A DNA stretch of 27,853 nt from a virus: positions 1 through 27,853 of the IMG/VR virus record IMGVR_UViG_3300035670_001040. One strand, 5' to 3'. The stretch's first letter is position 1; each line of letters opens with the position of its first letter. Under the pieces are notes generated by a model. It worked only from the letters and a program-made list of their open reading frames with translations, had not been told where the DNA came from and ran no database searches. Of this stretch, positions 1 to 27,853 are shown piece by piece. A program made the position numbers and the translations under genes.

Positions 1-19
1 GTGTTATAATTACATAAAG

Positions 20-703
20 TTGTATCTAGTGAATATAAAAACATTTACACATAAACCTATCGATATTTCTTGGAAACTTGAAGAAGTAACTCACAACGGA
101 TCAAGATTCTATCAAACTCCCGCTGGAATATTTCCAAGCGTGACTACGGTTGTTGGTTGGGAAAAACAAAAGTTCTTCAGTGAATGGAGAGCCAAGAATC
201 CGGAAGAAAGCAAGAGAGTTACTTCACGGGGAACAAAGTTTCACAAGTTGCTTGAAAATTATTTGAACAATGAAACATTGGACTTCGACAACATGCATTC
301 TATGCAGAAATCCTTGTTTTCATTGATTAGACCAGAAATAGACAAAATTGACAATATCATTGCCTTGGAAACTCCTTTGTTTTCAAAGACAATAGGACTG
401 GCTGGCAGAGTAGACTGCATTGCGGAATACGATGGAAAACTTTCTATTATAGATTTTAAAGCCAGCACAAAGGAAAAGCGAGAATCAGATATCGACAACT
501 ACTTTGCACAGGCAACTGCTTATGCACTGATGTTCCAAGAAAGAACTGGAATAAGAATAGATAATTTTGCAATTTTAATTGCATGTGAAGACGGTCTTCG
601 CCAAGTCTTCACTGGCCAGCCCCTTAAATATGTTAGGCACTTGTCTAATTTAATAAAGCGATATAAGGAGGCTAATGATGTTCCAAGAGCAGAAGACAAT
701 TGA
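20..703 (+). CDS. PD-(D/E)XK exonuclease, MGME1/RecB-like
   Basis: Likely a DNA exonuclease of the PD-(D/E)XK superfamily, of the MGME1-like type common in T4-like phages, acting in replication or recombination. Visible motifs (numbered from the TTG at 20) are RGTKFH at 70-75, GRVDC with Asp132, IIDFK with Asp145 and Lys147, and QATAY with Gln164 and Tyr168. These match the Asp, Asp-x-Lys and Gln-x3-Tyr elements of RecB-like nucleases. The N-terminal FYQTPAG...PSVTTV segment is typical of the phage family. The frame stays open to the window edge, so the true start may be the TTG at 20, the GTG at 29, or outside the window. It overlaps the next gene by 26 bases. Family assignment is firm from motifs; the substrate is inferred. 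Confidence 0.8.
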   Translation: MYLVNIKTFTHKPIDISWKLEEVTHNGSRFYQTPAGIFPSVTTVVGWEKQKFFSEWRAKNPEESKRVTSRGTKFHKLLENYLNNETLDFDNMHSMQKSLFSLIRPEIDKIDNIIALETPLFSKTIGLAGRVDCIAEYDGKLSIIDFKASTKEKRESDIDNYFAQATAYALMFQERTGIRIDNFAILIACEDGLRQVFTGQPLKYVRHLSNLIKRYKEANDVPRAEDN

Positions 704-1274
704 AGATCAAGTAAACACCAAGGGAACAAAACTTTGGATGCAGATGAATGATAACTCCAAGGCCGCAAAATTGCGAGCCTTGTTTGTTCAACAGCACGGA
801 GGGTTCTTTCTTCAAGAAGGAAGATATTGGATTTGGAAGAGTCCAATCGAACAACAGAATGGATATTGGCTCAAAAGAGTAGATACCGGGGAAAAAGTCT
901 TCTTCACCAGCATGACCGAGTTTGGAGAAAAACATGGACTTTCTTGTGTCAAAATTTGTGAATTGATGAATGGCAAAAGAAAGACTTATAAAGGCTGGAC
1001 TGCCGTAGAAATTCGCCCCGTTCAGAAACAAGAAGGTGCGAAGAAAAAGATAAAGAAACCAAAGAAGAAAAAGATTCAAATAACCATGTCTGCAACTTTT
1101 GTGGACATAAGAACCAATCAACATATTCAAGTTTCAAATATTTCTCAATTTGCCAAAGAGAATAATCTAGATTATGCCAATTTAAGAAAATTGGTCATAG
1201 GGAAGGCGAAGACCTATAAACATCTGAAATTATACAATCCTTTTGAGGTTCCCGGCGAATCTACAGAAGGCTAA
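678..1274 (+). CDS. Tandem IENR/NUMOD-like DNA-binding protein without nuclease domain
   Basis: This 198-aa protein carries two copies of a helix-turn-helix-like module. The first reads MTEFGEKHGLS...LMNGKRKTYKGW (about residues 76-105) and the second ISQFAKENNLD...LVIGKAKTYKHL (about 155-185). Both resemble the IENR1/NUMOD DNA-recognition tails of phage homing endonucleases. A basic linker rich in KKxKKPKKKK separates them. I see no HNH or GIY-YIG catalytic motif, so it may be a degenerate homing endonuclease or a free DNA-binding protein. AAGGAGG lies just upstream; the ATG at 678 gives better spacing than the ATG at 675. The gene overlaps the exonuclease end, so the two are probably translationally coupled. 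Confidence 0.6.
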   Translation: MFQEQKTIEDQVNTKGTKLWMQMNDNSKAAKLRALFVQQHGGFFLQEGRYWIWKSPIEQQNGYWLKRVDTGEKVFFTSMTEFGEKHGLSCVKICELMNGKRKTYKGWTAVEIRPVQKQEGAKKKIKKPKKKKIQITMSATFVDIRTNQHIQVSNISQFAKENNLDYANLRKLVIGKAKTYKHLKLYNPFEVPGESTEG

Positions 1275-1277
1275 ATA
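1271..1277 (+). promoter_or_regulatory. T4-type late promoter motif CTAAATA
   Basis: CTAAATA lies 7 bases before the ATG at 1285 and contains the TAA stop of the upstream gene. It resembles the T4 late -10 element TATAAATA. No clear ribosome-binding site fits between the motif and the ATG. Confidence 0.6.
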
Positions 1278-1284
1278 ATTTAAG

Positions 1285-3633
1285 ATGAAATTCCCATACT
1301 TTTTACAACATTTAGAAGAAGCAACTGCAAAAATCGGTGAAAGTCTCCGGAAAGAGTCTAGAAAAGCAGGTTCAGGGGATCTAAAGGCAAAGGATGCTGC
1401 TAGAAAGCGTGCAGAGCGTGCCCGCCAGATTCCCCGTGAAAGAAAGCCAAAGCAGGAATTAGTCAAGGAAATCATTGCAGTCAAAACCCGTGATGGAAGA
1501 TTGCAACTCATCTTCAAGGATTCTTTCAATCCAGACACACATGAAAAAGTAGGAAAAGATGTGCTTTCCATGGAAGAAGCACAGCAAATTTCCAATGATC
1601 CAAAATTTGAACAAACCCGAGCCTCCAAACTTCTTTTTGGTGATGTGAAAGGCAAGAAGCCTTCAGATAAAAAAGAAGAAAAGAAAACAGAACGCAAAGA
1701 GGGTGGAGAAACCAAAAAAGAAGAGTCTCGGGAAGAAAAGAAAGAAAGCAAGCCAAAAGCAAAACGCCTGTCCAAGGAAGATATTTTCAAGGCCATGTCT
1801 CAAATGGATGGAAACCAACTTGCTCAGATGCCATTGGATGTTCGTCAAGAATACTTCAAGGCCACAAGAAGACCACCACCAAACACCGATTTCGACAACC
1901 TCAGTTACGAAGCATTGACAGTCAAGTTTGCAATCAGTCCTGTATCAAATCTTCCATACAATCAACAAGTATTGAATGCATTGATGTTTTTGGCAAAGAT
2001 CAAGGCTGGTGCATCTGAGCAGGAGATGCAAACATACAATGCACTTGCACCAACTGCCACCGAATTCACCCGGAACGCTTTCAATACTGCAAGAAAGATT
2101 CTTTCACAGATTGGGGACGAGTGCATTCAAAATCTAGTCTCAACAATTGAGACTGGTGGAACTCCGGTCAACTCAGAAGGTGCTGTTGACATGCAATGTG
2201 GAAACTACAAGTTCAAGGTTTCTGCTGGTGGTGAAATGGCTCTTTCGACAACTCAGTTTGATCAGGGAAACAAGTCTTTCAAGGGACTCATTGCTTCTGC
2301 TTTGATGCAGACTTTGAGCAACCCTCAAATGATGCAAGCAGACCCCAAACTTGCAGAAATGATGCAGAGTGCATCACAGGAAACTGCGGGTTTTGCCACA
2401 TCATTGATTCCAGATGAATTGTTGGGAACAATCATGGCCGATGAATCTTTGGTTTCTGAACTGCAGAAGATCAAGTTGAAAAACTCCCAAGGCCAAGATA
2501 TTGGACCAATTTTGGACGCGGAAGGAAATCTAAATCCTTTGGCCTCTCTGCAAAATTACAAAAATACATGGCTTGAAAGAACAAAGGGAATGTTCAGTGG
2601 AAGCAAGTCAAGCAGCAAGTCGCCGCTTCGTGCTGCCGTTGTTTCCACCATTCTCAAAGCAAATCTAAGAGGCGATGGTCTGGTTCCACCAGAGGTAGCC
2701 CCAAATCATTTAGTGACCATCAACGGTGTCTTTCCGCTGACCGATGATTACTTCAACACGATTTCACAACAGGCAGATATTGACATCAAGAAAGCAAAGG
2801 ATGTAATAAATTCTGCAAACATTGGTTCGCTTCGTTCAAGATCCGCCGAGACAATGAAGAAATACAGAACCATTGTTGAGGCCAAGGGAGAAAAGAAATC
2901 CTTGAAAGACATCTTGATTGATGCAAAGACGATCAATCCAATTGAGTTCATTGTCAGGGACATCGTGGACAACAATGACTTCCTGATGAATGCAAGTCTT
3001 CTTCCAGGTTTCTCACCGAAGGACTTGAATTCAGTTGAATACAACTATGTAACGATTGGCAAAAAGACAATAAAGATTCCTGTCATCACAAATGACAGAA
3101 TTGCAAACCAAATGATGCAGGAGTCTGCCTTGTTGGTCAATGATTGCTTGATCGAAGCCTTGACCAACAATTTTGTGCTCAAAGCATTCAGAAACATTGA
3201 GTTGATAACAGATTCAGAGCAGGCTTTGTTTGAGGACAATCCTGCCATGCTTCTTGAGTCATATGAAGATGTGGTTCCTCTCAAAGAAATCTACAAGGCA
3301 ATCATGGAAAAAATTCAAGATGATCCATCAATCCTTGAAGCATTCATTCTTCAACTTGAGGAAGCCGAAAGAGACTACAAGAAAGAATACAAGAATTACC
3401 ACGGCAAGCCAAAGCAAAGAAAAGAAAGAGCAGCCAGAACTGCTGCCCGAGAACTGATGATCAGAAAGGGCAGAGCCAAGCGTGGAGATGGCAAGGACAT
3501 AGACCACAAGAAGCCTCTTCGCAGGGGTGGTTCAAAAGGCATAAATAATCTACGGGTCCGTGATAAATCTTCTAATCGTTCTGACAATGGACACAAAAAA
3601 GGTGAAACACAGAAAAAAGGTAGTTGGGAATGA
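1285..3633 (+). CDS. Large head-associated protein with C-terminal HNH-like domain
   Basis: A 782-aa protein in three parts. The N-terminus MKFPYFLQHLEE resembles a T4 capsid-targeting sequence, with an [LI]-x-E cleavage-like site (LEE, 10-12). A segment of cyanophage type follows (about 60-120), then a Lys/Glu low-complexity stretch (about 122-162). The long middle part I do not recognise. The C-terminus (about 694-782) carries NYHGKPKQRKERA, GDGKDIDHKKPL with His741, GG, NNL near 754-756 and Asn764, the layout of HNH/HNN-type phage nucleases. Its stop overlaps the next start as ATGA. Inference: a structural or head-packaged protein with a nuclease-like tail. Catalytic activity is unproven, since the last metal-ligand position is Asn. 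Confidence 0.6.
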   Translation: MKFPYFLQHLEEATAKIGESLRKESRKAGSGDLKAKDAARKRAERARQIPRERKPKQELVKEIIAVKTRDGRLQLIFKDSFNPDTHEKVGKDVLSMEEAQQISNDPKFEQTRASKLLFGDVKGKKPSDKKEEKKTERKEGGETKKEESREEKKESKPKAKRLSKEDIFKAMSQMDGNQLAQMPLDVRQEYFKATRRPPPNTDFDNLSYEALTVKFAISPVSNLPYNQQVLNALMFLAKIKAGASEQEMQTYNALAPTATEFTRNAFNTARKILSQIGDECIQNLVSTIETGGTPVNSEGAVDMQCGNYKFKVSAGGEMALSTTQFDQGNKSFKGLIASALMQTLSNPQMMQADPKLAEMMQSASQETAGFATSLIPDELLGTIMADESLVSELQKIKLKNSQGQDIGPILDAEGNLNPLASLQNYKNTWLERTKGMFSGSKSSSKSPLRAAVVSTILKANLRGDGLVPPEVAPNHLVTINGVFPLTDDYFNTISQQADIDIKKAKDVINSANIGSLRSRSAETMKKYRTIVEAKGEKKSLKDILIDAKTINPIEFIVRDIVDNNDFLMNASLLPGFSPKDLNSVEYNYVTIGKKTIKIPVITNDRIANQMMQESALLVNDCLIEALTNNFVLKAFRNIELITDSEQALFEDNPAMLLESYEDVVPLKEIYKAIMEKIQDDPSILEAFILQLEEAERDYKKEYKNYHGKPKQRKERAARTAARELMIRKGRAKRGDGKDIDHKKPLRRGGSKGINNLRVRDKSSNRSDNGHKKGETQKKGSWE

Positions 3634-4781
3634 TCTCCAAGAAAATAAAGTTAATAACTGAAAAAGTTTACTCTGATTCTGGCCTCGGTAAATGGTTCAA
3701 TCGGGAATCCGCTGGCGGGGGTCCGGGTTGGGATCGTTACAACACAAAGGGAGAACGAGTTGGCAAGTGTGGTGATGCCAAGGAAGGCGAAGCCTATGCT
3801 GCCTGTCTCAGCCGCCAAAAGGCAGAGAAACTTGGAAAGAAAAAGATTGGAAGTTTTGTGCGTAGAAAGCGTGCAGCCCAACACAAGGCAGGAAGAGGAA
3901 AGAAGGGTGAAGGCAAGAGTGGAAAGAAGCCAATCTTTGTGAAGACCGGAGTGACTGAAGTAAAGGAATGCTTTGATTACTTCTTGGTTGAAAATTCAAA
4001 CCATGTCATTCCTCTGACATTTTCTCCAATCGAAGCACGGGAACTTCTTCCATTTGATCTGGTCATAAATGAAAATGGTGACTTTTTGAATGTGGACATG
4101 ATTGAAATCACAGAAGATGGAAAATATGAAGTTACTTTCAGCGATGAGTTTGGTTGTGAGTTGAAGGAATCTTTCACTCCCGATACAACTATGGGATTTG
4201 TCGATGTAACAGAAGGCCAAGAATACAATCAACTTGACGAGATGCTTGAACTTCATGAAGAAGAAAAGAAGAAGGTCAAGCTCAACAAGATCATGCGCGG
4301 TGATGTCAAGAAGTACAAAGTTTATGTGAAGAATGATAAAGGAAATGTAGTGAAGGTAAACTTTGGTGATCCGAACATGGAAATCAAGCGGGATGATCCC
4401 AATAGAAGAAAGAACTTCCGTGCTCGCCATAACTGCGACAATCCCGGTCCTCGCTGGAAGGCTCGTTACTGGGCCTGCAAGACTTGGAGCGCCAAGCCCG
4501 TATCTGCTATGTTGAAGGAGTCTGAAGTCTTGGAAGAAGGCAAGAATAAGCCAAAGAATCCAAAGAAATGGTCATCATGCATTTCTCAGGCAAAACAAAA
4601 ATTTGATGTCTATCCATCAGCCTACGCCAATGCTTGGGCTGCAAAGTGCTACAAGAGCAAGGGTGGAAAGTGGAAAAAATTGACAGAAGACATTGCGGAA
4701 TACGCGTTGCAGAACATGAAGAACAAAATTTATAACCCAGATCTTTTTGGGTTGATCCGAAACAGAAACAGTAAAAATTAA
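3630..4781 (+). CDS. Mosaic basic T4-like phage protein (three small conserved modules)
   Basis: A 383-aa protein starting at the ATG that overlaps the upstream TGA (ATGA); a TTG two codons earlier is less likely. It begins MISKKIKLITE, giving an I-T-E site like prohead-protease sites. Three modules seen in many phage proteins follow. One runs from GLGKWF through VRRKRAAQHK to KKPIFVKTG (about 18-107). One runs from MRGDVKKYKVYVK through FRARHNC to ARYWACKTW (about 220-292). One has WSSCISQAKQKFDVYPSAY...CYKSKGGKWKK (about 315-352). The conserved Cys, Trp and basic residues suggest nucleic-acid or metal binding, but no enzymatic motif is visible. Function unknown; a head or packaged role is inferred from context. 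Confidence 0.55.
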   Translation: MISKKIKLITEKVYSDSGLGKWFNRESAGGGPGWDRYNTKGERVGKCGDAKEGEAYAACLSRQKAEKLGKKKIGSFVRRKRAAQHKAGRGKKGEGKSGKKPIFVKTGVTEVKECFDYFLVENSNHVIPLTFSPIEARELLPFDLVINENGDFLNVDMIEITEDGKYEVTFSDEFGCELKESFTPDTTMGFVDVTEGQEYNQLDEMLELHEEEKKKVKLNKIMRGDVKKYKVYVKNDKGNVVKVNFGDPNMEIKRDDPNRRKNFRARHNCDNPGPRWKARYWACKTWSAKPVSAMLKESEVLEEGKNKPKNPKKWSSCISQAKQKFDVYPSAYANAWAAKCYKSKGGKWKKLTEDIAEYALQNMKNKIYNPDLFGLIRNRNSKN

Positions 4782-4782
4782 T

Positions 4783-4789
4783 CTAAATA
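4783..4789 (+). promoter_or_regulatory. T4-type late promoter motif CTAAATA
   Basis: CTAAATA lies 11 bases before the ATG at 4801, a few bases after the upstream stop. The spacer GAAGAGAAGCC could hold a weak Shine-Dalgarno sequence, so this site allows a short leader. Confidence 0.6.
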
Positions 4790-4800
4790 GAAGAGAAGCC

Positions 4801-5355
4801 ATGAAATTTAAACAATTACTTTCAAAAATCAACACATTGGTCGAAAATGCTCCCGAGCACACTTTCGGTGGTGGTCTTTATGTAGGAGATCCCCAAGGAG
4901 CAGGCAAAGTTTCAGCTCTTTCGGACAAGGGAACATTCAACCTCAAACTTCCTCGGTCGATTGATGCAATCAATGCCCTTCTTCACACATTCTCAAACAG
5001 AGACTACATCGACCCAGATGGTCTCACAGGCATCGTAAAGCAAAAGTTGAATCACTTCGGTCTTGACTTCTCTTGCAGTGGACGAGTCAACGATGGTGAA
5101 AATGTATATGAACTGGTCCAATACGGAAGCCCACAACTCGGTGTCTATGGTCAAAACCCATACGATGACATCAACAAGACAGGATTCAAGCAAGGTGATG
5201 GAATCAAGGAAAAACTTGGCCACTCATTGAACCTAGTAGTATCCGTCCAAAAGATGCCTAACGGTCTTCGCAAAGTCGGAATGATGATTGTTCCAGCCGC
5301 TTCTTCTTCGTACAACAGTGACATGGCGGATTCTGACTGTGGATGTCAACACTAA
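4801..5355 (+). CDS. Cyanophage-type head-linked hypothetical protein
   Basis: A 184-aa protein whose N-terminus MKFKQLLSKINTLVEN is basic and helical and contains an L-V-E site at residues 14-16, like T4 gp21 cleavage sites. The body (FSNRDYIDP..., LNHFGLDFSCSGR..., YDDINK...GDGI) resembles an uncharacterised protein carried by T4-like cyanophages. The C-terminus ends in a Cys/His-rich DSDCGCQH. I see no enzymatic motif or membrane segment. It has its own late motif and sits between the mosaic basic protein and the next T4-like hypothetical, so a virion role is the best guess. Confidence 0.55.
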   Translation: MKFKQLLSKINTLVENAPEHTFGGGLYVGDPQGAGKVSALSDKGTFNLKLPRSIDAINALLHTFSNRDYIDPDGLTGIVKQKLNHFGLDFSCSGRVNDGENVYELVQYGSPQLGVYGQNPYDDINKTGFKQGDGIKEKLGHSLNLVVSVQKMPNGLRKVGMMIVPAASSSYNSDMADSDCGCQH

Positions 5356-5362
5356 CTTATTG

Positions 5363-5761
5363 ATGCAAGAAAAAATAAACTCTCTGACAGAAGAAAACTT
5401 TGTTGAATTCTGTCAGAGATATTATTTTAATCCAGAATGTTCTGGAAAGAATGAGTTCGTTGATGACCTCAAAAGAGTCAAATATATAAAAAGATTATTG
5501 CAAAAGATTCACAAACACAAGACCTTAAAGTCAATTCGTGAACGTTTAATAATAAACCACCTAATAATTTTGCGAAATGTATTCGGGGACCAAAATTGTT
5601 CCCGAATTTTATTTTTCAAACTGGAACCCAGACTTCATTCATATCTCAAATCTTTCACAGTATTCTTGGAATTTGACATAAAAAATTCACCGGAAGTAAA
5701 ATATACGGATTTGAACACAGATCCCAGAGTTGACAGAAAACTCTCTCAAACAGAAAACTAA
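5363..5761 (+). CDS. Conserved T4-like phage protein (probable DUF7207 type)
   Basis: A 132-aa protein matching a small family that recurs in T4-like phages, with the pattern EENFVEFCQRYYFNPECSG..., VKYIKRLL..., LIINHLIILRNVFG..., RILFFKLE (my recollection of the family). I chose the ATG at 5363 over an in-frame start at 5288, because the earlier start would add 25 residues read inside the upstream gene and homologues begin near the EENF block. Mostly helical, with no catalytic motif visible. Function unknown; the family usually sits among structural genes. A terminator-like hairpin lies inside this gene (see 5581-5616). Confidence 0.6.
   Translation: MQEKINSLTEENFVEFCQRYYFNPECSGKNEFVDDLKRVKYIKRLLQKIHKHKTLKSIRERLIINHLIILRNVFGDQNCSRILFFKLEPRLHSYLKSFTVFLEFDIKNSPEVKYTDLNTDPRVDRKLSQTEN
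5581..5616 (+). terminator. Intrinsic-terminator-like hairpin inside a coding region
   Basis: ATTCGGGGAC (5581-5590) pairs with GTTCCCGAAT (5598-5607) to give a 10-bp stem with one G-T pair and a 7-base loop, followed directly by TTTATTTTT. This is the form of a rho-independent terminator, but it lies in the middle of the 5363-5761 gene. Confidence 0.45.
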
Positions 5762-5764
5762 ATA
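5758..5764 (+). promoter_or_regulatory. T4-type late promoter motif CTAAATA
   Basis: CTAAATA contains the stop of the upstream gene and lies 6 bases (TTTTAG) before the ATG at 5771. No room remains for a Shine-Dalgarno sequence, so a near-leaderless transcript is predicted. Confidence 0.6.
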
Positions 5765-5770
5765 TTTTAG

Positions 5771-6484
5771 ATGCATCCCGGAAATCTGGTTCCTACCTTT
5801 TATTTCTATAAGTTGGCTGATGCCCTAAGCAGCCCATACACTGCTTTGACTGCTTATTCTGCAGGCATAATTGATGTACAAGGAAATGTTCTTAAGCCAG
5901 AAAGCAGCATCGACCCATTTGAATATATGGTCATAAAATTAAAGAAGATCTTTGATCAATTGCCATATGGTATGACTAGGGCAAGACTTGGCAACTATAT
6001 GTCAACTCTTCAAATGTTCTCTGAAGAAGTTGAAAAGTTTGAAATTACACAAGAGCAATTTCACTGCTTGGTGGAAGGAATAATTACACAAAATTCAAAT
6101 GGTGAAGTAAGTTATTTGGAACTTCTTGAAGACATGGCAACAGGTGGAGGAGCCGGGGCTCTGGGTGTTCCTGCTGAAGGTGGAAACATCAATCAAGGTG
6201 GAATATCAGGCTTTGATCCAAAACTTGGTATGCCTCTTCAGAGAAGAAAACAGCCAAAATATTTTGACAACTGCGAAGTCTTTGAAGTATGCCCTGAAGA
6301 ATTTATTCAATTTAAGGCAGCGAAGTCTTGGAAAGATGTTCCAGATGGCGAGAATAAAACTTATTTGCAGAGATTTCAAAGAAGAAACAAGTCTGGAAAG
6401 ATAGCAGTGAAGTCATTAAATCCTTTGAACGGAGAAAATGAACTTCACTGGATAAACTATCCTGCCAAAAATTTTATGGACTGA
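5771..6484 (+). CDS. T4-like phage hypothetical (probable structural protein)
   Basis: A 237-aa protein with the N-terminal block FYFYKLADALSSPYTAL and AGIIDVQGNVL, reminiscent of uncharacterised proteins beside structural genes in T4-like cyanophages. The first 120 residues look helical. Around 121-160 a Gly-rich linker (GGGAGALGV, GGNINQGGISG) leads to a basic C-terminal part (LQRFQRRNKSGKIAVKSLNP). No signal peptide, membrane segment or catalytic motif is seen. It is driven by the late motif at 5758 and its stop abuts the stop of the convergent gene. A virion role is inferred from context only. Confidence 0.5.
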   Translation: MHPGNLVPTFYFYKLADALSSPYTALTAYSAGIIDVQGNVLKPESSIDPFEYMVIKLKKIFDQLPYGMTRARLGNYMSTLQMFSEEVEKFEITQEQFHCLVEGIITQNSNGEVSYLELLEDMATGGGAGALGVPAEGGNINQGGISGFDPKLGMPLQRRKQPKYFDNCEVFEVCPEEFIQFKAAKSWKDVPDGENKTYLQRFQRRNKSGKIAVKSLNPLNGENELHWINYPAKNFMD

Positions 6485-6491
6485 TCAGTCC
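6478..6491. other. 14-bp perfect palindrome spanning two convergent stop codons
   Basis: GGACTGATCAGTCC is fully self-complementary and holds the TGA of the plus gene (6482-6484) next to the TGA of the minus gene (6485-6487). It may act as a weak bidirectional hairpin; no strong T-run follows. Confidence 0.45.
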
Positions 6492-6706
6492 TGAATAAAG
6501 TTTTTGTTCTTGCAGCACTTTGGCTTTGTGCAAGAGTTTCTTTCTCTGGCTTCGTTGATGATCTTGGTGTCAGCATCTTCCCAACCAGTCTTGTATTCTT
6601 TCCAATATGGATCAATTGAAAAGACTGCTTGATTTGGAAGTTCACCACCATTCATACGACAACTAAAACCTTTATCATAACCTTCACCGGGCTTATATGC
6701 ACTCAT
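6485..6706 (-). CDS. Small phage protein, unknown function
   Basis: A 73-aa protein (MSAYKPGEGYDKGFSC...), last in the early minus-strand run that starts at 7836. It contains aromatic residues and a C-terminal Cys cluster (SCTKPKCCKNKN), suggestive of metal binding but too short to classify. It starts 2 bases after the stop of the upstream gene, so it is probably cotranscribed and coupled. No recognisable family. Confidence 0.55.
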   Translation of the reverse strand: MSAYKPGEGYDKGFSCRMNGGELPNQAVFSIDPYWKEYKTGWEDADTKIINEARERNSCTKPKCCKNKNFIQD

Positions 6707-6708
6707 TT

Positions 6709-7128
6709 TTAATCCTTTTGATTTGGAGGAAATGGAATCATTCGAATCTGATTCAAGACTTTATCTAATGCTTTCACGTGTGCGTACTGTTCAGTAATTG
6801 CAAGATATCCACGAATCTCAATCAACTTCATGTATTCATCTTGGGTGAAATTAACTACCGTAGACTTTCTGTTGTTCTTGCGATTCGGCTTCTTGATGTT
6901 TTGTTGTCTTGCTTGTTCTTTCAGCAACTCATTTATATTCAAATAGTTTGCCAAATCATCCATTCCATCGCCTTTGTACATGCTCTCCCACATCTTGCGG
7001 AATGATTCAGAATACTTGGAATTGTTTGGAAGTTTCCAATAGTTGAATGGAGGATAATTGTTTGGATTATTGGGGTCATGATCTCCATTTTGCCATTGAT
7101 CAAAGTCGTTATAGTCAGAGTTATTCAT
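6709..7128 (-). CDS. Asn-rich early hypothetical protein
   Basis: A 139-aa protein. The first 35 residues are Asn/Asp/Pro/Tyr-rich and probably disordered (QNGDHDPNNPNNYPP). The rest is helical and ends in a segment resembling small phage helical proteins (FTQDEYMKLIEIRGYLA...HVKALDKVLNQIRMIPFPP). A basic stretch KKPNRKNNRK lies near residues 80-90. Not recognised. It sits 9 bases after the 7138-7434 gene and is probably cotranscribed with it. Confidence 0.55.
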   Translation of the reverse strand: MNNSDYNDFDQWQNGDHDPNNPNNYPPFNYWKLPNNSKYSESFRKMWESMYKGDGMDDLANYLNINELLKEQARQQNIKKPNRKNNRKSTVVNFTQDEYMKLIEIRGYLAITEQYAHVKALDKVLNQIRMIPFPPNQKD

Positions 7129-7137
7129 AGTTTCCTT

Positions 7138-7434
7138 TCAGTTGACATCAAAGAATTGCTCATACAGAACTTTTCCATGATTGTCCGTCACGGAAAGATA
7201 TCGCACATGACGAGTCAGTGCATCATTGATATTTAGGGCATCCTTTGCACCAAATGAAAGGTTCTTGATCCATGCAGGACAACCACCCAAGGAAATTCTG
7301 ACTTCATAGCCATTAATGTCAGAGCCATAGAAATCAAAAGTGGCCTTCTCACCATCATAATAGGTGAAGAAACAATCAATCTTATCAAACTTCTTGCGAA
7401 CGTCCTCAATGGACATTTGTGTAGAATTAGCCAT
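7138..7434 (-). CDS. Early hypothetical protein
   Basis: A 98-aa protein starting at ATGGCTAA, where the start overlaps the stop of the upstream 57-aa gene. An in-frame start at 7503 would run through that gene and is less likely. The sequence has a mixed alpha/beta look (CFFTYYDGEKATFDFYG, YEVRISLGGCPAWIKNL, VRYLSVTDNHGKVLYEQFF) and no motif I can assign. Confidence 0.55.
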   Translation of the reverse strand: MANSTQMSIEDVRKKFDKIDCFFTYYDGEKATFDFYGSDINGYEVRISLGGCPAWIKNLSFGAKDALNINDALTRHVRYLSVTDNHGKVLYEQFFDVN

Positions 7435-7600
7435 TCGGCAATCTCTCTTGCTTGACAGACTTAGGAAGTTGGCCAATCCGGTCAAGCTCTCGGAGTGTTC
7501 CAACCTTTGCGTTCATAAGGCTAGCAGCCCTCTTACGCTTACGAAGTTCATGGCTTCTCTTGTGCTTACGATTAGTAATGCGTTGCTTTGAATTAGGCAT
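7427..7600 (-). CDS. Small highly basic early protein
   Basis: A 57-aa protein (MPNSKQRITNRKHKRSHELR...) rich in Arg and Lys, likely to bind nucleic acid or ribosomes, but not recognised. A strong sigma70-type promoter ends exactly 6 bases before its ATG, so its mRNA is probably leaderless. The next gene starts inside its last codons. Confidence 0.6.
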   Translation of the reverse strand: MPNSKQRITNRKHKRSHELRKRKRAASLMNAKVGTLRELDRIGQLPKSVKQERLPNG

Positions 7601-7606
7601 GATAAA

Positions 7607-7635
7607 AGTATATCACTTTTTCTTGGGTTTGTCAA
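7607..7635 (-). promoter_or_regulatory. Sigma70-type early promoter (TTGACA-N17-TATACT)
   Basis: On the minus strand TTGACA (7635-7630), a 17-bp spacer and TATACT (7612-7607), then TTTATC and the ATG at 7600. The promoter lies inside the end of the upstream 48-aa gene. Confidence 0.75.
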
Positions 7636-7759
7636 GTTTTTTCTTGAGTTCCATGTTTTCAGCTGCAAGTTTTCCAGCCGAAACTGTTATCTCACGATTC
7701 AATTTTTGGAGTTCTTGGATCTTTTCTTGGAGTTTTTTGATTTGGTCTTCTTTGGACAT
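7613..7759 (-). CDS. Small coiled-coil early protein
   Basis: A 48-aa protein (MSKEDQIKKLQEKIQELQKL...) with a clear heptad pattern over about residues 5-42 and a Lys-rich tail. Probably a dimerising coiled coil; function unknown. It overlaps the upstream 45-aa gene by 61 bases in another frame, and the promoter at 7607-7635 lies within its last codons. Confidence 0.5.
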   Translation of the reverse strand: MSKEDQIKKLQEKIQELQKLNREITVSAGKLAAENMELKKKLDKPKKK

Positions 7760-7836
7760 CCAAAAATTTTCTCCCAATTTTCACAGTAAATTTTGTAATT
7801 TACTGGCCGATAAGAATCACCTTTTCCTGCACTCAT
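7699..7836 (-). CDS. Small conserved phage protein (RPVxxxxYxxNWxxIFG type)
   Basis: A 45-aa protein starting MSAGKGDSYRPVNYKIY and containing CENWEKIFG. This matches a tiny family that I recall from many phages (GKGDxxRPV...KY..NYD.IFG). The tail is Lys/Ser-rich. A near-perfect sigma70 promoter ends 6 bases before its ATG, making it the first gene of the early run to 6485. Function unknown. Confidence 0.6.
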   Translation of the reverse strand: MSAGKGDSYRPVNYKIYCENWEKIFGCPKKTKSKNSKKRSKNSKN

Positions 7837-7842
7837 GACAAT

Positions 7843-7870
7843 ATTATATATCATGGTAAACGAATGTCAA
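7843..7870 (-). promoter_or_regulatory. Sigma70-type early promoter (TTGACA-N16-TATAAT)
   Basis: Consensus TTGACA (7870-7865) and TATAAT (7848-7843) are 16 bp apart, with 6 bases (ATTGTC) to the ATG at 7836. The -35 lies 2 bp from the plus-strand late motif at 7873. Confidence 0.8.
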
Positions 7871-7872
7871 AT

Positions 7873-7879
7873 CTAAATA
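7873..7879 (+). promoter_or_regulatory. T4-type late promoter motif CTAAATA
   Basis: CTAAATA followed by ATTTT and the ATG at 7885 (5-base spacing), the same arrangement as at 26885. It sits back to back with the early promoter of the 7836 gene. Confidence 0.6.
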
Positions 7880-7884
7880 ATTTT

Positions 7885-8565
7885 ATGAAGAACAATAAAG
7901 GTTATTATAGTTGGATTCATTCCCTCAAGCAAGCCGCCATGGAATCTCAAGCCAAAGGTGTAGAGATGATTACAGAGGCAAAGAGAGGAAAAATGGAAGC
8001 AGGTATGGATCTTGCTGCAAAGGCTCAAATTGATGCCGAAATTTTGGCAAGAGGTGAACGAAAAGCATTGAGTGCCAGAGAATTGGCTGCTGGCGGTGAT
8101 GCTGATTATGTCGCAGCAGAGGCAGGAGAAGACGAAGATGCTGATCACATTCCAGACATTGCTGATCCTGATTCTGCTAAACTTCCAACCTTTAATGTGC
8201 CTGCAACTCCAGTAACAACACAACACCCAGAACCAATGTATAAGAGTGCTGCAGAAGCAGAGGCAGCAGTCCGTGCCCACAATCAAGCACGCCACGGGCA
8301 TCTAGCACAAAAGGCAGCAGATTTTGCTGGAGCAGTTCAAGCAGGAAGAGAAGCCGCACAGGAAGCTAGAAAAAAGGGTATGTTGCCGAAGAGCGTAAAG
8401 GCTGCAGTCAAAAAGAGAATTGAAGATTATAAGGCATCAAAAAAGGCAGCACGCGAAGAGGAAGCCCCTGAAAGATTTGAAGAAGTAATTACTCCAGAGG
8501 GTCATCGTATGCACATGCCCATGGAATCAGTTAACGATAAGATCAATAGATTCTTGAAAGATTAA
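7885..8565 (+). CDS. Ala-rich T4-like phage protein, late
   Basis: A 226-aa protein (MKNNKGYYSWIHSLKQAAME...), helical and Ala/Glu/Lys-rich. The N-terminal YYSWIHSLKQAAMES block resembles uncharacterised cyanophage proteins. I start it at 7885 because the late motif lies 5 bases upstream; the in-frame ATG at 7864 precedes the motif. An I-T-E site near residue 30 could be cut by a prohead protease. There is an acidic patch (GEDEDADHIPD) and a basic helical C-terminal half. Role unknown; possibly a scaffold or internal head protein. Confidence 0.55.
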   Translation: MKNNKGYYSWIHSLKQAAMESQAKGVEMITEAKRGKMEAGMDLAAKAQIDAEILARGERKALSARELAAGGDADYVAAEAGEDEDADHIPDIADPDSAKLPTFNVPATPVTTQHPEPMYKSAAEAEAAVRAHNQARHGHLAQKAADFAGAVQAGREAAQEARKKGMLPKSVKAAVKKRIEDYKASKKAAREEEAPERFEEVITPEGHRMHMPMESVNDKINRFLKD

Positions 8566-8768
8566 GAATCGGGATTCCCGATATCTCGGGTCCAAACCCA
8601 TTCATCCCAGATTATTTGAGCAAAATCGTCGCCCTTATTATGGCGACGATTTTCTATTTCAGCCATTCCGGGAGCGGATATGGGGGCTTCAAGTTCCCAT
8701 GAATACCAATACCACTCTCCGGGATCTAGTCTCCTGTTCGTAACCAGACACCGGATTTCTCTAGACAT
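8562..8768 (-). CDS. Small Trp-rich hypothetical protein
   Basis: A 68-aa protein (MSREIRCLVTNRRLDPGEWY...) with seven Trp residues (GEWYWYSWE, IIWDEWVWTRD). It overlaps the end of the convergent 7885 gene by 4 bases and carries a perfect 12-bp hairpin in its middle, so either the ORF or the terminator role of the hairpin is compromised. Unrecognised. Confidence 0.45.
   Translation of the reverse strand: MSREIRCLVTNRRLDPGEWYWYSWELEAPISAPGMAEIENRRHNKGDDFAQIIWDEWVWTRDIGNPDS
8622..8653. terminator. Probable bidirectional terminator hairpin
   Basis: AAAATCGTCGCC (8622-8633) and GGCGACGATTTT (8642-8653) form a perfect 12-bp stem with an 8-base loop. Reading either way, the stem ends in TTTT. It lies 57 bases after the end of the 7885-8565 gene and within the 68-aa minus ORF. 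Confidence 0.55.
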
Positions 8769-8771
8769 AAA

Positions 8772-9023
8772 TCAGTTCAATGTATATACTTTTGCACCAG
8801 AAATGTCTGTGACGGCGTAAACATTCATTGGAAAAATTTGTGGCCCTGCGGCTGTTGCTGCAGCAAAATTTAATCCTAAGTTAAAAGTTCCACCTGAACT
8901 ATTGAAGGCCCAAGCAGTTAATCCGGGTGTACCAGTTGTTGGAACTACCAACAAACCCTTGTGTTTTGCTAATTGTGTTACGCCAGCAGTTACTTGTGAT
9001 GCTTGTGAGTATTTGTCGTACAT
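8772..9023 (-). CDS. Small late protein, possibly structural
   Basis: An 83-aa protein starting MYDKYSQASQVTAGVTQLAK, rich in Gly, Thr, Asn and Ala (WAFNSSGGTFNLGLNFAAAT...), as in small beta-rich virion proteins. The start at 9023 is supported by a minus-strand CTAAATA 8 bases upstream; an in-frame start at 9131 would run through the upstream gene. It is the only clear minus-strand gene with the late motif in this window. Confidence 0.55.
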   Translation of the reverse strand: MYDKYSQASQVTAGVTQLAKHKGLLVVPTTGTPGLTAWAFNSSGGTFNLGLNFAAATAAGPQIFPMNVYAVTDISGAKVYTLN

Positions 9024-9031
9024 GTTACAAA

Positions 9032-9038
9032 TATTTAG
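9032..9038 (-). promoter_or_regulatory. Minus-strand T4-type late motif CTAAATA
   Basis: CTAAATA on the minus strand, 8 bases before the ATG at 9023, containing the TAA stop of the upstream gene. Confidence 0.55.
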
Positions 9039-9337
9039 GTTGATTTTATAGTCACATCTTTCATCGCCAAAGAAGTCCAGAACGGCTGCAAATGTTCTGG
9101 TCCTGTGGCAAATCCAACCATCCAAACACATCTTTGAACTCTTCCAACAATTTGATTCACGCCTATGTGATAGGCTGCACCCTCTTCATATTGGTCAATT
9201 TTGACCTTGAAGGGTGTCTTTGATTCCACTTCCTGAATAAATTTTTCAATATAATCAGGATAGACAATTTTGACAATTTTAATAGGCTTCTTAGGCTTAC
9301 GCTTTGGTTGTGTTGATGTTTTACGAATTCTTGGCAT
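9035..9337 (-). CDS. Hypothetical protein downstream of tRNA-Gly
   Basis: A 100-aa protein starting MPRIRKTSTQPKRKPKKPIK, with a very basic N-terminus, then a mixed segment (IEKFIQEVESKTPFKVKIDQ) and WMVGFATGPEHLQPFW. The ATG at 9337 is 3 bases after the tRNA-Gly 3' end; an apparent earlier start at 9367 lies inside the tRNA and is rejected. Probably cotranscribed with the tRNA. No family recognised. Confidence 0.55.
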   Translation of the reverse strand: MPRIRKTSTQPKRKPKKPIKIVKIVYPDYIEKFIQEVESKTPFKVKIDQYEEGAAYHIGVNQIVGRVQRCVWMVGFATGPEHLQPFWTSLAMKDVTIKST

Positions 9338-9340
9338 AAA

Positions 9341-9412
9341 TGCGGCTGGAGAGAATCGAACTCTCATATCAAGCTTGGAAGGCTAGCGTAATGGCCATTA
9401 TACTACAGCCGC
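9341..9412 (-). tRNA. tRNA-Gly (anticodon TCC)
   Basis: A 72-base cloverleaf on the minus strand. The acceptor GCGGCTG pairs with CAGCCGC, the anticodon loop is CTTCCAA (anticodon TCC, reads GGA/GGG), and a T-arm with GTTCGATTC is present. The discriminator is A; CCA is not encoded. Confidence 0.9.
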
Positions 9413-9414
9413 GT

Positions 9415-9421
9415 CTAAATA
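9415..9421 (+). promoter_or_regulatory. T4-type late promoter motif CTAAATA
   Basis: CTAAATA 5 bases before the ATG at 9427 and 2 bases beyond the 5' end of the opposite-strand tRNA-Gly. It fixes the start of the 64-aa gene. Confidence 0.6.
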
Positions 9422-9426
9422 TTTAC

Positions 9427-9621
9427 ATGAAAAAATTAAAAGAAGGCAATCTTTATAATGTTGAACAGTCTGTCACTCCCGGAATGGGAACAAATGTTAG
9501 TAAGGTTGGATTGTCTGCTTGGCAGCGGGAAATGAGAAAACAATTGATGCAAAAATTGAAGCATTATGCACCTGACCAAATACAAAAGATAATAAATGCT
9601 ACTTTTGGGGATAACATTTAA
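9427..9621 (+). CDS. Small late protein, unknown
   Basis: A 64-aa protein (MKKLKEGNLYNVEQSVTPGM...) with a helical C-terminal half (SAWQREMRKQLMQKLKHYAP...IQKIINATFG). The start is set by the late motif 5 bases upstream; an earlier in-frame start at 9340 lies in the tRNA-Gly region. Its stop overlaps the stop of the convergent 9618-9812 gene. Function unknown. Confidence 0.6.
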   Translation: MKKLKEGNLYNVEQSVTPGMGTNVSKVGLSAWQREMRKQLMQKLKHYAPDQIQKIINATFGDNI

Positions 9622-9812
9622 ACTCCAAGGGTTTTTCTTAATTTGATATCTCCCTTGAAATATGAATCAAACCTTGACACAATTTTTTCTTTTTGGGAAA
9701 CAAGTTTATTGTATTCCTTGGTGCTAGATTTGTCATTGGTTTCACAGCGTCCAATGTGCTTCATCGTCTCACCATACTCATAAATCAACTCTTCAAGTTC
9801 CTTGTTGTTCAT
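9618..9812 (-). CDS. Small coiled-coil early protein
   Basis: A 64-aa protein (MNNKELEELIYEYGETMKHI...) that is charged and helical throughout, probably a coiled coil. It stands alone under a sigma70-type promoter that ends 9 bases before its ATG. No family recognised. Confidence 0.55.
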   Translation of the reverse strand: MNNKELEELIYEYGETMKHIGRCETNDKSSTKEYNKLVSQKEKIVSRFDSYFKGDIKLRKTLGV

Positions 9813-9815
9813 GGT

Positions 9816-9822
9816 CTAAATA
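9816..9822 (+). promoter_or_regulatory. Possible late motif CTAAATA
   Basis: CTAAATA here is 34 bases before the likely ATG at 9857 and overlaps the -10 region of the opposite early promoter. The longer spacing makes this site less certain than the others. Confidence 0.35.
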
Positions 9823-9849
9823 GTATAGCAGCGAATAGAGGTTGGTCAA
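9822..9849 (-). promoter_or_regulatory. Sigma70-type early promoter (TTGACC-N16-TATACT)
   Basis: Minus-strand TTGACC (9849-9844) and TATACT (9827-9822) are 16 bp apart and lie 9 bases from the ATG at 9812. The divergent plus gene starts just beyond it. Confidence 0.7.
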
Positions 9850-9856
9850 GCAATTC

Positions 9857-10441
9857 ATGAAACACCCAAATCAATCATTTATTGACAACTTTAATAGACC
9901 AAACCGGGGACCAGAAGGCGTTCCAACCTATCGCTATACTCAAAAATTTATAGAAAAGAAAAGAAAACAAAAGTTTGAATATTTTGTTGAGTCTTTGAAT
10001 AATCCAAAACCAAAGACCAATAATCTTGCTCAAGAAATTAATCGAATCTTTTCCTACAATACTCTTTCAAAGAATACCAAAAAGCCTTTGCTGGAAACCA
10101 AGCAGAGTGTTGGTTCGCTGCCTCAACAGTTCAATTATAATGGATTGGTGTATGCATTCAATCAAGAATTGAATATGTATGTCAATCAACATGGACATGC
10201 AATTTCCATTGAGCAAGCCACGGCATTCATGGAGATGGCACAACTTGAAGAAATTGTAGATGTAAGCCACGATTCTAGTCTTGATGGTGCTCAAAATGCT
10301 AGAGAAGAAAATACATCAATACCACCATCACCACCAATTGATTTTCAAGCAAGTTTAAGTACTACACTTCTTGACGGAGTTTGTTTCAGTTGGGTTGATA
10401 CATCAAATAATGAAACAGGTTTTGCAATTTATGCAGGATAA
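9857..10441 (+). CDS. Virion/adhesin-like protein ending in a half fibronectin type III domain
   Basis: A 194-aa protein (from ATG 9857; a TTG at 9842 is possible). Residues about 88-135 form a module (LPQQFNYNGLVYAFN...YVNQHGHAIS...QATAF) repeated in the 11815-12990 protein (LPQNISYNGLLYTYN...FINQFGHKID...QASAF). The C-terminus LLDGVCFSWVDTSNNETGFAIYAG matches the first strands of an Fn3 domain (compare VGLTWSDNSNNERGFYIYQA in the paralogue), but the protein stops there. The missing half appears at the end of the next gene. Probably a surface-exposed virion protein that was interrupted. Confidence 0.6.
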   Translation: MKHPNQSFIDNFNRPNRGPEGVPTYRYTQKFIEKKRKQKFEYFVESLNNPKPKTNNLAQEINRIFSYNTLSKNTKKPLLETKQSVGSLPQQFNYNGLVYAFNQELNMYVNQHGHAISIEQATAFMEMAQLEEIVDVSHDSSLDGAQNAREENTSIPPSPPIDFQASLSTTLLDGVCFSWVDTSNNETGFAIYAG

Positions 10442-10446
10442 GTTAA

Positions 10447-11790
10447 ATGGCTTATATAGTTAATTACAATTCTTCTGAACATGATTTATATGAATATTTG
10501 TCGGGTCCTACTATAGATCCAAAAAATTATGCGAATAATACTCAAGTTTATGGTTACACCTATAATACTAATTTATGGATTGAAAAGCCAGTTTATGGTT
10601 TGTGTGGTGGTGTTGACTTTAGTGGAATAGACGTAAGACCAAGAGGTGCACCATCATATGGATTTGATACATGGGCAAATGCAGATTCTTCAGGAATATC
10701 CTATGTAAATGGAGTTCTTTCTTATCCATCCGCGATATATTTTTTAGGTGGATATCAAAACATTCAAACATGTTATTTTCCAGGTTGCCCAACTGGCAAT
10801 TTTGATAGGGCAAGTAATTATAATTATTGGAATAATGGCGTATTTGCAAAAATTTTAATAAGTCCAAAACATTTTATTTCAACATTACATTTTGTTGGTG
10901 CTGGACCTAAATCTACAACAGCATTTTTTCTCGGAAAAGGTGGAACATTTTATTCAAAAACAGCATTTAAAAAATTTGATTTTCAACCAGCCGGAAGTCC
11001 TGCTGGATATACTTGGCCTGCTGGTTATACTTGGCCACAATACAAAGATTGGTGTTTATTTGAATTGGACGAAGCCTTTACAGAAACGCAATTGAATGAT
11101 GTAAAGATTTATAAATTTGCAAATTTGGCTAGCATTCCTCAAGATACACCAATTTATCTTGTTAGTCCTCAAAGTGTAATAACTACTAGAAAAAGAGGAA
11201 CCGCAAGTATATTAAAGTATGGTGAATCTATTAATTTTTTATCCTTTTATTTTAATCCAAATATAGAAACCACAGTTCCATATTATGGTTATGAAGGAGT
11301 TACTGGAGAAGTTTCAAATACATCAAGCGCTTGGCCTGGGGATAGTGGAACACCATCATTAGTTTATGATACAAATACAAATGACACTTATTTTTTATCT
11401 CTTTTAAGTGGTGGTGGTGGAATTTTTGATAATTCAATTGATCCTTCCCTGTATCCAAATACACCAGATGCCACTGATGGAAAAATACTTTTTGATTCTT
11501 TACAAAAATACATATATGATCAAATTGGCTATACAATAGGTATTGCAAATCTCTCAAGTGCCCAACCGTTGCCCCCACCAACACCGGGTGGTATACCACC
11601 TCCAGAAATTTTTGTTAATGGAAAAACTTTATATCTCCAACAATCTCAAATAGCACCAAATATTACAAATATAGAATTAGGTGGATTGGAGAGTGGTTTA
11701 ACATATGATTTTGCTATAATTTCTTATAATTCCGTTGGGTATTCTGGTTATTCATACATTCAAAATTTTTATTTGCCATTTTCTATTTAA
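10447..11790 (+). CDS. Trypsin-like serine protease with C-terminal half Fn3 domain
   Basis: A 447-aa protein with an S1/trypsin-like catalytic triad: His148 in ISTLHFVG, Asp201 in KDWCLFELDE and Ser300 in WPGDSGTPSLV. The spacing and order fit the chymotrypsin fold. The N-terminal 130 residues are Tyr/Asn/Gly-rich with no signal peptide. Positions 186-197 hold a tandem AGYTWP repeat. After a Pro-rich linker (PLPPPTPGGIPPPE), residues about 385-447 look like the second half of an Fn3 domain (NIELGGLESGLTYDFAIISYN). A weak AGGA lies 5-8 bases before the upstream stop. Probably virion-associated; the target is unknown. Confidence 0.7.
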   Translation: MAYIVNYNSSEHDLYEYLSGPTIDPKNYANNTQVYGYTYNTNLWIEKPVYGLCGGVDFSGIDVRPRGAPSYGFDTWANADSSGISYVNGVLSYPSAIYFLGGYQNIQTCYFPGCPTGNFDRASNYNYWNNGVFAKILISPKHFISTLHFVGAGPKSTTAFFLGKGGTFYSKTAFKKFDFQPAGSPAGYTWPAGYTWPQYKDWCLFELDEAFTETQLNDVKIYKFANLASIPQDTPIYLVSPQSVITTRKRGTASILKYGESINFLSFYFNPNIETTVPYYGYEGVTGEVSNTSSAWPGDSGTPSLVYDTNTNDTYFLSLLSGGGGIFDNSIDPSLYPNTPDATDGKILFDSLQKYIYDQIGYTIGIANLSSAQPLPPPTPGGIPPPEIFVNGKTLYLQQSQIAPNITNIELGGLESGLTYDFAIISYNSVGYSGYSYIQNFYLPFSI

Positions 11791-11798
11791 ATCTATTC

Positions 11799-11805
11799 CT
11801 AAATA
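11799..11805 (+). promoter_or_regulatory. T4-type late promoter motif CTAAATA
   Basis: CTAAATA 9 bases before the ATG at 11815, a few bases after the protease stop. Confidence 0.6.
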
Positions 11806-11814
11806 ATAAAGCCT

Positions 11815-12990
11815 ATGGACCGAAGCATTCTTAAACAATATCTGTCTGGTTTTCAAGCCATAAAGCGCCCATCCTTTTTATTAGAAAATTCGATGGCTTT
11901 GGGAAACCTTCCTCAAAACATAAGTTACAATGGTTTGTTGTATACTTATAATCTTCAAGAAAATGCGTTTATAAATCAATTTGGTCATAAAATTGATGCT
12001 AGCCAAGCATCGGCATTTATTACTGAAGCCCGCCAGTTTAATCAATTGATGCCAGCCGCCATAATGGATTTAACAAGCAATGCTAGCGGAGATTCGCCTG
12101 TAATTATAACAGTTGAAAATGGTACAAAAGATATTTTTGTATTTTCTGATCCTATAAATCCAACAACAAAAAATGATATTACTTGGGATTATGTTGACGG
12201 TGTAGATTTTGATGCTGTTGTTGTTTCTTATTCAGCCACAAGTCCTAGTGGCCCTTTCACAACTCTTACAACTATAACTGATACTGAAATTCAGTATTAT
12301 GCCCATACTGGTGTAAGTGCTGGAGAAACATACTATTATAGAGTTTCTTCATCTAAAAATTCTGTTGTTTCTGAGGGTGGAACCATTACTTTCCAAACTG
12401 CTGGATCCACATTACCTCCAGTTGGAGTTACAGCACCATCAGGTCTTTCTTATTACACGATTACAACATCTACTGTCGGCCTAACTTGGTCGGATAATTC
12501 AAACAATGAACGTGGTTTTTATATCTATCAAGCCCTTGGAAATTCTGCGCAACCACTTTCAATTATTCGTGGAACCGTACCAAATCAAAACTCTGTTCTC
12601 ATTCAAAGACTCACAGAAGGAACAACGTATTCGTTTGCAGTTGCTGCCTTTGGAACAGGATTTACATCTGCCCTTACAAATATAATTACAGTAAAAACTT
12701 TGGTAAGTCCACCAGCACAACCAAAAAATCTAACTGCAACTGCTCTTGGAACTTCATCAATAAGAGCTAATTGGGATGGTGCAACTGGTTTAGATTATTA
12801 TAATATAGCCAGATCTACAAACAACATCACTTATACTTCTGGTGTAACTCTACCAGCTGGTTCAACTACATATACCTTCACAGGATTGAGCCAAGGAACT
12901 CTATATTATGTAAGATTGAATGCTCAAAATGCAGGTGGAACTTCAGCATTTGCTTTCGCAAACGCAACAACAGAAGGATTAGGTCTGTAA
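11815..12990 (+). CDS. Virion protein with three fibronectin type III domains
   Basis: A 391-aa protein. An N-terminal module (about 35-75) is shared with the 9857 protein. Then come three Fn3-like domains, roughly 105-197, 203-292 and 297-388, each with a Trp in strand B (ITWDYV, LTWSDN, ANWDGA) and the TYYYRV / TYSFAV / LYYVRL strand-F signature. Tandem Fn3 domains in phages decorate tails or capsids and often bind cell surfaces. No enzymatic motif is seen. Ser/Thr-rich linkers and codon bias match the two preceding genes, so the three probably form one virion module. Confidence 0.7.
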   Translation: MDRSILKQYLSGFQAIKRPSFLLENSMALGNLPQNISYNGLLYTYNLQENAFINQFGHKIDASQASAFITEARQFNQLMPAAIMDLTSNASGDSPVIITVENGTKDIFVFSDPINPTTKNDITWDYVDGVDFDAVVVSYSATSPSGPFTTLTTITDTEIQYYAHTGVSAGETYYYRVSSSKNSVVSEGGTITFQTAGSTLPPVGVTAPSGLSYYTITTSTVGLTWSDNSNNERGFYIYQALGNSAQPLSIIRGTVPNQNSVLIQRLTEGTTYSFAVAAFGTGFTSALTNIITVKTLVSPPAQPKNLTATALGTSSIRANWDGATGLDYYNIARSTNNITYTSGVTLPAGSTTYTFTGLSQGTLYYVRLNAQNAGGTSAFAFANATTEGLGL

Positions 12991-13033
12991 ATTTTTTAAT
13001 CAAGACTTTTAATAAATTTTGATATACAATTCT

Positions 13034-13885
13034 ATGATCGTAAAACGAGAAAATAAATTCGTAGTCATGGATTCAGAAGGAAAAAAAGTACTTGGTACAC
13101 ATTCCACAAAAGAACAAGCAGAAAAACAATTGACTGCTATTCACATTTCTCAAAAGAAGAGAAAGTCACTTAAGGAATTCCTTGAAGAAACTTCACAACT
13201 CACTCTTCAATACCACGATCAACTGAATCCAAATCTTTGGGAAAACAATAAACTAAAAGAAGAAGTAAGAAACAAGCTTCTTCAAATAGCCGATGTGTGG
13301 ACAAAGTTTGCAAAGATTCCAGCAGAAGCCATTGAGGATGTGTTGGTCGTTGGAGGAAATGCAAACTTCAACTATACTCCCTATTCTGACATAGACCTCC
13401 ATATTCTTGTAGATAAATCAAAGATTGCAGACTGCCCAGAAATACTGGATGAATACCTAAAAGACAAGAAGCAACTTTGGGCACATTCACACGACATAAA
13501 GATCTACAGCCACGATGTTGAGATCTATGCCCAAGACATCTCCGAGCAAGTTCCAGCCAACCAAGGGTCCTATAGTCTTACACAGAACGAATGGCTAAAT
13601 GAACCAAAACAAGAAGAAATAAATTTAGAAGATCCTGAAATTTCATTGAAAGTCAATGAACTTATTCATAAAATTGAAGGTATGATTTCTTCCAAAGCAA
13701 GTGATGAATCTTTCACAAAATTGAAAGAAAAGTTCCGTACAATGAGATCTGCTGGTCTAAAGAAAGCAGGAGAATTTTCAGTTGAAAATTTGGTATTCAA
13801 GGAACTTCGAAACCGTGGATATTTGGATAAAGTGAATGATTACATTCTCAGCACACAAGATGAAAATCTAAGCCTTAAAAATTAA
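13034..13885 (+). CDS. Nucleotidyltransferase-fold protein with internal head-tag-like segment
   Basis: A 283-aa protein (from ATG 13034). Residues 1-38 form a small module (VKRENKFVVMDSEGKKVLGT...EQAEKQL) known from many phage proteins. Next comes KSLKEFLEE (44-52), like the start tags elsewhere in the window. The catalytic part has VVGGNANFNYTPYSDIDLHI with Gly107-Gly108, Asp119 and Asp121, and a third carboxylate at Asp161 (HDVEIY). This is the pol-beta/MNT nucleotidyltransferase signature. It would transfer NMPs to an unknown RNA, protein or small-molecule acceptor. The C-terminus is helical. Confidence 0.65.
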   Translation: MIVKRENKFVVMDSEGKKVLGTHSTKEQAEKQLTAIHISQKKRKSLKEFLEETSQLTLQYHDQLNPNLWENNKLKEEVRNKLLQIADVWTKFAKIPAEAIEDVLVVGGNANFNYTPYSDIDLHILVDKSKIADCPEILDEYLKDKKQLWAHSHDIKIYSHDVEIYAQDISEQVPANQGSYSLTQNEWLNEPKQEEINLEDPEISLKVNELIHKIEGMISSKASDESFTKLKEKFRTMRSAGLKKAGEFSVENLVFKELRNRGYLDKVNDYILSTQDENLSLKN

Positions 13886-13891
13886 TAAATA
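13885..13891 (+). promoter_or_regulatory. T4-type late promoter motif ATAAATA
   Basis: AATAAATA (counting the A at 13884) fits the NATAAATA form of T4-like late promoters and lies 5 bases (ATATT) before the ATG at 13897. Confidence 0.6.
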
Positions 13892-13896
13892 ATATT

Positions 13897-14613
13897 ATGA
13901 GCGACTTAAACAAAGAACTAATCGAACAATTACTCCAAAGAATAGATCTTCTTGAAAAAAAACTGGCTAATAGAGATTATGATCAAGACGGTAAAGTAGA
14001 AACTTCCGAAGAAGAATACCTTGGTTCAAGAGATAGGGCGATTAAGAACGCTAAGAAAAAGAAGATTGAAGAGGCATTGGAAAGACTCAGCGGTATTGTT
14101 AATCACACCAATCCAATTCTTCGTTCAGTAACAAAAAAAATTGAAAAATCAGATTTAGTTGAAAAAGTTTTAAATAGATTAGGTGAAAATAATTCAATGA
14201 ATAAAAACTCTTTTAAAGATCAAGGAACCCGAGTTCAACTTTCTGAAAATTTGGTATTTGGTGGATTCCCTCGCACTAAGTTGAATGAAGGTGAGGAATC
14301 AGAGAGCCTTGCTGCACCACCACCATTTGATCCACACAACAAAGTCTTCTATCCAAGTAAGGAGTATGCAGAACTTCATGGTGCATACATTCAAGCACTT
14401 CAGGCTCACAAGGCTGCTCCTTCCGAGAAAACCAAGCAAGCCGCAATTAGAATGGAAGAAATGTTGAAGGCCCATCCGCACCACGCAGAACATAATGAGA
14501 GCATTGCAAATCTTCGCAAAGATCCCGATAGAGTTCCAGAACAACGCTCTGGCCCAAGACCCGGCTTTGAAGATCCCCGACTTCGCATTCAAGGTCGTAG
14601 TTCAATCAACTAA
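13897..14613 (+). CDS. EF-hand-containing phage protein
   Basis: A 238-aa protein with a canonical calcium-binding loop at residues 27-38 (DYDQDGKVETSE: Asp at 1, 3 and 5, Gly at 6, Glu at 12), followed by EEYLGSRDRAIKNAKKKK, a pairing seen in cyanophage proteins. A helical coiled-coil-like N-terminus (ELIEQLLQRIDLLEKKL) precedes it. The C-terminal half is Pro/His-rich and probably disordered. No partner EF-hand is seen, so the loop may be structural or serve dimer-dependent binding. Late motif 5 bases upstream. Function unknown. Confidence 0.6.
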   Translation: MSDLNKELIEQLLQRIDLLEKKLANRDYDQDGKVETSEEEYLGSRDRAIKNAKKKKIEEALERLSGIVNHTNPILRSVTKKIEKSDLVEKVLNRLGENNSMNKNSFKDQGTRVQLSENLVFGGFPRTKLNEGEESESLAAPPPFDPHNKVFYPSKEYAELHGAYIQALQAHKAAPSEKTKQAAIRMEEMLKAHPHHAEHNESIANLRKDPDRVPEQRSGPRPGFEDPRLRIQGRSSIN

Positions 14614-14616
14614 ATA
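14610..14616 (+). promoter_or_regulatory. T4-type late promoter motif CTAAATA
   Basis: CTAAATA contains the stop of the EF-hand gene and lies 16 bases before the ATG at 14633. The spacer contains AAGG, so this transcript could have a short leader with a Shine-Dalgarno sequence. Confidence 0.55.
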
Positions 14617-14632
14617 AAGTACAAGGCAAACA

Positions 14633-14962
14633 ATGGACCCCTATATCAAGCATCTCAACGAACTCGTCTACAGCGTTCAAGCCCTCACAGAGGAACTTGA
14701 AATCGCCTACGATATCATCGACAATCTCTTTGAAGACGAGGACTTTGACTTGAATGAAGAAGTTCTTCTTGAGAAGAAGAAGTGGATTCAAGCAGCCATT
14801 GAGAAGGAAGGGTCACTCCGCAAGACTCTCAAGGCCAAGGAAGGAAAGAACATTCCAGTATCCAAGCTTGAGAAGGCTGCACAAAAGAGTGGCAAGACTG
14901 GCAAGAGAGCCAGACTTGCACTCACCCTTCGCAAGTTGTCCAAGAAGAAAAAGAAAGACTAA
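14633..14962 (+). CDS. Small late phage protein with conserved basic tail domain
   Basis: A 109-aa protein: an acidic helical N-terminal half (residues 1-48) and a conserved basic half with WIQAAIEKEGSLRKTLKA, IPVSKLEKAA and TGKRARLALTLRKL. I recognise the second half as a module found at the end of many phage proteins of unknown function. It ends the plus-strand late block and is followed by an intrinsic terminator. Confidence 0.6.
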   Translation: MDPYIKHLNELVYSVQALTEELEIAYDIIDNLFEDEDFDLNEEVLLEKKKWIQAAIEKEGSLRKTLKAKEGKNIPVSKLEKAAQKSGKTGKRARLALTLRKLSKKKKKD

Positions 14963-14989
14963 TACCCTAGGAAGAGTATTCTTAGGCCG

Positions 14990-15021
14990 ACAACCCCGTG
15001 AAGTGCGGGGTTGTTTCTTTT
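14990..15021 (+). terminator. Intrinsic terminator of the late block
   Basis: ACAACCCCG (14990-14998) pairs with CGGGGTTGT (15006-15014) with a 7-base loop, followed by TTCTTTT. It lies 28 bases after the 14633-14962 stop. A second hairpin without a T-run (14965-14985) precedes it. Confidence 0.85.
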
Positions 15022-15340
15022 AGCAATCTGTGTGACGATAATAATCCATGACTTCAACATGATCTTCAAGATCATGGAATCTCTTCATGACCTGCATCTT
15101 GATATCATATGCACGGGCTGAGATGTCAAGGTAATCTTCTCTGTCGTAGTATTTGTCTGGAAACTTGGCAATGATCTTGCCAATCTCTTCGCAAGCATTT
15201 GCATACTCGTTCAGAAGAATCTTGACAGGCATGATGCTGATTCTCTCTTGAAATTGCTTCTCATCCATGTCAATGAAGAATGGAGTGATCTTCCAAGGAA
15301 TTGTTTTTGTGACCATCTTTTTAATTTTCTTCTTTGCCAT
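15020..15340 (-). CDS. Early hypothetical protein
   Basis: A 106-aa protein: a basic N-terminus (MAKKKIKKMVTKTI) and then a helical charged body (NEYANACEEIGKIIAKFPDKYYDREDYLDI...). Last gene of the minus-strand run from 17296, starting 1 base after the GroES-like stop. No family recognised. Its stop abuts the terminator of the convergent late block. Confidence 0.55.
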   Translation of the reverse strand: MAKKKIKKMVTKTIPWKITPFFIDMDEKQFQERISIMPVKILLNEYANACEEIGKIIAKFPDKYYDREDYLDISARAYDIKMQVMKRFHDLEDHVEVMDYYRHTDC

Positions 15341-15341
15341 A

Positions 15342-15608
15342 TTATCTCTCCACGAATGAAACCCAATCCTGATGAACTACATGGTTACCAGCGTAACCAT
15401 CTTTGATCTTGCTGACATCCCACCAGATTACATCACCAACCTGAATATCTTCGGTCAGTTTATTACCGATTGCCTCTACCTTTGCAGGAATGATCTTTGA
15501 GGATGACTTCTCGTTGTATATGATTCCTGCAGCAGTGGTTTTTTGACCACCAATCAAAGACTTTGCGAGAATCCATTTGCCGACTGGTTTTATTTTTTTA
15601 TCTGTCAT
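15342..15608 (-). CDS. GroES-like co-chaperonin (Cpn10)
   Basis: An 88-aa protein with the Cpn10 pattern: VGKWILAKSL at the N-terminus, AAGIIYNE in the mobile-loop region (residues about 18-32), PAKVEAIGN, VGDVIWWD and a C-terminal VVHQDWVSFVE strand. T4 gp31 and related phage co-chaperonins replace GroES on host GroEL to fold the major capsid protein, and a similar role is likely here. No GroEL gene is present in the window. The gene lies between tRNA-Gln and the 106-aa gene, in an early run. Confidence 0.75.
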   Translation of the reverse strand: MTDKKIKPVGKWILAKSLIGGQKTTAAGIIYNEKSSSKIIPAKVEAIGNKLTEDIQVGDVIWWDVSKIKDGYAGNHVVHQDWVSFVER

Positions 15609-15611
15609 AAA

Positions 15612-15682
15612 TTCCTTCGCTAGGATTCGAACCTAGAAAGAGAGATCCAAAGTCTCCCGTGTTACCGTTACACCACGAAGGA
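15612..15682 (-). tRNA. tRNA-Gln (anticodon TTG)
   Basis: A 71-base cloverleaf. Acceptor TCCTTCG pairs with CGAAGGA, D-arm GTGT...ACAC, anticodon stem GGAGA/TCTCT with loop CTTTGGA (anticodon TTG), T-arm CTAGG-TTCGAAT-CCTAG. The discriminator is A. Its first 15 bases overlap the end of the upstream methyltransferase gene. Confidence 0.88.
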
Positions 15683-16222
15683 GTGAACCTTGGCACAATA
15701 ATTGTTCATTATGATGCCAGAGGCAGTACCAACATTGATGCTTCTTACAGAACCATACTGGGGAATGTAAAGAAGATCATCACACATATCTAGAACATTT
15801 GCAGGAACTCCAATTTGTTCCTGACCAAAGATCATAATATAATGCACATTTGGATCAAAGTCAAATGCATTTACGTCTTTTGCTTCACGTACATTGTCAA
15901 TTCCCAATAGTTTAACTTTGTTTTCATGCTTGGAAACAGTTTCTTCAATGTAGGAGCCGAGATCTTCAATGCTTTTGACATGGCGTAGGTGGGTGTAGTG
16001 ATGAGTACCGACAGTCCCTCGCCTATCGTATTTCTTATTCCCATAGATTACGACCTCTTGCGCGAGAAACGCATTGCTATTGCGTATAATGGTTGCAATA
16101 TTAAAATCGTTACCAATATTGCAACACACAACTGAATAGTTATGACGCTTGCTGTCAAGATTAGTGAGTATAGCTTCATCGGTCCAATATTTATAGTGGT
16201 CGATGAGATTGCGAGTTTCCAT
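15668..16222 (-). CDS. SpoU/TrmH-family RNA 2'-O-ribose methyltransferase
   Basis: A 184-aa SPOUT enzyme that would transfer a methyl group from AdoMet to a ribose 2'-OH of tRNA or rRNA. Motif 1 is FNIATIIRNSNAF (40-52), motif 2 is IFGQEQIGVP (131-140) with the Gly-x-Glu-x-x-Gly signature, and motif 3 is IPQYGSVRSINVGTASGI (153-170), the knot-forming AdoMet site. Length fits a minimal catalytic domain with no RNA-binding extension. The last five codons and stop are read from the 5' end of tRNA-Gln. It lies directly after the SpeD-like gene. Substrate unknown; a tRNA target is suggested by the neighbouring tRNA. Confidence 0.8.
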   Translation of the reverse strand: METRNLIDHYKYWTDEAILTNLDSKRHNYSVVCCNIGNDFNIATIIRNSNAFLAQEVVIYGNKKYDRRGTVGTHHYTHLRHVKSIEDLGSYIEETVSKHENKVKLLGIDNVREAKDVNAFDFDPNVHYIMIFGQEQIGVPANVLDMCDDLLYIPQYGSVRSINVGTASGIIMNNYCAKVHSFVV

Positions 16223-16224
16223 GA

Positions 16225-16620
16225 TTAGCCAATATCCCCATACCCCATACCACGAACAAAGAAATGTTCTTCATGGCGATCAAAGCCAAAGCATTCTCTT
16301 GCATAATCAAGAACAATCATTTTATCAAATTTATTGCAGGAGTATACATCAAGAGTAATGAAATGGCTTGGTTCAATTGAATGGATTTGAATCCCACTTT
16401 CAATCAAAGGAACCCAAGCACTTACACCAAGTTTATCAGGATAAAGTTCTTTGCCATCTTTGGTTGGGCCATGAATGACGATGGGTTGACTCATGCGAGT
16501 CATGCCGATCTTATCAACCACCCGCTCAAGAAAGCGATAGTGAAGTTCTAGGTCGTCAGCAGCTCCAACACGACAATTGTACATATCCAAATAATAGGAA
16601 TATCCGAATGGCTTACTCAT
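16225..16620 (-). CDS. SpeD-like pyruvoyl-dependent decarboxylase (AdoMetDC fold)
   Basis: A 131-aa protein resembling the self-processing AdoMet decarboxylase SpeD. Visible landmarks are a first strand YSYYLDMYNC, the processing site LIES-GIQIH and the strand ITLDVYSC. The Ser (residue 75), the His five residues on and the Cys twenty residues on match the spacing of the bacterial Ser63/His68/Cys83 set. Cleavage before Ser would create the pyruvoyl cofactor. Length fits class 1b SpeD (about 120-130 aa). I start at ATG 16620, which overlaps the upstream gene; a TTG at 16641 would add 7 residues. The substrate could be AdoMet or, as in some SpeD relatives, an amino acid. Confidence 0.7.
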   Translation of the reverse strand: MSKPFGYSYYLDMYNCRVGAADDLELHYRFLERVVDKIGMTRMSQPIVIHGPTKDGKELYPDKLGVSAWVPLIESGIQIHSIEPSHFITLDVYSCNKFDKMIVLDYARECFGFDRHEEHFFVRGMGYGDIG

Positions 16621-16762
16621 CGAATAATACTTTTTTTTCAAGTTCCTTGACCCTATCTTCTAATCTTTCAAATACTACCAACTGCATAAAGAATGTAACA
16701 CATAAAATTGCGGATGCAAATAGAGCATCGTAATAGGTAAAATATTTTTTCTCGTTATTCAT
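16613..16762 (-). CDS. Small single-pass membrane protein
   Basis: A 49-aa protein starting MNNEKKYFTYYDALFASAIL, with one hydrophobic segment (about 13-32) and a charged coiled-coil tail (ERLEDRVKELEKKVLFDE). The ATG at 16762 overlaps the upstream stop (ATGAATAA); a longer in-frame start at 16846 lies within the upstream gene. GGGAAAAG stands upstream. It overlaps the SpeD-like start. Unknown; possibly a small inner-membrane protein of the early phase. Confidence 0.55.
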   Translation of the reverse strand: MNNEKKYFTYYDALFASAILCVTFFMQLVVFERLEDRVKELEKKVLFDE

Positions 16763-17000
16763 CTTTTCCCTTTCCCCATCCCCCACCATTTTCATACTCG
16801 GTGAGAATTGATTTATTGGGTTGTACATGATCTTTGTAAATTTCATTCAGTCTGTGTTGCATTGGAAAATGTTTCAATACTCTTGCTGCCCGTTCCCTTA
16901 TTTCAGAGGGAACTTTAGGTGTGTGTGCGGCATTCAAGAGATCGTAAAGAAAATTCTTTGTGGCTACTAAACTTTGGTATTCTTCATGTGGTAATGTCAT
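16755..17000 (-). CDS. Early hypothetical protein
   Basis: An 81-aa protein (MTLPHEEYQSLVATKNFLYD...) that looks helical, with conserved-looking VPSEIRERAARVLKHFP, a pattern present in small phage proteins linked to DUF-type early genes. A Gly-rich C-terminus (ENGGGWGKGKDE). The start overlaps the upstream stop as TAATG, so it is translationally coupled. No function assigned. Confidence 0.55.
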   Translation of the reverse strand: MTLPHEEYQSLVATKNFLYDLLNAAHTPKVPSEIRERAARVLKHFPMQHRLNEIYKDHVQPNKSILTEYENGGGWGKGKDE

Positions 17001-17296
17001 TAGTGTAACCCCAATTCTTCATCTAAAGCAGAAAGTCTGTCAAGGGCTTCATTTGGTTTGTTCCACCTCTCTTCATACGCTTGCTTTCGTTCAGGAGTTT
17101 TAAACTTTTTCATGTGAGAACATGAGCAAAAATTAAATTCATCAGAATCAGGATGAATAAGAAGATCATCCCATTCAGTACAGAAATGCCAACCTTCCTT
17201 CATTTCTTCTTCAGAAAGACGAATGCATGGACCTGTTCCTTCCATGAGACACTTGTAACGCTCAATGGGCATTCCATAAAAAGTTTTATTTTCCAT
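17000..17296 (-). CDS. Cys-rich early hypothetical protein
   Basis: A 98-aa protein with the pattern GPCIRL...GWHFCTEWDDLLIHP...EFNFCSCSH, where four Cys and nearby His residues could bind one zinc. Similar short proteins with a WHFCxEWDxxLI core occur in other phages. I start at the ATG at 17296, placed 6 bases after a TATAAT box, rather than at the ATG at 17302. First gene of the early run to 15020. Confidence 0.6.
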   Translation of the reverse strand: MENKTFYGMPIERYKCLMEGTGPCIRLSEEEMKEGWHFCTEWDDLLIHPDSDEFNFCSCSHMKKFKTPERKQAYEERWNKPNEALDRLSALDEELGLH

Positions 17297-17302
17297 ACGC
17301 AT

Positions 17303-17330
17303 ATTATACCTCCTATCAATTTAATGTCAA
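17303..17330 (-). promoter_or_regulatory. Sigma70-type early promoter (TTGACA-N16-TATAAT)
   Basis: Consensus TTGACA (17330-17325) and TATAAT (17308-17303) on the minus strand, 16 bp apart, 6 bases before the ATG at 17296. The -35 overlaps the stop of the small membrane gene. Confidence 0.82.
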
Positions 17331-17479
17331 TTTTTACAACCAGTTTTTTCCTCTTTTACAAAAAAACTGTATATGGTTCCAACTATTACTGAGTAAATTA
17401 CTATGGAAGCAAATATGCTCAAATAAAAAAACAGTATGATTGGATCATACCAATGGTCAAATCTTTTCTTTTCTTCCAA
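17327..17479 (-). CDS. Small membrane protein with TTG start
   Basis: A 50-aa protein beginning MEEKKRFDHWYDPIILFFYL from a TTG at 17479, with a GGAG 9 bases upstream and one long hydrophobic segment (residues about 13-41), then a basic tail ending KTGCKN. It overlaps the 3' end of the phosphoesterase gene by 23 bases, suggesting coupled translation. Not recognised; the reading frame fills what would otherwise be a gap. Confidence 0.5.
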   Translation of the reverse strand: MEEKKRFDHWYDPIILFFYLSIFASIVIYSVIVGTIYSFFVKEEKTGCKN

Positions 17480-18215
17480 GTTTTAATTCTCCATTTTCAT
17501 CTTCATAAACGAAAGAACAATTTTCTTTCTCTGTCCAGCAACCACAATTTATGTAAAGAGTTTCATTTTTAGTTGTTATTTTTGGATCATGTATATGACC
17601 ACAGATAACACCATCATAGCCTCTGTCCTTTGCATACTTGCAAATAACTTCTTCAAAACTCTCTATGAACTGAGCTGCTTTCTTTACTTTTATTTTTATG
17701 TATTTTGAGATTGACCAATATTTCATTCCCAAAATTTTTCTAAACCAGTTAAATACTTCATTTATTGAAAGCAACCATTCATAAGCCCAATCACCTAATT
17801 TGTATAGGTATGAACTTATTGGGTATTTTGTCAATAAATCAAATTGATGACCATGCATTACCAAATACTTTTTGCCATTTGAAGAAACGTAATCAATTCT
17901 TTCATGTAGGAATATATTGCCAAAAAGTTCATGGTCAATGAACTTTGATAAAAATTCATCATGGTTTCCATATACGTAATGAATTTTTGTTCCTTTGCGG
18001 GACAATTTTAAAAAACATTCAATTATTTCCACATGCAAATTTTGTTTTTCAAAATTCATTGAAAATGCTTGACGAAATCTCCATATATCTATGATGTCGC
18101 CTACCAAAAATATTTCGTCAAATTCATTTTCTTTTAAGAAAGAAAGAATTGTTTTTGCTTTTGCTTTTTTAGAAGCAAGATGTAGATCAGAAATAAAAAC
18201 TGTCTTATAATGCAT
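17457..18215 (-). CDS. LpxH-like calcineurin-type metallophosphoesterase
   Basis: A 252-aa protein with the full metallophosphoesterase set: SDLHL (Asp10, His12), VGDIIDIW (Asp40), GNHDEF (83-88), MHGHQFD (120-126) and GHIHDP (about 211-216). The order and the FLVGDIIDIWRFR / HGHQFD details resemble the LpxH group (UDP-2,3-diacylglucosamine hydrolases of lipid A synthesis), though such folds also serve as nucleases or nucleotide phosphatases. Length is typical. tRNA-Glu lies 27 bases upstream. If it acts on lipid A precursors it could alter the host surface, but that is a guess. Confidence 0.7.
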   Translation of the reverse strand: MHYKTVFISDLHLASKKAKAKTILSFLKENEFDEIFLVGDIIDIWRFRQAFSMNFEKQNLHVEIIECFLKLSRKGTKIHYVYGNHDEFLSKFIDHELFGNIFLHERIDYVSSNGKKYLVMHGHQFDLLTKYPISSYLYKLGDWAYEWLLSINEVFNWFRKILGMKYWSISKYIKIKVKKAAQFIESFEEVICKYAKDRGYDGVICGHIHDPKITTKNETLYINCGCWTEKENCSFVYEDENGELKLGRKEKI

Positions 18216-18242
18216 CTACAAATATGTAGAGCATATTTTAAA

Positions 18243-18317
18243 TGATCCCACGGGGAATTGAACCCACGACTCTTCAGATTGAAAGTCTGACGATTTAGCC
18301 ATTTAATCTATGGGACC
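18243..18317 (-). tRNA. tRNA-Glu (anticodon TTC)
   Basis: A 75-base cloverleaf: acceptor GGTCCCA with TGGGATC (one G-T pair), anticodon stem TCAGA/TCTGA with loop CTTTCAA (anticodon TTC), T-arm with GGTTCAATTCC. The discriminator is A. It lies between a small membrane gene and the phosphoesterase gene. Confidence 0.88.
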
Positions 18318-18323
18318 TAAAGT

Positions 18324-18488
18324 TCACTCGTATTTAGCCTTGATCTCAAGGGCAAGGAAAGCCAAGATCATCCCAACAACACTTCCAACAACTGCACCTT
18401 CATAGTTCTTGTGGAACAAGAAACCTACCAAGTTGATTGCAATAAGAATCATCATTGGAACCATAAGTTTGTTTAAAATCTGTTTCAT
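18324..18488 (-). CDS. Small two-segment membrane protein
   Basis: A 54-aa protein (MKQILNKLMVPMMILIAINL...) with two hydrophobic segments (about 8-25 and 31-48) joined by FHKNYEGA. The ATG at 18488 is 6 bases after TATACT; an ATG at 18494 lies within that spacer. Function unknown; size and make-up fit small phage membrane proteins. Confidence 0.6.
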   Translation of the reverse strand: MKQILNKLMVPMMILIAINLVGFLFHKNYEGAVVGSVVGMILAFLALEIKAKYE

Positions 18489-18494
18489 AGCCAT

Positions 18495-18522
18495 AGTATA
18501 TTGTGTGTAATCAGAATGTCAA
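18495..18522 (-). promoter_or_regulatory. Sigma70-type early promoter (TTGACA-N16-TATACT)
   Basis: TTGACA (18522-18517), a 16-bp spacer and TATACT (18500-18495) on the minus strand, ending 6 bases before the ATG at 18488 and overlapping the end of the upstream nuclease gene. It could also supply tRNA-Glu. Confidence 0.78.
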
Positions 18523-19118
18523 ATAAAAAAGTCATCTAATGACTTTTTATTGTTTGACGGAATCAAATTTATATCGTTGATAAATTTGTCAAATGTATAT
18601 TTGGTGGAAAGTTGAAGATGATCTCCCATCCCAAAAGTTATCATGGGACAGAAGAAGTCATACAATCCATTCTTTATCATCTTGTCAAATTTTAAAGTTA
18701 CATCGTCTATCAATTTTTTTGGAAGCAATAAATTGTGACTTCTTTGCAGAGTAAAGACCATGATATATCCTAACTTGTAGTCAGGATCAAAGTGCTTTAC
18801 ATCAGTGGCGGAACCCATGGCTTCTTCGATTCGGTTGCCTATGTTTCTCTTTAAATTTTTGTATGGGCTCTTGGGTTGCTGTTTCAGGACAAACTGAGTC
18901 TGTTGCTCCGTTGCTATTGTCTTGTATTCAATTGCAACCTTCTTGGCAGGGAAATGAATGTCCCATTTCTTCTGACCTTTGTACATTGTCTTAATATTGT
19001 CTTGAGGAATGCCCGGAGAATTGATTCGTGCCATCAATTCAGAGTCAAGAGCATCAAAATGCTTGTTGCAAAATACTCTTTCCTGTTTCCAGTAATTGTC
19101 AAGAAAATCAAGATTCAT
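18519..19118 (-). CDS. XhoI/PaeR7I-like type II restriction endonuclease homologue
   Basis: A 199-aa protein with a PD-(D/E)XK core: Asp53 in KKWDIHF and Glu64-x-Lys66 in VAIEYKT. It also has NRIEEAMGSATDVKHF (95-110), which closely resembles the NNRxEEAxGSAxD block of the XhoI/PaeR7I family. Between them is an insert of about 25 residues (QQTQFVLKQQPKSPYKN). Length is shorter than XhoI-type enzymes (about 245 aa). It may cut host or competitor DNA; specificity cannot be assumed to be CTCGAG. A TATAAT lies 11 bases upstream. No adenine methyltransferase is adjacent. Confidence 0.6.
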   Translation of the reverse strand: MNLDFLDNYWKQERVFCNKHFDALDSELMARINSPGIPQDNIKTMYKGQKKWDIHFPAKKVAIEYKTIATEQQTQFVLKQQPKSPYKNLKRNIGNRIEEAMGSATDVKHFDPDYKLGYIMVFTLQRSHNLLLPKKLIDDVTLKFDKMIKNGLYDFFCPMITFGMGDHLQLSTKYTFDKFINDINLIPSNNKKSLDDFFI

Positions 19119-19129
19119 GTGTTTACAAT

Positions 19130-19158
19130 ATTATATAATCTATTTTCTATTCTTGTAA
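19130..19158 (-). promoter_or_regulatory. Probable early promoter (TTACAA-N17-TATAAT)
   Basis: Minus-strand TATAAT (19135-19130) with a weak -35 TTACAA (19158-19153), 11 bases before the ATG at 19118, at the end of the upstream gene. Confidence 0.5.
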
Positions 19159-19424
19159 GCGAGTTTGATGTCTTCGATAATTTTATCTGCTATTACTTGC
19201 CAACCATCCACAGCAGTCAAATCTTCACATGCTTCAACAGTCACAGCAAAATTGATTTCAATGTAGTTGCTGAACATCTTTTCACGAACCCACCAAACAT
19301 AAGGTGTGTTTCTAACTTTATGAATTTCTCCCATGAGATTGTAATATTCAACCTCATCAAGACATTTCATTTGTCTCTTGTATTTTGGTTCAGGAGCAGT
19401 GTAAAATTCTTCATCATTGCACAT
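19140..19424 (-). CDS. Early hypothetical protein
   Basis: A 94-aa protein (MCNDEEFYTAPEPKYKRQMK...), charged, mixed alpha/beta, with aromatic YVWWVREKMFSNY near the middle. It starts inside the end of the 19725 gene (11-base overlap). No family recognised. Confidence 0.5.
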   Translation of the reverse strand: MCNDEEFYTAPEPKYKRQMKCLDEVEYYNLMGEIHKVRNTPYVWWVREKMFSNYIEINFAVTVEACEDLTAVDGWQVIADKIIEDIKLAYKNRK

Positions 19425-19725
19425 CGTTCATTTCCTTTCGCCGCCACTTTATTTCTTTCATCAATTTTTCAATTGTATCTGCGCCATGCCCATACATGAC
19501 ACTACCATATTCTGTCACAACTCTTCCCTTTTGCAAGGATTCTCTAACCATTTCTGCTGTATCAAGATTGGCAATGGGACGAATAGCGTTAAGTTGTTCA
19601 CTAAGTTTCTTGATTTCATCGATTGCTTCGCTGAGTAGTTTGGGATCAGTTCTATGCCCTCTTTTGTTATTCTTCAATTGATTTTCTAATTTATCAATCA
19701 AAGTAGGTCTTTCGTTATTTTCCAT
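19414..19725 (-). CDS. Early hypothetical coiled-coil protein
   Basis: A 103-aa protein with a heptad-like N-terminal half (LIDKLENQLKNNK..., LLSEAIDEIKKLSEQL) and a basic C-terminus (IEKLMKEIKWRRKEM). It overlaps its upstream neighbour by one base at the start. Probably helical throughout; function unknown. Confidence 0.5.
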   Translation of the reverse strand: MENNERPTLIDKLENQLKNNKRGHRTDPKLLSEAIDEIKKLSEQLNAIRPIANLDTAEMVRESLQKGRVVTEYGSVMYGHGADTIEKLMKEIKWRRKEMNDVQ

Positions 19726-20117
19726 TAAAGTTTTCCTTTACGAAATAATTCATTATTTGAATCTGCTTCTTCTTTCAAAATATTCTTCACAAACACCTTA
19801 AGACCTTTTTTCTTTGCAATGTCAATCATCATCTTTGTGCCACGGGATTCACCATCCCATACGGCTATGAGAGCATCAGCGTTCTCTGCCATCTCTGTAT
19901 TTCGAATGAATCCTGCGCTCTTGCCATGCAGGGACCAGTTGGCGGGGAAACTATGCACCGGAATGTTCCGACTAATTGCCCATTCCTTGCCAAGCCAATC
20001 AACACCACGGGCTTCACCACAGACAACGATGGTGATATCCATCTTGGAATCTGCAATGGCAGATTCCAAAAGTTTCATGTCATCAATGTCGCGGGAGCCT
20101 GCGATTATTGTTCTCAT
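19725..20117 (-). CDS. DUF2493/YspA-like SLOG-family protein
   Basis: A 130-aa Rossmann-like protein of the SLOG superfamily, whose members bind nucleotide-derived ligands. Visible are IIAGSRDI (4-11), VVCGEARGVDWLG (31-43), FPANW...HGKSAGFIRN (57-73), MAENADALIAVWDGESRGT (75-93) and AKKKGLKVFV. The GSRD and ARGVD motifs, the pre-RN basic patch and the final SxGT loop are typical of the DUF2493/YspA group that many phages and plasmids carry. Role unknown; ligand sensing is inferred. It overlaps the next gene by 4 bases. Confidence 0.75.
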   Translation of the reverse strand: MRTIIAGSRDIDDMKLLESAIADSKMDITIVVCGEARGVDWLGKEWAISRNIPVHSFPANWSLHGKSAGFIRNTEMAENADALIAVWDGESRGTKMMIDIAKKKGLKVFVKNILKEEADSNNELFRKGKL

Positions 20118-20365
20118 TTGTCATTTTCCATATCAATCATGTTCCGGATCGCTTCAAGATGTCCGTTGCTGTCTGCTCCGTGTTCAATACGACAATCGAT
20201 CTCGTTGCGTATGCGACCAATCTTTAGCCAAGCCTCGTCTCGCTGGTTTCTGAGTTGTTCGATTTCATAGATCGCAAGTTTTATTCCCATTGCGATTCGA
20301 AGATTTCCACATGCAGCATCGCTGCATTGAATCCTTCGCAGAGTTTCGATGATGTCCTCGGTCAC
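20114..20365 (-). CDS. Early hypothetical protein
   Basis: An 83-aa protein (MTEDIIETLRRIQCSDAACG...) with a helical charged segment containing LRNQRDEAWLKIGRIRNEID. I start at a GTG that overlaps the upstream TGA (GTGA) and has GAAGAGG ahead, instead of the ATG at 20383. The RDEA motif recurs in the two small early genes at 20659-21215. Unknown. Confidence 0.5.
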   Translation of the reverse strand: MTEDIIETLRRIQCSDAACGNLRIAMGIKLAIYEIEQLRNQRDEAWLKIGRIRNEIDCRIEHGADSNGHLEAIRNMIDMENDK

Positions 20366-20658
20366 TTGCCCTCTTCCATCCAATCCGCTACTGCAAGCAG
20401 AGCCTGTGCAAGGACTCGCAAGTTGTGCGGATTGTCCATGTAGACAGTCGGTGAGGCGGGTTCAGAAGTGTCGAAATAGTCTGCACGAACACCACCCATT
20501 CGCTTGTGCATCGTGGAGTTGTAAAGCGTGGTGATCTCCACCTCGCACCGTCCTTCCGACACAACCCTCACGCCCACTGGACGATTCTTCTCTGCCTCCA
20601 TGCGCAGACGGTCCATCTTTGTGCTCCGCTTGGTCTTATTGGTTTTTGTCTTGCTCAC
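20362..20658 (-). CDS. Early hypothetical protein
   Basis: A 98-aa protein from a GTG at 20658: a basic N-terminus (MSKTKTNKTKRSTKMDRLRM) and a beta-rich middle (VGVRVVSEGRCEVEITTLYN). The C-terminus has a helical NLRVLAQALLAVADWMEEG. Local GC is higher than in the late genes. No family recognised. Confidence 0.5.
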   Translation of the reverse strand: MSKTKTNKTKRSTKMDRLRMEAEKNRPVGVRVVSEGRCEVEITTLYNSTMHKRMGGVRADYFDTSEPASPTVYMDNPHNLRVLAQALLAVADWMEEGK

Positions 20659-20976
20659 TTACAGTCCTTCCTTCGCATGGTCATCATCACCGACAAAAAA
20701 TTGAAACTTTTGCCAGCCTTTCAGTTCACAGAAGTTATCCATCAATGTCTGCACATCTCCATTGTGGTGCTTGGCGTACTGATATGCGGCAGCGAACCTA
20801 GCCTCGTCGCGCTCGGCTTTCATCTTTGCAAGATCGTCCAATGCTTCGTGAAACTCTTTATGGGCAAACTTAAAAGCTTCTATGTATTCCTCAAGTTGCA
20901 TTTGGAGTGCGTGTCGTTCGTCTTGGCACTTGTCAAGTTGACCTTCGTAGGTTGGTTCGTATTGCTTGTCGCTCAC
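20659..20976 (-). CDS. Early coiled-coil hypothetical protein
   Basis: A 105-aa protein from a GTG at 20976 that overlaps the upstream stop (GTGA). It is rich in Glu/Lys/Ala with long helices (RHALQMQLEEYIEAFKFAHK, LAKMKAERDEARFAAAYQY) and ends in ELKGWQKFQFFVGDDD. The ERDEAR helix and Gly-Trp-x-x-Phe end resemble the 20973-21215 protein, so the two may be diverged duplicates. Confidence 0.5.
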   Translation of the reverse strand: MSDKQYEPTYEGQLDKCQDERHALQMQLEEYIEAFKFAHKEFHEALDDLAKMKAERDEARFAAAYQYAKHHNGDVQTLMDNFCELKGWQKFQFFVGDDDHAKEGL

Positions 20977-21215
20977 TTGCCGTCCTCCTTGAAGCAGTCC
21001 CAGCCACGATGTTTAGCGACATCCTTGCACCACAGTTGGCTTTGCGCGTCGATGAGGTTGCACACTTCCCGCCTAGCCTCGTCGCGCTCTCGCTCCAACT
21101 CACAGATCCTTGCATAGCCGTGAGAAATTATATTGATAATTTCAGGACTGAGACTGGTGTTCTTGGAAAGTTCACGCAGTTCGTATGCAACATCTTCAGG
21201 CTTGATCTTCTTCAT
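20973..21215 (-). CDS. Early coiled-coil hypothetical protein
   Basis: An 80-aa protein starting at an ATG that overlaps the upstream TGA. It has a helical core with ELERERDEARREV and ends KHRGWDCFKEDGK. It shares the ERDEAR helix and Gly-Trp-x-x-Phe tail with its downstream neighbour. Function unknown. Confidence 0.5.
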   Translation of the reverse strand: MKKIKPEDVAYELRELSKNTSLSPEIINIISHGYARICELERERDEARREVCNLIDAQSQLWCKDVAKHRGWDCFKEDGK

Positions 21216-21643
21216 GGCATCATATTTCTGTTGTAGGGGATGTATTCATCCTTTGCACACTCAGAGCAGAGAGTCTTCAGCCAGAAGCCACCCTTTGACA
21301 CATGGACAACTCCGCGCTTTGCACACACTTCGCAGACATTGGCGCTCTGATCCTCTGCGTAGTTGATCCAATCCCACATGGTTTCATCGACTTCCCCACT
21401 CACATAGAATCGCAGAGTTCCAAACTTCTCCTTGATCTGATCTATGCGGAACGGAAACTCACAGTCAATAAACTTCTGAGGATTCAGGGTGAGATGATCT
21501 TCAAGTCTTGCGAGAAGAACAGTAATAATCTTGTTCCAACCGGGCTGGATTTCAAGACCATACATACAGCATCCCTTGTGCTTAAAGCACAGAGGGTACT
21601 GCTTCTCAAGATCTTCAAGTTTTAGGTGTTTCTCAGTCTCCAT
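21212..21643 (-). CDS. Zinc-ribbon phage protein (QIKEKFGTLRFY family)
   Basis: A 143-aa protein of a family I know from phages and bacterial genomes without a known function: a conserved IQPGWNKII, then QIKEKFGTLRFYVSG (about 89-103) and a C-terminal zinc-binding pair (ANVCEVCAKRG near 115-123 and TLCSECAK near 133-140). N-terminal Cys residues (FKHKGCCMYG) may bind a further metal. Likely a small regulator or DNA-binding accessory, but no evidence beyond the zinc ligands. Confidence 0.6.
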   Translation of the reverse strand: METEKHLKLEDLEKQYPLCFKHKGCCMYGLEIQPGWNKIITVLLARLEDHLTLNPQKFIDCEFPFRIDQIKEKFGTLRFYVSGEVDETMWDWINYAEDQSANVCEVCAKRGVVHVSKGGFWLKTLCSECAKDEYIPYNRNMMP

Positions 21644-21893
21644 AAAACTCTTTCTTTGTGTATCTAGTCACCTTTGCAATCTTTCCGTAGCGTCTACGGG
21701 CACACGCAACTATACGCTTATAGTCAAGCGGAGTGCAGTAAAAGTGAATGTCAAACCCGTCCACACCCACACCAGATCCCTGCATGAGCTTTCCATATCG
21801 CTTTTCCAGTCCACGGGAAACCTGAAAATAATTTCCACGGGTGTAATAGAGGATGTAATGATACTTAGTAGGCTTTTTGGTGAGAGTTTTCAT
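21633..21893 (-). CDS. Basic early hypothetical protein
   Basis: An 86-aa protein rich in Lys, Arg and Tyr (MKTLTKKPTKYHYILYYTRG..., YKRIVACARRRYGKIAKVTR). Probably binds nucleic acid, but no family is recognised. It overlaps the next gene by 11 bases. Confidence 0.5.
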   Translation of the reverse strand: MKTLTKKPTKYHYILYYTRGNYFQVSRGLEKRYGKLMQGSGVGVDGFDIHFYCTPLDYKRIVACARRRYGKIAKVTRYTKKEFYGD

Positions 21894-21899
21894 TGTGTA

Positions 21900-22211
21900 T
21901 CACTTGTTTGCGGTTGAGTAAGCTTTGTCAAGCCAGTCGAAGAAATATTCGTACTGGTCGATATAACCTTTACGATCATGATCGCCACCGTCATGGTCGA
22001 TTTCAGCAACACTTGCATCCCATTCATCGGGATTGTCGATGTCGATCATTTGGTTTGGGAAGTAAACCATTGCTTCCAAGGAAGTGTGGTAGTCACCATA
22101 ATCAAAAATGGTGATGAGCATTCCAAAACCACCCTTTTGCTTGACCCACTGATACTCATCTCCATGAATGGTAACAGAGCCCTTGTCCGGAATTAGATTG
22201 AAGTCTAGCAT
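21900..22211 (-). CDS. Acidic early hypothetical protein
   Basis: A 103-aa acidic protein with a beta-like N-terminal half (GSVTIHGDEYQWVKQKGGFG, MLITIFDYGDYH) and an Asp/His-rich stretch (EIDHDGGDHDRKGYIDQYEY). No catalytic motif assigned. It follows the small membrane-protein pair. Confidence 0.5.
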   Translation of the reverse strand: MLDFNLIPDKGSVTIHGDEYQWVKQKGGFGMLITIFDYGDYHTSLEAMVYFPNQMIDIDNPDEWDASVAEIDHDGGDHDRKGYIDQYEYFFDWLDKAYSTANK

Positions 22212-22212
22212 T

Positions 22213-22413
22213 TTACTTTCCTGCGGTGATAGTGATCTTTCCTGCCATCACAATGGCCGACACAGCCATCATAAGAGCACCCGACATGAGAAGGACAACC
22301 ATTGCAATGTCAAATGCGGCACCAATAACTCCCTTATAAGGGAACACCTTGAGAATCATGGGCTGCGGCTTGGACTTGACGGCGACCTTCTTCTTTGCAA
22401 TCTTCTTAGTCAT
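22213..22413 (-). CDS. Small membrane protein with basic N-terminus
   Basis: A 66-aa protein. The ATG at 22413 has AAGGA at proper spacing; a TTG at 22431 is less likely. The N-terminus is basic (MTKKIAKKKVAVKSKPQP), followed by a hydrophobic stretch (about 29-60) that could form one or two membrane segments. Overlaps the 39-aa gene by 8 bases. Unknown. Confidence 0.55.
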   Translation of the reverse strand: MTKKIAKKKVAVKSKPQPMILKVFPYKGVIGAAFDIAMVVLLMSGALMMAVSAIVMAGKITITAGK

Positions 22414-22525
22414 AGCGATTCCTTTTTTCAATAAAGTAGACGATTAGATCCCCCACAAGCATGGCTATCACAGGAAGAAATGTAAAGAAAGCAAACCAGT
22501 AAACTTGTGGGGGATGATGGTTCAT
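22406..22525 (-). CDS. Small membrane peptide
   Basis: A 39-aa protein (MNHHPPQVYWFAFFTFLPVI...) with one hydrophobic segment (about 8-31) and a basic end (EKRNRYD). First gene after a strong early promoter (11 bases upstream), so probably the start of the early run that extends to 19140. Unknown. Confidence 0.5.
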   Translation of the reverse strand: MNHHPPQVYWFAFFTFLPVIAMLVGDLIVYFIEKRNRYD

Positions 22526-22536
22526 TTCACTGCTAT

Positions 22537-22564
22537 AGTATACTCATATACGCAGGTCAGTCAA
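22537..22564 (-). promoter_or_regulatory. Sigma70-type early promoter (TTGACT-N16-TATACT)
   Basis: TTGACT (22564-22559) and TATACT (22542-22537) on the minus strand, 16 bp apart; the -35 overlaps the end of the methyltransferase gene. Confidence 0.75.
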
Positions 22565-23643
22565 GCATTGTTGGCAATAATTCTCTCGCCAATCCATTCC
22601 ATGCAGTTGACTGCCATGCTGTTTCCAAGAGCCCGATAACGATGCCCATCAGGGCATTCAGACTTTCCACGCCAAGGAATTAAAGTATAATCATCGGGGA
22701 ATCCCTGAAGTCTCTCACATTCACGTGGAGTCAATTTCCGAACACGACTTAAATTAGAAGTATTTTTGATAACCATTGTAAAGCCATCAGCTCTTGAATA
22801 ATCGTGACAAGTAGTTTCAAGGCACGGAGCAACTTCATGACTTGGTATATCAACATTTACTATGGCAGCAAATGAAGCATTGTCTCTTGCCAAGGTATGA
22901 CAAGGATCACCGGGCACACGACTCTGCCTGTTGATCGGTGCAGTTATTTGGAAGAGGTCGTATGGGACGGGGATGTAGGTGTCTCCGTCTTCTCTGAGTC
23001 TAGCGCAGCGCCTTCCTGCAAGGCACTTAGCAATATCTTTGGTAGGATCTTCCCCCGCTTTTCTGCGCGGAGTAGAATGCCTTTGCAGGCTTTGGGACTC
23101 AAAAAGAACTTTTGCGGCACTGGTTGGGTTTCCAAGACATCCGACAACGAAGACACGTCGCCGTCGTTGCGGGACGGCAAAGGGATGCCCGTGTGTTCTG
23201 ACCCACTGAGCGTCCAAGACCCGGTAGGCCCACCCATACCCCAAGTCTCCCAACGCCCCGAGGAAGGTACCAAAATCCCTTCCTCCGTTGCTTGACAGGA
23301 CACCGGAGACATTTTCCCAGACGATCCACTTGGGGCGATAACGCCTAGCGATCTCAAGATAGGTGAGCATGAGTCCACCACGGGGGTCAGAGAGTCCTCC
23401 TCTGAATCCTGCCAAAGAGAAGGACTGGCACGGCGTGCCCCCGACGAGGAGGTCAACTTGTTCTTTGATTTCCCATTTTTCATAATTTTTCATGTCTCCA
23501 AAGTTTGGAACAGTCGGGTAGTGGTGGGCTAATACAGCGGAAGTAAAAGATTCAATCTCGCTGAACCCAACAGGAACCCACCCGAATGGATGCCAAGCAA
23601 CCGTTGCGGCTTCAATGCCTGAGCATACAGAGAGATATCGCAT
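22561..23643 (-). CDS. C5-cytosine DNA methyltransferase
   Basis: A 360-aa Dcm-type enzyme that methylates cytosine at C5 in DNA. All key motifs are visible: I LSVCSGIEAA (4-13), IV GGTPCQSFSLAGF with catalytic Cys72, VI WENVSG (109-114), VIII AVPQRRRRVFVVG (156-168), IX/target region, then LTPRECERLQGFPDDY and X YRALGNSMAVN. I start at ATG 23643, exactly 6 bases after TATAAT; an ATG at 23649 adds two residues. Codon use and local GC are higher than in the flanking late genes, suggesting a separate origin. It could shield the phage genome from restriction. Confidence 0.9.
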   Translation of the reverse strand: MRYLSVCSGIEAATVAWHPFGWVPVGFSEIESFTSAVLAHHYPTVPNFGDMKNYEKWEIKEQVDLLVGGTPCQSFSLAGFRGGLSDPRGGLMLTYLEIARRYRPKWIVWENVSGVLSSNGGRDFGTFLGALGDLGYGWAYRVLDAQWVRTHGHPFAVPQRRRRVFVVGCLGNPTSAAKVLFESQSLQRHSTPRRKAGEDPTKDIAKCLAGRRCARLREDGDTYIPVPYDLFQITAPINRQSRVPGDPCHTLARDNASFAAIVNVDIPSHEVAPCLETTCHDYSRADGFTMVIKNTSNLSRVRKLTPRECERLQGFPDDYTLIPWRGKSECPDGHRYRALGNSMAVNCMEWIGERIIANNA

Positions 23644-23649
23644 GGGCAT

Positions 23650-23677
23650 ATTATAGCAGCAGGTCGGTTACAGTCAA
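23650..23677 (-). promoter_or_regulatory. Sigma70-type early promoter (TTGACT-N16-TATAAT)
   Basis: TTGACT (23677-23672), a 16-bp spacer and TATAAT (23655-23650) on the minus strand, 6 bases before the methyltransferase ATG. Confidence 0.82.
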
Positions 23678-23684
23678 CTAAATA
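23678..23684 (+). promoter_or_regulatory. T4-type late promoter motif CTAAATA
   Basis: CTAAATA directly abuts the opposite early -35 and lies 18 bases before the ATG at 23703, long enough for a short leader. It probably drives the tagged operon to 26575. Confidence 0.6.
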
Positions 23685-23702
23685 TCTTTACGGGAAAATA
23701 CC

Positions 23703-24758
23703 ATGATCAAATTTAAGCAATTTCTTGAAGAATCTTTTGACAATACAGTAATAAATTTTGAAAGATATATTTCTTTTCTTTCTGAAGAAAATATTTCACT
23801 AACTCAAGCCCCAACAAGCGTTAATTGGGGAACTGTAAAATCTGGATTTGACCAAGCAAAAGATCCCACAACCAGAGCTCAACTTGCCAAAGAAGGCAAA
23901 AAAAAGCGTGGAAAATTATTAGGCCAAGAAGGAAGCAACCCAAAACTTGCAAAAGAAGCGGAAAGTGTTCCTGAATTCTTGACAAAAGGGCTTTCTCTTT
24001 CTCCTTCAGATGAGTCAGGAAGAATCAACACCTGCTCATGTGCAACCGATGAATGTCGTGCTGCTTGCTTGAACAAGGCTGGTCGTGGAGCCATGAGTTC
24101 CGTACAAACAGGAAGATTGAAGAAAACAGACTTCATGCTTGACAATCCCGGCCATTTCATGGGAATGTTGCATGACGAAATTCAAGCCCACGAAAGATCT
24201 GCTGCAAAGCAAGGAAAGCGTGCTGCCGTGAGATTGAATGTGGTATCAGATATTCCTTATGAACATCTACATCCTGAAGTTTTCCATGAACATCCAAATG
24301 TTCAATTTTATGATTATACAAAAATTGCTCGTAGAGTATTGAACCCAAACGGAACTCCAAAGCAACTTCCCAAAAATTATCATCTGACACTTTCATCGAC
24401 TGGAATCCACAAAGGTTCCAATTGGTCAGACGCAAGACAACATTTGAGTAACGGTGGAGTCGTTGCCATGGTATTTGCCGTTCCCGGTGGACGAGGCAAG
24501 AAGGCTGGAGGAGCCTTACCCACCCATGTAACCGATGCAAAGACCGGAAAGAAATTCCGTGTCATTGACGCAGACATTCACGACCACAGACATCTAGACC
24601 ATGTTTACAACGATGCCCAACCCGGTGAAGGTTTGATTGCTGGTTTGAGAATCAAGGGTGGAAAGAAAATGCTTGCCAAGGCAGGGGATTTTGCAGTAAA
24701 GATTCCTGAAGGGCAAACTGAAGTAGTTGTTCCAGACCACTCAAAGGAAGAAAAGTGA
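23703..24758 (+). CDS. GP88-family protein with head-targeting-like N-terminus
   Basis: A 351-aa protein. The N-terminus MIKFKQFLEE looks like a capsid-targeting tag with an L-E-E site. The body resembles the phage GP88 family: a Cys cluster NTCSCATDECRAAC (Cys111, 113, 118, 122), GRGAMSSVQTGRLKKTDFML, VRLNVVSDIPYEHLHP, VQFYDYTKIARR, NYHLTLSS, GGVVAMVFAVPGG, then VIDADIHDHRHLD and GLIAGLRIKGGKK. The family's activity is unknown to me. The Cys cluster could hold a metal or Fe-S centre. The stop overlaps the next start as GTGA. Confidence 0.6.
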   Translation: MIKFKQFLEESFDNTVINFERYISFLSEENISLTQAPTSVNWGTVKSGFDQAKDPTTRAQLAKEGKKKRGKLLGQEGSNPKLAKEAESVPEFLTKGLSLSPSDESGRINTCSCATDECRAACLNKAGRGAMSSVQTGRLKKTDFMLDNPGHFMGMLHDEIQAHERSAAKQGKRAAVRLNVVSDIPYEHLHPEVFHEHPNVQFYDYTKIARRVLNPNGTPKQLPKNYHLTLSSTGIHKGSNWSDARQHLSNGGVVAMVFAVPGGRGKKAGGALPTHVTDAKTGKKFRVIDADIHDHRHLDHVYNDAQPGEGLIAGLRIKGGKKMLAKAGDFAVKIPEGQTEVVVPDHSKEEK

Positions 24759-24904
24759 AAAAATTTAAAGAATTTCTAGAAAATTATGATGTCTACCTAG
24801 ACAAGCCAATGGGATTCAAGAGCCCGGAAGACACAGAGCCTGCAGACGAAGAAACTGACGAGTCCGTGGCCCAAGAAGAAAACGCGAACGAGGTAAGAAA
24901 GTGA
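24755..24904 (+). CDS. Short acidic tagged peptide
   Basis: A 49-aa peptide starting (GTG) MKKFKEFLENYDVYLDK and ending in an acidic tail (PADEETDESVAQEENANEVRK, broken as PADEETDESV and AQEENANEVRK). It is essentially a tag plus a disordered tail. Both ends overlap neighbours by GTGA. It may be a decayed cargo gene, or a real internal head peptide like those of T4. Confidence 0.55.
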   Translation: MKKFKEFLENYDVYLDKPMGFKSPEDTEPADEETDESVAQEENANEVRK

Positions 24905-24930
24905 AAAGTTTTAAAAGTTTTTTGGTTGAA
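24890..24930 (+). repeat. Direct repeat copy 1 over a tag-coding junction
   Basis: 41 bases from the last codons of the upstream gene (EVRK stop) through the first ten codons of the next (MKSFKSFLVE). It differs at two positions from copy 2 at 25573-25613. Confidence 0.85.
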
Positions 24931-25587
24931 TTTCCAATGGTGATGGATTTTTCAGAACCAGAAGACCAAAATCCAGATTACAGAAGGTCATTTCTCACAA
25001 AACCAATTGATCAACTTGTTACAACAGAGGGTGGTGTATTCAGGAGAATGAAACCCAAGAAAATTGGAACGCATGAAGTTGATGGCAAAAAATATACATT
25101 TTATCACCACCAACAAACGAGCAGAGATCCTTTCAGCGGGCCAACCACCACCCATCATATGTTTACGGTAGATGACAAAAAAACTGTAATAGGAGTCGGA
25201 AGAGGAAACACAATAGGAAAAACCGATAAAACTCATGCCATAGGAATGGACATGGCAGCAATTCATCCAGAACACAGAGGAAGAAAACTTTACGCCTCAA
25301 TGTTGGCAAATTTTGTGAATAAAACAGGTCATACATTATTTTCAGATGAGACACAGACGCCAGGTTCAAAGAAGACTTGGGAACACCTTGCTGACAATTC
25401 AGAGTCACTTGGACTAGATTTCAGAGCCCACCCAAGAATGAATGGAAAAATTCTGGTAGGCAAGACAATGACACAATCCCACCCCGGAATGTGGCAAGGA
25501 CAACCAGACATGAATTCCAAAGACATAATTTTATCAATAAGAAGAAAACAAACCGAACAACCAAACACTGATGAGGTAAGGAAATGA
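24901..25587 (+). CDS. GNAT-like acetyltransferase with head-targeting-like N-terminus
   Basis: A 228-aa protein from a GTG. Residues 1-10 are MKSFKSFLVE, a tag with an L-V-E site, identical to that of the next gene. The C-terminal half has AAIHPEHRGRKLYASMLANF (119-138), the acetyl-CoA-binding loop pattern of GNAT enzymes, and then HTLFSDETQTPGSKKTWEHL. The N-terminal half is beta-rich (YTFYHHQQTS, HHMFTV, KTVIGVGRG). The acceptor is unknown. Stop/start overlap ATGA with the next gene. Confidence 0.6.
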   Translation: MKSFKSFLVEFPMVMDFSEPEDQNPDYRRSFLTKPIDQLVTTEGGVFRRMKPKKIGTHEVDGKKYTFYHHQQTSRDPFSGPTTTHHMFTVDDKKTVIGVGRGNTIGKTDKTHAIGMDMAAIHPEHRGRKLYASMLANFVNKTGHTLFSDETQTPGSKKTWEHLADNSESLGLDFRAHPRMNGKILVGKTMTQSHPGMWQGQPDMNSKDIILSIRRKQTEQPNTDEVRK

Positions 25588-25613
25588 AAAGTTTTAAAAG
25601 TTTTTTGGTTGAA
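25573..25613 (+). repeat. Direct repeat copy 2 over a tag-coding junction
   Basis: The second 41-base copy, again covering EVRK-stop of one gene and MKSFKSFLVE of the next. Two base differences from copy 1, one of which changes the start from GTG to ATG. Confidence 0.85.
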
Positions 25614-26129
25614 GATGCACAAGAGTTCACCTCTGCAGCAACCAGCATCAACAAGACAAAACTCCCAGAAGCATATTCAACCATTCACAAGAAAATTGGT
25701 TGGCAGAAGGGTACTACCCACATCGACATCGGCGGTGGAAAGTTTGATAATGCCAAAGAATTTTTGGGAAATTTAGGAGTCGAAGCCCATGTCTATGACC
25801 CTTACAACCGAACCCCAGAACACAATCAGGAAGTCATGGAACGAGCAGGCGAAGGCAAGGCAGACACGGCTTCTCTATTCAATGTTCTGAATGTCATAAA
25901 AGAACCTGAGTACCGAGAGAATGCCCTCAGAACGGCTCACAAAGCCCTGAAGCCCGGTGGAAGAGTATTCATTTCAATATACGAGGGAGACAAGACAGGA
26001 GTGGGCAAGAAAACAAAGGCAGACTCATGGCAGAACAACATGCCCACAGCAGCCCACCTTCCTGAAGTACAGAAAATATTTCCAAATGCCAAAATTCAGC
26101 ATGGAATCATACACGGAACAAAAGAATGA
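25584..26129 (+). CDS. Class I SAM-dependent methyltransferase with head-targeting-like N-terminus
   Basis: A 181-aa protein starting MKSFKSFLVE. The fold is shown by THIDIGGGKFDNA (45-57, AdoMet-binding loop), AHVYDPYNR (acidic end of strand 2), ASLFNVLNVIKEPE (strand 4) and ALKPGGRVFISIYEGD (strand 5). It ends soon after strand 5-6, near the minimum for the fold. The VYDPYNRTPEHNQ block is typical of a phage group; the substrate is unknown. ATGA overlaps link it to both neighbours. Confidence 0.65.
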   Translation: MKSFKSFLVEDAQEFTSAATSINKTKLPEAYSTIHKKIGWQKGTTHIDIGGGKFDNAKEFLGNLGVEAHVYDPYNRTPEHNQEVMERAGEGKADTASLFNVLNVIKEPEYRENALRTAHKALKPGGRVFISIYEGDKTGVGKKTKADSWQNNMPTAAHLPEVQKIFPNAKIQHGIIHGTKE

Positions 26130-26575
26130 AAAGATTTAAAACTTATCTTTCGGAAATCTTCAATAATAATAAAACAGAATCAGAGGATCATCCCGATCTA
26201 TTAAAGGATCAAAATGAAGATGACACCTTAACTGATAAAAATAAATTTGTGTATTCGTATATTCCAAAAGATGAAGAAGGAAACTTGCTTAAAAATCGTG
26301 CAATAAGAACTTGGATGCTTAAAACTAAAGAGGGGGATTGGGAAACTTCCTTTACGGTGGGGGGAACAAATGTAACAAAAGAAGAAAAAGAATTTCCTGC
26401 CGATGTAACAGAAAGAGTTTTTGGTCATTTAAAACATTTTGTTGATACTGTAAAGAAAAATTTAGGAAACCCACCAACTATTAAATACGAAACACGGAAT
26501 AAGAAAAAACATAGAATATATCAAGCAGTAGCAAAAAGATTAGGAACAAAAGCAACAAACATGGAAATTTTATAA
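26126..26575 (+). CDS. Tagged phage protein, unknown
   Basis: A 149-aa protein with the tag MKRFKTYLSE (L-S-E site), an acidic linker (ESEDHPDLLKDQNEDD), and a mixed-fold body (AIRTWMLKTKEGDWETSFTV). The C-terminal KYETRNKKKHRIYQAVAKRLG resembles the last helix of GNAT-like phage proteins. Function unknown. Last of the four overlapping genes after the GP88-like gene. Confidence 0.55.
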   Translation: MKRFKTYLSEIFNNNKTESEDHPDLLKDQNEDDTLTDKNKFVYSYIPKDEEGNLLKNRAIRTWMLKTKEGDWETSFTVGGTNVTKEEKEFPADVTERVFGHLKHFVDTVKKNLGNPPTIKYETRNKKKHRIYQAVAKRLGTKATNMEIL

Positions 26576-26585
26576 AGTAAAATAA

Positions 26586-26888
26586 ATGACAAAATTTCTC
26601 CCCTACATCTTCGCAGCAATACTATTCTTCGCCCCAAGACCAAGCCTAGGTCAAACTTTCATAGTCCCCATAGACGATATTCTCATGGAGATTCCCTACT
26701 TCACCAATGCGCCTGAATACAACTTCAACAACGGAATGCAAGGCAATCTACCAGTAGGAAACTCTACCAAGCAACCAAGAAACAAAGTATCAGAGCAGGA
26801 GATACTAGACCTAGCATGGATGTTATATCCAAATGCAGAGAATATCAGAGTCTGGAACAAGAAATTAATAATAAAATTTAAGGACTAA
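26586..26888 (+). CDS. Small exported protein with signal peptide
   Basis: A 100-aa protein with a clear signal peptide: MTKFLPYIFAAILFFAPRPS then LGQ, with cleavage likely near residue 22. The mature part includes IVPIDDILMEIPYF and EQEILDLAWMLYPNAENIRV. It is probably exported to the periplasm or membrane. A TATAAA-like AT-rich stretch lies upstream but no good late motif is seen. Function unknown. Confidence 0.6.
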   Translation: MTKFLPYIFAAILFFAPRPSLGQTFIVPIDDILMEIPYFTNAPEYNFNNGMQGNLPVGNSTKQPRNKVSEQEILDLAWMLYPNAENIRVWNKKLIIKFKD

Positions 26889-26891
26889 ATA
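26885..26891 (+). promoter_or_regulatory. T4-type late promoter motif CTAAATA
   Basis: CTAAATA contains the upstream stop and is followed by ATTTT and the ATG at 26897, identical to the arrangement at 7873-7887. Confidence 0.62.
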
Positions 26892-26896
26892 ATTTT

Positions 26897-27685
26897 ATGC
26901 ACTACCTAGCAAACTACTACAAGAATTTATCCGAGCAACTTCAAGAAAAAGTAAATTTTCTTGAGGCTCAATTAAAAGAGGGTCGATTTGTAATCGATCC
27001 CGCAACTGGAAAAGGGAAAATTATTCCTGATCCTAACATGAGATTGGGAAGAAAGCCAGCAAGACCCGGAATCCCAATGTTCCCGGAAAGAAAGCCACTA
27101 ATTGGAAAAGTTCCCATGTCGATAGATCCTGATTTATTAAGGCCCATACCAAAGCGGTCCAATGATGAACTTAATGTCATGCCAGAACCAGACAGAGATG
27201 AAATCAACATCACGCCAGAATTTGGACAAAGAGGGCCAATAAGACCCGAAAACAAAATTTTGAAGACTACGACTGCTCCAAGAGAAAAGATAGATTTTTT
27301 GGATAGAGTTTCCGAAATGCCAAGCAGCGGAACAATTCCTAGTAATTTGAAGCCCATATCACCCGGTAGTAAAATTTATACACCTTCAGAACTAGACTTA
27401 GAGCGACTACCTTATGATGGATCTGGAAGACCCGGTAGACTAAAAGATTTGTCAAGGCCAACACCAGACAGAACCATGAGCCAGTCAGAGGTAGATGACG
27501 AAGGAAAGCCAACCGGACTGGTAAGAGTGACACACCAAAAACCAAAAATTAAGAAATTTGGTGATTCTGGACCAAAGATTCCTCCTGCTCCAATAAAACC
27601 TCAAGGATCACAAATTAAAAATAATGCAACAAATATAGATTATGCAAACTTTAAACCAGAACTTCGGCAGAATTACCGGGGGTAA
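26897..27685 (+). CDS. Proline-rich T4-like phage protein
   Basis: A 262-aa protein. Its first 35 residues form a helix (MHYLANYYKNLSEQLQEKVN) resembling a conserved N-terminus in T4-like aquatic phages. The rest is Pro/Arg/Lys-rich and probably disordered, with repeated short patterns (RKPARPGIPMFPERKP, PGSKIYTP, RPGRLKDLSRPTPDRT). No domain is recognised. It ends the coding part of the window and is followed by a hairpin-rich stretch. Confidence 0.55.
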   Translation: MHYLANYYKNLSEQLQEKVNFLEAQLKEGRFVIDPATGKGKIIPDPNMRLGRKPARPGIPMFPERKPLIGKVPMSIDPDLLRPIPKRSNDELNVMPEPDRDEINITPEFGQRGPIRPENKILKTTTAPREKIDFLDRVSEMPSSGTIPSNLKPISPGSKIYTPSELDLERLPYDGSGRPGRLKDLSRPTPDRTMSQSEVDDEGKPTGLVRVTHQKPKIKKFGDSGPKIPPAPIKPQGSQIKNNATNIDYANFKPELRQNYRG

Positions 27686-27853
27686 ATTTAAAGAATTGTA
27701 GGAGTGAGAGGGGTAGAAGATTTTAGAGAATATTTTGAGAAATTTGAGTTAGAGACCCCTCTCAGACACCCCTCCCAGACCATTTAAACGCCTTTACAGA
27801 CACTTTAAGGCCCTCAGACACCTCTGAGGGCCTATTTCATGTCCGAGGGCCTA
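27686..27853 (+). other. Non-coding 3' stretch with hairpins and short repeats
   Basis: No credible ORF is seen. TGAGAGGGGT (27705-27714) can pair with ACCCCTCTCA (27755-27764). The word CAGACAC recurs at 27763, 27797 and 27815 (CAGACCA at 27776), and GAGGGCCTA occurs at 27826 and 27845. Confidence 0.5.
27808..27833 (+). terminator. Probable terminator hairpin
   Basis: AGGCCCTCAGA (27808-27818) pairs with TCTGAGGGCCT (27823-27833) in a perfect 11-bp stem with a 4-base loop. The following T-run is short (ATTTC), so termination may be partial. Confidence 0.55.

Follow-up and report, generated by a model that had tools for sequence, protein, structure and literature searches.

A fibronectin type III domain divided between neighbouring genes of uncultured T4-like phages, a putative non-covalent joint between an anchor and its partners

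Results

Organization of the locus

The window analyzed in this work (27,853 bases, the full length of its IMG/VR virus record) contained the genes and features listed in Table 1. The gene at 13019-13885 resembled genes of T4-superfamily phages, e.g. Synechococcus phage S-CRM01 and Caulobacter phage Cr30, and the gene group described here is from uncultured T4-like phages. No homologues of ORF1 or ORF2 were found among 50,697 phage records searched, and INPHARED gave no relatives of ORF1, ORF2, the second half of the fibronectin type III (Fn3) domain (“plug”) or the partner protein (effector) of L001, a related IMG/VR contig.

Table 1. Features of the split Fn3 locus (positions in the window).
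Feature	Position	Strand	Description
ORF1, anchor protein	9857..10441	+	ATG 9857, stop TAA 10439-10441, 194 aa; ends in Fn3 first half
Fn3 first half, “socket”	10331..10438	+	Strands A-B-C, ends at C-C' loop; local HMM and alignment with relatives
Stop/restart junction TAAGTTAAATG	10439..10449	+	AGGA ~9 nt before ORF2 ATG; in-frame TAA 10444-10446
ORF2, trypsin-like (S1-type) protease by motif	10447..11790	+	447 aa; Pro-rich linker, then Fn3 second half
Fn3 second half, “plug”	11608..11784	+	Strands C'-E-F-G, ORF2 C-terminus; Pfam, plug of relatives, alignment
ORF3	11815..12990	+	Anchor motif paralogous to ORF1 and Fn3 array ending in complete Fn3, no socket in window

The N-terminal part of ORF1 comprised ~145 conserved amino acids in the anchor alignment (starting with MKHPNQSFIDNF), with an in-frame TTG upstream of the ATG, at 9842. 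Its C-terminal end (...PPIDFQASLSTTLLDGVCFSWVDTSNNETGFAIYAG) was an Fn3 domain broken off after strand C, matching columns 15-32 of a local Fn3 HMM (89 columns). The C-terminal end of ORF2 (...PPPEIFVNGKTLYLQQSQIAPNITNIELGGLESGLTYDFAIISYNSVGYSGYSYIQNFYLPFSI) matched columns 41-82 of the same HMM and positions 40-78 of the 84 positions of Pfam fn3 (15.0 bits); in a search of the whole record with the second half from a relative, 11608-11751 was matched with an E of 3.3e-5, the complete Fn3 of ORF3 scoring more poorly (1.4e-4). The complementary halves described in the first-pass annotation, with the protease lying between them, were thus recovered, as were the joined halves in ORF3, in which the local HMM detected two complete Fn3 domains and one weak one.

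The first-pass annotation had also assigned ORF2 to the S1-type proteases. The motifs H148, D201 and S300 (in PGDSG) were present in that order and were conserved in the only ORF2 protease homologue found, L009 (~32% identical), as in S1 (trypsin/chymotrypsin-like) serine proteases. ORF2 differed from these in having no profile match, and its fold is predicted from the motifs: Pfam, PHROG, Trypsin_2 and PDB sequence searches gave no match for the family, no Pfam match to the Trypsin profile was obtained at E up to 10, and a profile search for PF13365 was negative in the window record and in the record of L009. The AlphaFold2 model of ORF2 (alignment of 2 sequences, mean pLDDT 31.6) was too poor for a fold search. 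ORF2 is, therefore, a putative trypsin-like protease predicted by motif, which may be active as a peptidase. L009 carried no Fn3 half and differed from ORF2 in its C-terminal part, which fits a protease module that acquired the plug in the window lineage.

Elsewhere in the window, an HNH/homing-endonuclease-like gene (675-1274) lay just before a large gene (1285-3633) whose last 85 amino acids matched phrog_4590; proteins of Vibrio and Pelagibacter phages contain this domain at 48-59% identity, and some of these are annotated as HNH proteins. A DNA methyltransferase-like gene (phrog_116, E 3.6e-86) was located at 22561-23649 on the minus strand.

Recurrence of the split in relatives without the protease

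Eight loci carried relatives of ORF1 and, after two near-duplicate pairs were merged, corresponded to six distinct contigs. ORF1 likewise broke off halfway through an Fn3 domain in four of them (L001, L002, L003 and L004/L005), its last residues being ...NETEFKIYYRT. Within a few bases the following ORF started, with the second half at its head (MPNLNPI..DGNTFTLGATL..GISYYFSVVAFN..) and ~800 amino acids of a different module, not a protease, behind it. The plug was therefore N-terminal in the partners of the relatives and, unusually, C-terminal in the window protease. Orthologues of ORF3 in L001, L002/L060 and L006 also ended in a half, followed by a plug-headed ORF4; the junction was identical in the three (...EDGFLIYYRGIT, TGA A ATG, MSSVFFNGNTYTF...) and split the domain at the same place.

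Altogether, the stop and restart at the C-C' loop recurred in five related IMG/VR contigs beyond the window, in each case with no protease. By HMM boundaries in these five, over the two paralogous junctions, first halves ended at columns 32-35 and second halves started at columns 35-43 (mostly 35-38), complementary halves meeting at one loop. Other phage loci that were fetched contained 82 complete Fn3 domains and no terminal halves. Comparison with homologues lacking the protease had been suggested in the first-pass annotation; it gave the same split at the same Fn3 loop, and joined halves amounting to a full Pfam fn3. The proposal that the protease split the domain by its insertion was consequently not supported and was rejected: orthologues without a protease share the split, which belongs to the lineage.

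Single halves all scored below the Pfam fn3 (PF00041, 84 positions) cutoff of 25 bits, and the joined halves of the relatives scored above it. The aligned first halves of the relatives matched positions 1-38 of 84; in L001, the end of ORF1 gave 18.9 bits (positions 2-38) and the start of ORF2 18.7 bits (42-74), and the two joined gave 40.1 bits (E 4e-10). The ORF3 and ORF4 halves gave 23.4 and 16.1 bits alone and 44.1 bits joined. The joined halves of the window remained under the cutoff (15.9-17.7 bits, vs. 14.0 in reversed order). Since the window pair was divergent and its scores weak, its assignment rests on the 76% identity between ORF1 of the window and ORF1 of L001 together with the plug match (E 3.3e-5); the case for a split Fn3 is modest within the window alone, and the relatives make it strong.

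Both halves gave dN/dS values of ~0.08-0.39 (saturated comparisons set aside), indicating that they were maintained by purifying selection while split, and in the alignments the strand-B core Trp and the strand-F Tyr/Phe were invariant. Half-ended anchor genes had a plug partner directly after them in 8 of 8 cases from distinct contigs (ORF1 of the window, L001, L002, L003 and L004; ORF3 of L001, L002 and L006). Anchor genes without a half had none (4 of 4: ORF1 of L006 and L008; ORF3 of the window and L003). Socket and plug were thus jointly present or absent at 12 of 12 anchor genes (Fisher's test P = 0.002, the contigs being related and not independent).

Two arrangements counted in favour of a joint: in L008 the anchor was fused directly to the same type of effector, with both Fn3 halves missing, and ORF1 of L004/L005 had two first halves in tandem, with a pair of plug-headed effectors following it. 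Counting against it, most contigs had one plug-headed ORF more than sockets (L001/L062, L002/L065, L004/L066, L006/L063), and some plugs had no socket directly upstream and followed an effector instead.

Two further arrangements were seen. In L006 (6001-9450; also in L007) the anchor shared one chain with a quite different effector of ~1000 amino acids. A 294-amino-acid protein of L060 (9674-10558; also in L002, L015 and L065) had a plug at its start, two complete Fn3 domains and a socket at its end; it looks like a piece excised from an array of the ORF3 type with the cuts lying within domains, and could form chains or bridges.

Discussion

A putative split Fn3 joint

The arrangement is best explained by a natural split Fn3 whose halves assemble in trans, attaching the partner to the anchor non-covalently, to which a probability of about 70% was given; that the halves assemble, that the virion displays them and that the protease is active are inferences. 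The anchor (ORF1, or its paralogue ORF3 in the relatives) would end in strands A-B-C, the putative socket, and the separately translated partner would bring strands C'-E-F-G, the putative plug. Both would be made from one mRNA by stop/restart translation and co-fold into one Fn3, through which the partner would stay bound to the anchor with no covalent link. The usual partner would be a large carbohydrate-binding, enzyme-like module with its plug at the N-terminus, leaving from the end of strand G. In the window it would be the trypsin-like protease, which, with its plug at the C-terminus behind a proline-rich linker, would hang by this linker from the C-C' loop side. Of the earlier idea that the halves may assemble and tether the protease, non-covalent assembly accordingly stands as the best reading, and the protease insertion as its origin does not.

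The native plug-Fn3-Fn3-socket chain of the 294-amino-acid L060 protein was modelled with AlphaFold2. The ends were not brought together and the plug end was disordered (pLDDT 53, from only 3 sequences), and this predicted non-closure is weak evidence either way.

As an alternative, the junctions may be scars of cassette exchange: homologous recombination within Fn3 repeats would swap downstream modules, leaving halves as by-products that do not assemble, or that pack with something else. The effector cassettes are indeed variable, and duplicated in L004/L005; the 294-amino-acid protein is an Fn3-array segment in mid-domain register; and plugs outnumber sockets. Halves left as scars, however, would hardly be expected to be both under purifying selection, to complement each other exactly at one loop in each of two paralogous gene pairs and to be present or absent jointly, and the junction had no unusual synonymous conservation (dS mostly 0.3-2). 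This explanation was considered unlikely.

Recoding, by programmed frameshifting or ribosome hopping, would join the two ORFs into a normal covalent Fn3. The short distances from stop to start would suit it, and there are documented cases of recoding in the structural genes of phages. The reading frames, in contrast, argue strongly for separate chains. The second ORF was in frame -1 in L001 and +1 in L002, and the open overlap before the stop in the relatives was 10, 35, 4, 4, 2, 2 and 2 nt, with no shared slippery site; the combination of overlapping open frames and a slippery site before the stop was found neither in the window nor in the relatives. In the window the overlap was -8 nt, and since the ORF2 frame has a TAA just before its ATG, past the ORF1 stop, a shifted ribosome would terminate anyway and a frameshifted fusion is impossible. 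The start Met and the following residues were conserved even though frame and spacing vary, and AGAGGA preceded the ORF4 ATG; hopping would require a gap of its own at each locus. Frameshift or readthrough fusion was thus ruled out for the window and is unlikely elsewhere, and recoding as a whole was judged very improbable. The products would be separate chains, with strands A-B-C and C'-G in separate ORFs and not the seven strands of an Fn3 in one polypeptide; the stop and restart giving two proteins, already proposed in the first-pass annotation, is the simplest reading of these sequences.

That sequencing or assembly indels split one continuous gene is scarcely credible and was ruled out by recurrence: although L003 carries several apparent frameshifts in these genes, the same split was seen in independent metagenomes with a conserved start Met and differing spacing, and the second junction (ORF3 and ORF4) recurs unchanged in three contigs.

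Relation to known systems

To our knowledge, a split-domain connector of this sort is known only as engineered, and a literature search limited to open papers gave no published example of an Fn3 split in nature. In donor-strand complementation (chaperone-usher pili) a segment of another subunit completes an Ig-like fold, joining subunits non-covalently, much as is proposed for the phage halves; there, however, one strand is donated, whereas the phage domain is split into ~3 + 4 strands and does not belong to that system. Phage structural proteins carry Ig-like and Fn3 decoration and tail domains, some of them added by programmed frameshifting. Such modules (e.g. T4 Hoc, PMC10385173) are comparable in fold type and in their place on structural proteins of phages, but they are complete in one chain, and frameshifting was excluded at the window junction.

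The closest parallel is the engineered split FN3/monobody (Dutta et al. 2005; split DAM21, PMC11666773). In passages of PMC11666773 that cite Dutta et al. 2005, an Fn3 cut in the CD (= C-C') loop is described as reassembling from two peptides, this site being the most efficient, and the split form as less stable than the intact one (Tm ~45 C vs. 78 C). Fold and loop are the same as in the phage pair (A-B-C and D(C')-E-F-G), with reassembly seen in the engineered pair and predicted for the phage pair; the engineered protein is laboratory-made, whereas the phage halves are natural, lie in neighbouring genes and are linked to anchor and effector modules. Because the engineered Fn3 cut in the same loop reassembles, a non-covalent plug and socket was inferred for the phage halves.

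If the phage halves assemble, they are a natural version of the engineered split-domain connector. This would explain how a phage can exchange enzymes on a structural scaffold with no covalent fusion to be refolded, would caution annotators that an Fn3 truncated at the end of a protein can be a functional joint, and would offer ready-made split Fn3 pairs for protein engineering. Several exchangeable partners occur, the protease among them. Whether the split Fn3 is a general, swappable coupling, in which enzymes bearing a plug at one terminus or the other dock on anchors that end in a socket and one virion could show several alternative effectors, was rated an even chance.

Other breaks and modules in the effector genes

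A second kind of ORF break was observed immediately behind a CBM_4_9-like domain that terminates in WGPQLE (L062: 7849-7862 and 12494-12496; L008: 7035-7065); ORF2 of L001 holds in one chain the modules that this break separates elsewhere. The apparent frameshifts of L003 (contig 3300045125_000058), located at 6588-10421 in the effector and ORF3, are probably sequencing or assembly errors. Plug-headed effectors of L004 (6195-8639 and 8662-11256) and L001 (6588-9191) had differing middles and a nearly identical C-terminal stretch (WWWRITTNPGNTTFVNGQTLSVANNNIVGTWVSTTGPTLAGI), and this common stretch suggests cassette recombination.

What the first reader, a model, noticed from the sequence alone, without database searches (positions are those of the whole stretch)
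23703..26575. Operon of enzymes carrying T4-like capsid-targeting tags: candidate head-packaged, injected effectors
Five consecutive plus-strand genes start MIKFKQFLEE, MKKFKEFLEN, MKSFKSFLVE, MKSFKSFLVE and MKRFKTYLSE. T4 internal proteins begin MKTYQEFIAE, a capsid-targeting sequence cut by the gp21 prohead protease after [LI]-x-E. The shared pattern is M-K-x-[FY]-K-x-[FY]-L-x-E. Behind these tags lie unrelated enzyme folds (GP88-like, GNAT-like, class I methyltransferase). Genes at 1285, 3630, 4801 and 13034 carry looser versions, all with an [LI]-x-E site. The inference is a modular set of enzymes loaded into the head and delivered with DNA to act on the host at once.
Basis: partly seen in the sequence, partly recalled or inferred. 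Interest (0 to 1): 0.86.

Follow-up and report, generated by a model that had tools for sequence, protein, structure and literature searches.

The report
Phage effector genes with capsid-loading tags
A fragment of an uncultured T4-like virus carries a row of unrelated genes whose products all start with the same ten-residue tag that phage T4 uses to load proteins into its head, so these proteins are probably packed with the DNA and injected into the bacterium, and the tag gives a way to list such injected proteins in many uncultured phages.

Summary
Five overlapping plus-strand genes (23703-26575) start with M-[KI]-x-F-K-x-[FY]-L-x-[EN]; 300 composition-matched random sequences gave none. Synonymous codons differ, so selection acts on the protein. 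Related contigs carry the same kind of tag array on partly different genes, including an ADP-ribosyltransferase. Relatives G012 and G013 encode a gp21-type prohead protease next to gp22/gp23. T4 starts ipII/ipIII MKTYQEFIAE and ipI MKTFKEF, and published T4 genetics put targeting at residues 4 and 7 and cleavage at 8 and 10: positions conserved here. Published virion proteomes give independent support: in S-CREM2, S-SZBM1 and S-SCSM1, 6 of 9 tagged ORFs were found in virions (p = 0.002 over all ORFs, 3e-5 over non-structural ORFs), including SAM hydrolase, kinase, cytidylyltransferases and NMNAT. The GNAT-like gene lies between two 41-bp tag repeats and is absent from that junction in a relative, suggesting cassette insertion. 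Weak points: the window is a fragment without protease or capsid gene; one tagged ORF is 49 aa and ends LEN; only the methyltransferase is a secure enzyme; packaging, cleavage and injection are untested here. Verdict: very likely a T4-type capsid-targeting system with an expanded, modular cargo set.

The parts
23703..24758 (+). Gene 1, GP88-family protein (351 aa) with N-terminal tag MIKFKQFLEE
   Evidence: PF17338, E 1e-35. Most of the 80 viral relatives examined start directly at the GP88 domain; 4 of 80 (three of the four nearest, plus L021) carry the tag.
23703..23732 (+). Tag 1 (ATG ATC AAA TTT AAG CAA TTT CTT GAA GAA)
23757..23786 (+). Second tag-like site in gene 1 (FERYISFLSE)
   Evidence: Sequence; equivalent second site in G004, G011 and G012
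24755..24904 (+). Gene 2, 49-aa ORF, GTG start, tag MKKFKEFLEN (no E at position 10)
   Evidence: about 90% identical in relatives; the G004 copy also reads LEN
24901..25587 (+). Gene 3, GNAT-like protein (228 aa), GTG start, tag MKSFKSFLVE
   Evidence: Pfam Acetyltransf_1 E 0.008, below cut-off; Foldseek hits nearly all acetyltransferases, but on a low-confidence model, pLDDT 40; no viral relative found
24890..24930 (+). Copy 1 of 41-bp direct repeat (stop/start junction plus tag), at the start of gene 3
   Evidence: 39/41 identical to copy 2
25573..25613 (+). Copy 2 of 41-bp direct repeat, at the start of gene 4
   Evidence: relative G004 has the junction once and no GNAT gene
25584..26129 (+). 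Gene 4, class I methyltransferase (181 aa), tag MKSFKSFLVE
   Evidence: PF13489 E 9e-12; tagged orthologues in G004, G011, G013
26126..26575 (+). Gene 5, 149-aa protein of unknown family, tag MKRFKTYLSE
   Evidence: no viral relative found
1285..3633 (+). 782-aa protein with looser N-terminal tag (MKFPYFLQHLEEA)
   Evidence: Among homologues 61-97% identical the N-terminus varies but L-x-E-A stays
13160..13189 (+). Tag-like RKSLKEFLEE inside the nucleotidyltransferase gene (13034-13885), behind an extra N-terminal domain
   Evidence: G013 orthologue starts MKSFRNILREA directly; S-CREM2 orthologue gp156 was detected in virions

Best explanation
The shared N-terminus is a T4-type capsid-targeting sequence (CTS). 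During head assembly, Phe4 and the aromatic residue at 7 dock each tagged protein into the scaffold core; the gp21-type prohead protease then cuts after [LI]-x-E (residues 8-10), leaving the mature protein among the packaged DNA, from where it enters the host with the genome. The locus is a cassette array: unrelated cargo genes (methyltransferase, GNAT-like, GP88, nucleotidyltransferase, and in relatives an ADP-ribosyltransferase and HEAT-like proteins) each carry their own tag, are translationally coupled, and turn over between related phages, probably by recombination at the repeated junction-plus-tag sequence. Shown: tags, operon, turnover, protease in relatives, virion presence of tagged proteins in other T4-like phages. 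Inferred: packaging, cleavage and injection of these particular proteins, and their action on the host.
For: Tag far above chance and under protein-level selection. Conserved columns 4, 8, 10, and to a lesser degree 7 (F/Y/H), in 23 tags of four contigs match T4 CTS genetics and T4 ipI/ipII/ipIII. gp21-type protease with conserved LNHP and LGVS motifs next to gp22/gp23 in G012 and G013; G013 gp23 has an LIE-A site. Virion proteomes: S-CREM2 gp6 MKDFDSFLEE (SAM hydrolase), gp13, gp14 VKRFDAFLTE (kinase), gp136, gp154 MKNFSSFLTE, plus Cas9-like gp12 with the tag slightly inside; S-SZBM1_140 MRFRQFIIE; S-SCSM1 NMNAT MKSFLQFLKE. With the regex written before any proteome was read (start codon GTG allowed), 6/9 tagged ORFs detected, p = 0.0023 for all ORFs and 2.8e-5 for non-structural ORFs. 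S-CRM01 kinase, cited as a virion protein in PMC10665884, starts MISFDQFLSE. Tagged ADP-ribosyltransferase, PF03496 3e-14. Tag is an added module: 76 of 80 GP88 relatives lack it.
Against: No S77 protease found in the window, and no capsid gene seen; the contig is a fragment. MS tables give no mature N-termini, so cleavage is unproven. Tagged S-SZBM1_191, _192, S-SCSM1 gp030 and S-CREM2 gp175 were not detected. S-CREM2 gp156 and many structural proteins are in virions without the tag. The S-CREM2 authors allow that such proteins might be co-purified. One window tag ends LEN. Among long contigs, tag-pattern hits were not enriched for gp23 or S77 over control-pattern hits (4/18 vs 5/15); the control pattern also fell in T4-like phages.
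Confidence: 0.83

Rival explanations
1. The tag is a docking peptide for another phage assembly or replication complex (for example tail, baseplate or a phage-organised host membrane site), not a head-packaging signal.
For: Short N-terminal motif; MS of whole virions cannot tell head from tail.
Against: Match to T4 CTS at the genetically defined positions; conserved [LI]-x-E of the head protease; cargo are soluble enzymes, as in T4 heads.
Confidence: 0.07
2. The tag proteins are prohead core (scaffold) components that are degraded or lost at maturation and act in assembly only, not in the new host.
For: T4 core proteins gp67/gp68/gp22 are also cut by the head protease; some tagged small ORFs (49 aa here, S-SZBM1_191/192) are not known enzymes and were not detected.
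Against: Enzymes with no assembly role (SAM hydrolase, kinase, NMNAT, ADP-ribosyltransferase) carry the tag and several persist in virions.
Confidence: 0.06
3. The shared start is a by-product of recent duplication or recombination of gene starts (shared ribosome-binding and early coding sequence) without function at the protein level.
For: 41-bp near-identical repeat at two of five starts.
Against: Other tags differ at synonymous sites and across phages while F4, L/I8, E10 stay; same motif on unrelated genes in many contigs.
Confidence: 0.03

Closest known systems
Phage T4 internal head proteins IPI, IPII, IPIII with capsid-targeting sequence (CTS) and gp21 protease
   Same: Ten-residue N-terminal tag with aromatic residues at 4 and 7, hydrophobic 8 and Glu10; unrelated mature parts behind a conserved tag; variable gene content (PMC3012670)
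   Different: T4 IPs are small basic proteins; here mostly larger proteins including enzymes in one coupled operon with tag-bearing repeats, and a second tag-like site in GP88
T4 Alt (head-packaged ADP-ribosyltransferase injected with DNA)
   Same: An ADP-ribosyltransferase (PF03496) sits in the tag array of relative G004
   Different: Alt begins MELITELFDE, a divergent propeptide; the window itself has no ART
Virion-associated enzymes of T4-like cyanophages (S-CREM2, S-SZBM1, S-SCSM1, S-CRM01)
   Same: Tagged N-termini and non-structural functions; the S-CREM2 gp156 nucleotidyltransferase detected in virions is the orthologue of window gene 13034
   Different: The papers report the enzymes without noting a tag in the passages read; cargo sets differ; genes lie at other loci
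Ejection proteins of giant phages (SPN3US, phiKZ)
   Same: Head proteins with propeptides cut by a prohead protease and ejected (PMC5694885)
   Different: Propeptides there are mostly much longer than 10-20 residues and were not compared here for this decapeptide

Membership tests
T4-type CTS / internal head protein system | N-terminal decapeptide with aromatic 4 and 7, hydrophobic 8, Glu10 | tested here: met
   F4 in 5/5, F/Y7 in 5/5, L8 in 5/5, E10 in 4/5 in the window; 23/23, 19/23, 23/23 (L/I), 21/23 over four contigs
T4-type CTS / internal head protein system | Same tag on unrelated mature proteins | tested here: met
   Different or no Pfam families behind the tags; 76 of 80 GP88 relatives lack the tag
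T4-type CTS / internal head protein system | gp21-type (S77) prohead protease and gp22/gp23 head module in the same phage | tested here: inconclusive
   Absent from the 27.8-kb fragment; present in relatives G012 and G013 that carry tagged GP88 or tag arrays
T4-type CTS / internal head protein system | Tagged proteins present in the virion | tested here: inconclusive
   Not testable for this phage; in three cultured T4-like phages 6 of 9 tagged ORFs were detected, p = 0.002
T4-type CTS / internal head protein system | Tag removed by the protease after [LI]-x-E | not testable with these tools
   Site present in 4 of 5; no N-terminal peptide data
T4-type CTS / internal head protein system | Protein injected with DNA | not testable with these tools
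   Needs an infection experiment
T4-like phage superfamily (the phage that carries the locus) | T4 core genes | tested here: inconclusive
   Not in the window itself. Close relative G011 has homologues of phiM12 genes annotated gp43, gp41, gp44, gp45, gp62, regA, uvsX, gp47, gp61; portal, gp23 and S77 in G012/G013

The most novel reading that the evidence does not exclude
Environmental T4-like phages use one interchangeable CTS 'address label' to load a large, fast-changing arsenal of host-modifying enzymes into the head; new effectors join the arsenal by recombination at the tag-encoding junction repeat, so the tag alone predicts the injected effector set of a phage from sequence.
Probability: 0.55. 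Interest if true: 0.85.

Novelty: new variant of a known kind. Interest (0 to 1): 0.72.

Why it matters
Which phage proteins are injected at time zero is mostly unknown outside a few models. If this tag is read as a packaging signal, injected effectors can be listed from genomes alone. It also offers an explanation for puzzling reports of SAM hydrolase, Cas9-like, kinase and NMNAT proteins in cyanophage virions, which the S-CREM2 authors could not separate from co-purification. Many tagged proteins have no known function and are candidates for counter-defence or host take-over.

Tried and rejected
Sinorhizobium phage phiM12, the only cultured kin found by window gene 5771, has gp21/22/23 but no tagged ORFs; only chance matches were seen, so the tag array is not universal in T4-like phages. 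Enrichment of gp23/S77 on tag-bearing long contigs: inconclusive. PA5oct gp282, a virion protein homologous to a tagged family, has only a degenerate start (MKSFRDYYDAS). GP88 fold: good model (pLDDT 82) but no PDB match (best E 0.19), so I do not call it an enzyme. GNAT and the 149-aa protein: no viral relatives. The tagged ART found no relative among phage records or PDB sequences. Literature searches for CTS in cyanophages found no paper making this link; the library is not complete, and PMC9026906 already suggests in general that the CTS lets T4-like phages package varied proteins.

Full report
OBSERVATION. The five N-termini are in the sequence as described. They form a coupled operon with four-base stop/start overlaps at every junction. 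A strict form of the motif occurs five times in the window and never in 300 first-order Markov sequences of the same composition; a looser form is at 17 of 544 called gene starts in five related contigs and at 0 of 1595 internal methionines. Leucine 8 uses three different codons, so the peptide, not the DNA, is conserved. The exception is genes 3 and 4, whose tags are identical in DNA apart from the start codon.

WHAT LIES BEHIND THE TAGS. Gene 4 is a class I methyltransferase (PF13489, 9e-12). Gene 3 is probably a GNAT acetyltransferase: Pfam is below cut-off and the single-sequence model is poor (pLDDT 40), yet nearly all top Foldseek hits are acetyltransferases. Gene 1 is a GP88 protein of unknown function; its model is good (pLDDT 82) but matches no solved fold. 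Gene 5 has no relatives. Gene 2 is only 49 aa and ends LEN. So 'operon of enzymes' is partly right.

RELATIVES. The window is a whole IMG/VR record of 27.8 kb, evidently a fragment. Relatives found through two window genes include G004 (37 kb), G011 (88 kb), G012 (108 kb) and G013 (146 kb). G004 has tags on GP88, a 49-aa ORF, the methyltransferase, an ADP-ribosyltransferase (PF03496, 3e-14), a 153-aa and a 721-aa protein; G013 has MKSFLQ[YH][IL]xE-type tags on a different gene set with the methyltransferase and nucleotidyltransferase retained. G011 shares T4 replication genes with phiM12, and G012/G013 have portal, S77 protease, scaffold-like gene and gp23 in T4 order. The clade is therefore T4-like, although the window holds none of the head genes.

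MATCH TO T4. T4 ipII and ipIII begin MKTYQEFIAEA and ipI begins MKTFKEF. Published genetics of the IPIII CTS: ten residues suffice for packaging, targeting depends mainly on residues 4 and 7, processing on 8 and 10 (PMC9026906). Over 23 tags taken from four contigs, the best conserved columns are M1, F4, E10, L/I8 and K2, followed by K5 and the F/Y/H at 7.

INDEPENDENT TEST WITH PUBLISHED VIRION PROTEOMES. I extracted N-termini of all 219 S-CREM2 and 218 S-SZBM1 ORFs and scanned S-SCSM1, then compared them with the MS lists (PMC10665884 Table 3, PMC9146016 Table 1, and 'virion protein' labels in the S-SCSM1 record). With the regex (GTG-started gp14 included), 6 of 9 tagged ORFs were detected: p = 0.0023 against all ORFs, 2.8e-5 against non-structural ORFs. 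A regex widened after seeing S-CREM2 gives 7 of 11, p = 0.0014 and 1.0e-5. The S-SCSM1 ORF and virion totals are taken from the paper and record and are approximate. Tagged and detected: SAM hydrolase, kinase, two cytidylyltransferases, NMNAT and small unknowns; S-CREM2 Cas9-like gp12 has LRFASFMAEA shortly after its start. The S-CRM01 kinase named as virion-associated in PMC10665884 starts MISFDQFLSE. The S-CREM2 orthologue of window gene 13034 (gp156) was also detected, without a clear tag. Limits: small numbers, low-abundance bias, and no N-terminal peptides.

MODULARITY. Most GP88 relatives in other viruses begin directly at the domain; the tag is on 4 of 80, three of them among the four nearest relatives. 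Window gene 3 lies between two copies of a 41-bp repeat (24890-24930, 25573-25613; 39/41 identical) that covers the stop/start junction and the tag; G004 has a single junction from the 49-aa ORF straight into the methyltransferase. The simplest reading is insertion of a cargo gene by recombination at the tag junction (inference).

BREADTH. Whether tag-bearing contigs are enriched for T4 head genes could not be decided from fragments.

CONCLUSION. The tag is very likely a functional CTS and the proteins head cargo; injection and host action follow by analogy with T4 IPs and Alt and remain to be tested. The mechanism is known from T4; the large enzyme cargo, the coupled cassette array and the tag-junction repeat are the new part.

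Noticed in passing
window 26897-27685; G004 35382 and 36015; hits in L134, L195, L220: A second recurrent N-terminal motif, MHYL[AT]xYYKNLxEQLQE, on otherwise different proteins beside the tag array; possibly another class of targeting peptide.
   Followed up: partly
window 13897-14613; G004 29764 and 32558; G011 81278: A third recurring motif, [IL]-L-[VI]-E-G-[MI]-x-YGGFPR / LSENLVFGGFPR, in several proteins, often near the N-terminus.
   Followed up: no
window 13034-13160: The nucleotidyltransferase gene has an extra ~42-residue domain (phrog_3684-like) before the tag in this clade, absent in G013 and cyanophages.
   Followed up: partly
Caulobacter phage Cr30 gp180 (L309 3505-4212): Orthologue of the nucleotidyltransferase starts MRKFSQLLED: Asp at position 10, which in T4 blocks trimming but not targeting.
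   Followed up: no
G013 129762-130067; L183; L228: DUF6321 or DUF6321-like proteins carry the tag in several phages.
   Followed up: no
window 26586-26888: A conserved 100-aa protein with a signal-peptide-like start sits right after the tagged operon and is over 90% identical in two relatives.
   Followed up: no
window 22561-23649, minus strand: DNA methyltransferase gene divergent from the operon.
   Followed up: no
G011 (L116-L120): Many genes appear split by frameshifts (for example the nucleotidyltransferase), suggesting indel errors in that assembly.
   Followed up: no
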